Part shown: positions 1 through 64,000 of the stretch, piece after piece
How positions within the stretch are numbered: position 1 is the first letter of the stretch
Layout: every line of letters starts with the position of its first letter
DNA from: Methylobacterium ajmalii
GTDB taxonomy: Bacteria; Pseudomonadota; Alphaproteobacteria; Rhizobiales; Beijerinckiaceae
Length of the DNA: 64,000 bases
NCBI RefSeq assembly: GCF_016613415.1
Contig: NZ_JACWCT010000001.1
Coordinates: 33,219-97,218 of the forward strand
Reading direction: 5' to 3'
The notes under the pieces: generated by a model
Database searches by the model: none
Seen by the model: only the letters and a program-made list of their open reading frames with translations
Told to the model about the DNA's origin: nothing
Made by a program: the position numbers and the translations under genes

Positions 1-1118
1 CCGCCGCGCTCGGCGAGGACGCGACGGGTCTCGCCGACCTCGCGCTCGAGGCGGCGGGCGAAGGCGATCGCGCCGGCCTCGCGCAGGCGCGCGGCGCGCT
101 CCTTGATCGCCGCCGGGGCGACCTGGGGCATCCGCGCGGCCGGGGTGCCGGGGCGGGGCGAGTAGGGGAAGACGTGGAGCTGGGCGAGGCCGCATTCCGC
201 GACGAGGTCGAGGGAGCGGGCGAACTGCGCCTCGGTCTCGGTCGGGAAGCCGGCGATCAGGTCCGCGCCGAACACCGCGTCGGGGCGAAGAGCCCGGATC
301 TCGGCGCAGAACCGGATCGCGTCGTCCCGGCCGTGGCGGCGCTTCATGCGCTTCAGGATCAGGTCGTCGCCGGCCTGGAGCGAGAGGTGGAGATGCGGCA
401 TCAGCCGCGCCTCCTCGGCGAAGGCCGCCACCAATTCGGGATCGGCCTCGACCGAATCGATCGAGGACAGGCGCAGGCGGTCGAGGTCGGGCACCCCGCG
501 CAGGATCGCCCGCACCAGGGCGCCGAGGCTGGTCTCGCCGAGATCGCGGCCATAGGCGGTGAGGTCGACGCCGGTCAGCACCACCTCGCGGGTGCCCTCC
601 GCCACCAGCGCACGGACCTGCGCCACGACCTCGGCGGCCGGCACCGAGCGCGAGTTGCCGCGCCCGAACGGGATGACGCAGAACGTGCAGCGGTGGTCGC
701 AGCCGTTCTGCACCGGCAGGAAGGCGCGGGTGCGCGCCCGCATCGCCGTCGCCGCGGGCACCGGATCGGGGCCCGGCGCCATCACGTCGTCGATCCGCAC
801 CCGCTCGGGCGCGGGGACGGTCCAGGTCGCCGGGTCGAGCTTGCGGCGGTTGCCGACGATCTCGGCCACCTCCGGCATGGCGGCGTAGGCGTCGGTCTCG
901 ACCTGCGCGCCGCAGCCCGTCACCACCACCCGGGCCGCCGGGTTGGCGCGGGCGGCGGCCCGGATCGCCTTGCGGGCCTGGCGGCCGGCCTCGGCCGTGA
1001 CCGCGCAGGTGTTGACGAGGAGAAGATCGGTGCGGCCCGCGGCTTCCGCCTGCCGGCGCATCGCCTCCGATTCGGCGGCGTTGAGGCGGCAGCCGAAGCT
1101 CAGGACCTCCACGCTCAC
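1..1118 (-). CDS. mtaB: tRNA t6A37 methylthiotransferase MtaB (partial, C-terminus beyond window)
   Basis: Radical-SAM methylthiotransferase that converts t6A37 of ANN-decoding tRNAs to ms2t6A. The N-terminal UPF0004 domain starts [17 protein letters not shown] and carries its three cluster cysteines (FGC, NTC, TGCG). The radical-SAM motif is [17 protein letters not shown] (CxxxCxxC), about residue 140. [16 protein letters not shown], near the left edge, is the typical end of the SAM domain. The GTG start at 1116-1118 overlaps the dapF stop (GTGA, 1115-1118), so the two genes are probably translationally coupled. About 372 residues are inside the window; the TRAM-like C-terminus is missing only because of the window boundary. 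A MiaB paralogue is less likely because the N-terminal sequence is MtaB-like. Confidence 0.93.
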
Positions 1119-2002
1119 GAGGCGGCCTCGAACAGCGAGGGCGCGAAGGTGCCCTCGTGCTCCAGCTCGGTCGGGCCGGTCATGCGGACGTGGTCGTCCT
1201 CGCCCCAGACGATGCGCAGATCGCCGCCCGGCAGGGTGACGGTGGCCTCGCGGTCGGTGAGGCGCAGGCGCGCCGCTGCGACGAGAGCGGCGCAGGCCGC
1301 CGTGCCGCAGGCCCGGGTCAGGCCGGCGCCGCGCTCCCACACCTTCAGGCGGATGTGGCCGCGGTCGAGGACCCGGGCGAGGGAGATGTTGGCCCGGTCC
1401 GGGAAGATCGGGTGGCATTCGAGCAGCGGCCCGACCCGGGCGAGGTCGTAGCTGTCGGGGTCGCGTTCGACGAAGAACACCGCGTGCGGGTTGCCCATGC
1501 TGACCGCCCCCGGCGAGTGCAGCACCGGATCGTCGATCGGCCCGACCTGCAGCTCGATGCGGCGGGTGTCGGGAAAGGGCTCGGCGAGGGGGATCTCGTC
1601 CCAGCGCAGGCGCGGCCGCCCCATGTCGACGGTGAAGTCCACCGGCGACACCCGCACGACCGCGAGCAGGCCGGGCCGGGTCTCGAGAAGCAGGTTCTCG
1701 CCCAGCGGCGGGCGCGCCATCGCGGGATCGTCCAGCATCGCCCAGGCGACGCAGCGGGTGCCGTTGCCGCAGGCGCCGGCCTCCGAACCGTCGGTGTTGT
1801 AGATCCGCACGAAGGCGTCGGTGCCCGGGGTGACGGGATCGTGCAGCACCATCATCTGGTCGAAGCGCGAGGCCGGGTCGGCCGCGATGGCCCGGGCCTC
1901 GGCGGGCTGCACCCGCACGTCGCTCCCGCGCAGGTCCAGAACCACGATCTCGTTGCCGAGCCCGTTCATCTTCAGGAAGCGGCGATGGGCGAGGGGGGAC
2001 AC
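1115..2002 (-). CDS. dapF: diaminopimelate epimerase DapF
   Basis: Cytosolic, cofactor-independent epimerase that converts LL- to meso-diaminopimelate for lysine and peptidoglycan synthesis. The protein has 295 residues, a normal length. [17 protein letters not shown] opens the first domain. The two catalytic cysteines lie in GACGNGTRC (about C78) and RACGTAAC (about C232), and [12 protein letters not shown] is the conserved substrate-binding stretch. The first Met (MSPLAHRRF) is taken as the start, although the internal Met at residue 12 is where many homologues begin. It is the first gene of a minus-strand pair with mtaB, overlapping it by 4 bp. Confidence 0.95.
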
Positions 2003-2154
2003 GGGCGGGGTTCTCCGGCGGGCACATGGGACAGGGGCCGGCCGCTGTATGGACCAGAACCGGTCCGCAGGCGAGACGAGGGCGATCCGTGGGGCCGATG
2101 CTCACGGTCTCGCGATGAGGGCGCAACGGCTTTGCGCTTGACGCGTTCGACCGG

Positions 2155-2238
2155 GCCGGCGATGCCGGCCCTACGCCAGAGCCGGCCGGCCCTCCGCCGG
2201 CCCCTGCCAGAGCCGGCCCCGGCCGGCCTACGCCAGAG
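2155..2238. repeat. short imperfect tandem G+C repeat
   Basis: Upstream of the gene at 2256 the sequence repeats a unit of roughly 20-30 bases built from CCGGCC and CGCCAGAG or TGCCAGAG (three copies of the GCCAGAG core). The copies can pair with each other because CCGGCC is self-complementary. It fills most of the spacer between the dapF start and the next gene. Function is unknown; it could be a terminator-like or slippage-derived repeat. Confidence 0.5.
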
Positions 2239-2255
2239 ACCGGAGCGTTCCGCCC

Positions 2256-3041
2256 GTGATGAAGACCCGCCTCCCGACGATCGCGATCGGCCTCGCCGCG
2301 TCCCTGGCCTGCGGGGCCTCCGTTCTGGCCCAGGCGCCCGCGCCGGCCCCTGTGCCGTCGACCGCAGCGCCCCCGGCCGCGACGCCCTCGCCGGCCCAGA
2401 CGACGCCGCTGCCGACCACCACGGCCCCGGGCCCCGGCCCGGGCGCGAACCAGGCACCGACGCCACCCGCCCCCGAGAAGGCGCTGCTGCCCGGGACCCC
2501 GGCGGTGCCGCCCGCCGCGCCGGCGCCGTCGAGCGCCAACCGACCGCCCCTCGTCGCCAATCCGGGCGACCCGTCGGACGTCGACGAGGTGACGCTGCCG
2601 GCCAAGCCCGCCGCGATCCTGTCCGGCAACGCGAAGTGGGACCAGGCGGTGCCGAGCCTCAAGGAGGCGATCGCCAAGGTCGAGGCGGCTTTGGCCCAGG
2701 CCGGCATCAAGGCCAACGGCAAGCCGATCTCGGTCTTCAACCGCACCGACGACGACGGCTTCCAGTACGAGGTGATGGTGCCGGTCGAAGCGGTGCCGAA
2801 CCCGCGCCCCGCCGGCCTGCCCGACGACCTGCGCTTCGGCGCGACCCCGAGCGGCAAGGCCCTGCGCTTCACCCACAAGGGGCCCTACGAGGGCATCGAC
2901 CAGACCTACGAGACGGTGACGGCCTATCTCGACGCCAAGGGCATCCTGGTCCAGGACGCCTTCGTCGAGGAGTACCTGACGCCGCTCGCGAGCCCGTCCG
3001 ACGAGGCGCTCGAGGTCAACATCTACGCCCTGCCGAAGTAG
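2256..3041 (+). CDS. secreted GyrI-like small-molecule-binding domain protein
   Basis: The 261-residue protein has a signal peptide (residues 1 to about 26, ending VLAQA) and a long Pro/Ala-rich linker to about residue 105. The C-terminal domain has the features of the AraC-effector/GyrI-like fold: DVDEVTLPAKPAAILSG, VFNRTDDDGFQYEVMVPV, a GKALRFTHKGPYEGI strand and a terminal EVNIYALPK. Cytosolic relatives bind small hydrophobic or cationic molecules; a periplasmic, proline-tethered version may bind ligands in the envelope. An alternative Met lies at 2259. No partner gene is apparent, so the biological role is open. Confidence 0.75.
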   Translation: MMKTRLPTIAIGLAASLACGASVLAQAPAPAPVPSTAAPPAATPSPAQTTPLPTTTAPGPGPGANQAPTPPAPEKALLPGTPAVPPAAPAPSSANRPPLVANPGDPSDVDEVTLPAKPAAILSGNAKWDQAVPSLKEAIAKVEAALAQAGIKANGKPISVFNRTDDDGFQYEVMVPVEAVPNPRPAGLPDDLRFGATPSGKALRFTHKGPYEGIDQTYETVTAYLDAKGILVQDAFVEEYLTPLASPSDEALEVNIYALPK

Positions 3042-3238
3042 GAGCCGCGCGCCGTCCCGAATGACCGGAGCGTGCGTGGGATGACATCCGGGACTCGGGA
3101 AGCCGCGGAGCGGAAGACCGCGCCCCGATCCGGGATCGATCTCAGACGATACGCCGTAGAGACATACCTCGAAGGCCGTGGGCCGGAGGCCGCGGACGGG
3201 ATCGGTCGGACCCCGCCGCGGGACGGCGATCCCGGGCG

Positions 3239-4606
3239 CTACAGCAACGTCCCCTTCAGGATCACCAGCGCCACCGTGAAGTAGATCACCAGCCCCGACA
3301 CGTCGACGAGGGTGGCGACGAACGGGGCCGAGGCGGTGGCGGGGTCGAAGCCGACGCGCTGGAGCACGAAGGGCAGCATCGAGCCGGTGAGCGAGCCGAA
3401 CAGCACGATGCCGACGAGCGCGGTGCCGACGGTCGCGGCCACCAGGAACCAGTGCTCGCCGTAATCGTAGAAGCCGAGCTTCTGCCAGATCACGATCCGC
3501 ACCACGCCGATCGTCCCGAGGATCGCCCCGAGCGTGAGCCCGGCCGGGATCTCGCGGAGCGCCACCCGCCACCAGTCGCTCAAGCGCACCTGGTGGAGGG
3601 CGAGCGCCCGGATCAGCAGCGAGGTCGCCTGCGAGCCGGAATTGCCGCCCGAGCTCATGATGAGCGGGATGAAGAGGGTCAGCACCAGGGCCTTTTCCAG
3701 CTCGCCCTCGAAGCCCTGCATCGCGCTGGCGGTCAGCATCTCGGACAGGAAGAGCACGCAGAGCCAGCCGGCCCGCTTGCGGATCATGGTCAGGAAGTTG
3801 ATCGACATGTAGGGCTCGTCGAGCGCCTCCATGCCGCCGAAGCGCTGCACGTCCTCGGTCTGCTTCTGGATCATCGCGTCGATCACGTCGTCGACGGTGA
3901 CGATGCCGACCACCTGGTTGGTGGCGTCGACCACCGGGATCGCCAGGAGGTCGTATTTCGAGATCAGGCGGGCCGCCTGGTCGCGGCTGGCATCGGCCGA
4001 GACCACCACCGGGCGGCGGCTCGGCGCCACCGACAGGATGTTGTCCTCCGGGTTGCCGGTGATGAGGCGGCGCAAGGGGACCGCCTTGGCGAGCGCCCCG
4101 GTGCGCGGATCGAGGACGAAGATCGAGTAGATCGTCTCGCGGGTGCGCTCGACCTTGCGGATGTAGTCGAGGGTGAGCCCCACCGTCCACGTCGTCGGCA
4201 CGGCGACGAACTCGGTCGTCATGATCGAGCCGACGCTCTCTTCCGGATAGGCGATGAGCTTGTCGACCGCCCCGCGGGTCTCGACGTCGAGGCGGGTGCG
4301 CAGGTCGGAGCGGCCCGGCTCCTCGATCTCGCGGAAGACGTCGGTGACCCGGTCGGCCGACATCCCCGACAGGAACGAGGCGACGCGGTCGCGCGGCAGC
4401 ATCTCGATGATGTCGGGGGCGCAGTCGAGCTCGGGCTGGTCCAGCACCTCGACGGCACGGTCGTGCGGCAGGCTGAGCAGGATGGCGGCCGCCACCTCCG
4501 GCGCCTCCCGGTTCAGGGCCTCGACGATATCGGGGGCGCTCTCCTCGGAGAGGCGCGCGGCGAGGGCGGCGGGCTCGACGGGGGCGTCGATCACGGTGTC
4601 GGTCAT
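3239..4606 (-). CDS. mgtE: magnesium transporter MgtE
   Basis: Inner-membrane Mg2+ channel/transporter of 455 residues, full length for the family. The order is an N-terminal superhelical MgtE_N domain (residues about 10-135, with repeated LP-H/RDRA motifs), two CBS domains (about 140-260: VGSIMTTEFVAVPTTWTVG, then LLAIPVVDATNQVVGIVTVD) that act as the cytosolic Mg2+ sensor, and five C-terminal membrane segments. The pore-helix region includes LIMSSGGNSGSQATSLLIRA. AGGTGAGC just ahead of the ATG is a plausible ribosome site. It is divergent from the iron permease family gene at 4936. No Mg2+ riboswitch fold was recognised upstream. Confidence 0.95.
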   Translation of the reverse strand: MTDTVIDAPVEPAALAARLSEESAPDIVEALNREAPEVAAAILLSLPHDRAVEVLDQPELDCAPDIIEMLPRDRVASFLSGMSADRVTDVFREIEEPGRSDLRTRLDVETRGAVDKLIAYPEESVGSIMTTEFVAVPTTWTVGLTLDYIRKVERTRETIYSIFVLDPRTGALAKAVPLRRLITGNPEDNILSVAPSRRPVVVSADASRDQAARLISKYDLLAIPVVDATNQVVGIVTVDDVIDAMIQKQTEDVQRFGGMEALDEPYMSINFLTMIRKRAGWLCVLFLSEMLTASAMQGFEGELEKALVLTLFIPLIMSSGGNSGSQATSLLIRALALHQVRLSDWWRVALREIPAGLTLGAILGTIGVVRIVIWQKLGFYDYGEHWFLVAATVGTALVGIVLFGSLTGSMLPFVLQRVGFDPATASAPFVATLVDVSGLVIYFTVALVILKGTLL

Positions 4607-4935
4607 GGCTCACCTGTTGGGCGCTGGCGTCGGCCGGCCGTCTCCGGCCGGTCGCGGCGAGCCGCCGAAAGGCTGAGCGCGCGGGACCTCAGGCCGAAGA
4701 CGGCAAGGGCGGTCGACTGTGACTGTCGCTCGGCATGGAGTCGGGGGTGTCCGGGAATGCTGCGGCGCGAGAGCGCGCTGCGGGCGACCCGTCACTGCGC
4801 CGGGCGGGGGCTTGCGTCAAGAGGGGAACCGCGGGCGCGCAATCGGAATTCGTAAGCGGGGTCTCGTCGACTTGGAGCCCCTGGAAACATTCGAGAAAAC
4901 CTTGGGGAAGCCCCGGGGAAACCGCGGGAGCCACG
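4607..4935. other. divergent intergenic region mgtE / iron permease family gene
   Basis: This 329-bp spacer separates two divergent genes and must hold both promoters. It contains short G+C-rich runs and a possible ribosome site (CGGGAG) ahead of the ATG at 4936. No clear -10/-35 pair, riboswitch or small gene was identified. Confidence 0.4.
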
Positions 4936-5400
4936 ATGGTCACGACACGCATCCGCACCTTCTCGGATTTCGCCGCCGCGGTCGCCCGGGCGGCGGGGCG
5001 CCCCGGCACCTTCGCGGCGAGCCTGCTGCTGATCGCGGTGTGGGCGTTGACCGGCCCGCTGTTCCACTACTCGGACACTTGGCAGCTGATCATCAACACC
5101 GGCACGACCATCGTGACGTTCCTGATGGTGTTCCTGATCCAGAACACCCAGAACCGCGACGGCGCGGCGATCCAGGCCAAGCTCGACGAGCTGATCCGGG
5201 CGAGCGCGGCCCAGAACGCCTATATCGGCATCGAGAACCTGACCGAGGAGGAGCTCGACGGCCTGCGCGCCCGCTGCGAGGCGCGGGCTCGGGACTTTCG
5301 CCTCAGCGAGGCCGCGGACGCCGCCGAGGAGGCGGCCAACGCCAAGGCCGAGGCGGCGGCCCGGGCCGCGACCGGATCGCGCGGCGGCCTTAGGCGCTGA
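4936..5400 (+). CDS. low-affinity iron permease family membrane protein
   Basis: This 154-residue membrane protein has a short N-terminal helix and two membrane segments (about residues 25-48 and 55-75). The segment MVFLIQNTQNRDGAAIQAKL is the family hallmark of the low-affinity iron permease group (PF04120), followed by LDELIRA and a charged Ala-rich tail. A true iron transport role is weakly supported for bacterial members; many are annotated only by homology to a yeast permease. The ATG at 4936 is chosen because the upstream extension is unrelated to the family. The 3' end overlaps the convergent response-regulator gene by 11 bp. Confidence 0.8.
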   Translation: MVTTRIRTFSDFAAAVARAAGRPGTFAASLLLIAVWALTGPLFHYSDTWQLIINTGTTIVTFLMVFLIQNTQNRDGAAIQAKLDELIRASAAQNAYIGIENLTEEELDGLRARCEARARDFRLSEAADAAEEAANAKAEAAARAATGSRGGLRR

Positions 5401-5836
5401 GCCGGCGGGCCTGCTCCATCTCGCCCCCCATCATCCGGGCGAGCCGCAGGATGTCGCCGATCACGTAGGGCTTGGTCACGAAGATGCTGCCAGACACCGC
5501 CGGGTGGTGCAGGTTGGCGGTGGTCGAGGAATAGATTACCGGGCGGTGCGGCTGGATCTGCCGGAAGGCCTCGGCGACGCTCCAGCCGTCGACGAGGCCG
5601 GGCAGCCGGATGTCGGTGAGGAGCCAGTCGATCCGGGCGCCGTGCTCGCGCAGCAGCATCAGGGCCGCCTCGCCGCTCGAAGCGGTCAGCGTCGCGACCC
5701 CGTGCTGCTCGCACAGGGTCACCAGGAGCTCGAGCAGCATGTAGCTGTCCTCGACGATCAGCACGCAGGGCCGGTCGCCGGGGCGGCGCGGGACGTCCGG
5801 TCGGGGCGTCGGAGGCGGGGGGAGAGGCGCTGGCAT
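5390..5836 (-). CDS. single-domain response regulator receiver protein
   Basis: The 148-residue protein is one receiver (CheY-like) domain after a Pro-rich N-terminus. The strands and sites are in order: CVLIVEDS (acidic pocket, E-D), LLTDIRLPG (phosphoacceptor Asp), VIYSSTT (Thr/Ser switch region) and FVTKPY (conserved Lys). There is no output domain, so it would act by protein contact or in a phosphorelay. The ATG at 5836 is preferred over an in-frame extension to 6082, which is low-complexity and lacks family features. No histidine kinase is adjacent. Confidence 0.85.
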   Translation of the reverse strand: MPAPLPPPPTPRPDVPRRPGDRPCVLIVEDSYMLLELLVTLCEQHGVATLTASSGEAALMLLREHGARIDWLLTDIRLPGLVDGWSVAEAFRQIQPHRPVIYSSTTANLHHPAVSGSIFVTKPYVIGDILRLARMMGGEMEQARRLSA

Positions 5837-6222
5837 CGCCGGACGGTCCCGATGATCGATTCCCCGACGCTCGCGCGAATTGGTTAACCGCACGTCAATC
5901 CCGTGGCCGGCGCTGCCGTGCCCGGACCGCCCGATCTGTGGCCTTCGTGCAACGGCGTGGCGGCCCGTGGCCGGCCGGCCGGCGGCGCCGCAGCGTGGCC
6001 GTATTTCGACGGTGTTGTGTCGCCGGTTCCGGTCACCGTGCGGGGCCGACAGGTACCGGCCGGCGCGTCGAGGTCCCGTCAAGGTTGACGGAACCTTCGC
6101 TTAACCGGCCGGGACTACAGACGATCCGGTGTTCCAGTTCGTGGCGCCGCCGGACGGGAGGATCCGCTCCGGGCCGTCGCCGGGCGCGGCCCCGCCCGGG
6201 GCCGCCAGAGGAGTTTTGGTCG
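5837..6222. other. intergenic region before the pal operon
   Basis: These 386 bp lie between the divergent response regulator and pal. The stretch around 5875-5900 is A+T-richer (GAATTGGTTAACC), and a second such patch lies near 6080-6105 (AAGGTTGACGG). Both are plausible promoter positions, but no confident -10/-35 pair was assigned. GAGG at 6208-6211 is a possible ribosome site for pal. Confidence 0.4.
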
Positions 6223-6768
6223 ATGTCGCTGCCGCTCGCGCCCCTGCGCGCGCTCAAGATCGCCGCCGCCTTCGGGCTCGCCCTCTCGATGGCCGCCTGC
6301 GCGAGCAACAACGACCTCGCCGACGCCTCCGCGGCCTACGGCGCCGGGGGCGCGGGCGGGGCCGGCGGGTACGGGGGCCGCGGCGGCCCCGCGACGCCGG
6401 GCAGCGCCCAGGACTTCGTGGTCAACATCGGCGACCGGGTCTTCTTCGATTCCGACTCGACCGACCTGAACCCCACCGCCGTCGCCACCCTCGACAAGCA
6501 GGCCCAGTGGCTGCAGCGCTACCCGCGCTACACCTTCCTGATCGAGGGCCACGCCGACGAGCGCGGCACCCGCGAGTACAACTTCTCCCTCGGCGCCCGC
6601 CGCTCGCAGGCGGTGCGGGACTACCTCGCCTCCCGGGGCATCGGCTCGAACCGCATGCGCACGGTGTCCTACGGCAAGGAGCGTCCGGTCGCGGTCTGCA
6701 ACGACATCTCGTGCTGGTCGCAGAACCGCCGCGCCGTCACGGTGCTCGACGGCGGCGCCGGCTCCTGA
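6223..6768 (+). CDS. pal: peptidoglycan-associated lipoprotein Pal
   Basis: Outer-membrane lipoprotein of the Tol-Pal system, which ties the outer membrane to peptidoglycan and aids constriction at division. The 181-residue protein has a lipoprotein signal peptide with lipobox LSMAAC (lipid Cys about residue 26), then a Gly-rich linker (about 40-60) and an OmpA-like domain (about 70-175). Peptidoglycan-binding motifs include FFDSDSTDLNP, IEGHADERGTREYNFSLG and RRSQAVRDYL. It is followed by cpoB after a hairpin, matching the usual tolB-pal-cpoB order; tolB itself is not here. The ATG at 6223 gives a proper signal peptide, while upstream in-frame Met codons do not. Confidence 0.95.
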   Translation: MSLPLAPLRALKIAAAFGLALSMAACASNNDLADASAAYGAGGAGGAGGYGGRGGPATPGSAQDFVVNIGDRVFFDSDSTDLNPTAVATLDKQAQWLQRYPRYTFLIEGHADERGTREYNFSLGARRSQAVRDYLASRGIGSNRMRTVSYGKERPVAVCNDISCWSQNRRAVTVLDGGAGS

Positions 6769-6782
6769 GCCTCGACAGGGGA

Positions 6783-6806
6783 GGGCGGCCCCGGCCGCCC
6801 CCTTTT
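6783..6806 (+). terminator. hairpin plus T-run after pal
   Basis: A GGGCGGC / GCCGCCC stem with a 4-base loop is followed by CCTTTT. It has the form of an intrinsic terminator between pal and cpoB and would lower read-through rather than abolish it, given the conserved gene order. Confidence 0.6.
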
Positions 6807-6888
6807 GCCGGGAGGCGCGGCTTCTGCTAACCCGCCCTCCCGAGCGCGGACTCGCCGAGTGCGGACCCGCAGCCTGACCCGAGCCGTG

Positions 6889-7863
6889 ATGCGCCCCGCC
6901 ATGCTTCGCCGCCTGTTCCTTGCCCCCGTCCTCGCCGTCTCGGGGCTCGCCCTCGCCGCCGCCTGCCCGGCCGCGGCCCAGGACGCGTCGGAGTTCGTGG
7001 TGCGCCTCAACCGGCTCGAGAACCAGTCGCGCCAGATGTCCGGGCAGATCGAGTCGCTCCAGTACGAGAACCGCCAGCTCAAGGAGCAGCTGCGCAAGTT
7101 CCAGGAGGACGTCGAGTTCCGGTTCCAGGAGTCGAAGGGCGGCCAGCGCCCGGCTTCCGCGACCCCGCCGGCCAAGCCGCACAAGCGCAGCGACGCCTTC
7201 GATCCGTCCCAGAACCCCGATGCCCCGGGCGCCCCGCAGGCGCTCGGCACCGCCCAGGCCTCCGGCGCGACCCCGTCCCAGGCGACTCCCGCCGCGCCGC
7301 GCCCCGCCGCGACCCCGAACGCCACCGCCGCGCTGAGCGCGCCCCGCGGCGCGATCGAGGACGAGACCCCCGATTACGGCGCCCCCGTGGACCTGCGCCC
7401 GCCGGCTCGCGCCGCCGCCCCGGCCGCGACGCCGGCGCCGCGCCCCTCCGCCAGCGTCGCCGCCACCGGCACCGGCGACGCGAAGGCCGATTACGAGGCG
7501 GCCTACGCCTACGTGCTGCAGCGCCAGTACGAGCAGGCCGAGATGAGCCTGCGCCAGTTCATCCAGTCGCATCCCAGGGACACCCTGGTGCCGGACGCGA
7601 CCTATTGGCTTGGCGAGAGCTACCTGCAGCGCAACCGCACCCGCGAGGCGGCCGAGCAGTTCCTGAAGGTCTCGACCGACTACGCCCGCTCGCGCAAGGC
7701 ACCGGACGCGATGCTGAAGCTCGGCGCCTCGCTCAACGCGCTCGGCGCCCGCGAGCAGGCCTGCGCCACCCTGGCCGAGCTGGAGCGCAAGTTCCCGCAG
7801 GCCTCCTCGACCGTGAAGCAGGGCGTCGACCGCGAGCAGCGGCGGGCGCGCTGCGCCGCGTGA
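6889..7863 (+). CDS. cpoB: cell division coordinator CpoB (YbgF), periplasmic TPR protein
   Basis: Periplasmic protein that links Tol-Pal to peptidoglycan synthesis during division. The predicted 324-residue protein has a signal peptide (MLRRLFLAPVLAV... ending AAAQ), a coiled coil (about residues 33-80, VRLNRLENQSRQMSGQIESL), a long Pro/Ala linker with low-complexity repeats (about 90-195) and a C-terminal TPR block (about 200-320: DYEAAYAYVLQRQYEQAEMS, YWLGESYLQRNRTREAAEQF, APDAMLKLGASLNALG). The ATG at 6889 was chosen over an ATG at 6901; both give a signal peptide. An upstream start at 6805 would add an unlikely Arg-rich leader. It sits directly between pal and tilS. Confidence 0.9.
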   Translation: MRPAMLRRLFLAPVLAVSGLALAAACPAAAQDASEFVVRLNRLENQSRQMSGQIESLQYENRQLKEQLRKFQEDVEFRFQESKGGQRPASATPPAKPHKRSDAFDPSQNPDAPGAPQALGTAQASGATPSQATPAAPRPAATPNATAALSAPRGAIEDETPDYGAPVDLRPPARAAAPAATPAPRPSASVAATGTGDAKADYEAAYAYVLQRQYEQAEMSLRQFIQSHPRDTLVPDATYWLGESYLQRNRTREAAEQFLKVSTDYARSRKAPDAMLKLGASLNALGAREQACATLAELERKFPQASSTVKQGVDREQRRARCAA

Positions 7864-7968
7864 GCGGCCCGGCCCGAGCGGCTGCGCGGAGCCTGACCGA
7901 AGCCGATTTCCGCATCGCGAATCGATCCGCGGGCAATCGTACGAGAAGCCCGGTGTGAGAAACGCCGC

Positions 7969-9015
7969 ATGAGCGACCGGGAGGCTCCCCTCGGCCCGTG
8001 CGAGCGCGACGATCTCCTCCATCCCTGGATCGGACCCGGCACGCCCTACCGGAGCGCCGTGCTCGCGGTGTCGGGCGGGCCCGATTCGACCGCCCTGATG
8101 GGCTGCGCCGCGCTCCTCGACGCCGCCATCCCGCTTCTCGTCGCCACGGTCGATCACGGCCTGCGGCAGAGCTCGCGCGCGGAGGCCGAGGGTGTCGCGG
8201 ATCTCGCCGCGCGCTTCGGCCTGCCGCACCGGATCCTGTCCTGGACCGGGCCGAAGCCGGCCGCACGGCTGCAGGCGGCGGCGCGGGCCGAGCGTTACCG
8301 CCTTCTCGCGGCTCTCGCCGACGAGGCCGGGGCCGACCTGGTGCTGACCGCCCACACCCGCGACGACCAAGCCGAGACGGTGCTGATGCGGCTCTGCGCC
8401 GGCTCCGGCCCGGCAGGGCTCGCCGGGATGGCACCGGCCCGCCTCCTCCACGGCCCGGGTCCCGTTCGTGTCACCCTCGGCCGGCCCTTCCTCGACGTGC
8501 CGAAGGCCCGCCTCGTGACGACCTGCGAGGCCCATGGCTGGCCGTTCGTCCGCGATCCCTCGAACGCCGACCCGCGCTTCGGCCGCGCCCGGCTGCGGCG
8601 CCTGCTGCCGCTGCTGGCCGAGGAGGGCTTGAGCGCCGAGCGCCTCGCCCGCCTTGCCGGTCGGCTACGCCGCGACGAGGCGGCCTTGGCGCAGGCCGCC
8701 GCCGCGGCGTTCCACGACCTGCAACGGACCGATCCGGCGGGGGAGGGACGCCTCGTCCTCGACGGTCCCGGCCTCGCGGCCCTGCCGGAGGCGGTAGCCC
8801 TTCGGGTCGCGGGGCTCGGGCTCGAGGCGATCGGCGGGCACGGGCCGGCCCTGCGGCTCGAACGGCTGGAGCGGGTGCTTCTCGGCGAGGTTCTGCCGGC
8901 CCTGCGGGCGGGGGCCGCCTGCCGGCGCACGGTGGCGGGCCTCCTCCTCACCGCCCGTGGCGGCCGGCTGGTCCTGGAGCCAGAGCCGCCGCGCCGGCGC
9001 CCGCCAGCGGCGTGA
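7969..9015 (+). CDS. tilS: tRNA(Ile)-lysidine synthase TilS
   Basis: Cytosolic ATP-dependent enzyme that converts C34 of the CAU-anticodon tRNA-Ile to lysidine, allowing AUA decoding. The PP-loop motif SGGPDSTAL (about residues 35-43) starts the N-type ATP pyrophosphatase domain. Further family features are [35 protein letters not shown] and a predicted tRNA-contact region [20 protein letters not shown]. At 348 residues it is slightly short, with the C-terminal domains reduced, as is common in alphaproteobacteria. It lies between cpoB and ftsH in conserved order. Confidence 0.93.
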
Positions 9016-9175
9016 CGCGCGGGCAGGGGATGCGCGAGCGATGCGGCGCGCGGCGCCGCAGGCGCGGGGCCATTACTTGGCAAGCACCGGGTGGGTGCCT
9101 ACATTGCGTTCCGAGTGCCGGTGCCCAACCCAGCACGCCCGCGCGGCGCCGCGCTCCTCAGGGATTGACTCTTCG

Positions 9176-11098
<1,923 letters not shown>

Positions 11099-11165
11099 CG
11101 GCGCCGGGGCGACCGAACGAGCCGGGGCGGGCTAAAAAGTCCACACCGGCCGGTTTTTGCAGCGA

Positions 11166-11193
11166 GGGGCGGCGGGAGGGATCCCGTCGCCCC
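11166..11193 (+). terminator. hairpin after ftsH
   Basis: The stem pairs GGGGCGGCGGGA with TCCCGTCGCCCC, with one mismatch and a GGGA loop, followed by TTGTCGTT. A second small self-complementary ACCGGCCGGT followed by TTTTT lies just upstream (about 11148-11159). Together they probably end ftsH transcripts before glmM. Confidence 0.55.
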
Positions 11194-11330
11194 TTGTCGT
11201 TGTGGCAGAGCCCCAAAATAACCCAACCAACGTGTGACCGCGTCCGGCGGGAAGAGGCGGCATCGGTCGCCGCGCCCCGAGCGGCGCGGCCTAGCGCCGA
11301 CGGCCCGGACGGGACAGGGAGACGACGAGC

Positions 11331-12674
11331 GTGCGCAAGTATTTCGGGACCGACGGCATCCGGGGCCGGGCCAACGGCGTGATCACGCCGGAACTCGCGC
11401 TCAAGGTCGGCCAGGCCGCCGGGCTCGTGTTCCTGCGCGGCGACCACCGCCACCGGGTGGTGATCGGCAAGGATACCCGGCTGTCGGGCTACATGATCGA
11501 GACGGCGCTCGTCGCCGGCTTCACCTCGGTCGGCATGGACGTGATGCTGCTCGGCCCGATGCCGACGCCGGCCGTGGCGATGCTGACCCGCTCGATGCGC
11601 GCCGATATCGGGGTGATGATCTCGGCCTCGCACAACCCGTTCGAGGATAACGGCATCAAGATCTTCGGGCCCGACGGGTTCAAGCTCTCCGACGAGGTCG
11701 AGCGCGAGATCGAGCGCCTGATCGACTCGAATCTCCAGACCAAGCTCGCCGGCTCGCAGGACCTCGGCCGGGCCAAGCGGATCGAGAGCGTGCATGCCCG
11801 CTACATCGAGTTCGCCAAGCGCACCCTGCCGCGGGCGCTGACCCTCGACGGGCTGCGGGTGGTGGTCGACTGCGCCAACGGCGCGGCCTACCGGGTGGCG
11901 CCCGAGACGCTGTGGGAGCTCGGCGCCGAGGTGATCGCCATCGGCACCGAGCCGGACGGCTTCAACATCAACCGCGACGTCGGCTCGACCGCCCCCGAGG
12001 CGCTCGTCGGCAAGGTGCGCGAGCTGCGCGCCGATATCGGCATCGCGCTGGACGGCGACGCCGACCGGGTGCTGATCGTCGACGAGAAGGGCCAGCGGGT
12101 CGACGGCGACCAGCTGATGGCGGTGGTCGCCCGGTCCTGGCAGGAGGACCAGCGGCTGACGAAGAACGGCATCGTCGCCACCATCATGTCGAATCTCGGC
12201 CTCGAGCGCTATCTCGGGGGCTTGGGCCTCGGCATGGTCCGCACCGCCGTCGGCGACCGCTACGTGCTCGAGCACATGCGCGAGCACGGCTACAACCTCG
12301 GCGGCGAGCAGTCCGGCCACATCATCATGTCGGACTACGCCACCACCGGCGACGGGCTGGTGGCGGCGCTCCAGCTCCTCTCGGTCGTGCAGCGCCAGCA
12401 GCGCCCGGTGAGCGAGGTCTGCCACTGCTTTGAGCCGCTGCCGCAGGTGCTCAAGAACGTGCGCTACGGCGCCGGCCGCGAGCCGCTGCGCCAGGACAGC
12501 GTCGTCACCGCCATCGAGGGCGCCCGCCAGCGCCTCGGCGAGGGCGGCCGCCTCGTCATCCGTCCCTCCGGCACCGAGCCGGTGATCCGCGTGATGGCCG
12601 AGGGCGACGACCGCGACCTCGTGGTCCAGGTCGTCGACGACGTGATCGAGGCCCTGCGCAAGGTCGCGGCCTGA
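11331..12674 (+). CDS. glmM: phosphoglucosamine mutase GlmM
   Basis: Cytosolic enzyme that interconverts glucosamine-6-phosphate and glucosamine-1-phosphate on the way to UDP-GlcNAc. The 447-residue protein has [11 protein letters not shown] at the N-terminus, the phosphoserine loop SASHNP (catalytic Ser about 100), the Mg2+ loop LDGDADRVL (about 241) and the sugar-binding GGEQSGH loop (about 325). [15 protein letters not shown] forms the phosphate-binding C-terminal domain. The GTG at 11331 is the start, since no nearby ATG preserves the conserved N-terminus. It closes the pal-cpoB-tilS-ftsH-glmM run. Confidence 0.97.
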
Positions 12675-12945
12675 GCGAGGACGCCCCCACCGTCGCGCGA
12701 TCGACGGACGAGGCGCGGGAACCCGCCGCCTCGTCCGGCGGAGGCATTGCGCGCGTGGCGGAAATCCGGGTCTCCCCGGTTTGTGCCGGCGCTGCGTCCT
12801 GCCGGATGCAGTCTCGCGCGAAAGCAACGATTTCTCAGGCATAAGGCTTAACGTTAAGGTCGGGTTTACCGAACGCGGCAAGAGTCGTGACGTCTTTCGG
12901 AACGGCCGCCCGATCTCCAGCGGCCCTTCGCAACAGGGAACCGTC

Positions 12946-13818
12946 ATGGGCCGCAGCAAGCCACTCGCGCTGGCGCGCATCTTCACGCTCGCTGCGAGCG
13001 TGGCCGCGCCGGGGCTCGTTCACGCCGCCGACCTCCTGCCCCCGCCGCCGATGCCGCTGCCGCCCCCGCCGGTTGAGATCGGCGGCAGCTGGTACCTGCG
13101 CGGCGATGTCGGCGTCGGCATCCTCGATCTGCGTAAGACGGTCGTCGAGGACGTCTCGACCCCGCGCGTCCCCTACAAGTACACCGCGATCGAGGACCAC
13201 GTCGGCGACCAGGCCTTCGTCGGCGTCGGCGTCGGCTACCAGTACAATCCCTGGCTGCGCTTCGACGTCACCGGCGAGTACCGCACGCAGGCGGAATGGC
13301 GCTTCCTGGCCGAGGACCGGTCCTACGACACCCGCGGCGGCTACAACCTCACCACGGGCAAGTTCTCGTCCGTCGTCGGCCTGGCGAACGGCTACGTCGA
13401 TCTCGGCAACTGGTACGGCATCACCCCGTTCGTCGGCGCCGGCGTGGGCTTTGCCCACCACATGTTCGGCAGCGTGACGGACCAGGGCCAGGGCACCTAC
13501 GCCGGCGGCCTCGGCTACGGGCGCGCCAAGGACAAGACCAACTTCGCCTGGGCGGCCCATGCCGGTCTCAGCTACGCGGTCACGCCCAACCTCAAGCTCG
13601 AGCTCGCCTACCGCTACCTGAACATGGGCGAGGCCGAGACCGGCGTCGTCGGCTGCCTGCCGAGCTGCGCCCTCAAGACGGTGTACCGCGCCAAGGAGCT
13701 CGAGTCGCACGACATCAAGCTCGGCATGCGCTGGATGTTCGGCGCGCCGGTCGTGACCGCCGCCTACGAGCCTCCCCCGCCGCCGATGCCGATGGCGCCG
13801 CTGGTGCGCAAGTACTGA
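12946..13818 (+). CDS. outer membrane beta-barrel protein (Omp25/31-like), first of three
   Basis: This 290-residue protein is predicted to be exported (signal peptide 1 to about 27, ending VHAADL). The mature N-terminus is proline-rich (PPPPMPLPPPPVEIG), then an eight-strand-type barrel begins at SWYLRGDVGVG. Alternating aromatic/polar strands such as WLRFDVTGEYRTQAEWRF and LKLELAYRYLNMGEAE follow, ending in a short Pro-rich tail. AAD(L)(L)P after the cleavage site is typical of Hyphomicrobiales surface porin-like proteins. GCLPSCALKTVY could form a loop disulfide. ATG 12946 gives the signal peptide. Its role is probably structural or adhesive; exact function is unknown. Confidence 0.82.
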   Translation: MGRSKPLALARIFTLAASVAAPGLVHAADLLPPPPMPLPPPPVEIGGSWYLRGDVGVGILDLRKTVVEDVSTPRVPYKYTAIEDHVGDQAFVGVGVGYQYNPWLRFDVTGEYRTQAEWRFLAEDRSYDTRGGYNLTTGKFSSVVGLANGYVDLGNWYGITPFVGAGVGFAHHMFGSVTDQGQGTYAGGLGYGRAKDKTNFAWAAHAGLSYAVTPNLKLELAYRYLNMGEAETGVVGCLPSCALKTVYRAKELESHDIKLGMRWMFGAPVVTAAYEPPPPPMPMAPLVRKY

Positions 13819-13832
13819 AAAACCTCGCACAC

Positions 13833-13857
13833 GCCCGCCCCCGCATCGGGGGCGGGC
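13833..13857 (+). terminator. G+C hairpin after the first barrel gene
   Basis: A perfect 11-bp stem, GCCCGCCCCCG / CGGGGGCGGGC, with a 3-base loop lies 15 bases after the stop codon. It has no T-run, so it could act as a terminator or as an mRNA 3'-end stabiliser. Confidence 0.55.
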
Positions 13858-13996
13858 GGCGCGGCGAAAGGCACTTAAGGTTAAGGGCCCGCTAACCTTG
13901 CGGTCTTAATCCTCGTCATCGGGCCCGCGGGTCCGTCCGGCACGATCACGACGTACGCCCCGGCTGAGGAGCCGACCGGGCAGAAGAGGGCGCCCC

Positions 13997-14836
13997 ATGG
14001 CACGGTTCGGTCACTGCATTCCGGTCGCGGCCTTCGGGCTCGGCCTGCTCGGCGCGCCGGCCCTCGCCGCCGATCTGCTCCCGGCGCTTCCGCCGCCGCC
14101 CCCGCCGCCGGTCGCCCCGGTGGAAGTCGGCTCCGGCTGGTACCTGCGCGGCGACTACACGGCGAGCGACTTCCGCCACCCGAAGGACGGCACGTTGCCG
14201 GGCACCGACGGCGCGCCGCTCGTCGGCTTCCGCATGGGGAGCACCGACGGATACGGCGGCGGCATCGGCTACCGCTTCAACAGCTTCCTGCGCGCCGACG
14301 TCACCATCGACGGGCGTACCCACAGCCGCTTCCGCGACTATTCCTCGCGCACGCTGTTCACCGAGGGCTTCAACACCGAGGCCGGCAAGATCGACGTCCT
14401 GACCGGCCTGTTCAACGTTTACGTCGACCTCGGCACCTGGTGGGGCTTGACCCCGTATGTCGGCGCCGGCGTCGGCATGGCGAGCAACCGCTTCCGCGAT
14501 GCCTGGACCGGCACGACCTGCTACACCACCGCCTGCGGCGGCGGCGTCGACGGCGTGTACAAGCTCGGCGGCCAGGGCTTCGACGTGCGCGCCAACCACA
14601 CCGCGATCGGCCTCGCCTGGGCGGCGATGGCGGGCATCTCCTACGAGATCGGCGCCGGCGTGAGCGTCGATGCCAGCTACCGCTACCTCAATGCCGGCAA
14701 GGCGCGCTCGGGCTTCGACGCCTTCGCCCAGAACACCCGCATCAAGGACATCACCGCCAACGAGTTCCGGGTCGGCCTGCGCTGGGCCTTCGGCAACGGC
14801 CTGGCGCTGCCGGGGCTCGGCGGGCTGACCTACTGA
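13997..14836 (+). CDS. outer membrane beta-barrel protein (Omp25/31-like), second of three
   Basis: This 279-residue protein is a paralogue of its left neighbour. It has a signal peptide (1-24, ending ALAADL), a Pro-rich segment (PALPPPPPPPVAPVEVG) and SWYLRGD-like first strand GSGWYLRGDYTASDF. Further strands include FLRADVTIDGRTHSRF and VSVDASYRYLNAGKARSG, ending EFRVGLRWAFGNGL. A predicted extracellular loop contains TCYTTACGGG, so two cysteines may pair. It has its own spacer and a hairpin downstream and is probably transcribed separately from the other two barrel genes. Confidence 0.82.
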   Translation: MARFGHCIPVAAFGLGLLGAPALAADLLPALPPPPPPPVAPVEVGSGWYLRGDYTASDFRHPKDGTLPGTDGAPLVGFRMGSTDGYGGGIGYRFNSFLRADVTIDGRTHSRFRDYSSRTLFTEGFNTEAGKIDVLTGLFNVYVDLGTWWGLTPYVGAGVGMASNRFRDAWTGTTCYTTACGGGVDGVYKLGGQGFDVRANHTAIGLAWAAMAGISYEIGAGVSVDASYRYLNAGKARSGFDAFAQNTRIKDITANEFRVGLRWAFGNGLALPGLGGLTY

Positions 14837-14905
14837 GCCTTCATGCCGACGGTCGCCGAGGAGCGCCGCCGGCACCGCGCATGCGCCGTCACCATCGATC
14901 GAACC

Positions 14906-14930
14906 GCCCGGTGCGCCCGTCGCACCGGGC
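14906..14930 (+). terminator. hairpin after the second barrel gene
   Basis: Stem GCCCGGTGCG / CGCACCGGGC with a 5-base loop is followed by GTTTGACTTT. This is a plausible intrinsic terminator about 70 bases after the stop. Confidence 0.6.
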
Positions 14931-15056
14931 GTTTGACTTTGGGGAAGCGACTCGCAGAAACCAGTTTCCGGAAACGCAATATTAAGGTTACCGAGTCATT
15001 CTGCCCATAACGGCGCGGCGACGACTGCCGATCGAATGGCCGGGGGCGGGTCCACC

Positions 15057-15998
15057 ATGCGTTTCGCGATTCTCGGAATTCTGGCCGGTCTGGGCCTCGG
15101 CGCACCGCTGGCGGCGCAGGCCGCCGACCTCGATTTCGGGGTCCTGCGCGGCGGCGACTACGATCCCGTCGCCGCCCCGTCGCCGACCGTCTGGGACGGC
15201 ATCTATGTCGGCGGCCATGGCGGCTGGTCGAGCGCGAGCTTCGGCTTCGGCGCGGTCTACCAGCCGATCGTCGCCGAAGTTCTGCGGGCCCGCGCGATCG
15301 AGAGCGACCTGCAAGCCTCGACGCTGCTGCACGCCGGCTCGGTGCGCCGGGACGGGGTGAGCTTCGGCGCCTATGCCGGCGTGAACTATCAGTTCGACGA
15401 CGCGGTCTTCGGCATCGAGCTCGACTACACCCATTCCGGAATCACCGGGCGGGCGCTGACCAACACAATCGGTCGCAGCATCACCGGCAGCAACGGTGAC
15501 TACCGCGCCATCAACCTGCGCGGCGACGCCTCGACGGAGATCGGGGACTACGCCACGATCCGGGCGCGGGCCGGCTACGCGATGGGCAACCTCATGCCCT
15601 ACGTCACCGGCGGTCTCGCCATCGGCCGGGCGCAGGTCACGGAGCGCGTCTCGGTCCAGGCCTACGAGTTCGACCAGACGACCTACCGCGCCAACCAGTC
15701 GATCACCGACCCGTCGAAGCGCCCCCCGCTCTGGAATGCCGGCTACCGCACGTTCGACCAGACCGATGCGACCTTCAACCCCTACGCGCCGACCGCGGGC
15801 CAGCTCCTCGCCCCCGTCGTGGTGGGGCGCACCAAGGAGAAGATCGTCGGCGGCTTCGCGGCGGGCGCGGGCCTCGAATACGCGATCACCCCGGGCCTCA
15901 TCCTGCGCGCCGAGTACCAGTACGTCCTGTTCAGCGATTTCGACGGCCACAAGTCGAACATCAACACCGTGCGCGGCGGTGCCGCGGTGAAGTTCTAG
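15057..15998 (+). CDS. outer membrane beta-barrel protein, third of three
   Basis: The 313-residue barrel protein is more diverged than the two before it. ATG 15057 gives MRFAILGILAGLGLGAPLAA with cleavage near AQA-ADL; an upstream in-frame ATG at 15036 would add seven residues before the signal. The mature part begins with the AADLDFGVLRGGDYDP region and GIYVGGHGGWSS, a typical opa/Omp25-type first strand. Later strands include YQFDDAVFGIELDYTHSG, TIRARAGYAMGNLMPYVTG and LILRAEYQYVLFSDFDGH. A long loop at about 205-250 is polar. The role is unknown; it is a predicted surface porin-like protein. Confidence 0.8.
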   Translation: MRFAILGILAGLGLGAPLAAQAADLDFGVLRGGDYDPVAAPSPTVWDGIYVGGHGGWSSASFGFGAVYQPIVAEVLRARAIESDLQASTLLHAGSVRRDGVSFGAYAGVNYQFDDAVFGIELDYTHSGITGRALTNTIGRSITGSNGDYRAINLRGDASTEIGDYATIRARAGYAMGNLMPYVTGGLAIGRAQVTERVSVQAYEFDQTTYRANQSITDPSKRPPLWNAGYRTFDQTDATFNPYAPTAGQLLAPVVVGRTKEKIVGGFAAGAGLEYAITPGLILRAEYQYVLFSDFDGHKSNINTVRGGAAVKF

Positions 15999-16096
15999 GT
16001 CCCGTTCACGGCGGGCGCTTGCGGGCGCGGCTCCGCCGCGCCACCCTGCCGGGCCGCCCCGCGAGAAGAGGCGGACCGAAGGGCAGGAGATTCCCG

Positions 16097-16867
16097 ATGC
16101 AGCGTCTGGCCGGCAAGGTCGCCCTGGTGACGGGCGGCGCGCGGGGGATCGGGCTCGCCATCGCGCGGCGCTTCGCCCGCGAGGGGGCGGCCGCGGTGAT
16201 CCTCGCCGACATCGACGCGGCGCAGGCCGAGCGCGTCGCGGCCGAGAACCCCGCCTTCGAGCCCTGCGCTCTCGACGTGACCCGGGACGAGGACTGGACC
16301 CGGGCGGTCGACCGCACGATCTCCCGCCACGGCGGCCTCGACGTGCTGATCAACAATGCCGGCATCGCCGTCGTCGGCACGATCGAATCCGTGACCCTGG
16401 AGGAGTGGCGCCGGGTCCAGGACGTCAACGTCGACGGCACCTTCCTGGGCTGCCGCCATGCCGTACGGGCGATGAAGCCGCCGGCCGGGCGGGGCGGGGC
16501 GATCGTCAACCTCTCGTCGGTCTCCGGCATCGTCGGCGGGCACAACCTCGCCGCCTACAACGCCTCGAAGGGGGCGGTGCGGCTCCTCACCAAGTCGGTC
16601 GCGCTGCATTGCGCGCGCCAGAATTACGGCGTGCGCTGCAACTCGATCCATCCGGGCTTCACCGAGACCGACATGCTGCGCGACCTCGCCGCAGGCAGCC
16701 GCCACAGCCCAGAGGAGCTGCGCCAGCGCCTGCAGGCCGCGGTGCCCCTGGGGCGCAACGCCGCGGCCGACGAGATCGCCGGGCTCGCCGCCTACCTCGC
16801 CTCCGACGAGGCCGGCTTCGTCACCGGGGCCGAGATGGTGATCGACGGCGGCGTGACCGCCCAATAA
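16097..16867 (+). CDS. SDR family NAD(P)-dependent oxidoreductase
   Basis: Classical short-chain dehydrogenase of 256 residues. Cofactor motif TGGARGIGLAIARRF (about 12), NNAG (about 88), active-site Ser in SSVSG and YNASKGAVRLL carry the Ser-Tyr-Lys set. The C-terminus FVTGAEMVIDGG is standard. LADIDAAQAERVAAENP has an Asp after the second strand, which favours NAD+ over NADP+. The substrate cannot be told from sequence. It stands alone, 106 bp ahead of mcd, on the same strand. Confidence 0.85.
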   Translation: MQRLAGKVALVTGGARGIGLAIARRFAREGAAAVILADIDAAQAERVAAENPAFEPCALDVTRDEDWTRAVDRTISRHGGLDVLINNAGIAVVGTIESVTLEEWRRVQDVNVDGTFLGCRHAVRAMKPPAGRGGAIVNLSSVSGIVGGHNLAAYNASKGAVRLLTKSVALHCARQNYGVRCNSIHPGFTETDMLRDLAAGSRHSPEELRQRLQAAVPLGRNAAADEIAGLAAYLASDEAGFVTGAEMVIDGGVTAQ

Positions 16868-16973
16868 ACGGCTGCCCCGAAAGTCGGAACCCGGCGGCAG
16901 GCTGCCCCCTCTACAGGTCGCCGATTCGCGGCTATTTGTATGCGCCGCAGCAAATTCTCCGGAGACCTGACCG

Positions 16974-18650
16974 ATGTCCGCCCAGGCCGCCCCCGCCCCG
17001 ACCGATCTCGTCACCCTCGCGCAGGAGGCGGGCCTTTCCGCGAAGGCGCTCGCCGCGGATGCCGCCCGGCGCGTGCGCGCCGGCCTCGTCGGGGCCGACG
17101 GCCGCCTGTCGGCGGAGCGCCTCGAGGCCGAGCAGCACGCCGCCCACGGCCTCGCCTGGCTCTCGACCTACGCCGAGGCGATCGTCCAGCTCGGCGCCTA
17201 CGCGGCCCGCCTCGCAGGCGAGGGGCGCTTCGGCGAGACCGAGACGCTCCTCGTGCGCATCGGGCTCGGCGAGTACCTGGAGCAGCTCTTCGGCGGCATA
17301 CCGATGAGCCAGGGCGAGATGGTGCGCCCGACGACCTCGCTGGGCCTCAAGGCCCAGGAGGTGGCGCGCCACCGCTCGGACGCCGTCGAGACCCTGATCG
17401 CCGAGGGCAACACCGCCAAGAACCGCGCCGCCCTGGTGCGGCTGATCCGCGAGGGCGTCGCCGTCGCGACCGTCGGCGACAGCGGCCTCGACGAGGACAT
17501 GGAGGCGATCCGCACCGAGATGCGCCGCTTCGGCCAGGCCGAGGTCGCGCCCCACGCCCACGAGTGGCACCTCGAGAACGCCTACATCCCGCTCGAGATC
17601 ATTGGCCAGATGGCCGAGCTCGGCGTGTTCGGCCTGACGATCCCCGAGGAGTACGGCGGCATGGGCCTGCCGAAGATCTCGATGTGCGTGGTCTCCGAGG
17701 AGTTGTCGCGCGCCTATATCGGCGTCGGCTCGCTCGGCACCCGCTCGGAGATCGCGGCCGAACTCATTCTCTGCGGTGGCACCGAGGAGCAGAAGAGCCG
17801 CTTCCTGCCCAGGATCGCTTCGGGCGAGATCCTGCCGACCGCGGTCTTCACCGAGCCCAATACCGGCTCCGATCTCGCCTCGCTCCGCACCAAGGCGGTG
17901 AAGGACGGCGACACCTGGCGGATCCACGGCAACAAGACCTGGATCACCCACCCGGTCCGCGCCGACCTGATGACCGTGCTGGTGCGCACCAAGCCCGAGG
18001 AGCCGGGCCACAAGGGCCTGTCGCTCCTGCTCGGCGAGAAGCCCCGCGGCACCGACGAGGATCCCTTCCCGGTCGAGGGGCTGTCGGGCGGCGAGATCGA
18101 GGTGCTCGGCTATCGCGGCATGAAGGAATACGAGCTCGCCTTCGACGGTTTCGCGGTGCCGGAGGGCAACCTCCTGGGCGGCGTCGAGGGCAAGGGCTTC
18201 GCCCAGCTGATGCAGACCTTCGAATCGGCCCGCATCCAGACCGCGGCCCGGGCCGTCGGCGTCGCCCAGGCGGCCCTCGATGTCGGCCTGCGCTACGGCG
18301 AGGAGCGGGTGCAGTTCGGCAAGCCGCTGGTGTCGTTCCCGCGGGTCGCCGACAAGCTCGCCATGATGGCGGTCGAGATCGCGATAGCCCGCCAGCTCAC
18401 CTACTACGCCGCCCACCAGAAGGACGAGGGCAAGCGCTGCGACCTCGAGGCCGGCATGGCCAAGCTCCTCGCCGCCCGCGTCGCCTGGGCGGCGGCCGAC
18501 AACGCGCTCCAGATCCACGGCGGCAACGGCTTCGCCCTCGAATACCAGGTGAGCCGCCTGCTCTGCGACGCCCGCATCCTGTCGATCTTCGAGGGGGCGG
18601 CCGAGATCCAGGCCCAGGTCATCGCCCGGCGCCTGCTCGAGGTGCAGTGA
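16974..18650 (+). CDS. mcd: (2S)-methylsuccinyl-CoA dehydrogenase Mcd
   Basis: FAD enzyme of the ethylmalonyl-CoA pathway that oxidises methylsuccinyl-CoA to mesaconyl-CoA, used for glyoxylate regeneration during growth on C1 and C2 substrates. At 558 residues it has the family's extra N-terminal domain (about 1-165, with LAWLSTYAEAIVQLG and GGIPMSQGEMVRPTTSL), absent from ordinary acyl-CoA dehydrogenases of about 380 residues. The core has FTEPNTGSDLASLRTKA, HGNKTWITHPVRADLMT and the catalytic Glu in LSIFEGAAEIQAQV (about E540). Ethylmalonyl-CoA pathway partners are not in the window. The assignment against other long acyl-CoA dehydrogenases is inference from this architecture and motif set. 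Confidence 0.88.
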   Translation: MSAQAAPAPTDLVTLAQEAGLSAKALAADAARRVRAGLVGADGRLSAERLEAEQHAAHGLAWLSTYAEAIVQLGAYAARLAGEGRFGETETLLVRIGLGEYLEQLFGGIPMSQGEMVRPTTSLGLKAQEVARHRSDAVETLIAEGNTAKNRAALVRLIREGVAVATVGDSGLDEDMEAIRTEMRRFGQAEVAPHAHEWHLENAYIPLEIIGQMAELGVFGLTIPEEYGGMGLPKISMCVVSEELSRAYIGVGSLGTRSEIAAELILCGGTEEQKSRFLPRIASGEILPTAVFTEPNTGSDLASLRTKAVKDGDTWRIHGNKTWITHPVRADLMTVLVRTKPEEPGHKGLSLLLGEKPRGTDEDPFPVEGLSGGEIEVLGYRGMKEYELAFDGFAVPEGNLLGGVEGKGFAQLMQTFESARIQTAARAVGVAQAALDVGLRYGEERVQFGKPLVSFPRVADKLAMMAVEIAIARQLTYYAAHQKDEGKRCDLEAGMAKLLAARVAWAAADNALQIHGGNGFALEYQVSRLLCDARILSIFEGAAEIQAQVIARRLLEVQ

Positions 18651-18678
18651 GGCGAGGGGGCCGAACGAGCCCCCGACG

Positions 18679-18718
18679 CGACGACGGCGCGCGGGGATCG
18701 CCCCGCGCGCCGTCGTCG
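18679..18718 (+). terminator. 18-bp perfect hairpin after mcd
   Basis: CGACGACGGCGCGCGGGG pairs with CCCCGCGCGCCGTCGTCG around an ATCG loop, followed by TT. It lies between the convergent genes mcd and the 59-residue gene, so it could serve both strands. Confidence 0.65.
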
Positions 18719-18739
18719 TTCCGGGCAACCGACCCGGGG

Positions 18740-18919
18740 TTACTTGGTGATCTTCACCGAGACCGGATCGCTCGACGGGAAGGTCTCCTCCAGCCCCTCG
18801 TCGAGGCGCTCGCTGAGCTTGCTCTGCTGGTTCTCCGGCCGCGCCTTGTCGTCCGGGGAGGCGCTGTCGCGGCGGAAGCCGGGCTGGTCCTGGTTCGGGG
18901 TCTTGGTGTCGTCGGCCAT
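18740..18919 (-). CDS. small acidic protein with ETFP(A/S)SDP motif
   Basis: This 59-residue protein begins MADDTKTPNQDQPGF and is hydrophilic and probably disordered. Its C-terminal half has KLSERLDEGLEETFPSSDPV, ending SVKITK. The (D/E)TFPASDP signature recurs at the C-terminus of small uncharacterised alphaproteobacterial proteins, which supports it as a real gene. GGGAGGCCCC precedes the ATG. It has no predicted signal peptide or membrane segment. Function is unknown. Confidence 0.7.
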   Translation of the reverse strand: MADDTKTPNQDQPGFRRDSASPDDKARPENQQSKLSERLDEGLEETFPSSDPVSVKITK

Positions 18920-19061
18920 CGGGGCCTCCCTGGGCGTGGCGTCCCGGCACGGGACGGGTTGCCCGGCTAACGCGCGGGGTCGGCGCCTGTTTCGTCCGCC
19001 CCGCGCTTAACCGCGCGGTGGCGCCTCGCCGGCTAGGGTGCGCGGGTGAGAGGGCCCGCCG

Positions 19062-20318
19062 ATGCACGCCGTCATCCTGACGAATTTCGCCACGCCGAAG
19101 GGCGGCGCCGAGAAGGTCGCGATCGAATCCGCCCGCGGCCTCGCCGAGCGCGGCGTCGCCGTGACGCTGATCCACGGGGTCGACGGGCCGGCCGACCCGC
19201 TCCTCGACCATTCCGGCATCCGCCGGGTGTCCTTGGGCCTCACCGACGTGTGGGAGCGGCCGGCCTGGCGCGGCGCGATCGAGGGGATCTGGAGCCGCGA
19301 GGCGGCGCGGCGCCTGGACGCGGCGCTGGCGGCCCTGCCGGACAGGCCCGACGTGCTGCACCTGCACCAGTGGACCCGCTCGCTCTCGCCCGCGGTGTTT
19401 TCCGTGCTGGCGCGCCAGCGCGCCCCGGTGGCCGTGACCCTGCACGATTACTTCCTCGCCTGCCCCAACGGGGTCTACTACCGCTTCGACACCGCGGAGC
19501 CCTGCTCCCTGCGGCCGTTCTCGCCCGGCTGCCTCGCGGCGTCCTGCGATCCGCAATCGCGTGCCCATAAGGCGGTGCGGCTGGTGCGCGGCTTCGTCCA
19601 ACTGGCCGCGATCTTCCGCGGCTTCGGGCGCCGGCCGCTCGCCCTCGTCCACGTCTCCGACGGCAGCAGGGCGCGGCTCGAACCGATGCTGGCCGGCGGA
19701 CCGTTCTTCCACCACCGCATCGACAACCCGGTCCGGGTCGAGCGTACCGCCCCGGCCGATCCGGCCGGCGGCGACGCCGTCGCCTTCGTTGGCCGCTTCA
19801 CCCGCGAGAAGGGGGCCGACCTCGTGGCGCAGGCCGCCCACCGGGCCGGGCTGGCGTCGCTGTTCGTCGGCGACGGGCCGCTCGCGGAGGACTTGCGCGC
19901 CGTGCCCGGCGCCGAGGTGGTCGGCTGGCGCGCACCCGCGGAGGTCGAGGCGCTGCTGCGCCGCCGGGTCCGGGCCGTGGCGGCCCCGTCGCGCTGGCTC
20001 GAGACCGGGCCCTTGACCGTCTACGAGGCGCTCGCCGCCGGCATCCCGGCGGTCGCCTCCGATTGGGCCGGCGCCGGAGAGAAGATCCGGGACGGCGAGA
20101 CCGGCTTCGTCGTCGCGCCCGACGTCGCGGCGCTCGCCGAGGCCTTCGGTCGCTTGAAGGACGACGCCCTGGTGCGCCGCCTCGGCGCGGCCGCGCACGA
20201 GCGCTACTGGGCGGCCCCGATGACGCTCGCCACCCACGCGGCGGCCCTGTGCGACCTCTATGCGGGGATGACGGGAGCCGCCGAGGCGCCATCTTTTCAG
20301 CGCAGTGCTGTCATGTGA
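19062..20318 (+). CDS. glycosyltransferase family 4 protein
   Basis: GT-B-fold glycosyltransferase of 418 residues. The N-terminal half starts HAVILTNFATPKGGAEKVA, the usual acceptor-side Gly-rich loop. The C-terminal half has FVGRFTREKGADLVAQAAHR and LFVGDGPLAEDL, then the nucleotide-sugar site AAPSRWLETGPLTVYEALAA, the family EX7E region, and GIPAVASDWAGAGEKI. YFLACPNGVYYRFDTAEPC may hold a structural cysteine pair. No polysaccharide cluster is adjacent, so donor and acceptor are unknown. Confidence 0.85.
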   Translation: MHAVILTNFATPKGGAEKVAIESARGLAERGVAVTLIHGVDGPADPLLDHSGIRRVSLGLTDVWERPAWRGAIEGIWSREAARRLDAALAALPDRPDVLHLHQWTRSLSPAVFSVLARQRAPVAVTLHDYFLACPNGVYYRFDTAEPCSLRPFSPGCLAASCDPQSRAHKAVRLVRGFVQLAAIFRGFGRRPLALVHVSDGSRARLEPMLAGGPFFHHRIDNPVRVERTAPADPAGGDAVAFVGRFTREKGADLVAQAAHRAGLASLFVGDGPLAEDLRAVPGAEVVGWRAPAEVEALLRRRVRAVAAPSRWLETGPLTVYEALAAGIPAVASDWAGAGEKIRDGETGFVVAPDVAALAEAFGRLKDDALVRRLGAAAHERYWAAPMTLATHAAALCDLYAGMTGAAEAPSFQRSAVM

Positions 20319-20347
20319 GAGAGCACCCAGACACCGACAGGACACGA

Positions 20348-21811
20348 ATGCCGATGCGCCGCCCGACGACCTCCCTGCTGCTCGCCGCGCTCCTCCTCGG
20401 CGCCGCCCACCCGGCAGGCGCGCAGGCCGAGTCGGTGCCGCCGTTCCGCGCCCTTCAGGACAACCGCACGGTCCCGGAGTCGAAGGCGCAGGTGCAGCTC
20501 TCCTTCGCGCCGCTGGTCAAGCGCGCGGCGCCCAGCGTGGTCAACGTCTACGGCACCCATGTCGAGAAGCGCGCCGCCAACCGCGGCGCCATGGACGAGT
20601 TCCTGCGCCGCTTCTTCGGCGATGCCGGCCCGAACCTGCCGCAGGAGCGGGCGCAGCGCTCGCTCGGCTCGGGCGTCATCGTCGATGCCTCGGGGCTGAT
20701 CGTCACCAACAATCACGTCATCGAGAACATGAACGAGGTGAAGGTGGCGCTGAACGACCGGCGCGAGTTCGAGGCGCAGATCCTGCTGCGCGACCCCCGC
20801 ACCGACCTCGCCATCCTCAAGATCAAGAGCCCGAGCGGCGGCCTGACGCCGATGGAGATCGGCGATTCCGAGCACCTGCAGGTCGGCGACTTCGTGATCG
20901 CGATCGGCAACCCGTTCGGCGTCGGCCAGACGGTGACGCAGGGCATCGTCTCGGCGCTCGCCCGCACCCAGGTCGGCTCGGCCGACTACCAGTTCTTCAT
21001 CCAGACCGACGCGGCGATCAACCCGGGCAACTCGGGCGGCGCGCTGGTCGACCTCAACGGCGGCCTCGTCGGCATCAACACGGCGATCTACTCGCAGTCC
21101 GGCGGCAGCCACGGCATCGGCTTCGCCATCCCCGCCAGCATGGTCAAGGCGGTGGTGGAGACCGCCAAGGGCGGCGCCAAGACGGTGCGCCGGCCCTGGC
21201 TCGGCGCGCGCCTCCAGCACGTCACCCCGGACATCGCCGAGAGCGTCGGCCTCGACCACCCGACCGGCGTGATGGTCGCCTCGATGCAGCCGAAGAGCCC
21301 GGCCGAGGAGGCGGGGCTCAAGCGCGGCGACGTGATCCTGGCGGTGGACGGCCAGACGGTCGACGATCCGGAGGCCTTCGGCTACCGCTTCGCCCTGAAG
21401 GGCATCAAGGGCGAGACCAAGCTGACGGTCCTGCGCGGCTCCAGCCGCACGACGGTGCCGGTGCGCCTCGGCCCGGCGCCGGAGACCCGCCCGCGCGACG
21501 CGCTCAAGGTGAAGACCCGCTCGCCCTTCCTGGGCTCCACGGTGGTCAACCTGTCGCCGGCGGTGATCGAGGACCTGCAGCTCGACCTGCCGGCCGCGAC
21601 GCAGGGCGAGGGCGTGATCATCTCCGAGGTCGAGGCCGGCACCGTCGCCAACCGGGTCGGCCTGCAGAAGGGCGACATCCTGATCGCGGTGAACGGCACC
21701 CCGGTCGCCACCACCAAGGACCTGGAGCGGGTCACCCGCGCCACCGCCCCGATGTGGGAGGTCACGATCAACCGCGGCGGGCAGCAGATGACGTCGGTGT
21801 TCGGGGGGTAG
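20348..21811 (+). CDS. Do/DegP-type periplasmic serine endoprotease
   Basis: Trypsin-like envelope protease of 487 residues with a signal peptide (1 to about 25, ending GAQA). The triad is His123 (TNNHVIEN), Asp153 (RTDLAIL) and Ser229 (NPGNSGGALV). Two PDZ domains follow at about 280-370 and 385-480 (EEAGLKRGDVILAVDG, RVGLQKGDILIAVNGTPV). The LA-loop region is short, more like DegQ/DegS-type proteins than classical DegP, but two PDZ domains fit a Do protease. ATG 20348 is used; ATG 20354 is equally possible. It follows the glycosyltransferase gene by 29 bp and may share its transcript. Confidence 0.92.
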   Translation: MPMRRPTTSLLLAALLLGAAHPAGAQAESVPPFRALQDNRTVPESKAQVQLSFAPLVKRAAPSVVNVYGTHVEKRAANRGAMDEFLRRFFGDAGPNLPQERAQRSLGSGVIVDASGLIVTNNHVIENMNEVKVALNDRREFEAQILLRDPRTDLAILKIKSPSGGLTPMEIGDSEHLQVGDFVIAIGNPFGVGQTVTQGIVSALARTQVGSADYQFFIQTDAAINPGNSGGALVDLNGGLVGINTAIYSQSGGSHGIGFAIPASMVKAVVETAKGGAKTVRRPWLGARLQHVTPDIAESVGLDHPTGVMVASMQPKSPAEEAGLKRGDVILAVDGQTVDDPEAFGYRFALKGIKGETKLTVLRGSSRTTVPVRLGPAPETRPRDALKVKTRSPFLGSTVVNLSPAVIEDLQLDLPAATQGEGVIISEVEAGTVANRVGLQKGDILIAVNGTPVATTKDLERVTRATAPMWEVTINRGGQQMTSVFGG

Positions 21812-22298
21812 GGGCGCCTATCGTTCCCGCGCGTCCGGCCTCGTTGTCCGGGCCCGGGACGACAAGCGCCGTTCGGGGAGGAGGAGCACGGATCTTCTCC
21901 TGTTCCTGCGGGCGGCTACGAACGACACAGGCCTTTGCCGGGCCGAGCGACGACGACATCGGCGAGGGCCACGGCGAAGCGGTTCCTGCCGCGGGGCGTG
22001 GTCTTGGGTACGATCTGGGGTCGGCGGGCTTGCCGTGGCGGCTCCAGCCACCGGAGCGCGCCACCATCCGCTCCGATAGCCATGCCCCGCGGCCTGGGTC
22101 ACAGCGCGTTCCAGCCCCCCAATTCTCCCATCCATCGCGCCCGAGCCGGAAAAAGCGGACAACGCTCCGCGCAGAACACGAGCCAGAACCTGCGCAGCCC
22201 GCAGCTGGCCGCGCGGGGGGGAGACCAGCGTCTCGCCCACATCCCGAACTTCCTGCCCCTGAGGCAGTTACCCCGGCGCCCCGCGCCGGAGATCCCCG
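21812..22298. other. long spacer with no recognised gene
   Basis: These 487 bp follow the protease gene. Open frames here lack family features and have no codon bias distinct from background. No tRNA, repeat or strong terminator was seen. A promoter for the small gene at 22299 is expected near the right end. Confidence 0.4.
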
Positions 22299-22529
22299 AT
22301 GCCCACCCGCCCGACCTTCACCGCCTTGCTGCTTCTCGCCGGCCTCCTGCCGCTGACGCCCGCGCAGGCCGGGCCGGCCCAGGACTATATGTACCAGCGC
22401 CGCCAGCTCGGCCGCGGCCAGGTCTGCCGGCCGCCGCTGAAATTCGCGGCCGGCGCCTGCGTCCGGCGCTGCCCGGCGGGCTACCAGGACAACGGGGGCT
22501 ATTGCCGGCTGCGCAACATGCAGCGCTGA
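22299..22529 (+). CDS. small secreted Cys-containing protein
   Basis: This 76-residue protein has a clear signal peptide (MPTRPTFTALLLLAGLLPLT, cleavage near AQA-GP). The mature peptide is about 52 residues, basic and aromatic, with four cysteines: QVCRPP, GACVRRCPAGYQ and GYCRLR. The C-x7-8-C spacing suggests two disulfides in the periplasm. No family was recognised. It is convergent with the ABC ATPase gene at 22546, with a 16-bp gap. Confidence 0.65.
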   Translation: MPTRPTFTALLLLAGLLPLTPAQAGPAQDYMYQRRQLGRGQVCRPPLKFAAGACVRRCPAGYQDNGGYCRLRNMQR

Positions 22530-22545
22530 CCGCGACGCGGCGGGA

Positions 22546-23340
22546 TCACACCGCCGCCTTGTGGAAATGGCTGAGGAAGGCCTTCGTCGCGGCCTGCTGG
22601 GGGTCCTCGATGATCTGCCGGGCCGGTCCCTCCTCGACCACGAACCCGTCGCGCATGAACACGCAGGTGTCGGCGACATCGCGCGCGAAGGCGATCTCGT
22701 GGGTGACGAGCACCATCGTCATGCCCTCCGACGCCAGCTGGCGGACGACGCTCAGGACCTCCCCGACGAGCTCGGGATCGAGCGCCGAGGTCGCCTCGTC
22801 GAACAGCATCACCTCCGGCTGCATCGCCAGCGCCCGCGCGATGGCGACCCGCTGCTTCTGTCCCCCGGAGAGCCGGTCGGGATAGGCGTCGGCCTTCTCG
22901 CGCAAGCCGACCTTGTCGAGGAGCCGGACGGCGAGGTCCCGGGCATCGTCCCGCCCCCGGCCGAGCACGGTGACCGGCCCCTCCATGATGTTTTGGACGA
23001 CCGACATGTGGGGAAACAGGTTGAAGTTCTGAAACACCATGCCGACCGTCGAGCGGAAGGCGGCGAGGTCCCGGTCCCGCGGCATCCGATGGTCGGGGCC
23101 GAAGCGCATCGCGTGCGACCCGATGCGAATCGTGCCCTCGCACGGGATGGTGAGGAGGTTCAGGCAGCGCAGCAGGGTCGACTTGCCCGAGCCGCTCGGG
23201 CCGATGAGCGAGAGGACCCCGCCCTTCGGCACGCTCAGGGAGATGTCCTTGAGCACCGGCACCGGGCCGAACGACTTCCTGACGTGCTCGACCGCGATCA
23301 TCGTCGTCTCCGGCATGGCCCGCACCGCTTCCGTCGTCAT
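22546..23340 (-). CDS. polar amino acid ABC transporter ATP-binding protein
   Basis: This 264-residue ATPase belongs to the amino acid uptake class (GlnQ/HisP type). Walker A GPSGSGKST is at about 47-55, the Q-loop at VFQNFNLFPHMSV, signature LSGGQKQR and Walker B VMLFDEATSALDPE, and the H-loop is LVTHEIAFARD. HMSVVQNIMEGPV is typical of polar amino acid systems. ATG 23340 is 17 bp after the permease stop. It is the last gene of the order binding protein, racemase-like, permease, ATPase on the minus strand. Confidence 0.93.
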   Translation of the reverse strand: MTTEAVRAMPETTMIAVEHVRKSFGPVPVLKDISLSVPKGGVLSLIGPSGSGKSTLLRCLNLLTIPCEGTIRIGSHAMRFGPDHRMPRDRDLAAFRSTVGMVFQNFNLFPHMSVVQNIMEGPVTVLGRGRDDARDLAVRLLDKVGLREKADAYPDRLSGGQKQRVAIARALAMQPEVMLFDEATSALDPELVGEVLSVVRQLASEGMTMVLVTHEIAFARDVADTCVFMRDGFVVEEGPARQIIEDPQQAATKAFLSHFHKAAV

Positions 23341-23357
23341 GGGGTCCTTCCTCGTGC

Positions 23358-24017
23358 TCACCGGGCGAGCCTGCGCTCGAGGCCGTGGGCGAGGGTCGTG
23401 AGCGGGAACAGGATGATGAAGTAGATGACCGCGATCATCGTGTAGACCTCGAGCGGCTTGTACGTCGCCGAGGTGATGAGCTGTCCCTGGTAGAGCAGAT
23501 CGGGAACGGCGAGCACGGACAGGAGCGAGGTGTTCTTCAGCTGGAGGACGACCTGGTTGACGAGGGGCGGGATCATCCGCTTGAGCGCCTGGGGCAGGAC
23601 GACGCGCCGCATCAGCGCCGCCCGGCGCATGCCGAGGGCCCGCCCGGCATCCCACTGGCCGGTGTCGATCGAGGCGATGCCGCCGCGGATGATCTCGGCG
23701 AAGAACGACGCGCCGTAGAGCGTCAGGGCGATGAACGCCGCCGTCGCGGGCTTGAGCTCGACGCCGATCACGATCGGGAGGGCGTAGTAGATCCAGACCA
23801 GCTGTACGAGCACGGGCGTGCAGCGGAAGATCTCGATGAAGGCCAGGAGCGGGAGGGTCACCACCCTGGCGTCGGCGAGGCGCGCGACGGCGATCAGGCC
23901 GCCGACGACGAAGCCGGCGATCGCCGTGACGATGGTGAACCCGATCGTGTACAGGGCGCCGATCGCGATCAGGCCCTTGTATTGCAGCAGGAACGAAAAG
24001 TCCCACTCGTAAGTCAT
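23358..24017 (-). CDS. polar amino acid ABC transporter permease
   Basis: Inner-membrane permease of 219 residues, typical for the HisMQ type. Predicted segments cover about 15-40, 55-75, 85-110 and 185-208. The EAA loop that docks the ATPase is DAGRALGMRRAALMRRVVLP, followed by QALKRMIPPLVNQ. FFAEIIRGGIASID is the expected strand before the EAA loop. Only one permease is present, so the membrane part is a homodimer unless another gene elsewhere supplies a partner. It sits 18 bp downstream of the racemase-like gene. Confidence 0.92.
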   Translation of the reverse strand: MTYEWDFSFLLQYKGLIAIGALYTIGFTIVTAIAGFVVGGLIAVARLADARVVTLPLLAFIEIFRCTPVLVQLVWIYYALPIVIGVELKPATAAFIALTLYGASFFAEIIRGGIASIDTGQWDAGRALGMRRAALMRRVVLPQALKRMIPPLVNQVVLQLKNTSLLSVLAVPDLLYQGQLITSATYKPLEVYTMIAVIYFIILFPLTTLAHGLERRLAR

Positions 24018-24035
24018 CGTCTGCTCCGGCCCGCT

Positions 24036-24728
24036 CTACGGGTATCGTGTCTGCGTGAGGCCCGAGTGAAACCAGCGGCCCAGGGTGATGACGTCGAAGA
24101 CGGGGACGCCGAACGCCTCGGCGACGGCGCGCGAGAACGGCGGCAGGTTGGTGCATTCCATCACGAGGGCGCCGACGTCGCCCCGCGCGATCAGCGCGCC
24201 CGCGGCCGCCAGGACGTCGCGGGCGAGGGCGGCCGCGTCGTAGGCCGCCTCCCGCTCGATCAGGCCGCGCAGCGCCCCGTTCGCCGGCAGGCCGACGACC
24301 GGCGTGGCGGGATCGGCCCCCACCTCGACGAAGTGGGCCGGCGTGAGCGCGTCGGCGTCGTAGGTCACGACCCCGGCCCGCTTGCCGCCGGGCAGGCAGC
24401 GGTCGACCAGCGGGAGCTGCATCAGGCTCGATGTCGCGAGCGGCAGCGACATCCGGGCGGCGAGCGCGCGCTGCCGCGCCGCGAGGAACCCGCACGACGT
24501 GATGACGCCGACGGCGCCGCGGGCCCGCAGCGCCTCCCCGGCCGCCACGAAGGCGTCCGCCAGGTCGGCGTCCCGCCCCCCGACGACCCGCCGCGCGGTG
24601 GCGCCGCGCACGACCTCGAACAGGACCGGAAAGGGCCAGCTCGCCGCGTGCCCGACATCGCCGGGGGGGCGCTCGAACCGGGTGTCGAGCATGATGATGC
24701 CCAACGGCGGGGCGGGGTCAGGGGGCAT
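24036..24728 (-). CDS. Asp/Glu racemase superfamily protein
   Basis: This 230-residue protein belongs to the aspartate/glutamate/hydantoin racemase superfamily (also maleate isomerase and decarboxylases). Two candidate catalytic cysteines are present: VITSCGFLA (about C89) and VMECTNLPPF (about C193). LGIIMLDTRFERPPGD opens the fold. Lying between the binding protein and the permease of an amino acid ABC system, it may racemise or otherwise convert the imported ligand. No substrate can be assigned, and the D/L specificity is inference from family. Confidence 0.75.
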   Translation of the reverse strand: MPPDPAPPLGIIMLDTRFERPPGDVGHAASWPFPVLFEVVRGATARRVVGGRDADLADAFVAAGEALRARGAVGVITSCGFLAARQRALAARMSLPLATSSLMQLPLVDRCLPGGKRAGVVTYDADALTPAHFVEVGADPATPVVGLPANGALRGLIEREAAYDAAALARDVLAAAGALIARGDVGALVMECTNLPPFSRAVAEAFGVPVFDVITLGRWFHSGLTQTRYP

Positions 24729-24766
24729 GGAGCGAGACGGGGAGGATGGGTCGAGGGCGCGAGGAC

Positions 24767-24846
24767 ACGGCCCGGGCGGGACGTCCCGGGCCGTGGCGAC
24801 GGGCGCGCGTCATATGGTTTTCCGGAAGTCGTCTTCCGAAAAAACC
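24767..24846 (-). terminator. two tandem hairpins between binding protein and racemase-like gene
   Basis: Read on the minus strand, the first stem after the binding-protein stop pairs GGTTTTTTCGGAAG with CTTCCGGAAAACC (24816-24846, one bulge). The second pairs ACGGCCCGGG with CCCGGGCCGT (24767-24794). Because the downstream genes belong to the same uptake system, these probably give partial termination or mRNA protection, so that binding protein is made in excess. Confidence 0.6.
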
Positions 24847-24849
24847 GGA

Positions 24850-25701
24850 TCAGAACGTGATCTCGGCCGGGATGTCCCCGGCCTTGACCCCGACCAGCTC
24901 CAGGCTGGAGGTGATCCAGCCCTTCATCGCGCCGAGGCCGCGATTGTACTCGAGCCAGTTGTCGACGAAGGTCCGGAACCGAGGATCCGGCTCGGCCCGC
25001 ACGCCGGCGCAGGTCGGCTGCGCGCTCGCCGGCGTCGGCACGATGATCTTGCCGACCTTGGGGTTCTTCTTCACCGTCACCAGCGACAGCATCGCGACCT
25101 GGATGACGCAGTCGGCGCGGTTTGACTGCACCGACAGCATGGCGTCGTCAGGGGTCTTCAGCGCGAGCAGCGTGGCGTTGGGGATGATGCGCCGGGCGAA
25201 CAGGTCGTGGGTCGAGCCGATGTCGACGGCGACCCGGACCTCGGGCTTGTTGAGGTCGGCCCAGGTCTTCGGCTCGAAGCCCGGCTTGGCGATGATGGTG
25301 AAGGTGTTCAGCATGATCGGCCGGGTGAACTCGACCGTGAGGGCGCGCGAGGGCGTCGGCGACAGGCCGAACATGATGTCGATCTTGTTCGCCTGGAGGT
25401 CGAGCACCGCGTTGCCCCAGGTGGTCTCGGCGATCTCGAGCTCGGCATCCATCGCCTTGGCGAGGTCCTGCGCCATGCTCACGCAGAAGCCGGACCACTC
25501 GCCGGACGCGATGTCCTTCTTGTAGTACGGCTCGGTCCCGACGATGCCGGCGATGCGCAGCTTCTTGGTCCGCCGGATGCGCTGGAACGTGTTCTCGGCC
25601 GCGGGCCCCGTCTGAGCCTGGGCAGTACCGATCGGGGAGAGGGCGGCCGCCGCCAGCGTGCCGGCGCCGAGAAGCGATGCGATGTCCCTGCGTGATACCA
25701 T
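24850..25701 (-). CDS. polar amino acid ABC transporter substrate-binding protein
   Basis: Family-3 extracellular solute-binding protein of 283 residues. The leader has a twin-arginine-like MVSRRDIASLLGAG followed by a hydrophobic stretch ending in AQAQ. The ligand fold carries KKLRIAGIVGTEPYYKKDI, SGFCVSMAQDLAKAMDAE, KIDIMFGLSPTPSRALTVEF and VRVAVDIGSTHDLFARR. Asp and Arg residues in the hinge regions fit amino acid ligands. It is the first gene of the cluster and is followed by two hairpins. Start ATG at 25701 is chosen because it sits directly before the signal peptide. Confidence 0.9.
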   Translation of the reverse strand: MVSRRDIASLLGAGTLAAAALSPIGTAQAQTGPAAENTFQRIRRTKKLRIAGIVGTEPYYKKDIASGEWSGFCVSMAQDLAKAMDAELEIAETTWGNAVLDLQANKIDIMFGLSPTPSRALTVEFTRPIMLNTFTIIAKPGFEPKTWADLNKPEVRVAVDIGSTHDLFARRIIPNATLLALKTPDDAMLSVQSNRADCVIQVAMLSLVTVKKNPKVGKIIVPTPASAQPTCAGVRAEPDPRFRTFVDNWLEYNRGLGAMKGWITSSLELVGVKAGDIPAEITF

Positions 25702-25832
25702 GACGGGCCCTCTCCGTGTTAGCTTGGCGGTTCTTAAGCCCTTAGGCCGCATGGCGGGAGTCTTGTCGATAGGCGCCCCGACGCCACCATGCCTGGATTG
25801 CGGGCAGGCCTGACAAGGGCGGCGCCAGGTTT

Positions 25833-25859
25833 CCGCCCCGCCCGCCGCGGGCGGGGCGG
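25833..25859 (-). terminator. G+C hairpin after the branched-chain-type binding protein
   Basis: A 12-bp perfect stem CCGCCCCGCCCG / CGGGCGGGGCGG with a 3-base loop lies just beyond the minus-strand stop at 25865. It is a terminator-like 3' end without a long U-run. Confidence 0.55.
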
Positions 25860-25864
25860 CGGCG

Positions 25865-27100
25865 CTACTTGGCGGCCGCCTTCACCAGCGGGCAGCCGCC
25901 CTCGGCGAGCGGCCGGAACGCCTCGTCGCCCGGCACCGTGGCGATGAGCTTGTAGAGGTCCCACTCGCCGGTGGATTCCTTCGGGGTCTTCACCTGCATC
26001 AGGTACATGTCGTGGACCATCCGGCCGTCCTCGCGGATCTTGCCGTTCGTCGCGAACATGTCGTTGACCGGGGTCTCGCGCATCCGGGCGACCACCGTCT
26101 TGGCGTCGTCGGTGCCGGCGGCCTGCACGGCCTTCAGGTAGTGCAGCACCGAGGAATAGACGCCGGCCTGGTGCATCGTCGGCATCAGCCCGGCCTTCTC
26201 CTTGAAGCGGGTCGCGAAGGCGCGGGTCTCGGGCGTGCGGTCCCAGTAGAAGGCGGTGGTGAGCAGCAGGTTCTGCGCCACCTCGATCCCGAGGCTGTGC
26301 ACGTCGTCGATGTTGATGAGGAGCGCCAGCAGGGTCTGGCCGCCCTGGACGAGGCCGAACTCGTGCGCCTGCTTGATCGCGTTGACGGTGTCGCCGCCGG
26401 CATTGGCGAAGGCGATCAGCTTCGAGCCCGAGCCTTGCGCCTGGAGCAGGAACGACGAGAAGTCGGCGGTGGCGAAGGGCGCGCGCACCGTGGAGAGCAC
26501 CTTGCCGCCCGAGCGCTTGACCTCCGCGACCGCGTCGCGCTCCAGCGCGTGGCCGAAGGCGTAGTCGGCGGTGACGAAGCTCCAGGTGTCGAGACCCTTC
26601 TTCACCGCGGCGTTCCCGGAAACGTGCGAGAGCGCGTAAGTGTCGTAGGTCCAGTGGATGCCGGTGGGCGAGCATTGCGGGCCGGTGAGGTCCGAGGTGC
26701 CGCCGCCCGAGACGATCAGCACCTTGCCCTTCTCCTTGGCGATCTGCTGGACCGCGAGCGCCACCGAGGAGGTCGGCACGTCGAGGATCACGTCGACGCC
26801 GTCGCGGTCGTACCATTGCCGGGCGATGTTGGAGCCGACATCCGGCTTGTTCTGGTGATCGGCGAACACGACCTCGATCGGCTTGCCGTCGAGGCTGCCG
26901 CCGAAATCCTTGACCGCCATCTCGGCGGCGATCACCGAGCCGCGGCCGGTGGAATCGGCGTAGACGCTCGACATGTCGTTGAGGACCGCGAGCTTGACCT
27001 TGCCGTCGGAGAGGCGTGGCTCGGCGGCGCGGGTGGGGACGGTCAGGGCACAGAGGGACGCGGCGGCGAGCAGCGCGGCGCGAAGGGGCGTGAGGGGCAT
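25865..27100 (-). CDS. branched-chain amino acid-type ABC substrate-binding protein (orphan)
   Basis: Periplasmic binding protein of 411 residues, type I fold (LivJ/UrtA-like group). Signal peptide is about 1-25 (MPLTPLRAALLAAASLCALT, ending TRAAEP). The mature part has VKLAVLNDMSSVYADSTG, VFADHQNKPDVGSNIARQWY and VDVILDVPTSSVALAVQQIA. LIVSGGGTSDLTG and WTYDTYALSH are further family features. No permease or ATPase of this class is nearby. The protein is clearly paralogous to the one at 30828, sharing VVFADHQNKPDVGS-type sequence. The ligand is unknown. Confidence 0.88.
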   Translation of the reverse strand: MPLTPLRAALLAAASLCALTVPTRAAEPRLSDGKVKLAVLNDMSSVYADSTGRGSVIAAEMAVKDFGGSLDGKPIEVVFADHQNKPDVGSNIARQWYDRDGVDVILDVPTSSVALAVQQIAKEKGKVLIVSGGGTSDLTGPQCSPTGIHWTYDTYALSHVSGNAAVKKGLDTWSFVTADYAFGHALERDAVAEVKRSGGKVLSTVRAPFATADFSSFLLQAQGSGSKLIAFANAGGDTVNAIKQAHEFGLVQGGQTLLALLINIDDVHSLGIEVAQNLLLTTAFYWDRTPETRAFATRFKEKAGLMPTMHQAGVYSSVLHYLKAVQAAGTDDAKTVVARMRETPVNDMFATNGKIREDGRMVHDMYLMQVKTPKESTGEWDLYKLIATVPGDEAFRPLAEGGCPLVKAAAK

Positions 27101-27648
27101 TGGGCGTTCTCCCGGGCGCGTCCGCTTCTGGTCGAGCGGATCGTGGCGAGCCCATCAGAGGGGGCGGGGCGGCGGAGCGCAAGTCCGGGATCGCCCGCTC
27201 CGCACGCATCACGTCGGGGATCGCCCGGGCCTCGCCCTCGTCCCCTGCAACCCCGATCCGAGGGCCGGTCGGCCGTGGACAGCGACGGCGCATTCTTTGC
27301 CCGAGGTCGATCCCGAGCCGAATCGTCGCGGAATGGTGGTAGCGCGGGATCGGGAGAACAGACAGCGCAGGCCTGCCAGACCGGACAGTCAGGAATCTCA
27401 TCCGCCCCGCAAGGTAAACGATCGCAAGGCACAAGTTGTCTCTAAGGTAAACTTGGCTGGGGGACGTGGATAGGGATCCACCGGACCGCCATACGAAAAC
27501 ATGAGATGGTACAGTGGGTTAGCTTCGCTTCCGCCACAGAATGCGTAGCAGCAGGGTGGAGCGGCAGCAAGGACGAACGCTGGGGCCAGCCTGAGGACGG
27601 CGGCGCACGGGGACGCACCCTTGCAGAGCCCCCGGCCATCCGCCGTCG
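27101..27648. other. spacer without recognised gene, left of the ISL3 remnant
   Basis: These 548 bp lie between the binding-protein start and the transposase remnant. Codon patterns in all frames are unlike the surrounding genes, and the G+C content falls between about 27400 and 27550. It probably holds the promoter for the minus-strand gene plus degraded insertion sequence. No terminal inverted repeat could be defined. Confidence 0.4.
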
Positions 27649-28110
27649 ATGTCCCGTAATCGCTTCTGGCTCCTTGAGTTCATAGCTTTGGCAGGAGGGT
27701 ACGAAGGCAGGGTCCGCGTAGGGTGCCCCACACCCTCGGGGCTGGATGCGAGCGACGCGGCTGTGGTGAGACGCGTCGAGCAGGATGACACCGCACGGAC
27801 GATCACGGGTCTGGCTGGCCGCTTCACGGCCCTGGTGCGCTGCAGGGAAGGGCAAGACCGTCACCAATGATCAGGATGCGGACGCCGCAGCGGACATCGC
27901 CGCCTGGATCACGCAAGCACGGAATTGCGACGCTCCTGCCATCGCGACGTTCGCCGCGGGATTGGAGGCGGACATCGCCGCCGTCCGGGCTGCTCTCACG
28001 GAGCCATGGAGCAGCGGCCAGGCGGAAAGCCAGGTCAACCGGCTCGAGCTCATGAAGCGCCAGTGCTACGGACGGGCAGGCCTCGATCTCCTGAAGCGCC
28101 GCCTGGTTCC
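27649..28110 (+). pseudogene. ISL3-type transposase remnant (C-terminal part, frameshifted)
   Basis: Two reading frames join into the C-terminal region of an ISL3/IS1096-type transposase. The first frame gives ARTITGLAGRFTALVRCREG (about 27793-27852). The second, shifted near 27850-27870, gives DIAAWITQARNCDAPAIATF, LEADIAAVRAALTEPW, SSGQAESQVNRLELMKRQ and CYGRAGLDLLKRRL (to about 28110). The SSGQAE(S/G)Q-N-L-K-MYGRAGFDLL-R stretch is diagnostic of that family. The N-terminal two thirds and the DDE core are missing, so it cannot be active. Insertion ends were not found. Confidence 0.8.
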
Positions 28111-28372
28111 GGCCGCCCGATCCACGCAAAACGAGCAGGAACCAGAAAGAAGGGGCAATCCCAATCCCAGTCGGCGCCAGCCGCGTCTGGCTCACCGCAG
28201 CGACAGCGAGGTCGTTGTCGCCGCCTAGCTGCAGCGCCCGCAGTGGGGCGATATCGACCCAGGCGTCCGCATTGCCGAAGGCAACTCCGCCCAGCCTCGT
28301 CAAGTCGGTCGGCCCGCGTCGGTCAGCCGCTCGAATCGGCTCACCGCGCGCGGTCCCTGCTTTGACCAGATC

Positions 28373-30463
28373 TCAGGCCGCGCGCACGGTTTCCAGGAAC
28401 CGATCCACTTCCGCAGAGAGATGCTCTGACTGGCGCGAGAGCTCGGACGCGGACCCGAGAACCTGACTCGCCGCTGCTCCCGTCTCCTCCGCTGCTCCCG
28501 CCAGACCGGCGATGTTGCCCGTCACAGCGCTCGTCCCCATGGCAGCTTGCGCCACATTGCGGACGATCTCCTGCGTCGCGGCGCCCTGCTCCTCGATGGC
28601 CGCTGCGATCGAGGCGGCCACGGCGCTGATCTCGCGGATACGGCCGCCGATCCCGCCGATCGCGCTGACCGCCTGACCCGTCGCCCCTTGAACCTGGCCG
28701 ATCTGCTTACCGATCTCCTCGGTCGCCTTCGCGGTCTGATCGGCGAGCTGCTTGACCTCCGCCGCCACGACCGCGAAGCCGCGCCCCGCCTCGCCGGCGC
28801 GCGCCGCCTCGATCGTGGCGTTCAGCGCCAGAAGGTTCGTCTGACCCGCGATCGAGGAGATCATCGCCACCACGTCGCCGATCTTGGACACCGCGCCGTT
28901 CAGCTCGTGCACCAGCCGGGCGCTCTGCTCGGCCTCGGACACGGCGGTCTGGGCGAGGGCGGCGGAACCGGACACCTGGCGGCCGATCTCCTGAACGGAC
29001 GAGCCGAGCTGCTCGGCGGCGGCTGCGACGGCATCGACGTTGCTGGCGGCTTGGCTGGCGGTCGCCGCGACGGTGGTGGATTGGGCGGCCGTCTCGGAGG
29101 CGGTGGAGCTCATCTGCTGCGCCGTCGCCTGGAGTTCGGTGGCGGCGGCCGAGACCTGCGAGACGATGCCGCCGACCGCGCCCTCGAACGCATCGGCCAT
29201 CTGGCGCATGCCGGCTTTGCGCTGCTCTTCCGCGGAGGCGCGGGCGAGAGCCGTCTGCTCTTCCAGGGACCGGGTATGGATCAGGTTGTCCTTGAAGATC
29301 TGGACCGCGCTCGCCATCCGGCCGAGCTCGTCCCTGCGGTCGATCCCCGGGACCGTCGTGCCGACCTGCCCCTCCGCGAGGCGCCGCATCGCCGCCGCGA
29401 GGTCGAGAATGCCCCGCACCACGCGGGTCTGCACGATCAGGACCGCGGCGACCGAGAGGAGGCCGGCGAAGACGATGACGACGACCGCCAGGACGAAGCT
29501 TTGTTGCGCCGCCGCCGATTCTGCCTTGGCTTTCGCGACGGCCGAATCGATCACGGCGAGCGCCACGTCGACGATCGCCCTCTGCCCCGCGATCACGCCG
29601 GCATCCCAGTCGGCCAGCGCGAGGGGAATCTTGCGCCCTTCCGCGACGGCCGCGACGGCGGTCTCCCGCATCGCCTTAAAGGTCCCGCCGTAATAGAGTT
29701 CGTTCGAACGCGCGTAGGTGTCCTTCACGGAGGCGTCGAACCCGCCGACGTCGATGATGCGGCCCGCCAGTTGCCAGGCCGTCCGGCTCTCGGTGAAGGC
29801 GCTGTTCAGCTGCGTCCAGTCGTTGGCCGTCGCGGCCTGGTCGGCGGCCAGGAGGCGGTTGACGACCAGGGTGCCGCGCCCGTCGCTGGTGCGCGCGGTC
29901 CACGTCGCCGCCCGGGCATCGATGCGGCTGCCCAACGAGGGATCGAGCCTCTGGATGACCTTCTCGGTCGCGTCCGAGGTCGCGTCGATCGCGACGAGCA
30001 ACCGGCTGCCCAGCTCGTCGAGTCGCTTGGTCAGCGACGCGTCGCGCGCCGAGAGCTTCTGATCGTAGGCGGCATCCAGCGCCGGGCGCATCTGCCTCCA
30101 CTCGTCGGTGAGGCGCTGAAGCTCGCCGCGCTTCGCCAGGACGGCGGGATCGGACACCTGGCCGAGATAGTCGAGAGCGAAGGAGATCGCCTGCTCGAAA
30201 GACTTGCGGGCGCCGAGCGACAGCTCGCGATGGCTGCGATTGAGGTCGGGCTCCCGCTGCAGCGTCAACAGCCCGTATCCGCGCTCGACGCGTGCCTGCG
30301 CCAGGCTCGCGAACAGGTTGCGGTCCGTCTGCATGTAGACCGCCACCTGGTCGGCCACGTTGCTGCGATCGCGGCTTTTGACGAGCTCGGTCCCAGCCAG
30401 GCCGACGGCCGATACTCCGAGAAGAACCGACGTCGATACAATCAAGGCACGAATTGACGGCAC
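28373..30463 (-). CDS. methyl-accepting chemotaxis protein
   Basis: Transmembrane chemoreceptor of about 696 residues. TM1 is near residues 2-25 and TM2 near 310-335 ([20 protein letters not shown]). The periplasmic part between them is helical, with a four-helix-bundle-like pattern. A HAMP domain follows ([33 protein letters not shown]). The signalling tip is [20 protein letters not shown], preceded by [23 protein letters not shown] 30463 is chosen because GAGAGG lies 6 bases upstream; a TTG at 30490 is also possible. No che genes are adjacent. Its neighbours on both sides are orphan binding proteins, which may deliver ligands to it (inference). Confidence 0.9.
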
Positions 30464-30827
30464 GGCGCCCTCTCGGATAAATAGTCTCAAGTCACGATAT
30501 TGGAAATGCCTTAATCGTTGGTAAATTTCTGAGCTAATACTGATTATGAAGTCTATTGTCGCGCCTCCTGCCTTTGGTCAGATGCTGACAAGATGTTGCA
30601 CGCTGGTGGCGCGCGAAGGGCGCGCGGAGACGGGCTCGAACAGGCGATCGATATCCGAGGGGCACGCCGCTCGTGCCCCAGCCCGTCACGCTCGCAGGTG
30701 GTTGCAGCCCGGGGCTCTGCAAGCCGGTCACGGCAGCGCGACGGTTCGTAGCCGGACCCGCCTGCGCGCGTTCATCGACACCGTGCCGCCGGGCTTGGCC
30801 CGGGGCACCGGCCCTGCGGGGCGCCGC
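30464..30827. other. spacer between chemoreceptor and orphan binding protein
   Basis: The right part (30650-30830) is G+C-rich and without features. The left part, 30478-30560, is A+T-rich (TAAATAGTC, TTGGTAAATTTCTGAG, TACTGATTATG) and is the best candidate promoter region for the minus-strand chemoreceptor gene. No gene was recognised. Confidence 0.4.
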
Positions 30828-32066
30828 TCACGCCTTGACGAGCGGGCACCCGCCCTGGGCGAGCGGCTTGGCCGCCTCGTCGCCGGGGATCTCGGTCACC
30901 ACCTTGCAGTAGTCCCACCGTGCCTTGCTCTCCGCGGGCTTCTTCACCTGGAGCAGGAAGGCCGGGACCAGGGCGCGGCCATCCTGCCGCACCACCGTCC
31001 GGCCGAAGGCGTCGTCGTCGGCCGGCATCTCCTTCATGCGGGCGATCGCCGCCGCTCCGCTCGCCTTGGCGGCCGTGACGCCGAGCGCGGCGACGGCCTT
31101 GAGGTAGTGGAGCGTGCCGGCGTAGCAGCCGGCATGGACCATGCCCGGATAGGCACCCTGCATCCGCGGCAGCACGCGCCTGGTGAAGGCGCGGGTGCGG
31201 TCGTTGGCGTCCCAGTAGAAGCTGTTGGTGTGCAGCAACCCTTGCGTCAGCGGCAGGCCGAGCGCGTTGATGTCGTTGAGGAACATGACGGGGGCGGCGA
31301 TCCGCATCTGGTCGCGCAGCCCGAATTCGTCGGCCTGCTTGAGGCAGTTCACCATGTCGGTGCCGGCGAGCGCGAGACCGAGCACCTGTGCGCCGCTGCC
31401 TTGCGCGGCGATGAGGAACGACGAGTAGTCGGTCGCGCCGATCGGGTAGCGGGAATTGCCCAGCACCGTGCCGCCGGCCTGCTGCACGAAGCTCGCCGTC
31501 TCACCCTGGATCGCGTTGCCGAAGGCGTTGTCGGTGGTGATGAAGTACCACTTGCGCCCGCCGCTCTTCACCGTCTCGGTACCGAGCGCCTTCGCCAGCA
31601 TGTAGGCGTCGTAGGTCCAGTTGATGGTGTTCGGGGTGCATTGCGCGCCGGTGAACTCCATCGAGGTGACCGCGGTGCCGATGCAGGCCTTGTTGCGCTC
31701 GGCGGTGACGAAGGCGAGTGCGAGCGCGACGGAGGAGTTCGGCAGGCCGATCACCAGATCGACGCCCTCGGAATCGTACCAGCGCCGGGCTATCCCTGAA
31801 CCGACATCCGGCTTGTTCTGGTGGTCGGCGAACACGACGTCGACGGAGAACCCGTGCTGCTCGGGTCCGAAATCCGCCACCGCCTGCTGCACGCAACCGA
31901 CGCCGCCCGGCCCGAGCAGGTCGGTGTAGATGCCAGAGAAGTCGGCCAGCACGCCGATCTTGATCCTCGGCCCCTGGGATCCGGTCCCTTGAGCGCAGGC
32001 ACCACCGCTCCAGGCAGCCGCGAGCGCGGTGGCCCCACCCACGAGGGCTCGTCGCGAGATCTGCAT
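30828..32066 (-). CDS. branched-chain amino acid-type ABC substrate-binding protein (orphan paralogue)
   Basis: Type I periplasmic binding protein of 412 residues. The leader is twin-arginine-like (MQISRRALVGGATALAAAW, ending ACAQG). The mature fold has IKIGVLADFSGIYTDLLGPG, VVFADHQNKPDVGSGIARRW, LVIGLPNSSVALALAFV and WTYDAYMLAKALG. It resembles the protein encoded at 25865 along its length, including the last residues GGCPLVKA. No transport permease or ATPase is adjacent. ATG 32066 starts at the signal peptide; the longer frame upstream adds only a charged leader. Ligand unknown. Confidence 0.88.
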   Translation of the reverse strand: MQISRRALVGGATALAAAWSGGACAQGTGSQGPRIKIGVLADFSGIYTDLLGPGGVGCVQQAVADFGPEQHGFSVDVVFADHQNKPDVGSGIARRWYDSEGVDLVIGLPNSSVALALAFVTAERNKACIGTAVTSMEFTGAQCTPNTINWTYDAYMLAKALGTETVKSGGRKWYFITTDNAFGNAIQGETASFVQQAGGTVLGNSRYPIGATDYSSFLIAAQGSGAQVLGLALAGTDMVNCLKQADEFGLRDQMRIAAPVMFLNDINALGLPLTQGLLHTNSFYWDANDRTRAFTRRVLPRMQGAYPGMVHAGCYAGTLHYLKAVAALGVTAAKASGAAAIARMKEMPADDDAFGRTVVRQDGRALVPAFLLQVKKPAESKARWDYCKVVTEIPGDEAAKPLAQGGCPLVKA

Positions 32067-32214
32067 CGTATCCTCCCGTTTGGTCTCAACCACGGTCCCG
32101 GGCCGCGGCTGGGTGCCGCGCGCTTCGCGAGATCGGGTCGGCTTTGCATCCCGCGACCGTGTGGTCAGGTCCGCGGGATGTCGGTCTCGATGGCGCCCGA
32201 TAGGCGCGCGAGCG

Positions 32215-33789
32215 TCAGGCCGTCAGCCGGCCATCCTCAAGGCGGAGCAGCCCCAGCGGGTTCGCGGCGGAAAGGGCGTCCGGCAGCAGGGCGTCGGGCA
32301 GGTCTTGGTAGCTCACCGGGCGCAGGAAGCGGTCGATGGCGAGGCTGCCGACCGAGGTGGTGCGCCCGTCCGAGGTCGCCGGATACGGCCCGCCATGCAC
32401 CATGGCATGGCCGACCTCGACGCCGGTGCCGAAGCCGTTGACCAAGATGCGCCCGGCCCGGCGCTCCAGCACCGGCATGAGCGCGCGGGCAGCATCATAG
32501 TCGGCCTCGTCGAGGTGCACGGCCGCGGTCAGCTGGCCCTCCAGCCGCTCCAGCACCGCCCGGATCGTCGCGAGGTTGGGGCAGCGCACCACCAGGGAGG
32601 CGGCGCCGAACACCTCCTCGGCGAGGGTATGGTCGGACAGGAACGCCTCGGCGGTCGTGGAGAACAGCGCCGCCTGGCCCTGATGGGTGCCGCCGGCGAG
32701 CCCCCGCGCCAGGGTGGTCACGGCGGGGTTGGATTCGAGCGCCGCGACGCCGGCGCAATAGGCCTTGTGGATGCCGGGCGTCAGCATCGTGGCGGCCTGG
32801 ATCTCCGTCAGCGCGGCGCTCGCCGCCTCGACGAAGCCGTCGAGGCCCGGGCCCTCGACCGCCAGGATCAGGCCGGGATTGGTGCAGAACTGCCCCGAGC
32901 CGAGAGTGAGCGAGCCGGCGAAGGCCCGGCCGATGTCGCTACCGCGGGCCTCGAGCGCCGCCGGCAGCAGGACGACCGGGTTGATGCTGCTCATCTCGGC
33001 ATAGACCGGGATCGGGACCGGACGGGACGCGGCCGTGTGCATCAGCGCCGTGCCGCCGGCGCGGGAGCCCGTAAAGGCGACGGCGGCGATGCGCGGATCG
33101 GCCACCAGCCGCTGCCCGACGTCGCGGTTCGAGGCGAGCAGGAGCGAGAACGTCCCCTCCGGCAGCCCACATTCCTGCACCGCCTTCTGCACCGCCGTCC
33201 CGACGAGCCAGGCGGTGCCGGGATGGGCGGAGTGCGCCTTGGCGACCACCGGGCAGCCGGCGGCGAAGGCGGAAGCCGTGTCGCCACCCGCGACCGAGAA
33301 GGCGAGCGGGAAGTTCGAGGCGCCGAACACCGTGACCGGGCCGACGGCGATCCGACGCAGGCGCAGGTCCGGGCGCGGCAGCGGCTTGCGCTCGGGTTGC
33401 GCCGGGTCGACCCGCAGGCCCAGGAAGGCGCCGCTGCGGACCACCTCGGCGAACATCCGCAACTGGCCGACGGTGCGGCCGCGCTCGCCTTCGAGGCGGG
33501 CGCGGGGCAGGCCGCTCTCGGCCATGCAGCGCACGATCAAGTCGTCGCCGAGATCGAGGAGGTTGCGGGCAATGGCCTCGAGGAACGCCGCACGGTCTTC
33601 GAGGGACGTCTCGCGGAAGGTGTCGAAGGCCGCGTCGGCGAGCGCGCAGGCCCGCTCGACATCCTCCAGCGTCGCCGAGGCGAAGGCCGGCTCCAGGCCG
33701 TTGCCGGTGGCGGCCTCGACGGCGCGGAAGGTCTCCCCCTCGCCGCGGACCTGGGCGCCCCCGATCAGGCTGGCATTGCCGATGTTCAT
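32215..33789 (-). CDS. aldehyde dehydrogenase (NADP+), alpha-ketoglutarate semialdehyde dehydrogenase-like
   Basis: Aldehyde dehydrogenase of 524 residues. The catalytic cysteine is in [11 protein letters not shown] (about C302) and the general base Glu in [12 protein letters not shown] (about E265). The cofactor strand reads [20 protein letters not shown], and [14 protein letters not shown] contributes the conserved Lys. [13 protein letters not shown] closes the Rossmann part. The motifs place it in the NADP-type clade that oxidises 2,5-dioxopentanoate (alpha-ketoglutarate semialdehyde) in sugar acid or hydroxyproline breakdown. Its upstream neighbour on the same strand is D-lactate dehydrogenase (51-bp gap). 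Confidence 0.86.
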
Positions 33790-33840
33790 GTCGTCGCTCC
33801 GGTTCGATCGCTCGTCGTGGTGTCGGTGGAAGGCTCCGCC

Positions 33841-35619
33841 TCAGCGGCGTTGAGCGTGAGCCCGGTCGGCACCGGTATGGTCCAGGCATCCGCAGGGGTC
33901 GGACGCCGCATCCGTGTCGTTCGCGACCTCCGACGCCGCCCACCGGCGCAGGCGGGAGGTCTTCCCGATGCCGGGATTGAAGGCGTTGGTCGGATCGAGG
34001 CTACGATAGAAATCCCTCAGCGCCGGCTTGGCCTCGTAGAGGTGGCCGACATTGTGCTCGGCCGGATATTCCGCGCCGCGCGCGTCGAGCAGGGCGCAGA
34101 GCGCGTGTTCCAGCGCCTCGCAGTCCTGGCCTTTGTGGACGAGGTATTCCTGGTGCATGACGTGGCACAGGAAGTGCCCGACATAGATCTTCAGCGCGAT
34201 TCTGTCCTCGATGTCCGATGGGAGCCGCTCGAACCAGTCGAGCGCGTCGCGCGGGAGCGCGACGTCGAGGGCGACGATGTCCTCCACGGTCCGTCGATGC
34301 ACCGTCCGGTAGCGCACGACGGCGCCGCCGGTCACGAAGCGGTTCAGGAGGGCGGCACGGCCCTCCTCGTCGTCGCATTCGAGGAAGGCACCGTCCTCGG
34401 AGGGGAGGATCGACGAGAGGTAGTCCCGCATCTCCACGATGCCGGCGCCGCCGGTGCGGAAGATCAGGTGATGCGCGTAGCGGTCGCGGTACCCGATCAG
34501 GCGAGCCGGCATGTGCTCCGGCAGGAGCCGGGTCACGGCCTGCAGCAGGTGATCCGACACGGACTTGCCGAGGCCGACCGCCTCGGTCACCCCGTCGAAC
34601 CAGCTCTTGGCCGCGTAGGCGCGCGGCACGTTGATCGCGCCGAACCGGCGGATGAAGAGGAAGAGATCCTTGCCGTAGGTCTGGGCGGCGCGGAAGGCGT
34701 CCGCGTGCATGTACTCGCCGGCGATCGGCAGGTTCTCGAACCGGCCGAGAACGTGCCGGCGGATCGATTGCAGGACGGCCGGGTCGTTCGTCCCGACGTA
34801 GAACACCCGCTCCTCCGGCTCGACCGCGAAGGTGTCGAGCCGCACGGCGAAGACCGCGACCTTCCCGGCCGAGCCCGAGACCTCGTAGAGCCGCCGCGGA
34901 TCGGCGTTGAAGCGCGCCGGCGTGGCGGCGTCGATGTCGCGGACATGCCCGAGATACTCGCGGTCAGAGGCCCAGGCGCCGTTCTCGTCGTGGATGTCGG
35001 AGGGGCCGTAGGCCGCGCGGTCGAGGCGCCCCAGGATCTCCTCCGGGGAGGTGCCCAGCGCGACGCCGAGATGGTTGACGAGTTCCAGCCGCCCCTGCGC
35101 GTCGATCCGCGCGAAGAGCGAGAGCTGCGTGTAGGCCGGGCCGCGTTGGACCAGCGAGCCGCCTGAATTGTTGCACACGCCCCCGGTCACCGAGGCGCCG
35201 ATGCAGCTCGAGCCGATGACGGAATGCGGCTCGCGGCCGATCGGGCGAAGGCGCCGCTCGAGGTTCTCCAGGGTAGCGCCGGGCAGGCAGACGACCTGGT
35301 GCCCGTCCCGGATCAGGTCGATGCGGGTCATGCGCAGCGTGCTGACGATCACGATCGGCCGGTCGTAGCCGTCGCCGAAAGGCGTCGATCCCCCGGTCAG
35401 TCCCGTATTGGCCGCCTGCAGGATGATGGCGACGTCGTGATCGACGCACGCTTGCAGCACCCTCCACTGCTCGAGGAGCGTGCCCGGCTGCACGGCCGCG
35501 GCGATCTCGCCCTCGCCGTAGCGGTAGCCGGTACTGAACCGCCGCGTAGCGCGCCGGCCGACATGGACGTGACGGGAGCCGACGATCTCGGCGAGCCGCG
35601 CGATGAGGACCTCGGACAT
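33841..35619 (-). CDS. dld: quinone-dependent D-lactate dehydrogenase Dld
   Basis: Membrane-associated FAD enzyme that oxidises D-lactate to pyruvate and feeds the quinone pool. At 592 residues it matches the length of the Dld family. The PCMH FAD-binding domain is at about 40-215 (AANTGLTGGSTPFGDGYDRP, VIGSSCIGASVTGGVCNNSG). The Dld-specific membrane-binding and cap domain follows, with LGRFENLPIAGEYMHADAFR and GHFLCHVMHQEYLVHKG. AEYPAEHNVGHLYEAKPAL and LDPTNAFNPGIGKTSR lie at the C-terminus. ATG 35619 is used. It forms a two-gene unit with the downstream aldehyde dehydrogenase. Confidence 0.93.
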   Translation of the reverse strand: MSEVLIARLAEIVGSRHVHVGRRATRRFSTGYRYGEGEIAAAVQPGTLLEQWRVLQACVDHDVAIILQAANTGLTGGSTPFGDGYDRPIVIVSTLRMTRIDLIRDGHQVVCLPGATLENLERRLRPIGREPHSVIGSSCIGASVTGGVCNNSGGSLVQRGPAYTQLSLFARIDAQGRLELVNHLGVALGTSPEEILGRLDRAAYGPSDIHDENGAWASDREYLGHVRDIDAATPARFNADPRRLYEVSGSAGKVAVFAVRLDTFAVEPEERVFYVGTNDPAVLQSIRRHVLGRFENLPIAGEYMHADAFRAAQTYGKDLFLFIRRFGAINVPRAYAAKSWFDGVTEAVGLGKSVSDHLLQAVTRLLPEHMPARLIGYRDRYAHHLIFRTGGAGIVEMRDYLSSILPSEDGAFLECDDEEGRAALLNRFVTGGAVVRYRTVHRRTVEDIVALDVALPRDALDWFERLPSDIEDRIALKIYVGHFLCHVMHQEYLVHKGQDCEALEHALCALLDARGAEYPAEHNVGHLYEAKPALRDFYRSLDPTNAFNPGIGKTSRLRRWAASEVANDTDAASDPCGCLDHTGADRAHAQRR

Positions 35620-36051
35620 TCTTCTTGCTCTCGATGTCGTGGCGCGCGACCGGCAAGGACGCGACCTCATGCTCGCGTCCTCACGGCGCCCGATCGCGCT
35701 CCGCCTGCTCTGCTGCCCATCGACCTTGCGACACGACGTATCGCACCTCGCGCCGACGTAACGACCCCATCCCGGTCGGACGAGGGAAGACGATCGCCGT
35801 CGGGCCGCATTCACGCTTGTTCGCGCGTGCGCTCTGCCCTCGACTTCGGGCCGCCGTGCCGTTGCACGGCCCTGACTTGATCACGCCGCCCCGACGACCG
35901 GCCCGGGTCGGCGGCGACTATAGGAAAGCACGACGACGTGTAAATCCGGCGCTTGAGGATAGCGATATAACGGCAGGAAATACCGGGCGCCCGGCACCCA
36001 CGCCCGTTCGCCGGATGGCCGTCCGCCTCGAGAGCGCCCGGCGCGCGGCGG
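35620..36051. other. spacer between dld and the LysR gene
   Basis: These 432 bp hold no gene, terminator or repeat that could be supported. The sequence is mostly G+C-rich; a slightly A+T-richer patch at 35925-35975 may contain the 3' end signals of the LysR gene. The promoter of dld is expected in the left 150 bp. Confidence 0.4.
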
Positions 36052-36972
36052 TCATCGCATGCTCAAGGCCCGGATGAACTCCGCGGCCGCCGGCGGGAGC
36101 GGCGTCTTGCGGCGGGTGATCACCTCGTAGGCCTGGCTCTTCGAGCGCAATCTGAAATTGAGCGTCCGCGCCGCGCCGAGATCGACGAAGAAGGCCGCGA
36201 CGTCGCTCGACAGGAGCGCGATGTATTTCGGGCTGGAATGAAGCAGCGACATCGTCGCGAAGGCCGATCGCGTCTCCACCAGCGTGCGTGGAAAGGCCAG
36301 ACCGGCCTCGCGGTATTCCTGCTCGAGCGAGATGCGCATCGGCATCATGGCGGTGTAGACGATCCACCGCGACTGCGACAGCTCCGCGAGGGTCACCCGC
36401 TTGCGCTCGACGAGCGGATGGGCCGGGTTGGCGACGACCGTGAGCAGCTCGTCGTGGAACGCGACGGTGTCGTAGAGCTCGGGCCTGCCGCTGACGGAGC
36501 TTCGGCCGATCATCAGATCGAGGTCGCCGCGGTCCAGCAACCGCAGCAGTTCCACGCTCGTATCCTCGAGGATCTCCAGCGAGACGTTCGGGAAGCGTTC
36601 GGAGAACGTCCCGATCGCCTCGGTGACGATCGGGGTCGCCCCCATGATCGTCCCGATGCGCAGCTTCGCCCAGGCGCCTTCGGCGATGTGACGCAACTCT
36701 TCCTCGAGGCTGCCGATCTGCGACAGCATGACCTTCGCGTGGCGGATCGCGCAGGCCCCCGCGATGGTCGGCGTCAGGCCCCGGTTGGTCCTGGTGAAGA
36801 GCTGCTGCTCCACCATGTCCTCGATCTCCTGCAGGCTCTTGGTCGCCCGCGGCTGGCTCATGCCGATGCGCGTCGCCGCCCCCTTCAGCGAGGCGCTGTC
36901 ATCGATCGTGGCGAGGAGGAGCATCTGCCGCATCGTCAGGCGGCCCAACCCGCGGGTGACAGGCTCCGACAT
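36052..36972 (-). CDS. LysR family transcriptional regulator
   Basis: This 306-residue LysR protein has a winged helix-turn-helix at about 12-70 (MRQMLLLATIDDSASLKGAA, RIGMSQPRATKSLQEIE) and a periplasmic-binding-protein-like effector domain from about 95 (LRIGTIMGATPIVTEAIG). The C-terminal half is complete. It is divergent from the Fe-alcohol dehydrogenase and MFS genes, so by usual LysR logic it probably controls that pair. The effector is not known. Its start at 36972 abuts an A+T-rich spacer (36970-37030) shared with the divergent genes. Confidence 0.88.
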   Translation of the reverse strand: MSEPVTRGLGRLTMRQMLLLATIDDSASLKGAATRIGMSQPRATKSLQEIEDMVEQQLFTRTNRGLTPTIAGACAIRHAKVMLSQIGSLEEELRHIAEGAWAKLRIGTIMGATPIVTEAIGTFSERFPNVSLEILEDTSVELLRLLDRGDLDLMIGRSSVSGRPELYDTVAFHDELLTVVANPAHPLVERKRVTLAELSQSRWIVYTAMMPMRISLEQEYREAGLAFPRTLVETRSAFATMSLLHSSPKYIALLSSDVAAFFVDLGAARTLNFRLRSKSQAYEVITRRKTPLPPAAAEFIRALSMR

Positions 36973-37122
36973 TCGATATTCGCTTTCGTTATATCCGTAT
37001 CGGAATTCAAGGTATTTACAGCAGAGAACTTACCGGTAGCTTCACGGCAATTGCGACCGCACCGGACCCGATGGGTCACGGGAGCGCCGTTGCCGAAGAT
37101 TGCGTAAAGGTGGAGGAAGCCG

Positions 37123-38259
37123 TTGCCGCTGATCAACTACGTCACCCGGGTGCAGTTCGGGTACGGGGTGCTCGACACGCTCGACGCGGAGCTGTCGCTC
37201 GCACGGATCGACCGGGCCTTCATCGTGACCGACGCCACGCTCCAGCGCCTCGGCATGGTCGACCGGATCCGCACCCGGCTCGGCGACAGGGTCGTCGACG
37301 TGTTCGATGCGACGCCCAGCAATCCCGACGAGGCCGCGGTCCGTGCGGCCACCGACCTCTTCCGGGCCTGCGGTGCGGACGGCCTGGTGGCGTTCGGCGG
37401 CGGTTCGGCGCTCGACCTCGCCAAGGCCGTCGCCGTCATGGCCGCCCATGACGGCCCGCTGAAATCGTTCGCCGTCATCGAGGGCGGCTCCGAGCGCATC
37501 ACCGCCGCCACCTTCCCGACCGTCGCGATCCCGACGACGTCGGGGACGGGCAGCGAGGTCGGCCGCGGCGCCATCCTCATCCTCGACGACGGCCGCAAGG
37601 TCGGCCTCCTGTCGCCCTACCTGATCCCCAAGGCCGCGATCTGCGATCCCGAGCTGACGCTGAGCCTCCCGGCCACGCTCACGGCGGCGACCGGCATGGA
37701 TGCGATCTCTCATTGCATCGAGACCTTCCTGGCTCCCTCCTTCAACCCGCCGGCGGACGGGATCGCGCTCGAAGGCCTCCGTCGCGCCTGGGGGCACATC
37801 CGCGCCGCGACCGAGACCCCGCAAGACCGCGACGCCCGCCTGAACATGAGCATCGCCGCGACGATGGGCGCGATGGCGTTCCAGAAGGGGCTGGGCTGCG
37901 TCCACAGCCTCAGCCATTCCCTCGGCGGTCTCAATCCGCGGCTGCATCACGGCACGCTCAACGCCATCTTCATGCCGGCCGTGCTGGCGTTCAACCGCGA
38001 CGACGCGACCGTGATGGCGGAGGGGAAGTTCGCCCGGCTCGCGCAGGCGATGGGCCTGAAGGACGAGGAGGAGGTCATCCCGGCCATCTCCCGGATGACG
38101 AAGCAGATCGGCTTGCCGAGCGGGCTCTCCGCGCTCGGCGTCGAGGAGGCGCTCTTTCCCCAGATCGTCTCGGGCGCGCTCAAGGATCATTGCCACAAGA
38201 CGAACCCGCGCGAAGCGTCGGCGGCGGATTACCTGGCGATGCTGGAAGGCTCGTACTGA
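37123..38259 (+). CDS. iron-containing alcohol dehydrogenase
   Basis: Group III alcohol dehydrogenase of 378 residues. The metal ligands line up as D193, H197, H261 and H275 (GMDAISHCIE, VHSLSHSLGG, LHHGTLNAI), the same spacing as FucO. The cofactor loop is FGGGSALDLAKA (about 89) and PTTSGTGSEVG (about 140). A TTG codon is taken as the start because GGAGGA lies 5 bases upstream. The family includes lactaldehyde reductase, maleylacetate reductase and 4-hydroxybutyrate dehydrogenase; the exact substrate is not clear. It is followed by an MFS transporter on the same strand. Confidence 0.87.
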   Translation: MPLINYVTRVQFGYGVLDTLDAELSLARIDRAFIVTDATLQRLGMVDRIRTRLGDRVVDVFDATPSNPDEAAVRAATDLFRACGADGLVAFGGGSALDLAKAVAVMAAHDGPLKSFAVIEGGSERITAATFPTVAIPTTSGTGSEVGRGAILILDDGRKVGLLSPYLIPKAAICDPELTLSLPATLTAATGMDAISHCIETFLAPSFNPPADGIALEGLRRAWGHIRAATETPQDRDARLNMSIAATMGAMAFQKGLGCVHSLSHSLGGLNPRLHHGTLNAIFMPAVLAFNRDDATVMAEGKFARLAQAMGLKDEEEVIPAISRMTKQIGLPSGLSALGVEEALFPQIVSGALKDHCHKTNPREASAADYLAMLEGSY

Positions 38260-38487
38260 CGCTTCGTCGGCGGCACGTCGCTCGAACGGGCCGCCGGTCC
38301 ACCGCGATCGCGGCGCGAAAGCGCGACGACGGCGAGAGGCCGCGACGCATCTCGTGACGCGCCCGCACCGTGCCGGCGGCGTGACGGCGCGCCGGATTCC
38401 GGCGCTCGGTGTCCGGCGCGCCACCAAGGCCGTCTGCCCGCCGGGCGGTCCGGGACACCAAAATACGACCAAGCAAGAGGGGAAACG

Positions 38488-39801
38488 ATGTCCATGGAAG
38501 CTGATAACGCCCTGCAATCGGCGACGCTGAGGACCGTGACGTGGCGGCTCATCCCGTTCGTGATGCTGCTCTACTTCATCGCCTATCTGGACAGGGTCAA
38601 CGTCGGCTTCGCCGCGCTGACGATGAATGCGGATCTCGGTTTTTCCGCCACGATCTACGGCATCGGCGCCGGGGTCTTCTTCATCGGCTACGCGCTGTTC
38701 GAGGTTCCGAGCAATATCTTCCTGCACAAGGTCGGTGCCCGCATCTGGATCGCCAGGATCATGATCACCTGGGGCCTTCTGTCGGCCAGCATGGCCTTCA
38801 TCCAGGGCCCGATCAGCTTCTACATCGTGCGTTTCCTGCTCGGCGCGGCGGAGGCCGGCTTCTTTCCGGGCATCATCCTCTACCTGACCTACTGGTACCC
38901 GGCGAAGGCGCGCGGCAAGGCGGTGGGCCTGTTCATGGTCGCGATCCCGCTGTCGGCGATGATCGGGGCTCCGGTCTCCTCCATGCTCCTCGGGGTCGAG
39001 GGGTTCGGGATGAAGGGCTGGCAGTGGATGTTCGTCATCGAAGCCGTTCCGGCGCTCCTGCTCGGCTTCGCGGTGCTGGCCTACCTGACCGGCCGGCCCG
39101 AGAAGGCCGCGTGGCTGCCGGTGGAGCAGCGTGACTGGCTCATCCGGACGATGGAGGCGGAGCGCGCCGGCATCGCGAGCGATCACGGTCACAAGTCGCT
39201 GAAGACGGCACTCCTCGACAAGAAGGTCCTCGGCTTCGCGTTCATCTACTTCTGCGTCGTCATGGGTTCGTACACGCTCGGCTTCTGGCTGCCGCAGATG
39301 ATCAAGAGCTTCGGCACCATGAGCAACCTGCAGATCGGCATGGCGACCGGCGTCGTCAACCTGTTCGCCGTGATCGCGATGATCTACTGGACGCGGCGGT
39401 CCGATGCCCGCCAGGAGCGGGTCGGCCACTTCGCGACGGCCGCCCTCCTGGCATCCCTCGCCTTCGGCGTCTGCGCGGCCACGCTGACGACGCCCGCCAT
39501 CGCGATCGTGGCACTGACCTTCGCGGCGATCGGCATCTACTCGGCCCTTCCGACCTTCTGGACCCTGCCGACCTCGTTCCTGACCGGCGTCGGCGCGGCT
39601 GCGGGCATCGCGCTCATCAACTCGATCGGAAACCTGGCCGGCTATCTCGGACCGTTCGTCATGGGATATCTCAAGGATACGACCGGCAGCTACAGCAGCG
39701 GCCTGGTGATCGTGTCCGGCCTTCTGGCCGGCGGTGCGGGGTGCCTTCTCCTGCTCGCGCGCAAGAAGAACCGGATCGGCGCGATGGAACACGCTCATTA
39801 A
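38488..39801 (+). CDS. MFS transporter, anion:cation symporter type
   Basis: Inner-membrane carrier of 437 residues with 12 predicted helices. The helix 1-2 region YFIAYLDRVNVGFAALTMN is the hallmark of the anion:cation symporter (ACS) group that carries organic acids such as tartrate, phthalate or 4-hydroxyphenylacetate. FEVPSNIFLHKVGARIWI and FFPGIILYLTYWYPAKAR are further signature stretches. The ribosome site AGAGGGG lies 6 bases before the ATG. It is probably co-transcribed with the Fe-alcohol dehydrogenase under the divergent LysR protein. The ligand is unknown, but an organic acid is likely. Confidence 0.88.
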   Translation: MSMEADNALQSATLRTVTWRLIPFVMLLYFIAYLDRVNVGFAALTMNADLGFSATIYGIGAGVFFIGYALFEVPSNIFLHKVGARIWIARIMITWGLLSASMAFIQGPISFYIVRFLLGAAEAGFFPGIILYLTYWYPAKARGKAVGLFMVAIPLSAMIGAPVSSMLLGVEGFGMKGWQWMFVIEAVPALLLGFAVLAYLTGRPEKAAWLPVEQRDWLIRTMEAERAGIASDHGHKSLKTALLDKKVLGFAFIYFCVVMGSYTLGFWLPQMIKSFGTMSNLQIGMATGVVNLFAVIAMIYWTRRSDARQERVGHFATAALLASLAFGVCAATLTTPAIAIVALTFAAIGIYSALPTFWTLPTSFLTGVGAAAGIALINSIGNLAGYLGPFVMGYLKDTTGSYSSGLVIVSGLLAGGAGCLLLLARKKNRIGAMEHAH

Positions 39802-40154
39802 CGACTGGCGACTGGGATGCGGGAGGCGTGCCGAAAATCGGCACGCCTGGGAAAAGCGCCCGATCGGCTCGCGATCGGGCGCTTTTCCATGACTGTGGTG
39901 TTGACGGATTTCTATCGACGACCCGTCAGGTGACGGACGGCTCGTCGGGGCGGTCAATTCGTGCAGCCGCGGCTCGCGAGGAGGAGGGCGGCCAAGAGCG
40001 TCCTCCCCGATCCGCCCGCATCGCGTCCCCGGGGAGGGCGGAGGGATGCTCAGCCCGTGTCCGAGGCGCCGGGCATCGAAGGGTTTGACGCATCCAGCGG
40101 CGGTCCGGCCGTGCCGTCTCGGTCCCTACCGGGAGGTCCCGATCCCCGCTCCCG
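39802..40154. other. spacer between the MFS gene and the convergent quinoprotein cluster
   Basis: These 353 bp separate convergent transcripts. The left part holds two tandem hairpins (39825-39888). From 39890 to 40154 no gene or other structure was recognised. Confidence 0.45.
39825..39888 (+). terminator. two tandem intrinsic-terminator-like hairpins
   Basis: The first stem is GGCGTGCCGA / TCGGCACGCC with an AAA loop (39825-39847). The second is GGAAAAGCGCCCGATC / GATCGGGCGCTTTTCC with a 7-base loop (39850-39888), ending in a TTTT-bearing arm. Both are perfect. They lie 24 bp after the MFS stop and should end that transcript. Confidence 0.75.
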
Positions 40155-40781
40155 TTACCGCGTCGCCGCCACCACGATCCGGGTCCGGCTGATGAAGGCG
40201 CGCGGGTCGGCGCCCTGGTGGCCGTAGAGGTCGCGGGTGACCGTCACGCTCTTCGGCCCCAGCGCCTTGCGGCACTCCTCCTTGACGAAGGTCTCGCCGA
40301 GCGGCGTCTCGTCGCCGACGGGCTTGGCCTCGGCGCAGGTCCAGCCGTCCTCGCCCCAGTGGCCCCGGGCCTGGATCCCGAGGAGGTGGCCCTTCTTGCG
40401 CAGGTAGAGCGGCACCGCGTCGTCGGTCTCGATCACCAGCCCGTCCACCCGCGCGTCGTCGCCCACCAGCAGCGTGAGGCGGGCCGGGTGCCCGGCGACC
40501 CGGGTGCCGTTGCGGGTGGTGCCGTCGGCGTAGGAGAAGCCGATGGCGTGCAGCCCCTTGGCGTCGGCCGGGCAGGCGCGCCAATCGGTCCAGCCGGCGA
40601 GGGGCTTGGCCGGGCCTTCGCGGCAGGCGAGGTCGCCGTAGCCCTTCGGCGAGATCTCCGAGACCGGCATCCCGACCTTGATGTCGCGCAGGTCCGCGAT
40701 CTCGGGGCCGGCGGCCAGAGCCGGGCCGGCGCAGGTCAGGGCGGCGAGGATCGCCAGGTCAGTGCGAGACGGTCGGCGCAT
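40155..40781 (-). CDS. secreted protein of unknown function in the quinoprotein cluster
   Basis: This 208-residue protein has a signal peptide (1 to about 23, ending ALAAGP) and a soluble mature domain. It contains IKVGMPVSEISPKGYGDLAC, GWTDWRACPADAKGLHAIGF and GHWGEDGWTCAEAKP. Mature cysteines are at LAC, RACP, WTCAE and EECRK, which could form two disulfides. The start overlaps the upstream cytochrome c gene by 23 bp, so translation is likely coupled. It is not XoxJ (wrong size and fold motifs) and no family was recognised. Its role is inferred only from context: periplasmic and tied to the quinoprotein system. Confidence 0.7.
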   Translation of the reverse strand: MRRPSRTDLAILAALTCAGPALAAGPEIADLRDIKVGMPVSEISPKGYGDLACREGPAKPLAGWTDWRACPADAKGLHAIGFSYADGTTRNGTRVAGHPARLTLLVGDDARVDGLVIETDDAVPLYLRKKGHLLGIQARGHWGEDGWTCAEAKPVGDETPLGETFVKEECRKALGPKSVTVTRDLYGHQGADPRAFISRTRIVVAATR

Positions 40782-41298
40782 CCGAGCCCTCCTTCTTGCG
40801 GTAGACGTCGCAGGCCCGGGAGGTGGTGCCGAAGAAGGCGGTGCATTCCTCGAAGGTCGGCTCGCCCTTGCCCTTGAGCTGGGTGGCGACGTAGCCCGCT
40901 ACCGCGTCGATCTCCGCCGGGCGCAGGAACACGGCCGTCTCCGGCGGCATGTTGCCGGCCATGTCGGCCTTCAGCGAATCGTAGCACTTCACCGAATCGT
41001 AGGCGCCGCGCAGGTGGTAGGGCATGCCGGTCCCGGGCCGGCCGCAGCGCACCACCTCGGCGATCTGGTCCTTGTCGAGCTGCGTCTTGCGCAGGGACAG
41101 GGCCTCGCCGCCATAGCCGCCGCCGCCGCCGCCATGCCACTTGTGGCAGCCCGAGCAGGCCTTCTTGAATACCGCGAGGTCGCCCTCGCCGCCGCCGCTC
41201 CTGACCCCCTGCGCCCAGGCCGCCGGGGAGGCGAGCGCCAAGCCGGCCAGCGCCAGGCCGGCGAGCAGTGCCGGCATTACCAGTTTCCGCATCCGCAT
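40759..41298 (-). CDS. c-type cytochrome, Cys-rich, quinoprotein-associated
   Basis: Periplasmic cytochrome of 179 residues, the likely electron acceptor of the adjacent dehydrogenase. A signal peptide (MRKLVMPALLAGLALAGLAL, ending AWAQG) precedes one CxxCH haem site, KKACSGCHKWHGGG. The axial Met is likely in TGMPYH or NMPPE. Besides the haem pair there are cysteines in VRCGRPG, VKCYDSL, FEECTAFF and RACDVY. This four-extra-Cys pattern resembles the cytochromes reported with methanol dehydrogenases. ATG 41298 or 41292 can start it; the earlier is listed. The downstream gene overlaps its end by 23 bp. Confidence 0.85.
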   Translation of the reverse strand: MRMRKLVMPALLAGLALAGLALASPAAWAQGVRSGGGEGDLAVFKKACSGCHKWHGGGGGGYGGEALSLRKTQLDKDQIAEVVRCGRPGTGMPYHLRGAYDSVKCYDSLKADMAGNMPPETAVFLRPAEIDAVAGYVATQLKGKGEPTFEECTAFFGTTSRACDVYRKKEGSDAPTVSH

Positions 41299-41338
41299 GA
41301 ACCTCTTGCGTGACCTCGTGCGTGGGGATCCCGCGCGT

Positions 41339-41363
41339 GGCGGGGCGCCGCCGGCGCCCCGCC
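41339..41363 (-). terminator. hairpin between quinoprotein and cytochrome genes
   Basis: Perfect 11-bp stem GGCGGGGCGCC / GGCGCCCCGCC with a 3-base loop, 15 bp beyond the quinoprotein stop on the minus strand and ahead of the cytochrome start. It lacks a U-run and lies inside the putative operon, so it more likely stabilises the quinoprotein mRNA or attenuates the downstream genes than ends all transcripts. Confidence 0.6.
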
Positions 41364-41378
41364 TCAAGGAATGTCGGC

Positions 41379-43148
41379 TCAGAGCGCGAAGACGTAGAGC
41401 ATCGAGCCGGTCTGGATGTTCTTCAGCTCCGGGGTCGAGTCGATGAACCACTTGTCCCAGGCGCCCCCGAGGCCGACCAGGATCGCGACGTACTGCTTGC
41501 CGTCGACCGTGAAGGTCATCGGGGGCGCGTTGACGCCGCTGCCGGTGCGGAACTCCCACAGCTTCTCGAGGCTCCTGGCGTCGAGCGCCATCACGCCGCC
41601 GCCGGGCTCGCCGGTGAAGACGAGGTCGGGCGTCGCCAGCATGCCGCCGAGCAGCGGGAACTGGGTCTCGTGCTTGCCGGCGACCTTGCCGGTCTTCACG
41701 TCGATCGCCGTCACGCTGCCGGTGATGCGGAACGGGTTGGTCGGCCCGCCGCCGGTGAAGAACTCGCGGGGTTTCAGGTTGGCCTGCGTCATCGCCTCGT
41801 GGGTGACGCGGTTGCAGCTCTCGATGACCGGGATGTACCAGTATTGCAGGTTCGGATTGTAGGCGGTCGGCGGCCAGTTCTTGCCGCCCATGTTGCCCGG
41901 GCAGAAATCGGCGGTCTTGTTCTCGGCCGAAGGGGTCGCTGCCGGGTTGTAGCGCTGCACGTCCTTGTTCGGGTCGTACTCGAACGGCTTGCCGGTATCG
42001 GGGTTGATGCCCTTGGTCCAGGTCACCTTCTTGACGAACGGCGTCGCCCAGACGAACTGGCCGTTGGTGCGGTCGACCGCATAGGCGTGGCCGTTGCGGT
42101 CGGCCTCGATGGCGAGCTTGCGGCCGCCGGCATCGACCAGAAGGTTCTCCGACACGCTGTCATAGTCGTAGGGGTCGTTCGGCGTGTGCTGGAAGTGCCA
42201 TTTGATCTTGCCGGTCGTCGCGTCGAGGGCGAGCGTCGAGTCGGTGTAGAGGTTGTCGCCCGGGCGGTAGGCGTTGTCCCAGTCCGGACCCGGGTTGCCG
42301 GTGCCCCACACGATGGTGTCGGTGTCGGGGTCGTAGGTGCCGGTGACCCAGGTCGAGCCGCCGCCGCTGACGGCCGCGTTGTTGTTACCCTTCCAGGTCT
42401 CGTAGCCCGGCTCGCCCTTGCCCGGGATGGTGTGGGTGCGCCAGACCTCCTTCTCGGTCTTCAGGTCGGTGGCGGCGATCCAGCCGCGGATGCCGTACTC
42501 GGCGCCGCCGACGCCCGAGATCGCCATGCCCTTCACGATCAGCGGTGCGCCCGTGATGGTCTCGCCCTTGTCGGGATCGGCGACCTGGCGCTGCCAGGCG
42601 ACCTGGCCGGTCTCCTTGTTGGTGGCGATCAGGCGTCCGTCGAGGGTGTGGCTGACCACGAGGTCGCCCCAGAGCGCGACGCCGCGGTTGTTGACGCCGC
42701 AACAGGCGACCGCGCCGGCCCATTCGCGGTCGGTCTTCGGGTCCATCTTCCAGAGGAGCTTGCCCTCGCCGCCGCGTGTGTCGATCTTGTAGACCGAGCC
42801 CCACCCGTCGGTGACGAACATCATGCCGTTCTCGACGATCGGGGTGCCCTCGAGCCCGCCGTGGCTCCAGATGCCGCCGGATTCGATGCCGCCCAGCGCC
42901 ATCGTCCAGGCGACCTTGAGGCCCTTGACGTTGTCCTTGTTGATCTGGGTCAGGGTCGAGAAGCGGTGGCCGGCGAAGTTCTTGTGGTGCTGGATCCAGT
43001 TGCCTTCCTCCTTGTCGGCGTTCAGCAGGCGCTCCTGCGTGACGCCGCCCTCGGCGGCGAGCGCCGGGGGCAGCGAGAGGGCACCGGCGGCGAGCGCGGC
43101 GAGGGAGGTGGCGGCAAGGATGCGCCGCGCCGTCCGGGACGTCGTCAT
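41379..43148 (-). CDS. PQQ-dependent alcohol dehydrogenase, lanthanide-type ligand set (ExaF/XoxF class)
   Basis: Periplasmic quinoprotein of 589 residues that oxidises an alcohol and passes electrons to cytochrome c. A signal peptide (1 to about 32) precedes an eight-bladed propeller. Cofactor features are the vicinal Cys pair C149-C150 (VACCGVNNRG), Glu217 (GGAEYGIRG), Asn285 (WGTGNPGPDW) and the catalytic Asp328 in NDPYDYDSV. Asp330, two residues later, is the extra acidic ligand that marks lanthanide-using enzymes; calcium MxaF has Ala there. RPGDNLYTDSTLALD and TPNDPYDYD look closer to ethanol-type (ExaF/PedH-like) than to XoxF5 methanol dehydrogenases. Metal and substrate are inference from these residues. 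Confidence 0.9.
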   Translation of the reverse strand: MTTSRTARRILAATSLAALAAGALSLPPALAAEGGVTQERLLNADKEEGNWIQHHKNFAGHRFSTLTQINKDNVKGLKVAWTMALGGIESGGIWSHGGLEGTPIVENGMMFVTDGWGSVYKIDTRGGEGKLLWKMDPKTDREWAGAVACCGVNNRGVALWGDLVVSHTLDGRLIATNKETGQVAWQRQVADPDKGETITGAPLIVKGMAISGVGGAEYGIRGWIAATDLKTEKEVWRTHTIPGKGEPGYETWKGNNNAAVSGGGSTWVTGTYDPDTDTIVWGTGNPGPDWDNAYRPGDNLYTDSTLALDATTGKIKWHFQHTPNDPYDYDSVSENLLVDAGGRKLAIEADRNGHAYAVDRTNGQFVWATPFVKKVTWTKGINPDTGKPFEYDPNKDVQRYNPAATPSAENKTADFCPGNMGGKNWPPTAYNPNLQYWYIPVIESCNRVTHEAMTQANLKPREFFTGGGPTNPFRITGSVTAIDVKTGKVAGKHETQFPLLGGMLATPDLVFTGEPGGGVMALDARSLEKLWEFRTGSGVNAPPMTFTVDGKQYVAILVGLGGAWDKWFIDSTPELKNIQTGSMLYVFAL

Positions 43149-43237
43149 GGGGGTCTCCTCCGGGCCGCCGTCTTTTGGGACGTGTCGCCGCGCCGCGGGC
43201 AGCCGCGCGGCCGGCGTCTTTTATTAAGAAATAAATC

Positions 43238-43696
43238 CTAGTTCGCGGCGCGAACCTCGACCGGCACCTCGACCGGGCCGGCCTTGCGGAAGCTCGCCGA
43301 GCAGGTGAAGCGCTCGCCGGCCACCAGCGGCTGGCGGGTCTGCAGCAGCATCACGTGCATGCCCTCGGGCGTCAGCGCGGTCTCGCCGGAGGCCTTGAGG
43401 GCGATGGCCTGGACCGGGCGCCTGGAGGGCGGGCCCTCGCCGCCCTTGTCGACCGTGACGCGCTCGCTGAAATTCGCGAACGGGCAGCGGAAGCGCACCA
43501 GCGAATCGGCCTCGGCCGCACGGTTCATCACCGTCAGGTGCAGGGGCACGTCGGACCCGACCTTCTCGGTGGGGGCGACCGAAGCGTGCAGCACGTCGAT
43601 CTCGCCGGCCAGGGCCGGGACACAGCCCAGCAACACAGCAAAGGCCACGCTCACCGTGCGGCGCCGGTAGTCGAGAGACGCTCTCAGCGACGGCAT
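43238..43696 (-). CDS. PCu(A)C-like periplasmic copper chaperone
   Basis: This 152-residue protein has a signal peptide (1 to about 30, ending ALAGE) and one DUF461/PCu(A)C-type domain. Recognisable parts are VLHASVAPTEKVGSDVPLHL, the C-terminal Cu motif EGMHVMLLQTRQPLVAGE (H114, M116) and KAGPVEVPVEV at the end. The first His/Met of the usual H-Mx10-Mx21-HxM site is not evident, so metal binding may be altered. PCu(A)C proteins deliver Cu(I) to respiratory copper sites. It is the first gene of the minus-strand quinoprotein cluster, 89 bp before the dehydrogenase, an unusual partner for a PQQ enzyme. Confidence 0.75.
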   Translation of the reverse strand: MPSLRASLDYRRRTVSVAFAVLLGCVPALAGEIDVLHASVAPTEKVGSDVPLHLTVMNRAAEADSLVRFRCPFANFSERVTVDKGGEGPPSRRPVQAIALKASGETALTPEGMHVMLLQTRQPLVAGERFTCSASFRKAGPVEVPVEVRAAN

Positions 43697-43793
43697 GGCG
43701 TAGCCGTCCAGGCGTCAAGGCGCGACATGGATGACGACATCCATTATCCTCCCTCTCGTGTCAGCTTCGCCTTTTGGCGGCGAATTGTCCGAG

Positions 43794-43821
43794 AGGGTAG
43801 CCGTCAGGGTTGCGTCGTCAA
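43794..43821 (-). promoter_or_regulatory. candidate sigma-70 promoter of the quinoprotein cluster
   Basis: On the minus strand TTGACG (43816-43821) is followed after 16 bases by TACCCT (43794-43799). The -35 match is strong and the -10 weak. It lies about 100 bp upstream of the PCu(A)C-like gene, in an A+T-rich divergent spacer shared with the cupin gene. Confidence 0.35.
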
Positions 43822-43956
43822 GGTCTTATTATAAGGCTCGCATAAAAGTTGCCCGCGACCGATCGGCCGGGAGAGCCGCCCCCTCGCACACCCGTCCGCA
43901 TCGCCCTAGCTGCCGGGGACGGCGCCGAGCGCCGCGACCGACCAGGGAGATGCGCG

Positions 43957-44406
43957 ATGGCGAAGACCGATCCGACCGAAAAGGCGACGAGCGGCCGCTT
44001 CGACGTCCGGGCGATCGCCGACGCCCTGCCGGCGAGCGCCACCACGATGCTGGTCGACACCTACCTGACCGACCGGCCGGCGGCGAGCGCCCGGGTGTTT
44101 CGCGTCTACCGGCCGACGCCGGCGCATTACCACGAGGGGTGCGACGAGTACCTCTACGTGCTCTCGGGCCGCGGCACGTTCTGGATCGGCGACGCGTCCG
44201 ACGAGGCGGAGTTCGGGCCGGGCCAGCTCCTGTTCTTCGAGCGCGGCGTCGTCCACGCCCTGCCGCGGCTGATCGAGGAGCCGGTGGTCTTCCTCTCCGT
44301 CGACACGCCCCGCCGGGCGCCGACCGACGTGATCTTCGTCGATGCCGCGAGCGGCTCGGCGGAGACCTTCATGGCGCGCAACGCGGCCGAGCCCGATCCG
44401 GCTTGA
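43957..44406 (+). CDS. cupin domain protein
   Basis: Small beta-barrel protein of 149 residues. Cupin motif 1 is HYHEGCDEYLYVLSGRGTFW (metal-ligand His, His and Glu) and motif 2 is FFERGVVHALPRL. There is no signal peptide, so it is cytosolic. The ATG at 43957 is followed 53 bp after its end by an SDR gene on the same strand. Many such cupins are isomerases, dioxygenases or sugar-binding proteins; no substrate can be assigned. The pair with an SDR suggests a small catabolic step. Confidence 0.8.
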   Translation: MAKTDPTEKATSGRFDVRAIADALPASATTMLVDTYLTDRPAASARVFRVYRPTPAHYHEGCDEYLYVLSGRGTFWIGDASDEAEFGPGQLLFFERGVVHALPRLIEEPVVFLSVDTPRRAPTDVIFVDAASGSAETFMARNAAEPDPA

Positions 44407-44459
44407 CCTCCCCGGCTCCGGCCGCGATGCACGGAGCACAACAAGCGGGAGGACGCGAC

Positions 44460-45260
44460 ATGACGGGCGTGAGCGGGACGGGCGCGGGCCGGGTGGCCCT
44501 GGTCACCGGGGCTGCGCGGGGCATCGGGCTTTCGGCGGCGCGGCTCCTCCTGGAGGAGGGCTGGCGCGTCGCGCTCCTCGACATCGACGGGCCGGCGCAG
44601 GAGGCGGCCGTGGCCGAGATCGCCCGGCCGGACGACACGCTGGCGCTCACCGGCGACGTCGCCGACCCGGAGGCCGTGGCGGCGGCGGTGGCGGCCGTGG
44701 AGGCCCGGTTCGGCCGCCTCGACGCGCTCGTCAACAATGCCGGCACGGCGGTGTTCAAGCCGCTCCTCGACACCACCCCGGCCGAGTGGGCCCGGGTGCT
44801 CGCCGTCAACCTGACCGGCCCGTTCCTGTGCGTGCAGGCGGCCGCCCCGCTGATGGCGCGGGGCGGCGGCGGGGCGGTCGTCAACATCACGTCGATCTCG
44901 GGGCAGCGCGCCTCGACCCTGCGGGTCGCCTACGGCACCAGCAAGGCGGCGCTCAAGCACCTGACGAAGCAGCAGGCGGTCGAGCTCGCGCATCTCGGCA
45001 TCCGGGTGAACGCCGTGGCGCCTGGGCCCGTCGACACCGCGATGGCCAAGAAGGTCCACAGCCCGGCGATCCGGGCCGACTACCACGACGCGGTGCCGCT
45101 CAACCGCTACGGCCTGGAGCGCGAGATCGCCGACGCCATCGTGTACCTGTGCGGGGCGCGCGCGAGCTACGTCACCGGCCAGACCCTGGCGGTGGATGGC
45201 GGATTCGACGCCGCCGGCATCGGCCTGCCGACCCTGCGCCGGGACCTCGCGGCGCGCTGA
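44460..45260 (+). CDS. SDR family oxidoreductase
   Basis: Classical short-chain dehydrogenase of 266 residues: TGAARGIGLSAARLL, LLDIDGPAQEAAVAEI (Asp, favouring NAD+), NNAGTAVFKP, catalytic Ser in ITSISGQRAS and YGTSKAALKHL (Tyr and Lys). C-terminal YVTGQTLAVDGGFDAAG is normal. It follows the cupin gene closely and they probably form an operon. ATG 44460 is preceded by GGGAGG at 44449-44454. Confidence 0.85.
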   Translation: MTGVSGTGAGRVALVTGAARGIGLSAARLLLEEGWRVALLDIDGPAQEAAVAEIARPDDTLALTGDVADPEAVAAAVAAVEARFGRLDALVNNAGTAVFKPLLDTTPAEWARVLAVNLTGPFLCVQAAAPLMARGGGGAVVNITSISGQRASTLRVAYGTSKAALKHLTKQQAVELAHLGIRVNAVAPGPVDTAMAKKVHSPAIRADYHDAVPLNRYGLEREIADAIVYLCGARASYVTGQTLAVDGGFDAAGIGLPTLRRDLAAR

Positions 45261-45363
45261 CGGCGCACCCGGCGCGACCGGCGCCGGGAGGAATCTCATA
45301 CGATAATCCGGTTGATCGCTCCGCGATGCGGATTTCAGCTTCGCTCAAGCGCCGCGCGGGCTG

Positions 45364-45405
45364 GTGATACCGTGTCCGGAAGGGATCTTCCGGACACGGT
45401 ATCAC
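45364..45405. terminator. perfect 19-bp inverted repeat between convergent genes
   Basis: Arms of 19 bp (45364-45382 and 45387-45405) around a GGAT loop are fully complementary; the arm reads GTGATACCGTGTCCGGAAG. It lies between the SDR gene (+) and the ABC ATPase gene (-) and includes the last codon and stop of the ATPase gene. It can terminate or protect both transcripts. It has no U-run, and a transposon-derived origin is also possible. Confidence 0.65.
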
Positions 45406-46184
45406 TCGCCCCGGGCCAGGAACTGCCGGAACCGCTCGGAGCGCGGCGCGGAAAACACCTGCTCGGAGGGGCCGTCCTCCAGGATCCGGCCCTCGTGCAG
45501 GAAGATCACCCGGTGGGCGACGTCGCGGGCGAACGCCATCTCGTGGGTGACGACCAGCATGGTGCGGCCCTCCTCGGCGAGCGCCCGCATCACCCGCAGG
45601 ACCTCGGCGACGCGCTCGGGATCGAGGGCGGAGGTCGGCTCGTCGAAGAGCAGGACGCGGGGGTGCATGGCGAGCGCCCGGGCGATGGCGGCGCGCTGCT
45701 GCTGCCCACCCGAGAGATGGGCCGGGTAGTGGTCGCGCTTGTCGGCGATGCCGACCTTCGCGAGCAGCGCCTCGGCCTCGGCGACGCACTCGGCCTTCCT
45801 GCGCCCCAGCACGTGGACCGGCGCCTCGATCACGTTCTCCAGCACCGTGCGGTGGGACCAGAGGTTGAAGCTCTGGAACACCATGCCGACCCGGGCGCGG
45901 ATGCGGTCGACTTGTCGGGTATCCGCCGGAATCCGGCCGCCGCGCTTGGCGCGCCAGGCCACCGCCTCGTCGCCGACCACGACCTCGCCGGCCTCCGGAA
46001 CCTCCAGGAGATTGATGCAGCGGAGCAGCGTCGACTTGCCGGAGCCCGACGAGCCGAGGATCGCCACCACCTCGCCCTCGCGGGCCGAGAGCGAGACGCC
46101 GCGCAGGACCTCGAGTTGTCCGAAATGCTTGTGCAGGTCGCGGACCGCGACGGCCTCGGGACGAGTCGGGGAGGGGGCGAGCAT
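45402..46184 (-). CDS. polar amino acid ABC transporter ATP-binding protein
   Basis: ATPase of 260 residues, HisP/OccP-like. Walker A LGSSGSGKSTLLRCINLLE, Q-loop VFQSFNLWSHRTVLEN, signature LSGGQQQRAAIA and Walker B RVLLFDEPTSALDPE are all present, with H-loop VVTHEMAFARD. FNLWSHRTVLENVIEAP is typical of the lysine/arginine/ornithine group. ATG 46184 is preferred; a TTG at 46199 directly after the permease stop is an alternative. It is the last gene of the binding protein-permease-permease-ATPase cluster. Confidence 0.93.
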   Translation of the reverse strand: MLAPSPTRPEAVAVRDLHKHFGQLEVLRGVSLSAREGEVVAILGSSGSGKSTLLRCINLLEVPEAGEVVVGDEAVAWRAKRGGRIPADTRQVDRIRARVGMVFQSFNLWSHRTVLENVIEAPVHVLGRRKAECVAEAEALLAKVGIADKRDHYPAHLSGGQQQRAAIARALAMHPRVLLFDEPTSALDPERVAEVLRVMRALAEEGRTMLVVTHEMAFARDVAHRVIFLHEGRILEDGPSEQVFSAPRSERFRQFLARGE

Positions 46185-46199
46185 GGGCGGGTCCGACAA

Positions 46200-46910
46200 T
46201 CAGGCGGGGCGGGCCACCGGCCGCGGGCGCAGGTCCGGGGAGAGCCAGGCCTCGGCGAGCCGCAGGGCGCCGATGATCACGAAGGTGAGGGCGAGGTAGA
46301 AGGCGCCGGCGCAGACGAAGACCTCGAGCGCCCGGAAGCTCTGGGCGATCAGCTTCTGGGCGAGGCCGGTGATCTCCATAAGTGTGATGGTGGAGGCGAG
46401 CGAGGTCGCCTTGACCACCGAGATCACCTCGTTGCCGTAGGCTGGCAGGGCCTGGCGGGTGGCGAGCGGCAGGGTGACGCGGCGAAACAGCAGGAGCCGC
46501 GGCATGCCGCAGGCGCGGCCCGCCACCAGCGCCCCGTACGGTACCGACAGGACCGCGCCGCGGAAGATCTCCGCCGTGTAGGCGCCGGTGTTGAGGGCGA
46601 GCGCCAGGAGCGCGCACCAGTACGGCTCGCGGAAGAACGTCCATAGCCCCCAGGCCTGGAGCGTCGGCCGGAACTGCCCGAGCCCGTAATAGATCAGGAA
46701 GATCTGCACGAGCAGGGGCGTGCCACGAAACACGAAGATGTAGAGCCGGGCGAGCCAGTCGGCGGGCGCGACGCCCGAGAGCCGGCCCCAGGCGGCGAGC
46801 GCCGCCAGGACGCCGCCGAGGGCGACCGAGCCGGCGGTGAGGCTCAGGGTGAGGGGCACGCCGCCGAGCAGCGTCCGGATGGTCGATTCGAGGAACGCGA
46901 CGTCGATCAT
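46200..46910 (-). CDS. polar amino acid ABC transporter permease (HisM-like)
   Basis: This 236-residue inner-membrane permease has about five segments. VFRGTPLLVQIFLIYYGLGQ and NTGAYTAEIFRGAVLSVPYG are diagnostic of the family. The EAA loop is AGRACGMPRLLLFRRVTLPL, followed by ATRQALPAYGNEVISVVKAT. The ATG overlaps the preceding permease stop by 4 bp (ATGA), showing coupled translation. It is expected to form a heterodimer with that permease. Confidence 0.93.
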   Translation of the reverse strand: MIDVAFLESTIRTLLGGVPLTLSLTAGSVALGGVLAALAAWGRLSGVAPADWLARLYIFVFRGTPLLVQIFLIYYGLGQFRPTLQAWGLWTFFREPYWCALLALALNTGAYTAEIFRGAVLSVPYGALVAGRACGMPRLLLFRRVTLPLATRQALPAYGNEVISVVKATSLASTITLMEITGLAQKLIAQSFRALEVFVCAGAFYLALTFVIIGALRLAEAWLSPDLRPRPVARPA

Positions 46911-47611
46911 CGGGTCCCCCGGCGCGCGTGCGACTCGGCCCGGGAAAAACCCCAGGTCGAGAGCGAGGTGATGGCGAGGTAGAGGGCGCCGGCCGCGAGG
47001 TAGAAGGTGAAGGGCTGGCGGGTCGAGCCCGCCCCGACCTGGGCCTGGCGCAGCAATTCGACGAGGCCCGTGACCGAGACCAGCGCCGAGTCCTTGAGCA
47101 GGATCTGCCAGACGTTGCCGAGGCCGGGCAGCGCGTCGCGGGCGACGAGCGGCGCAACGACCCGGCGCAGGATCAGCCCGCGATGCATGCCGACGGCGCG
47201 GGCCGCCTCGATCTGCCCGCGGTCGAGGGCGAGGTAGGCGCCGCGGAAGACCTCCGCCTGGTAGGCGCCCGAGATCACCCCGAGCGCCACGACGCCGACC
47301 CCGAAGGCCGGCACGCCGATGAACCCCTCCGCGCCGAACCAGCTCCCGACCACGCCGAGGGCCGCGCTGCCGCCGAAATACATCAGGTAGATGACGAGCA
47401 GGTCCGGCACGCCGCGCAGGAGCGTGGTGTAGCCGTCGGCGAGCGCCCGTAGGGGCAGCAGCCCGGAGAGCTTGGCGCTCGCGGCGAGGCCGCCGAGCAC
47501 GGCCCCGAGCAGGAAGCCGCACAGGGCGAGGCTCAAGGTGGTTCCGGCGGCGACGAGCAGCGCGCCGCCCCAGCCGCCGGGGCCGAAGCCGAGAAGGGTG
47601 AAGGCGCTCAC
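46907..47611 (-). CDS. polar amino acid ABC transporter permease (HisQ-like)
   Basis: This 234-residue permease is the partner of the HisM-like one. LLRGVPDLLVIYLMYFGGSA and YQAEVFRGAYLALDRGQ are the typical membrane/loop motifs; the EAA loop is AARAVGMHRGLILRRVVAPL. It is 31 bp downstream of the binding-protein gene and overlaps the next permease by 4 bp. Confidence 0.93.
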   Translation of the reverse strand: MSAFTLLGFGPGGWGGALLVAAGTTLSLALCGFLLGAVLGGLAASAKLSGLLPLRALADGYTTLLRGVPDLLVIYLMYFGGSAALGVVGSWFGAEGFIGVPAFGVGVVALGVISGAYQAEVFRGAYLALDRGQIEAARAVGMHRGLILRRVVAPLVARDALPGLGNVWQILLKDSALVSVTGLVELLRQAQVGAGSTRQPFTFYLAAGALYLAITSLSTWGFSRAESHARRGTR

Positions 47612-47642
47612 GCGGATGCGGCCCCCGTCCGACGACGTGCCA

Positions 47643-48497
47643 TCAGCCCTGCGGGGTCATGTCGGCCTTGAACCACTTGAGCGAGAGCTTCTTCAGGGTG
47701 CCGTCGGCGATCACCGCGTCGATGCCCTCGTCGAGCTTGGCCTTCAGCTTCGCCTCGCCCTTGCGCAGGCCCATCGCCACGCCGCGGCCGAGGATGCCGC
47801 CGCGAAAGCGCGGCCCGGCCAGCATCACCGTGTCGGCGAATTCCGGCTTCTCGACGGTCGCCCGAAGGGGAGCGTCGTTGGCGAAGATCGCGTCGATGCG
47901 GCCGGCGGCGAGGTCGAGGTCGTGCTGCTCGGTGGTCTTGTACTCGCGCACCTCGACGGTGCCCTTGAGGTACTTGTCCATGAAGGCGGCGTGGATGGTC
48001 GAGACCTGGACGCCGACGGTCTTGCCCTTGAGGAGCGGCTTGATCGCGTCGAGGGCCTTCGCCGCCTCGGCCTCGTCCATCAGGCTGAACTTCTGGCCGC
48101 CCATCGGCAGCTTGGCGAGCGGCCCGTTGCGGTCGACCGCGAAGCCCGAGGAATCGCCGCTATAGGGCTTGGTGAAGTCCACCACCTTCAGGCGGGCGTC
48201 GGTGATCGTCATGCCCGACATGATGGCGTCGAACTTCTTGGCGTTGAGGCCCGGCACCACGCCGTCCCAGTCCTGGGCCACGAACTCGCACTTGATCTTC
48301 GCGCGGGCGCAGATCTCGCGGCCGAGCTCGATCTCGTAGCCGTCCAGCGTGCCGTCCGGCTTGGTGAAGTTGTAGGGCGCGTAGGCGCCCTCGGTGGCGA
48401 TCCGGACCGTCGCCGGCACCGTGTCCTCCGCGCGGGCCGCCCCCGCGCAGCCGATGGCGAGGGAGAGGACGAGGGCGAGAGCAGACCTGATTGTCAT
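47643..48497 (-). CDS. polar amino acid ABC transporter substrate-binding protein (LAO-like)
   Basis: Family-3 binding protein of 284 residues, with signal peptide 1 to about 23 (MTIRSALALVLSLAIGCAGA, ending ARAED). Ligand-site motifs are VRIATEGAYAPYNFTKPDG, DGYEIELGREICARAKIKC, WDGVVPGLNAKKFDAIMSGM and VDFTKPYSGDSSGF. The pattern matches lysine/arginine/ornithine or opine binding proteins. It begins the four-gene uptake cluster (binding protein, HisQ, HisM, ATPase), a complete system. Confidence 0.93.
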   Translation of the reverse strand: MTIRSALALVLSLAIGCAGAARAEDTVPATVRIATEGAYAPYNFTKPDGTLDGYEIELGREICARAKIKCEFVAQDWDGVVPGLNAKKFDAIMSGMTITDARLKVVDFTKPYSGDSSGFAVDRNGPLAKLPMGGQKFSLMDEAEAAKALDAIKPLLKGKTVGVQVSTIHAAFMDKYLKGTVEVREYKTTEQHDLDLAAGRIDAIFANDAPLRATVEKPEFADTVMLAGPRFRGGILGRGVAMGLRKGEAKLKAKLDEGIDAVIADGTLKKLSLKWFKADMTPQG

Positions 48498-48758
48498 TGT
48501 GGCGTCGTTCCCGAACCGTTGAGGCGTTCCCACGCGCAGCTAACCCGCAAGCCCTGCCTCAAGGCAAGCGCTTGCATGCCCGCACGATGCGAACGGCATG
48601 CCACCGGAGGTTTGCACTCACAGGCAAGCGCTGCTATGGCGCCCCCGCGGGCGGAGCGCCCGCCAGGAGTTGAGCGATGGCCCCGAGGGCAGAGGCGCGA
48701 CGACGGATCGGCTGACCGATCCGCCCTTCCTCATCGACGCCCGCCCGAGAGTGTGCCC

Positions 48759-49259
48759 GTGACCACGCTTCCCCTCGTCATCCGTCCCGAATCCCCGCGC
48801 GACAACGACGCCATCGAGCGCCTGCACGAGCGCGCCTTCGGGCCCGGACGCTACGCCCGCACCGCCTTCCGGCTGCGCGAGGGCGTGCCCCATCTCTCCG
48901 ACCTCTCGTTCACCGCCCTCGTCGGCACCCTGCTCGTCGGGTCGATCCGGGTCTCGCCGGCCCGGGCCGGCGCGAGCCCGCTCCTGGTGCTCGGGCCGCT
49001 CACCGTCGACCCGGCCTTCGGCAGCCGCGGCATCGGCGGCGCCCTGATGCGCGCCTCCCTCGACGCGGCGCGGGAGGGCGGGCACGGCCTCGTCATCCTG
49101 GTCGGCGACGCGCCCTATTACGCCCGCTTCGGCTTCCGGGTGCTGCCGCCGCGCAAGCTCACCCTGCCGGGCCCGGTCGATCCGGGCCGGTTCCTCGGCC
49201 TCGAGTTGCGTGAAGGCGCGCTCGCCGAGGCCGGCGGCAGCGTCGTCGGCGGGGCCTGA
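48759..49259 (+). CDS. GNAT family N-acetyltransferase
   Basis: This 166-residue acetyltransferase is of the YhbS-type group. The acetyl-CoA loop is VDPAFGSRGIGGALMRASLD and a later strand reads VILVGDAPYYARFGFRVLPP. LVIRPESPRDNDAIERLHE starts the fold. The start codon is GTG at 48759, since no ATG exists near the conserved start. The acceptor is unknown. It stands alone between the ABC cluster and a convergent gene, with only a 4-bp gap to the next stop codon. Confidence 0.82.
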   Translation: MTTLPLVIRPESPRDNDAIERLHERAFGPGRYARTAFRLREGVPHLSDLSFTALVGTLLVGSIRVSPARAGASPLLVLGPLTVDPAFGSRGIGGALMRASLDAAREGGHGLVILVGDAPYYARFGFRVLPPRKLTLPGPVDPGRFLGLELREGALAEAGGSVVGGA

Positions 49260-49263
49260 GGCC

Positions 49264-49911
49264 TCAAGCCGGATCGGCCTCGCCGCGATAGGCGTCGAGC
49301 GGGATCGTGCCGCCCTTGCGGGTGACCTTTTGCTCGTCGCCCGCCGGCAGGGCCCCCTCGAAGAGGTCGATCCGCTTCCAGGCCAGGAAGGGCTGGTGCC
49401 CGTCCGCGTCGGGCAGGTGCGGCGACAGCTCGGTGCCCCGGCTCCGGTGGATGTAGCGGCCGCAATTGACGAAGATCTTTTCGACCGAGACCCGCACGAC
49501 GTGGTCGGCGCCCGGATAGAGCGCGAGCAGGCCGGGATCGTCGGCGAGCGCTGCGGCGCCGTGCACCCGCAGGCGGTGCGGATTCTCGAAATCGATGAAG
49601 AGCAAGCCGATGCGGGGATTCTGCCCGAGATTGCCCAGCGTCAGGAACATCCCGTTGCCGTCGTAGCTCGGAAAAATCAGCTCGCTCGGGCCGGTGATGC
49701 GCACGAAGCCCGGGGGGCCGCCCTTGTAGGACACGGTGGGCTGGCCGTTGTCGTCGACGGTGCTGAGGAAGACCATCGTGGCACCGGCGATGAAGTCGCG
49801 CTCCGGCGCCTCGAACGCCGCGTGCGCGTGGTCTTCCAGCCGGTCGGCGAGACGGCGCGTGCCGTGCTCGTCCTGCAGGCGCCGGTGGCTCTCGCCGAAG
49901 AAGACGCTCAT
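49264..49911 (-). CDS. pyridoxamine 5'-phosphate oxidase-like FMN-binding protein
   Basis: This 215-residue protein belongs to the PNPOx-like split-barrel family. The N-terminus has an amphipathic helix (FFGESHRRLQDEHGTRRLAD), then FIAGATMVFLSTVDDNGQPT, YKGGPPGFVRITGPSELIFP and LTLGNLGQNPRIGLLFIDF form the barrel core. VEKIFVNCGRYIHRSRG holds the C-terminal signature. Family members bind FMN, haem or F420; this clade is uncharacterised. It probably has a redox or detoxification role. Confidence 0.8.
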   Translation of the reverse strand: MSVFFGESHRRLQDEHGTRRLADRLEDHAHAAFEAPERDFIAGATMVFLSTVDDNGQPTVSYKGGPPGFVRITGPSELIFPSYDGNGMFLTLGNLGQNPRIGLLFIDFENPHRLRVHGAAALADDPGLLALYPGADHVVRVSVEKIFVNCGRYIHRSRGTELSPHLPDADGHQPFLAWKRIDLFEGALPAGDEQKVTRKGGTIPLDAYRGEADPA

Positions 49912-50065
49912 CGTTTCCCCCCTGGCTCTTCGGCCGTTCGCGGCCGTTACCCCGGTCTAGCACGGGGGCGGGGGGCCGTCGCACCCGCCCTTACGGCTGC
50001 GGCGCGACGGATCTCGCGAAGGCCGGCGCCCCGTCCCGGGGACGGCGCGCCGATCAACGACCGCT

Positions 50066-50671
50066 TCAGTCCTTCATGATCTGGCCGTCCGGCCCGACCT
50101 TCACTTCCTTCTCGTTGTCGGCCAGCGCCACCTTGATCTCGTAGGCGACGGCCGAGCCCTCGCGCTCGACCTCGGCCTCGTAGGCCTTGCCGCCGCCGGC
50201 CTGCTTCTCGGCGATCGCCAGGGCGTCCTTCAGCGAGACCTTGGCGTTGTTGAAGTCAGCGACCTTGAGGCGGGTGAAGTAGCGCTCGATCGGCTGGTTC
50301 TCGCTCTTGTAGAGCTCGCCGGTGTCGGCGTTGATGCCGTGCTCGACCAGCTTGCCGTCCGGATAGACGACCTTGATCGACCAGTGGGTCGGGTTCTTGC
50401 CGTCGGCCTTCTCGAAATCGGCGTCGATGGCGCGGCCGTTGCCGTCCTTCTTCTCGGCGGTGGCGATGGCGTCGGCCAGGCTGATCTTGGCAAGCTTGAC
50501 GGCCTGCCACTCCTTCATGTCCTTCATGTCTTTCGTCGCGACCGGGGCGGTGGTCGTGCCCATCGGGGCGGTGCCCGGCGCGGTCGGGGCGGTCGGCGCC
50601 GTCGTCTGGGCGAGGGCGAGGCCGGTGGTGAGGGCGAGGGCGCCGGCGGTGGCGAGGAAGCGGGTCAGCAT
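50066..50671 (-). CDS. secreted protein with two PepSY domains
   Basis: This 201-residue protein has a signal peptide (MLTRFLATAGALALTTGLAL, ending AQT), a Thr/Ala/Pro-rich linker (about 22-45) and two PepSY-type alpha-beta units. The first has KLAKISLADAIATAEKKDGN with WSIKVVYPDGKLVEHG; the second, KVSLKDALAIAEKQAGGGKA with VAYEIKVALADNEKEVKVG. PepSY domains often inhibit proteases or bind the envelope. ATG 50671 is preferred because it starts the signal; a longer frame to 50698 adds an unrelated leader. Confidence 0.82.
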   Translation of the reverse strand: MLTRFLATAGALALTTGLALAQTTAPTAPTAPGTAPMGTTTAPVATKDMKDMKEWQAVKLAKISLADAIATAEKKDGNGRAIDADFEKADGKNPTHWSIKVVYPDGKLVEHGINADTGELYKSENQPIERYFTRLKVADFNNAKVSLKDALAIAEKQAGGGKAYEAEVEREGSAVAYEIKVALADNEKEVKVGPDGQIMKD

Positions 50672-50897
50672 CGTGGTCTCCGAGGGCGTCTGAGCCATCC
50701 ATCAGGGACACCGGAAACGCCGCTCCCCCGACTTGGTTGCCCATTGGGCAACATGCTCGCGCGCGAGGCAGGGCCGGACCTGGAACGCACATACTCCCCG
50801 CCAGTTGGCTGGACATCACCGGACCCGACGGAGCCCGACCTCCCGAAACCCCCGTTCGCCCGCCGGAAGCCGATCCCGATGCCCGGCCGACGCCGAG

Positions 50898-51226
50898 ATG
50901 GATCCCCGTCCGGATTACGGCGAGACGCGCTACCGCGGCTCGGGGCGGCTCGCCGATCGCAAGGCGATCGTCACCGGCGGCGACAGCAGCATCGGCGAGG
51001 CGGTCGCGCTCGCCGTCGCGCGCGAGGGTGCCGACGTGCTGATCGCCTATCACGACAAGCACGAAGACGCCCGCGAGACCGCCAAGCCGGTCGAATCCGC
51101 CGGGCGGCGGGCGGTGCTGGTGCCGGGCGACATCGAGGATCCGGCCCATTGCCGCGCCGTCGTCGAGAAGGCGGTGGCGGCGTTCGGGCGGGTCGACGTG
51201 CCGGTCATCAACGCCGCCCACTGGAG
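50898..51226 (+). pseudogene. SDR gene truncated by a palindromic repeat element
   Basis: The frame from ATG 50898 encodes the first about 110 residues of an extended-type SDR (MDPRPDYGETRYRGSGRLAD, KAIVTGGDSSIGEAVALAVA, DVLIAYHDKHEDARETAK). The usual NNAAH motif appears as INAAHW, after which homology stops exactly where a palindromic repeat begins (51226). TGGDSSIG has Ser in place of the usual Gly, another sign of decay. The catalytic Tyr/Lys part is absent from the window. The loss of the 3' half probably came with the insertion of the repeat and the adjacent transposase. Confidence 0.8.
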
Positions 51227-51268
51227 CATTTTCCGACGAAGTGCATGCCGGTTCGTCGAAGAAAATGC
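51226..51268. repeat. REP-like palindromic intergenic element
   Basis: The element pairs GCATTTTCCGACGAA (51226-51240) with TTCGTCGAAGAAAATGC (51252-51268) around the loop GTGCATGCCGG, with a 2-base bulge. It is followed by CGCAAAACTAAAAATCGAGA, the A-rich tail often seen with the widespread Hyphomicrobiales palindromic repeats. It forms the breakpoint of the truncated SDR gene. Family assignment is from memory of similar repeats, not from a search. Confidence 0.6.
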
Positions 51269-51344
51269 CGCAAAACTAAAAATCGAGAGAGCTTCGCGAT
51301 TGCGACACGATCGTGAAGTTCTCTATGCCGTAGCGATTGATTAA

Positions 51345-51960
51345 CTATCTAAGCCAGATGGCGATGGCCGCAGGCTTGACGAAGCCCATATCGTTGACAA
51401 GCAATTTGTCATAGCGCGTGGCCACCCACCGAAACCGCTTCAGCTTGTTGAAGAAGCACTCGATCTGGTTACGCTCCTTGTACACATCGCGATCAAATTC
51501 ACGTGCGACTTTACGGTTGCGGCGCGGCGGGATCACCACCGTCGCGCCGCTCGCGCTCACCACCTCGACTAAGCGGTCTACAACGTAACCTTTGTCCGCG
51601 ATCACAGATCCAGGCTCGAACCCATCGATCGACGCACTGCCGCGTGTTGCGTCATGCTCCGGGCCAGGGCCGCCGATCAGCCGTACCGGCAAGCCAAGAC
51701 CATCGGTGGCCGCGTGGATCTTCGTCGTCAGACCGCCGCGTGACCGACCCGGGCCCTGGGCATTCGCCCCCTTCGATCTTGCGCGCGCCCGCAGCCTGAC
51801 CGTCGCGCGCACAATCGTCGCGTCCCGCATCAGACAGTCCAGATCGGCCTCCTGGGCCAGAGCATCCAGCATCTCGTCCAAAACACCACGAGCGATCTAG
51901 TCATAGTACCGCCGCTTGACCGTGTCGGGTTTGCCAATCGACAGCCGTGCGGCCGCTAAA
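51345..51960 (-). pseudogene. IS5-type transposase, 5'-truncated with in-frame stop
   Basis: The reading frame gives the C-terminal part of an IS5/IS427-type DDE transposase. Motifs are LMRDATIVRATVRLRARA (first Asp), GGLTTKIHAATDGLGLPV, ADKGYVVDRLVEVV (second Asp) and KERNQIECFFNKLKRFRW (Glu). Upstream in the same frame, LSIGKPDTVKRRYYD is separated from the rest by a TAG at 51897-51899, and the normal N-terminus is missing. It cannot make a full-length transposase. End repeats could not be defined; the 3' end lies near 51340. Confidence 0.78.
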
Positions 51961-52179
51961 GTGCGGCTAGGCGCGACGCAGGCCGCCGGGCGAGCAGCAG
52001 TCCGTGCCTGCGCCAAGGAACAGTGAATCGACGACGACGATTGGCAGGACCGTCGATGGTCAGGGTGATGAGGCATGCTGCCATCCGCGACGCTGCGAGG
52101 GTGGGGACCGGCCGGCGGACGTGGTGCTGGATAGCTGCGGTCAAGTTGCTCACGATCTCCCTCAGTGAGGAGGCGTCTC

Positions 52180-52716
52180 TCAACCGCAGCATGGTTCCTT
52201 GTTGGTCGAGGGAGCGCAACAGGCGCTGGCCTTCCGCTGCTCAAGCCAGCGATCACGCGGCTTGCAGCTCGCTGCACGCGGCGACAGGGCGACGCGCAGC
52301 ACCCCGTCCGCCGACACCGGGCTGCCGGCGCAGTGGAGCTGCATGGGAGACACCCCGTCGCTGACCTCGAACGTCAGGCGAGCGCTCAGGTCGAGGCCTA
52401 CGTGCTCGGACACCTTGCGGATGATCGCGGCGAACTTGCCCGCCGTCATGTGCGTGCGGTCGCCGTCGACCACGTCCCAGAGCTGCACGAAGATCTCCGA
52501 CCACGCTTCGGGACTGCCGCCGCAGTCGAGGGCGGCGAACTGCCCGGCCTTCACCTCGGTGACGTGGTAGCCGGGGCGGATCGTCCGGCCCTCATACGCG
52601 AACGCCAAGGGTGCGGTCGGCTGGACGTCACAGGCCGCCAGCAGCGCCCCGAGCTGAATGTCCTCTGCGACCGCTGGCGGCGGCAGGGTCACGTCCATCT
52701 TGGCAACGTCGAGCAT
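52180..52716 (-). CDS. DUF6428-like protein divergent from arsR
   Basis: This 178-residue soluble protein, or 176 if the Met at residue 7 is used, has the features of the DUF6428 group found in arsenic loci: GYHVTEVKAGQFAALDCGGS, WSEIFVQLWDVVDGDRTHMT and KFAAIIRKVSEHVGLDLSAR. The C-terminal tail is Cys-rich (SACCAPSTNKEPCCG), which could bind As(III) or act in a redox role. It has no signal peptide. Its start lies 42 bp from arsR on the opposite strand, so both genes likely share one operator. Function is unknown; a role in arsenic handling is inferred from the neighbourhood and the Cys pairs. Confidence 0.72.
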   Translation of the reverse strand: MLDVAKMDVTLPPPAVAEDIQLGALLAACDVQPTAPLAFAYEGRTIRPGYHVTEVKAGQFAALDCGGSPEAWSEIFVQLWDVVDGDRTHMTAGKFAAIIRKVSEHVGLDLSARLTFEVSDGVSPMQLHCAGSPVSADGVLRVALSPRAASCKPRDRWLEQRKASACCAPSTNKEPCCG

Positions 52717-52732
52717 CGGTGCTACCTGTCAA

Positions 52733-52757
52733 TTTCATACTTCCAGGATTATCGAAA
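52733..52757. promoter_or_regulatory. candidate ArsR operator
   Basis: An imperfect inverted repeat of about 25 bp, TTTCATACTT near ATTATCGAAA, lies in the 42-bp gap between the divergent DUF6428-like gene and arsR. A+T-rich inverted repeats in that position are typical ArsR binding sites. Binding by this ArsR would repress both directions. Confidence 0.45.
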
Positions 52758-52758
52758 C

Positions 52759-53115
52759 GTGGAAGAGCGTCAAGCCCTTCTGGCCTTCGCGGCCCTTGCG
52801 CAGGAAACGCGCCTGCGCCTCCTGCGCCAGCTCGTGATCGCCGGCCCGGAGGGTGTCGCTGCCGGCACCCTCGCCAGCGAGGTCGCGGCCCCAGCCTCCA
52901 CCGTCTCGTTCCACCTGAAGGAGCTGGAGCAGGCCGGCCTGATCGCCTCGCGGCGGGAGGGGCGCTCGATCATCTACAACGCCGCGTATCCGGCGCTGTC
53001 GGGCCTGATCGCCTTCCTGATGAAGGACTGCTGCCAGGGCAGGCCGGAGGTCTGCACCCCGGCAGTCGCTGCGCTGACCGCCTGCTGCACAGAGGTCGGG
53101 GAGGTCCGCGCGTGA
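52759..53115 (+). CDS. arsR: ArsR family arsenic-responsive repressor
   Basis: Winged-helix repressor of 118 residues that leaves its operator when it binds As(III). The helix-turn-helix region reads AAPASTVSFHLKELEQAGLI followed by a wing SRREGRSIIYNA. The metalloid site is C-terminal: Cys91, Cys92 and Cys99 in KDCCQGRPEVCTP, resembling the type with adjacent Cys pairs rather than the CVC motif of E. coli ArsR. A further Cys109-Cys110 pair lies at the end. GTG 52759 is the start. Its stop overlaps the next gene (GTGA). Confidence 0.92.
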   Translation: MEERQALLAFAALAQETRLRLLRQLVIAGPEGVAAGTLASEVAAPASTVSFHLKELEQAGLIASRREGRSIIYNAAYPALSGLIAFLMKDCCQGRPEVCTPAVAALTACCTEVGEVRA

Positions 53116-53948
53116 CCGTCACCATTTACCACAACCCGAACTGCGGCACCTCGCGCAGCACCCTCAAGCTCCTGCGGGCCTACGGCATCGAGCCGGTGGT
53201 GATCGAATACCTGAACACCCCGCCGTCCACGCCGGAACTCATCGCTCTGCTCGACCGCATGGGCGTGCCGGTGCGCGAGGTTCTCCGCGAGAAGGGCACG
53301 CCCTACGCGGATCTCGGGCTGGGTAACCCGGTCCTGACGGACCACGAGCTGCACGCGGCCATCCAGGCGCACCCCATCCTGCTCAACCGACCCATCGTGG
53401 TCACGACCAAGGGCGCGAAGCTCTGCCGCCCGTCCGACGTGGTGCTGGATCTCCTGCCGGACGAGCTGCCGGACATGACCGCGACCCGCGACGACGGCAC
53501 CCCGTATCTCAGGGACGACCCGACCAGAGGCGACAGCCCCGACCTGGCTGCAGCCCTGAGAGCAGCGGGCCTGCCGACAGCCGACCTGACTGATCCCGGC
53601 CGCACGTTCTTCCACTACACCACCCTGGATCGCCACGGTGTCGGCTGGGGCGGGTTCGAACTCTACGGCGCGGACGTGCTGCTGCGCTCGCTGGCCGTGA
53701 TGCCGCGCTTCCACGGCCGGGGCTACGGGCGCAACCTGACGGCGCTGCTGATGCGGCGGGCCTACGATCAGGGCGCGCGCCGGGCCTACGCGCTGACCAG
53801 CGAGCCTCATGCCCGCGCCTTCTTCGAGCGGCTGGGCTTTGCCGCCTGCGACCGGGCGTCGGCTCCGGCGACCATCCAGAACACGCGCCAGGCGAGCGGG
53901 CTGTGCCCAGCCTCGGCGACGCTGCTGACCAAGCGCATCACCTTCTGA
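53112..53948 (+). CDS. arsC: arsenate reductase ArsC fused to ArsN2-like acetyltransferase
   Basis: This 278-residue fusion protein couples two detoxification functions. Residues 1 to about 141 form a glutaredoxin-type arsenate reductase with catalytic Cys11 (YHNPNCGTSRSTL), VIEYLNTPPSTPELIALL and LLNRPIVVTTKGAKLCRPSD. Residues about 150 to 278 form an ArsN2-type GNAT (DVLLRSLAVMPRFHGRGYGR, FFERLGFAACDRASAPATI, GLCPASATLL), probably acetylating an organoarsenical or related compound. The GTG start overlaps the arsR stop by 4 bp. The fusion is continuous with no stop or frameshift between the two domains. Confidence 0.88.
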   Translation: MTVTIYHNPNCGTSRSTLKLLRAYGIEPVVIEYLNTPPSTPELIALLDRMGVPVREVLREKGTPYADLGLGNPVLTDHELHAAIQAHPILLNRPIVVTTKGAKLCRPSDVVLDLLPDELPDMTATRDDGTPYLRDDPTRGDSPDLAAALRAAGLPTADLTDPGRTFFHYTTLDRHGVGWGGFELYGADVLLRSLAVMPRFHGRGYGRNLTALLMRRAYDQGARRAYALTSEPHARAFFERLGFAACDRASAPATIQNTRQASGLCPASATLLTKRITF

Positions 53949-53959
53949 AAGCTCGGCCC

Positions 53960-55027
53960 ATGTCCACCTTCGAACGCTACCTGACCCTGTGGGTCGCCCT
54001 CTGCATCGTCGCCGGCATCGCGCTCGGCCATGTGATGCCGGGGTTCTTCCACCTGGTCGGTGAGGCCGAGATCGCCAAGGTCAACCTGCCGGTCGCGGTG
54101 CTGATCTGGTTGATGGTCATCCCAATGCTGCTCAAGATCGACTTCGCCGCGCTCGGCCAGGTCGGCCGGCACTGGCGCGGGATCGGCGTCACCCTTCTGG
54201 TGAACTGGGCGGTCAAGCCCTTCACGATGGCGCTGCTCGGCTGGCTGTTCGTGGGCTACCTGTTCAAGCCCTACCTGCCGGCCGACCAGATCAACAGCTA
54301 CATCGCCGGCCTCATCATCCTGGCTGCCGCGCCCTGCACCGCGATGGTGTTCGTGTGGTCCAACCTCACGAAGGGCGAGCCGCACTTCACGCTGTCGCAG
54401 GTCGCGCTCAACGACAGCATCATGGTGGTGGCCTTCGCCCCGATCGTCGGCCTCCTGCTCGGCCTGTCCTCGATCACGGTCCCGTGGAGCACGCTGGTGC
54501 TCTCGGTCGTGCTCTACATCATCATCCCGGTGATCGTGGCGCAGCTCGTGCGCCGCGCCCTGCTGGCTTCGGGCGGGCAGGCGGCCCTGGATCGGCTGCT
54601 GCACACCCTCGGCCCGGTGTCGCTGGTCGCCTTGCTCGCCACCCTGGTGCTGCTGTTCGGCTTCCAGGGCGAACAGATCCTGGCGCAGCCGCTCGTCATC
54701 GCCCTGCTGGCCGTGCCGATCCTGATCCAGGTCTATTTCAACGCAGGCCTGGCCTACCTGCTCAACCGTCTGGCCGGGGAGCAACATTGCGTTGCCGGGC
54801 CCTCGGCGCTGATCGGCGCGTCGAACTTCTTCGAGCTGGCCGTTGCCGCCGCGATCAGCCTGTTCGGCTTCAACTCGGGCGCGGCCCTCGCCACGGTCGT
54901 GGGCGTTCTCATCGAGGTGCCGGTGATGCTGACGGTCGTCTGGATCGTGAACCGCAGCCAGGGCTGGTATGAGCGCGGCGCGGCGCGCAAGGGCAGGGCG
55001 CTCGAGCCGGCCTCCCGTGAGGTCTGA
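53960..55027 (+). CDS. acr3: arsenite efflux transporter Acr3
   Basis: Inner-membrane As(III)/H+ antiporter of the bile/arsenite/riboflavin transporter family, 355 residues with ten predicted helices. The conserved catalytic Cys is about C126 in the Acr3 motif LAAAPCTAMVFVWSNLTKG. TLWVALCIVAGIALGH, NLPVAVLIWLMVIPMLLKID and GASNFFELAVAAAISLFG are further signature segments. It is the third gene of arsR-arsC/arsN2-acr3-MFS and lies 11 bp downstream of the fusion gene. Confidence 0.95.
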   Translation: MSTFERYLTLWVALCIVAGIALGHVMPGFFHLVGEAEIAKVNLPVAVLIWLMVIPMLLKIDFAALGQVGRHWRGIGVTLLVNWAVKPFTMALLGWLFVGYLFKPYLPADQINSYIAGLIILAAAPCTAMVFVWSNLTKGEPHFTLSQVALNDSIMVVAFAPIVGLLLGLSSITVPWSTLVLSVVLYIIIPVIVAQLVRRALLASGGQAALDRLLHTLGPVSLVALLATLVLLFGFQGEQILAQPLVIALLAVPILIQVYFNAGLAYLLNRLAGEQHCVAGPSALIGASNFFELAVAAAISLFGFNSGAALATVVGVLIEVPVMLTVVWIVNRSQGWYERGAARKGRALEPASREV

Positions 55028-56192
55028 GCCCGGCGGGCGCAGCCGCCTCGCCGTCATCTCCGCCCTGGGCGTCGTCGAAATCCTCGCCTGGGGCTCGTCG
55101 TTCTACCTGCCGGCGATCCTCGCCGGCCCGGTCGCGGACAGCACCGGATGGCCGCTCGCCGGAATCGTCGGCGGCCTGACCCTCGGCCTCCTGGTCGCCG
55201 CGTTCGCCTCGCCGCATGTCGGTGCGGCCATCCAGCGCCACGGCGGCCGGCCGGTCCTCGCCCTCGCGGCGCTGCTGCTGGCAGCAGGTCTCGTCATCCT
55301 GGCCGTCGCGCCGGTCCTGCCGGTCTACCTGATCGGCTGGCTGTTCCTCGGCCTCGGCATGGCCTGCGGCCTGTATGACCCGGCCTTTGCCACGCTCGGC
55401 CGCCTCTACGGCGCGGCTGCACGGCCGGCGATCACGACGCTGACCTTGTGGGGCGGGTTCGCCAGCACGGTCTGCTGGCCGCTGTCGGCGTTTCTGGTTG
55501 CGCAGGTCGGCTGGCGTGGCGCGTGCCTGGCCTACGCCGGCCTGCACCTCCTCGTCGCTCTACCGCTGGTGCTGCTGCTCATCCCACGAGCCCCGGCGCT
55601 CCCGGCGACAGCGGACACCCACACCTCGGCGGCCGGCCCGCTCTCGTCACCCGAGCGGAAGGCGTTCCTGCTGTTCGCCGGGGTGCTCGTGCTCGGCGGG
55701 GCGATCATGTCCCTGGTGTCGGTCCACCTCATCACCCTGCTGCAGACGCGCGGCGTCGCGCTCGCCTCGGCGGTGTCCTACGGAGCGCTGATCGGGCCGG
55801 CGCAGGTCGGCGCGCGGATCGTGGAGATGGCGTTCAAGGGCCGGCATCACCCGCTCTGGACGCTGACGGCAGCCTTCGGCCTTGTCGCACTCGGTCTCGC
55901 GCTGCTCGCCGGCGGCGTGCCGGGTGTCGGGATCTGGCTGGTGCTCTACGGCGGCGGCAACGGAATCTCCTCGATCGCGCGGGGCACGGTGCCGCTCGCG
56001 CTGTTCGGCCCGGATCGCTACCCGCTGCTGGTCGGTCGTCTGGCACGGCCAGGACTGATCGCCCAAGCCCTGGCTCCACCGGCTGGCGCGTTCGTGCTCA
56101 CCCACGCCGGCGCTGATCCGTTGTGGTGGCTGTTGCTCGCCCTCGCCCTCATCACCCTCGGCATGATCGGGGCACTGTGGCGGACGCGTTAG
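55017..56192 (+). CDS. MFS transporter in the ars locus (ArsK-like)
   Basis: Major-facilitator protein of about 391 residues with about 12 predicted helices. SALGVVEILAWGSSFYLPAI opens the first helix and MACGLYDPAFATLGRLYG is a family stretch seen in ars-linked MFS proteins. The GTG at 55017 overlaps acr3 by 11 bp; an ATG at 54969 would add 16 residues and a longer overlap. An arsenical or antimonial efflux function (ArsK-like) is inferred from synteny. It ends the cluster, about 550 bp before the tRNA-Ser gene. Confidence 0.8.
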   Translation: MRSEPGGRSRLAVISALGVVEILAWGSSFYLPAILAGPVADSTGWPLAGIVGGLTLGLLVAAFASPHVGAAIQRHGGRPVLALAALLLAAGLVILAVAPVLPVYLIGWLFLGLGMACGLYDPAFATLGRLYGAAARPAITTLTLWGGFASTVCWPLSAFLVAQVGWRGACLAYAGLHLLVALPLVLLLIPRAPALPATADTHTSAAGPLSSPERKAFLLFAGVLVLGGAIMSLVSVHLITLLQTRGVALASAVSYGALIGPAQVGARIVEMAFKGRHHPLWTLTAAFGLVALGLALLAGGVPGVGIWLVLYGGGNGISSIARGTVPLALFGPDRYPLLVGRLARPGLIAQALAPPAGAFVLTHAGADPLWWLLLALALITLGMIGALWRTR

Positions 56193-56747
56193 CTGTCCCT
56201 CCGAATCCGCGACGGCATTCGCGGTCACGGCTGATGTCACCCTCGGGACGTTGCCGTTCCACCTCGTCCGCATGACGGCGCAATGCGCCAGGTGACGAAG
56301 CTCGACGCCCTGAGAGCTACAGTGGAGGCCGAGACACTGGCCTCCACACCCCTTGAGTTTGCTCGCCCACGTCGACTTTCTCAAGCGCGCCCCGCGCAAC
56401 GCCCTCCAGCATCGGAAGTTAGCGGTAGCCGAATGGGCGCGGCTGCAATGGAGGTGCGAATCTTCTGCGATACGCACCAGCGCCGGCCAATCGTTCAGGA
56501 CAGCGAGTGCATCGCTCGGCCGTGTCGCACCCTAGCGGTAAGTGCGCGTCGATCACGACGCAGCTTGAGGTGCCGGAATAGATGCGGTCAGTTCGGGGGG
56601 GGCGCTGCCAGCGCTCTTGATACGAGCCGCACTGACACGTCGGAAAAGCCCTTAATTTTTAAGGGCCTTGTGCAGAATATCAAAACCGTACTGGAATCGT
56701 AGCAAAGAACACCGCCAAACACGCAATACTATGGTGTTCGTGATGCT
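56193..56747. other. spacer between the ars locus and tRNA-Ser
   Basis: These 555 bp are lower in G+C than the flanks, mostly from 56430, with an A+T-rich patch (TTAATTTTTAAGGGCC) near 56655. No gene with family features, integrase or repeat was recognised. It may be a remnant of the accessory block that sits on the 3' side of the tRNA. Confidence 0.45.
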
Positions 56748-56837
56748 TGGCGGAGAGGGAGGGATTCGAACCCCCGATGGACTTGCGCCCATGCCGCATT
56801 TCGAGTGCGGTGCATTCAACCGCTCTGCCACCTCTCC
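56748..56837 (-). tRNA. tRNA-Ser (CGA)
   Basis: The 90-nt minus-strand tRNA has the acceptor stem GGAGAGG / CCTCTCC, a long variable arm typical of class II tRNAs and the anticodon arm CCGCA-CTCGAAA-TGCGG, giving anticodon CGA (Ser, UCG codon). GGTTCGAATCC forms the T arm. The discriminator G and an encoded CCA are at 56751-56748. Its 3' end faces the arsenic block, the usual side for island integration. Confidence 0.93.
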
Positions 56838-56919
56838 GCGGGCGCCGTCGCCAGCGCAGGCGGGGCATTAGCATGGGTTCTCGCCGCTCCACAAGCGGGG
56901 AGGGGCGAGAAATTCGCGC

Positions 56920-57264
56920 TCAGGCGATCGCGCGGCTGCCCGCGAGGCTGATGCGGCGTTGGCCGGGGAGGCGGGTCTCGGCGGGGCGGCGCTCGGCGCG
57001 GGACTGGGCGAACAGCACCGCGCCGGCATGGCCGGCGACGCGCACCAGGTCGGTCTCGGTGCAGGCCGAGGCGACGCGCAGGCCGAGGGCGTGGAGGTGG
57101 CTCTTGCCGTAAAGGTAGGCGGCGAGGCGGGCGCGGGTGCCGGACGGAATGTCGGCCAGCACCGTCTCCACCATCTCGGAATCGCCGCGGTAGAGCGTGC
57201 CGAGCACGTCGAGGGGAACGGGACAGTCGTCGGGGGCGGACGGGCGGGCCTGCGGCGCGGGCAT
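56920..57264 (-). CDS. hypothetical protein
   Basis: Basic protein of 114 residues (126 if an upstream Met at 57300 is used). The middle, PLDVLGTLYRGDSEMVETVL to AYLYGKSHLHALGLRVASAC, looks like a compact helical domain; the ends are low-complexity. AHLA-type motifs, signal peptide or membrane segments are absent. Codon use is consistent with the surroundings. No function is suggested. Confidence 0.5.
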   Translation of the reverse strand: MPAPQARPSAPDDCPVPLDVLGTLYRGDSEMVETVLADIPSGTRARLAAYLYGKSHLHALGLRVASACTETDLVRVAGHAGAVLFAQSRAERRPAETRLPGQRRISLAGSRAIA

Positions 57265-57595
57265 GGGAACCTCGGGGAGGGCGACGGGAGAAGTCGGCAA
57301 GGGATCGTGAATTGCCGTCAGGGTCGCCCCCCGTGCTTAACAGAAGGTTAAGCGTGGCCGTAAAAACCCGGAAATCCAAGTCCTCCCCAGACCTGATGCG
57401 CCGAAGCCACCGTCCTGGTGCGGACCCTCCACGGACCCGCCCTCCGCCGATCCGCCGACCGCGCAATGGAGAGGGCGTGAGATCGGGGTGAAACCTGCGG
57501 CATCGGCGCACCGGGACTGGCGGCATCTGAAAACCGCGGGAAGGGAACCGTGATTACCTTCCCGCGTTATCCCCGCCCTTCGAGGCCGGCCGCGG
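57265..57595. other. spacer before the His-rich cupin gene
   Basis: These 331 bp include an A+T-richer patch at 57335-57380 (TTAACAGAAGGTTAAGC) and a second at 57535-57570. These look like promoter or 3'-end regions for the minus-strand genes. No gene was seen. Confidence 0.4.
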
Positions 57596-58123
57596 TCACG
57601 GATGGCGGTGGATCGGGTCGACCCAGTAGACCGCCTCCGGCCGCTCGACGGGTTCGATGTCGGTGATGTTGACCACCACCGCCTCGTTGTCGGAGCGCAC
57701 GAGCACGCATTCCAGCACCTCGTCCGGGGAGGCGTTGATCTCCTGGTGCGGCACGAAGGGCGGAACGTAGATGAAGTCGCCCGGGCCGGCCTCGGCGACG
57801 AATTCGAGCCGCTCGCCCCACCGCATCCGGGCCCGCCCGCGCACAACGTAGATCACGCTCTCCAGCGCGCCGTGATGGTGCACCCCGGTCTTGGCGTCGG
57901 GCTCGATCGCCACGGTGCCGGCCCAGATCTTCTGCGCCCCGACCCGGGCGTGGTTGATCGCCGCCTGGCGGAACATGCCGGGCGTCTGGGCGGTGTTGGG
58001 ATCGAGGCGGTCGCCGGTGATCACTCGGACGCCGTCGTGCTTCCAGGGCGCCTCCTCCGCCCCGGCATGGCCGTGGGCATGATCGTGATCGTGATCTCGG
58101 GAGTGATCGTGGTCTTGCGACAT
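57596..58123 (-). CDS. cupin domain protein with His-rich N-terminus
   Basis: This 175-residue cytosolic protein starts MSQDHDHSRDHDHDHAHGHA, a His/Asp-rich metal-binding leader. A cupin barrel follows with GVHHHGALESVIYVVRGRAR (ligands His, His, His/Glu) and VPPFVPHQEINASPDEV (His). The His-rich leader resembles metal-storage or metallochaperone segments and hints at Ni/Zn/Cu/Co acquisition. Its function is otherwise unknown. Confidence 0.78.
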   Translation of the reverse strand: MSQDHDHSRDHDHDHAHGHAGAEEAPWKHDGVRVITGDRLDPNTAQTPGMFRQAAINHARVGAQKIWAGTVAIEPDAKTGVHHHGALESVIYVVRGRARMRWGERLEFVAEAGPGDFIYVPPFVPHQEINASPDEVLECVLVRSDNEAVVVNITDIEPVERPEAVYWVDPIHRHP

Positions 58124-58693
58124 GGCGGGCTCCGGCCGGATGGACGCCCGCATCCTGCGCCACGGCGCGGGGCCGCGCCAGGGCGACGCTCCGCCCATCG
58201 TGTTTGTTTTAAAGAACGATGCTCGGTTGTGCGCGAGGGTCTAGGACGGAACAAGTCGGAGAAGCGGTCGATCTGCTCCGAAACGACGCGGCACGGGAAG
58301 CTTCTTGTATTTCGAGTTGTTCCATAAAAAGAACATTCTCGTTGACATCACGGTCCGGTCGGCCGATGCTGCCCTGGCATTCGAGGCCGGCGACCGGCTT
58401 CCCGCCGCGGTGATTTGAGGCGATTGCGCCGCGAGACCAAACGCTAAAGCACCCCGGCGCCGCACGGCACCGGTGGGCCAACCCGGAGACATGACGCGAT
58501 GCTGCTCTGCCGCATGCCCTGCGCCGGCCGCCCCGTTCCGGCTTCCGCCGCCCTCTGTCGATGCGGCGTGCGCCGCGACCCCGTTCGCGCCGCCCGCCAG
58601 GGCCGCTGAAACCGGCCCGATCCCTGCATCACCCGTTTCGCGAGACGTTTTGCGCGGCGCCCGAGCGGCGGCCGCGACCGGAGATTGTTGCCC
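58124..58693. other. divergent spacer with two A+T-rich patches
   Basis: These 570 bp separate the minus-strand cupin from the plus-strand small gene. The stretch 58200-58350 is A+T-richer than average (TTTGTTTTAAAGAACGATG, CCATAAAAAGAACATTC) and should contain the cupin promoter. The other end (58450-58690) is G+C-rich and carries no recognisable gene. Confidence 0.4.
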
Positions 58694-58891
58694 ATGCAGC
58701 CCGCCCGCATCGTCGAGGTCGGCGAGACCTCGGCCGGGATCGTCGTTCCCGAGACCGACGGCTTCCGTTTCTTCTCCGCCCACCCGGACTTCCACACCCT
58801 CGAGGGCCGGATCTTCCGCAGCCCGCGCCACGCCACCCGCGCGGCGCAGGACCTGCACGCCCGCAAGCGCAACCGCCGCCTCGCCGCCTGA
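58694..58891 (+). CDS. small conserved-type hypothetical protein
   Basis: This 65-residue basic protein has no signal peptide. The N-terminal half reads ARIVEVGETSAGIVVPETDG followed by FRFFSAHPDFHTLEGRIF; the C-terminus is Arg/Lys-rich (RKRNRR). The compact beta-rich look and a perfect hairpin right after the stop support a real gene. ATG 58694 is used; ATG 58685 is an alternative. Function is unknown. Confidence 0.55.
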   Translation: MQPARIVEVGETSAGIVVPETDGFRFFSAHPDFHTLEGRIFRSPRHATRAAQDLHARKRNRRLAA

Positions 58892-58913
58892 GCGAGGACC
58901 GGACGGATGGACG

Positions 58914-58948
58914 AGAGAGGGGCCGTCCCGCCGGGACGGCCCCTCTCT
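58914..58948. terminator. 16-bp perfect hairpin between convergent genes
   Basis: AGAGAGGGGCCGTCCC pairs with GGGACGGCCCCTCTCT around a GCC loop, followed by TTA. It lies 22 bp after the stop of the small plus-strand gene and 6 bp beyond the minus-strand ubiB stop, so it can end both transcripts. Confidence 0.7.
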
Positions 58949-58954
58949 TATGTC

Positions 58955-60589
58955 TCAGCGGTTGCGGGCGAGGAGCAGGATCCAGCCGATCCCGATCGTC
59001 AGCACCAGGATGCCGATGGTGGCGAAGGCCGGCGTGCCGTGCTCCATCAGCCGGGGCGCGAGCTGGGTGGCGAAGGCCGCCACCACGAGGCCGACCGCGA
59101 CCCGGGCGGCGGCACGCTCGATGCCGCGGGTCAGCTTGTCCATGCCCTTGAGCTCGATCTCGACCGTGACGCGGCCCTGCTTGAGGCGCACCAGCATCAG
59201 GTGGATGAGCGTCGGCAGCTCGGAGGCCGCACCATAGAGCCCGGTCGCCAGGCCCTGGAACCGGCCCTTGAGGTCCTTGACCGAGAATTGCTGCCGCATG
59301 TGGCGGCTGACGGTCGGGCCGGCCGCCGCGAACAGGTCGAAGGCCGGGTCGAGCTGGCGCATCACGCCGTCGGCGGTGACGAGGCCCTTGAACAGGATCG
59401 CGAGGTCGGTCGGCATCGCGAGATCGTTCTCGCGCGCCATGGTCATGAAGTCGGTGAGGACGAGGCCGAGATTGAGCGTCGCGCCGTTGTGGCGGGTGAC
59501 GAAGGATTGCGAGGCCGCCTCGAGCTTGGTGAGGTCCGGGTTGCTGGCGCCGGTCCAGTCGAGCAGCACCGCCATCAGCCCGTCGGCATCCTCCTGCAGC
59601 ATCGCGCCGATCAACATCAGGAGCTGCGAGCGGCGGCGCTGCGACAGCCGGCCGACGATGCCGAAATCGATGAAGGCGATCCGGTTGCCGGGCATCGCCA
59701 AAAGGTTGCCCGGATGCGGGTCGGCGTGAAAGAGGCCCTCGATCATCGCCATCTGCAGGAAGGCGTCGACGCCGCGCTGGGCCAGGACCTTGCGGTCGAG
59801 CCCGGCCTCCTCCAGGCGCTTGGTGTCCGTCGGCGGGATGCCGTGGATGAACTCCTGCACCAGCACCCGCTCGGAGGTGTATTCCCAGTAGACCTTCGGG
59901 AACACGACGTCGTCGCGGTCGGGGAAGAGCGCCGCCAGCATCTCGCAGTTGCGGCCCTCGTTGGCGAGGTCGAGCTCCTCGCGCAGGCCGTTGGCGATGT
60001 GGCGCATCTGCTCGGTCGGCCGGTAGCGGGCCATCTCGGGCCACTCGGTCTCGACGATGCGCGAGGCGTGCGACAGGAGCCGCAGGTCGGCCTCGATGAT
60101 CTTCTGGAGCCCCGGGCGCCGGACCTTGACGATCACCTCCTCGCCGGTCTCGAGCCGGGCGCGGTAGACCTGGGCGATCGACGCCGAGGCGATCGGGTTG
60201 GTGTCGAACTCCGAAAAGATCTCGGCCGGCGGGGCGCCGAGATCGGCCTCGAGCTGGGGCCGGATCACCTCCCAGGGCAGCGGCGCGACCTTGTCGTGCA
60301 GCTTGCCGAGTTCTTCCGTCCATTGCGGCGCCAGCAGGTCGGCGCGGCTCGCCAGCACCTGGCCGAGCTTGATGAAGGTGGGCCCCAGGGCCTCGATCGC
60401 CCGGCGCAGGCGCTCGGGCTGGGACAGGCGCGCGAGGTCGACGGCGGGGGCGCTGCGCCAGGCGAGCCGCGGGATCGCCCTGAGGCCGAGGCGGTCGACG
60501 ACCTTGTTGACGCCGAAGCCGATGAGGATGCCGGCGATTTCCTGGAGGCGCTGGCGGTCGCGCGCCGCGACGATGGCGGTTTTCAGCAT
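58955..60589 (-). CDS. ubiB: ubiquinone biosynthesis protein UbiB
   Basis: Atypical ABC1/ADCK-type kinase-like ATPase required for coenzyme Q assembly, 544 residues. Characteristic features are the KxGQ motif GPTFIKLGQVLASRADLLAP, the Ala-rich nucleotide loop SIASASIAQVYRARLETGEE and the catalytic VDAFLQMAMIEGLFHADPHP with DPHPGN and IAFIDFGIVG. The last 60 residues include two predicted membrane helices (VALVVAAFATQLAPRLM area and IGILVLTIGIGWILLLA). Its usual neighbour ubiE is not visible upstream in the window. ATG 60589 is the start. Confidence 0.93.
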   Translation of the reverse strand: MLKTAIVAARDRQRLQEIAGILIGFGVNKVVDRLGLRAIPRLAWRSAPAVDLARLSQPERLRRAIEALGPTFIKLGQVLASRADLLAPQWTEELGKLHDKVAPLPWEVIRPQLEADLGAPPAEIFSEFDTNPIASASIAQVYRARLETGEEVIVKVRRPGLQKIIEADLRLLSHASRIVETEWPEMARYRPTEQMRHIANGLREELDLANEGRNCEMLAALFPDRDDVVFPKVYWEYTSERVLVQEFIHGIPPTDTKRLEEAGLDRKVLAQRGVDAFLQMAMIEGLFHADPHPGNLLAMPGNRIAFIDFGIVGRLSQRRRSQLLMLIGAMLQEDADGLMAVLLDWTGASNPDLTKLEAASQSFVTRHNGATLNLGLVLTDFMTMARENDLAMPTDLAILFKGLVTADGVMRQLDPAFDLFAAAGPTVSRHMRQQFSVKDLKGRFQGLATGLYGAASELPTLIHLMLVRLKQGRVTVEIELKGMDKLTRGIERAAARVAVGLVVAAFATQLAPRLMEHGTPAFATIGILVLTIGIGWILLLARNR

Positions 60590-61024
60590 CTGCGCGTCGA
60601 ATCTGCTCGGCTGGGAGGGGTGGGGGCGACGGCCGGGGCGAGCCGGCCGGGCAGGGCGGTGGGGGCGCGGGGCTCGCCCGGGCCGGGGATCGGGGCTCGC
60701 ATCGGCATCCTGGTCCTCCCGGGCATCGGCCCCGCCAATCGCCCGGTGGTCGGCCGCGGCGCGCTACCTTGCGGCGCCAAACGGGCGGGAAAGGGGCGGC
60801 GGGGCCCGTCGGCGGTAGCGCATGACCCGGACCGATACAATCGCGCCGGCGGACGGGCGCTCCATTGCCGCAACCCCGGCGGGCGGCCCGCACGCGCGAG
60901 GACCGACCGGGGAACGGCGGCGACGGGTCGGGGCCGGCGGCCGTCGCGCACGCGCGAAGGCCGGCCCCGGGCGATCCGGGGCCGGCCTCCATGGTGTTGC
61001 AGGGGCGAGCTTTGCGTCCGCGGA
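60590..61024. other. spacer between ubiB and the repeat protein
   Basis: These 435 bp contain a terminator-like hairpin (60959-60987) for the gene to the right and low-complexity G+C runs nearer to ubiB. A reading frame here is Arg/Pro-rich and not convincing. The ubiB promoter should lie in the left 200 bp. Confidence 0.45.
60959..60987 (-). terminator. 12-bp hairpin after the repeat protein gene
   Basis: GGCCGGCCCCGG pairs with CCGGGGCCGGCC around a 5-base loop (GCGAT), 38 bp beyond the minus-strand stop at 61025. There is no U-run. Confidence 0.55.
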
Positions 61025-62341
61025 TTACATCCGGCCGCCCGCACCCGGCTGGCCGGCACCGGCCGGCTTGCCGCCTTCGGGCTGCCCGCCCGGACGAGCG
61101 CCGCCGCGCTGGGTGCTGCCGGTGGTGTCCGGACCGGCGCCGCGGTTGCCCATCTGGCGCTCGCCGGCCTGACGCTCGTTCATGCCGTCCTTGGCCATTC
61201 CGTCCTTGGTCATACCGCGCTCGGCCCCGTTGCGGCCGGGCTGGTTGCCCGCGGCCTGCTCCGGCCGGGCGCCGTTGCGCTCGCCCATCTCGCGACGGTC
61301 CTTGTCGCGACGATCCTGGCCGTCCTTCATCTCGCCGCGCGACATCTCGCGGTTGCGCTCGCGATCCACGGTGCCGTTGCGGCGCTCCTCGCTGCGGCTC
61401 AGCCGGTCCTCGCGGCGCTCGCCGCTCCGCACGTCGACGCGGTCGCGGCCGCGCACGCTGCCGGTGACGCTGCTGCGCTCGCTCACCACCAGGCGGCGGT
61501 ACTCGGGCGACCCGTAGAGCACGCGCTGGCCCGAAATCGTGACGTAGCGTTCGGTGCCGGTGCGCTCGGACACGATCAGGCGACGATATTCCGGCGAGCC
61601 GTAGATCACGCGCTGGCCGCGGACCATCACGTACCGGCCCGGCCCGCTCCGCTCGCGGATGACGAGGCGGCGGTACTCGGGCGAGCCGACCCGCACCCGG
61701 CGGCCCTGGAGCGTCACGAACTCGACCCGGCCGGGACGCACGACGCGGTTCTCGCGCCGCTCGACCACGACGAGGCGGCGGTACTCGGGCGAGCCGTACA
61801 GGACGCGCTGGCCCGAGATCGTCACGTAGCGGCGGCCGCCGACGGTGGTGATGCGGTCCTCACGGGCCTCGCTGCGGAAGCCGGCCCGGCCCTCGCGGTG
61901 CTCGAACCGCTCGGCCCGGTCGCCGCGGCGCTCGGCGCGGCGGTCGCCGTCGCGATCACGGCGCTCGTCCATCGCCCGGCGGCCGTCGCGGCCCTCGGGT
62001 CCGCGCTCGGCCCGGTCGCGGGTCCCGTCGCGGTCCATGCCGCCCTTGCGGTCGGCCGTGTCGCCACGCTTGTCGGCCTTGTCCATGCCGTCGCGGCCGG
62101 CGCCCGGACGGGCGGCCTCGGCCTTGTCCATGCCGCCCTTGCCGGACTCGGACTTGCCCATCTCGGACTTGCCCATCTCGCCGCGGGCCTGGGCGCCGGG
62201 ACCGGCCTTGGGGCCGCCGGCGTTGGGGCCGGACTGGCTCGTCTCGCCGCCGCGGCCGGGGGCGGCGCCGGGGCCGGCAGTCTGGGCGAATGCCGAGGTG
62301 CTGAGCAGCAGCGCGGCCAGTCCAACGGTCAGTCTGTTCAT
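61025..62341 (-). CDS. secreted low-complexity protein with four internal repeats
   Basis: This 438-residue protein has a signal peptide (MNRLTVGLAALLLSTSAFAQ). Residues about 21-160 are Gly/Met/Asp/Arg-rich and include repeated GKSEMGKSE, GGMDKA and RDGMDKAD units. Residues about 171-294 hold four head-to-tail repeats with consensus RYVTISGQRVLYGSPEYRRLVVSER. The last 145 residues are again charged and low-complexity. The four repeats probably form a small beta-rich solenoid exposed outside the inner membrane. No family was recognised for certain; a RcnB- or DUF1236-like relationship is only a guess. It is a candidate envelope or surface protein. Confidence 0.75.
   Translation of the reverse strand: MNRLTVGLAALLLSTSAFAQTAGPGAAPGRGGETSQSGPNAGGPKAGPGAQARGEMGKSEMGKSESGKGGMDKAEAARPGAGRDGMDKADKRGDTADRKGGMDRDGTRDRAERGPEGRDGRRAMDERRDRDGDRRAERRGDRAERFEHREGRAGFRSEAREDRITTVGGRRYVTISGQRVLYGSPEYRRLVVVERRENRVVRPGRVEFVTLQGRRVRVGSPEYRRLVIRERSGPGRYVMVRGQRVIYGSPEYRRLIVSERTGTERYVTISGQRVLYGSPEYRRLVVSERSSVTGSVRGRDRVDVRSGERREDRLSRSEERRNGTVDRERNREMSRGEMKDGQDRRDKDRREMGERNGARPEQAAGNQPGRNGAERGMTKDGMAKDGMNERQAGERQMGNRGAGPDTTGSTQRGGARPGGQPEGGKPAGAGQPGAGGRM
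61460..61831 (-). repeat. four tandem coding repeats of about 90-105 bp
   Basis: Within the gene above, the DNA unit encoding (R)RYVTISGQRVLYGSPEYRR is present four times, with units 2 and 3 diverged (VEFVTLQGRRVRVGSPEYRR and RYVMVRGQRVIYGSPEYRR). Repeats one and four are nearly identical in protein, suggesting recent duplication or conversion between them. Confidence 0.75.
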
Positions 62342-62686
62342 GTTCGTCCGCCTCCCTGTGCGCCGGCATCGCGATGCGGCGGCGCTGCGAAGATGCTTCA
62401 AAACGCCGACCCCAGATTATCGTTCCGGATCTTCTCTATCCCCGACGCGATCTCGTCTTCCCAACGGCCAAGTTTATATTGCAAGACTTGATGAGCTTGG
62501 GTCTGACACGGCGCGGACTGCGTCTCCACGCGCGGGCATCCTCGCGCGCGTGCGGCGCGCGAGTACGGTTACCGGAACCGTTTCGCCGGAGCCGACGTTT
62601 CTGCCGGACCGTAGCCGTTCCGCGTCTCCGGCCGCTGGCGTGCGGCCGGGGCGGGATTGGCTGCGTCCCGGAGGTGATCAGGCAGG
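62342..62686. other. divergent spacer between the repeat protein and PBP genes
   Basis: These 345 bp are A+T-richer at 62415-62490 (AGTTTATATTGCAAGACTTG and neighbours) and should hold the promoters of both divergent genes. No small gene or hairpin of note was recognised. Confidence 0.4.
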
Positions 62687-64000
62687 ATGGTGGCGGAGCC
62701 GATGACGACGCAGTCCGGGCGGGATTGGCTCGACCTCGCCAGCCCGAAGCCCGAAGCCGCGGCCCCGCCCGCTCCCTCCCGCCTCTCGGCCGCGCAGCGC
62801 GAGGTCTCCGACCGGCTCGCCCGGGCCCGGTCCGGCGCGGCGCGGGCCGGACGGGCGGCCCTCTCGCCGGTCCTGGCTGCCGCCGCCGTGCCGATGCGCC
62901 GGGTCGCACCGGCCTGGCAGGGGGCGGCCGCACGCTGGAGCGACCGCCTGGGCGCCCACCCCCTTACGGCCCGCGCCGCCGATGCGGCACGGCGAGCCTC
63001 GGCGCTGCCCTGGGGGCGCGCTCTCGGCCTCGCGGCGCTGGGGACCGCCGGCCTCGCCGTCCTGTTCCTGGCCTGGTGCGCCGCGACCCTGCCGCCCCTG
63101 TCGGGCCCGGCGCTCACGACCCGCACGGTCGCCGTGCAGGCGGAGGACGGCACGCCGATCGCCCGGCGCGGCACCGCCCGCGGGCGCAGCCTTCCCGTCG
63201 AGGCGGTGTCCCCGGCCATGCGGGCGGCTTTTCTCGCCGCGCAGGATCCGTGGTTCGACGATATCTACCGGCTCGATGCGGCGGGGGTCGCCGCGGTGAT
63301 CGGCCAGGCCTTCCGCGACACGATCAGCGACGGCCCGCGGACCGGCAGCCCGCGCCTGACCCAGCGGCTCGTGCGCCGCGACCTCATCGGCGCCGCGCCG
63401 GGCGAGGCGCGCAGCCTCGCCGACCGGGTGCGCGAGGCGATGCTGGTGCTGCGTCTCCAGGCCGGGGAGGACCGGACGCGGATCCTCGCCCGGGCGCTCG
63501 ACCTCGCCCGCTTCGGCCCCGGCCTGACCGGCCTCGACGCCGCCGCCCCCGCCCTGTTCGGCAAGGAGGCGGCCGCCCTCGGCACCGCGGAGGCGGCGTA
63601 TCTCGCCGCGCTCACCCGGGCGCCCGCCCTGCAGCCCGACCGCGACGTGACGGCGGTCCGGGCGCTCGCCCGCGACGTCCTCGACGGCATGGTGATGCGG
63701 GGCGACCTGTCGGCCGCCAGGGCCGCGGAGGCGGGGCGCACCCTCGACGGGCTCGCCCCCGTGGGCACCACCCCGTTGACCCGCAGCGGCGTCCCCGACC
63801 TCGTCCTGGCGGAGGCCGCCGACCGCCTCGGCCCCGAGGCGCCGCGGGACGCGGTGATCCGCACCACCCTCGAGCGCGATCTCCAGGCGATGGCCGAGGC
63901 TGCGGTGGAGCGCCGCCTCGAGGCCGCCGGCCGCGGCGGCGCGCGGGCGAGCCTCCTGATCCTCGGGCCCGACGGCTCGGTGCGGGCGGCGGTCGCCGGC
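62687..64000 (+). CDS. class A penicillin-binding protein-like, degenerate glycosyltransferase domain (partial)
   Basis: The first 438 residues of a longer protein fall in the window. After a basic, Ala-rich N-terminus (1-110) a membrane helix (about 112-134, LGLAALGTAGLAVLFLAWCA) precedes a GT51-type region. The usual catalytic ED of the glycosyltransferase is replaced by AAQDPWFDDIYRLDAAG (Q186), and the GxxxTQQ-type motif reads TGSPRLTQRLVRRDLIG. Later REAMLVLRLQ keeps the second Glu position. A PBP linker follows (AVIRTTLERDLQAMAEAAVE). The transpeptidase part lies beyond the window. The lipid II polymerase activity is doubtful; a dedicated non-catalytic or shape-related role is possible. 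Confidence 0.78.
   Translation, partial: MVAEPMTTQSGRDWLDLASPKPEAAAPPAPSRLSAAQREVSDRLARARSGAARAGRAALSPVLAAAAVPMRRVAPAWQGAAARWSDRLGAHPLTARAADAARRASALPWGRALGLAALGTAGLAVLFLAWCAATLPPLSGPALTTRTVAVQAEDGTPIARRGTARGRSLPVEAVSPAMRAAFLAAQDPWFDDIYRLDAAGVAAVIGQAFRDTISDGPRTGSPRLTQRLVRRDLIGAAPGEARSLADRVREAMLVLRLQAGEDRTRILARALDLARFGPGLTGLDAAAPALFGKEAAALGTAEAAYLAALTRAPALQPDRDVTAVRALARDVLDGMVMRGDLSAARAAEAGRTLDGLAPVGTTPLTRSGVPDLVLAEAADRLGPEAPRDAVIRTTLERDLQAMAEAAVERRLEAAGRGGARASLLILGPDGSVRAAVAG

Follow-up and report, generated by a model that had tools for sequence, protein, structure and literature searches.

We analysed a window of 64,000 nucleotides from Methylobacterium ajmalii, in which four genes lie on the minus strand between positions 43696 and 40155. 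Read along that strand, they encode a PCu(A)C-fold protein (43238..43696, 152 aa), a PQQ-dependent alcohol dehydrogenase (ADH; 41379..43148, 589 aa), a c-type cytochrome (40759..41298, 179 aa) and a protein of 208 aa, here called orf208 (40155..40781). The cytochrome and orf208 genes overlap by 23 bp, the same value as in the sequence-only reading of this DNA. A perfect hairpin with an 8-bp stem (GGGGCGCC) and a 3-nt loop was read from the minus strand at 41342..41360, between the ADH and cytochrome genes, and carries no T run. A hairpin scan of the window detected a terminator-like hairpin on the same strand at the 3' end of the PCu(A)C gene (43240..43256); it does not rise above background, because the window contains four such sites against a mean of 2.3 (sd 1.5) in shuffled sequence. 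Pfam and NCBIfam gave no match to a XoxJ/MxaJ-like periplasmic binding protein among the four genes, and none of the four is a pentapeptide gene. A comparison of the flanks of six query loci, with antisense frames of the four genes set aside, revealed no fifth gene widely common to Methylobacterium and the other loci.

The ADH passes TIGR03075 with 535.5 bits (curated cut-off 480.05), and its closest solved structures are 6zcv and 6zcw (E 2.7e-106 for 6zcv), which we take to be PedH. It carries the vicinal cysteines C149-C150 together with E217, N285, D328 and D330, and in an alignment read by eye the last four match the Glu, Asn and Asp-x-Asp of 6zcv/6zcw. The lanthanide-type ligand set claimed for the enzyme is present, and each of the 78 ADH rows that were counted within the set L014-L093 has it too, with the cysteine pair also aligned in 77. 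The window ADH shares the Asp-x-Asp pair with these solved relatives, which fall among the quinoprotein ethanol dehydrogenases of the PedH/ExaA kind. A quick tree places the window ADH in a separate clade of 33 rows (100 in this tree), apart from XoxF/MxaF-like rows. It does not group there with XoxF/MxaF methanol dehydrogenases: three rows labelled XoxF/MxaF-like by ligand pattern only (L003, L006 and L107) fall elsewhere in the tree.

The window ADH shares 96% identity with its counterpart in M. aquaticum DSM 16371, which is the sole Asp301 ADH among six PQQ-ADHs that is not XoxF-like, MxaF-like or pMaq22A_1p-like. By elimination, ExaF of M. aquaticum 22A (Maq22A_c07235, PQQ-ADH type 6b according to the available text of PMC7356819), an enzyme induced by La3+, appears to be orthologous to the window ADH; the likeness is drawn via the DSM 16371 counterpart. 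In the available portions of the two papers, c07235 is induced by La3+ (PMC5784242) and is linked to La3+-dependent growth on ethanol and to formaldehyde oxidation (PMC7356819), and its neighbouring genes are not mentioned there. PMC7356819 further describes a strain, re-exaF, whose sole PQQ-ADH is ExaF. The predicted orthology strengthens the earlier suggestion of lanthanide use: a lanthanide is the likely metal of the window ADH, and ethanol or formaldehyde may be its substrate.

The cytochrome passes PF13442 (30.6 bits, cut-off 27). It carries a CxxCH motif at C48-H52 and M92, and four further cysteines, C85, C105, C152 and C163, are invariant over 80 aligned rows. The product of the first gene, which had been described as copper-chaperone-like, passes PF04314 (60.7 bits, cut-off 29.4), aligns to solved PCu(A)C chains and has an apparent signal peptide. 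The copper motif of PCu(A)C proteins, H(M)X10MX21HXM, is visible in these alignments; the window copy retains the HxM (H114, M116) but is missing the first His/Met, and a search for the strict motif did not find it in this copy. The fold is thus as proposed, but with two of the four copper ligands gone the chaperone role is doubtful. The protein belongs to the same Pfam family as the chaperones DR1885 and TTHA1943, from which it differs both by the missing ligands and by two cysteines, C71 and C132, that are invariant within the local family. The motif is intact in none of the 11 named Methylobacterium copies, under strict or loose spacing, and complete in 51 of the 55 copies outside Methylobacterium. 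At another place in the genome, a second PCu(A)C domain retains, as read by eye, a His-X10-Met-X22-His-X-Met arrangement. A PCu(A)C annotation beside quinoproteins need not imply copper delivery.

The 208-residue protein had been called unrecognised, and HMM searches agree: orf208 gave no Pfam, NCBIfam or PHROG match at E 1. It is a member of a large family whose proteins are labelled hypothetical; 40 of these (A1) searched against Pfam returned a single weak match, to FG-GAP (E 0.0084). A fold comparison that took in the Mog1/PsbP-like fold found no clear match. An apparent Sec signal peptide at the N-terminus, recognised by eye, suggests that orf208 is periplasmic. C53, C70, Y84, R128, C149 and C170 occur in every row (50 of 50) of the wider alignment A3; in alignment A2, C170 is present in 28 of 29 rows, the exception being the cut-short L164. 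The four conserved cysteines may form two disulfides. The close family has nine conserved basic columns versus five acidic ones, the only acidic columns at 90% or more being D30, D33, E118, D120 and E168, and R128, K129 and K130 are basic in 40/40 rows. The window protein has no pentapeptide repeats detectable by Pfam and no DxDx[DN]G pattern as expected of an EF-hand-like motif.

Genes of the orf208 family are associated with ADH genes. We found 84 loci with close orf208 relatives in GTDB contigs and kept 80; an ADH gene lies directly upstream on the same strand in every one of these, with a cytochrome gene between the two in 79. This grouping exceeds chance, and the quinoprotein cluster of four genes claimed from the sequence is real. 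The synteny survey of PCu(A)C near PQQ ADHs that had been proposed earlier places a PCu(A)C gene in 66 of the 80 orf208 loci, leaving 14 in which it is absent. The mirror-tree correlation between ADH and orf208 (0.86) is lower than that between ADH and cytochrome (0.93), both values including the effect of shared ancestry. Family genes outside the window are accompanied by an ADH in the surveyed region in 16 of 18 cases in a class sample of 385 genomes, and in 16 of 20 in an order sample of 397 genomes. We further examined five genomes, comprising that of the window and four chosen for many orf208 copies. Here 37 of the 40 family genes have an ADH match no more than 3 kb away, 34 of them being downstream on the same strand, and random placement near an ADH has an upper bound of 0.7 to 13.4% per genome. 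The possibility that the protein is a gene found without quinoproteins thus fails for most copies, the three that are not near an ADH being the exceptions. One 3.2-Mb genome carries about 52 ADH matches and 20 family copies.

Seen from the side of the enzyme, the association is looser. In the five genomes a family gene lies within 3 kb of 48 of the 102 ADH matches (1/6, 8/15, 5/15, 26/52 and 8/14 per genome), which suggests that the orf208 partner is not always needed. Eight class-sample genomes (L146-L153) encode a cytochrome together with an ADH that falls in the same 33-row clade and shares 55 to 62% identity with the window ADH; their surveyed regions contain no orf208, even with wider profiles at E 0.1. 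Two further ADH regions (L182 and L183) are also without orf208, and only 5 of 37 genomes of the genus, that of the window included, have the gene. The ADHs encoded by the copy-rich genomes are mostly divergent members, since only 8 of 117 rows reach the curated TIGR03075 cut-off (six from the genome of the window and two from genome G958). At the search threshold of E 0.001, TIGR03075 also finds matches in 9 of 14 control genomes, none of which has a match above that cut-off.

Several relatives of orf208 are naturally fused to other proteins. Fusions of cytochrome c to orf208 were found in L075/P0189, P0190-P0192 and P0275, and the truncated P0224 appears by eye to be another. L075 has no internal signal peptide (by eye), and therefore fits a real fusion. 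In five proteins (P0223, P0232, P0236, P0251 and P0277) orf208 is fused to PCu(A)C, and the copper motif is kept in none of them. Wider-family copies are also fused to, or adjoin, pentapeptide-repeat proteins; in L172, L173, L176 and L179 Pfam places the repeats C-terminally. Open frames of at least 480 aa contain 22 of the 40 family copies of the five genomes, their pentapeptide content being Pfam-checked for four. The orf208 fusions are also compatible with an assembly factor.

Known quinoprotein systems offer partial parallels. The ped operon differs in its composition, with PedD, PedF, PedG, a SoxYZ-like carrier and a metallohydrolase, and the gene list in the available part of PMC12997753 has no member described like orf208. 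PedD is a pentapeptide-repeat partner of a PQQ-ADH, and is in this respect akin to the repeats that accompany wider-family orf208 domains; unlike PedD, the orf208 of the window carries no such repeats. In open PMC literature on ExaF and lanthanides, PQQ-ADHs and quinoprotein accessory factors, the available texts gave no mention of a protein like orf208. Searches of the same literature for PCuAC together with a PQQ alcohol dehydrogenase, a query that the spelling PCu(A)C could escape, and for PQQ-dependent dehydrogenase expansion with pentapeptide likewise found nothing. Small non-redox proteins of the MxaD and AdhS types are needed for, or are part of, dehydrogenase-cytochrome systems; we found no sequence link or clear fold link between them and orf208.

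It is likely that orf208 is a new accessory factor of the quinoprotein ADH system, because its family is unrecognised and has a strong link to quinoprotein ADHs. As most of the relatives examined lie beside members of this enzyme family, and fusions to partner proteins of the ADH occur in some, it is probably a dedicated helper. Of the earlier proposal of an accessory or metal-handling factor, the first part is supported by the ADH association and the fusions, while the second is disfavoured by the lack of an EF-hand-like motif and the prevalence of basic columns. Our preferred reading, to which we give a probability of roughly 0.5, is that orf208 is a dedicated periplasmic accessory subunit that holds the ADH together with cytochrome c, and here also with the PCu(A)C-fold protein, for electron transfer. 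Its putative disulfides would stabilise it in the periplasm; it would form a stable complex with these proteins, and as an adaptor it would let electrons pass between the ADH and its partners. Fusion to an electron acceptor would be more in keeping with a stoichiometric partner than with a chaperone that acts transiently. A docking role on the cytochrome only is weakened by the many wider-family copies that directly follow an ADH gene with no cytochrome between. More tentatively, and with a probability somewhat below even, orf208 may found a new periplasmic family, the missing adaptor of an entire branch of quinoprotein ADHs: a disulfide-stapled hub that would join the ADH, cytochrome c and a PCu(A)C fold no longer carrying copper in one electron-transfer unit, and that would have multiplied along with its dehydrogenases to 20 copies beside about 52 ADH matches in one genome. 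Lanthanide-type alcohol dehydrogenases are central in rare-earth biology, and at stake are their accessory needs beyond XoxG/XoxJ. The orf208 family, unnamed in the searched libraries, accompanies these enzymes through Alphaproteobacteria and is in places fused to the likely electron carrier, and orf208 is a concrete gene for a genetic test in a tractable Methylobacterium.

A role as a periplasmic maturation chaperone, which would fold the ADH or the cytochrome or load PQQ and metal while staying outside the finished complex, is a weaker candidate, albeit one with several points in its favour. The recurring partner is the ADH itself, often with no intervening cytochrome, and the basic patch of R128, K129 and K130 could, speculatively, bind the carboxylates of PQQ. 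The pentapeptide-repeat fusions and neighbours of the wider family point the same way, since PedD of the Pseudomonas ped cluster is placed under 'Maturation and activation' in the available part of PMC12997753, where a PedD truncation mutant is described as impaired when short-chain alcohols are present. However, the same section calls the role of PedD undefined, and certain ADHs from the same clade lack an orf208 gene in their vicinity. The fusion to the cytochrome acceptor and the short overlap of the cytochrome and orf208 genes suggest equal, rather than catalytic, amounts.

We consider it unlikely that orf208, with the PCu(A)C protein, binds lanthanide or copper and delivers it to the quinoprotein system. 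Its position beside a likely lanthanide enzyme, the frequent PCu(A)C neighbour and the full copper motif in most copies outside Methylobacterium would fit such a function. Against it stand the few acidic columns and the absent EF-hand-like motif of orf208, the absence of the copper motif from the 11 Methylobacterium copies and the five orf208-PCu(A)C fusions, and the loci that lack PCu(A)C altogether. A role outside electron transfer and maturation, such as tethering the enzyme to the cell envelope or a pentapeptide scaffold, or product sensing, is very improbable, as it leaves the cytochrome c fusions unexplained and the orf208 of the window has no pentapeptide part, even though the long pentapeptide-repeat fusions, the many copies within long open frames and a possible relation of PedD to biofilm physiology (in the available part of PMC12997753) would agree with it.

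The cluster lies on the minus strand and begins with a PCu(A)C-like gene (43696-43238), followed in transcription order by a gene for a 589-residue PQQ alcohol dehydrogenase (ADH; 43148-41379), a c-type cytochrome gene (41298-40759) and orf208 (40781-40155), which encodes 208 residues. This gene order and the ADH score of 535.5 bits against the curated profile TIGR03075 (cut-off 480.05) confirm the quinoprotein cluster proposed by the sequence-only reading, and the 23-bp overlap between the cytochrome gene and orf208 that it described is present in the sequence. Gaps of 89 and 80 bp lie 5' of the ADH and cytochrome genes, and on both sides of the cluster the nearest large open frames that by eye resemble ordinary genes are on the opposite strand. 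The ADH carries the vicinal pair C149-C150 and the expected ligand set of E217, N285 and the Asp-x-Asp residues D328 and D330, which in an alignment line up with PDB 6zcv/6zcw, presumably PedH. A perfect hairpin with an 8-bp stem and without a T run (41342-41360), located between the ADH and cytochrome genes, may affect mRNA stability or stoichiometry. A terminator-like hairpin (43240-43256) is found directly 3' of the PCu(A)C gene, and the transcript level of this gene might therefore be different.

Relatives of orf208 are closely associated with ADH genes. GTDB contigs were scanned with the close orf208 family, and 80 of the 84 detected loci were retained, from Methylobacterium (11), Bradyrhizobium (54), Tardiphaga (1) and others (14); since the search patterns were derived from orf208 alone, ADH neighbours were not favoured. 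All 80 loci have an ADH immediately 5' of the orf208 relative on the same strand; in a few (e.g. L061 and L083) it is cut by a contig edge. The cytochrome gene separates ADH from orf208 in 79 (the exception is L060), and a PCu(A)C gene lies 5' of ADH in 66, every one from Methylobacterium, Bradyrhizobium or Tardiphaga. The orf208 profile match, with imprecise starts, begins no later than the cytochrome stop codon in 73 of the 79 loci, including the fused locus L075.

The family was found in 8/385 genomes of a class sample and 11/397 of an order sample, the window's genome among them in each case. These tallies are lower bounds, as only some first-look candidates were scored per genome. Nor can they be added to each other or to those of the five whole genomes below, since G142, G428, G920, G958 and the window occur in more than one sample. 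ADH is present in the fetched region for 16 of 18 non-window genes in the class sample and in 16 of 20 non-window regions in the order sample, at least three of which (L230-L232) apparently repeat loci from the contig scan. One class-sample exception, L170, is clustered with PQQ-ADH-system genes (TIGR03863, TIGR03866, TIGR03861); the other, L175, has none of these genes within its fetched region. Of the four order-sample misses, two (L213 and L225) stop at a contig edge near the gene, unlike L219 and L228.

Five whole genomes were also examined, the window's and four picked for many orf208 copies: of 40 family members, 37 have an ADH match no more than 3 kb away, and 34 of these are located downstream of it in the same orientation. 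By chance, no more than 0.7 to 13.4% per genome would be expected within that distance. The ADH matches in copy-rich genomes are mostly divergent: only 8 of 117 TIGR03075 rows reach the cut-off, six of them from the window's genome and the other two from G958. With E 0.001 as threshold, the profile also has matches in 9 of 14 control genomes, none above the cut-off. The 3.2-Mb genome G920, of the same order (regions L213-L219), has 20 orf208-family genes, 18 of them within open frames of at least 480 aa, and 52 PQQ-ADH matches after joining of pieces, all below the cut-off and some arranged in arrays. Two PQQ-ADH-like proteins adjoining orf208 relatives (L226:7102-8829 and L224:9531-11147) have DAGFS and DMATN at the ligand columns in place of the metal-ligand pattern, and are perhaps non-catalytic paralogs.

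Natural fusions connect orf208 with both small partners. At L075 the cytochrome and orf208 share one 398-codon open frame, with no second signal peptide seen by eye. A search with its orf208 half recovered 208 proteins; among the 120 listed ones assessed for domains, at least four contain a Pfam cytochrome domain (P0190-P0192, close to L075, and separately P0275) and at least five a PCu(A)C domain (P0223, P0232, P0236, P0251, P0277), while P0224 appears by eye to be a truncated cytochrome fusion. Such joining to each partner is classic evidence of joint action. No fusion to ADH was seen among those examined. Four copies checked in the wider family carry fused pentapeptide repeats, and pentapeptide-rich frames, detected by a simple pattern, adjoin further copies; open frames of at least 480 aa hold 22 of the 40 copies in the five genomes. 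For PedD, the pentapeptide protein encoded in the ped cluster of Pseudomonas, PMC12997753 describes the role as undefined and reports that a truncation mutant is impaired when short-chain alcohols are present.

We infer that orf208, which has conserved cysteines, would be a stable periplasmic accessory subunit with disulfides, keeping ADH and its cytochrome together in a complex for electron transfer. The PCu(A)C-fold domain would also be held in this complex, probably no longer carrying copper. In the closest rival explanation orf208 is a maturation chaperone, which we regard as possible but less likely. The accessible parts of the open-access literature searched contain no mention of a comparable accessory protein.

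Aligned to solved PCu(A)C proteins, the window protein retains HxM and is missing the upstream His and Met. The copper motif (H/M-X10-M-X21-H-X-M, plus loose spacing) occurs in 51/55 copies outside Methylobacterium versus 0/11 within it, which makes copper delivery by the window protein unlikely, judging by sequence; it may persist in Bradyrhizobium. The strict motif is absent from all five orf208-PCu(A)C fusions, with HxM left by eye only in P0232, and two cysteines are invariant in 67/67 PCu(A)C rows, the window's included. orf208 itself has no EF-hand-like motif and few conserved acidic residues. These features and the incomplete copper motif argue against the metal-handling role suggested earlier. 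The window's genome encodes a second PCu(A)C domain in the C-terminal part of a 464-codon open frame (L237, G000:C174); by eye, it has a His-X10-Met-X22-His-X-Met arrangement.

Not every related ADH has an orf208. Eight genomes (G161, G270, G359, G437, G139, G349, G427, G189) contain a same-clade ADH and cytochrome, but the regions fetched there hold neither orf208 nor PCu(A)C, and wider orf208 profiles at E 0.1 found none there either. These eight ADHs and L154 form a nine-row group within a 33-row clade (97, quick tree), and orf208 was not found in the regions of L154 (L182) and of another ADH (L183). It was thus lost or replaced in these lineages, or gained elsewhere. A ~240-codon open frame with a hydrophobic segment, seen by eye downstream of the cytochrome gene in two clusters without orf208 (L186, L184), could be a replacement partner. 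In the five genomes, 48 of 102 joined ADH matches have an orf208-family gene within 3 kb (1/6, 8/15, 5/15, 26/52 and 8/14). The mirror-tree correlation is 0.86 for orf208-ADH versus 0.93 for cytochrome-ADH, and shared descent alone could yield both. In the wider family, orf208 often directly follows ADH with the cytochrome missing in between, so the partner that persists is the ADH.

Six TIGR03075 matches in the window's genome score above the cut-off. Three of them resemble, in ligand pattern and identity, ADHs encoded on the M. aquaticum 22A plasmid pMaq22A_1p: L001 and L002 are like L235 (Trp-Ala type) and L234 (Trp-Asp type), and L006 is like L236 (Tyr-Ala, MxaF-like). L003 and L004 appear XoxF-like, the XoxF and MxaF labels following from pattern and tree. 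The window ADH alone is left without such a counterpart. Six ADHs with the identical set of ligand patterns are likewise present in M. aquaticum DSM 16371, whose copy of the window ADH is 96% identical and lies in the same cluster. The six MDH-like genes of 22A, according to PMC5784242, are mxaF, xoxF1, xoxF2, adh4 and adh6 (1p32165 and 1p30675) and exaF (c07235), the last La3+-induced, with Asp301 and 37% identity to the strain AM1 enzyme. By elimination, the window ADH is probably orthologous to this ExaF; its metal and substrate are also inferred. Further papers report slow La3+-dependent ethanol growth and in vivo formaldehyde oxidation for 22A ExaF (PMC7356819) and place it in a group 6 that occurs chiefly in clade C1 (PMC8561711). 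Near the cluster in two other loci are molybdopterin genes of the aldehyde oxidase/xanthine dehydrogenase type (L086:4973-7258 and L048:11101-13812), each matched in 12 non-Methylobacterium loci, itself counted; these enzymes could oxidise the aldehyde product.
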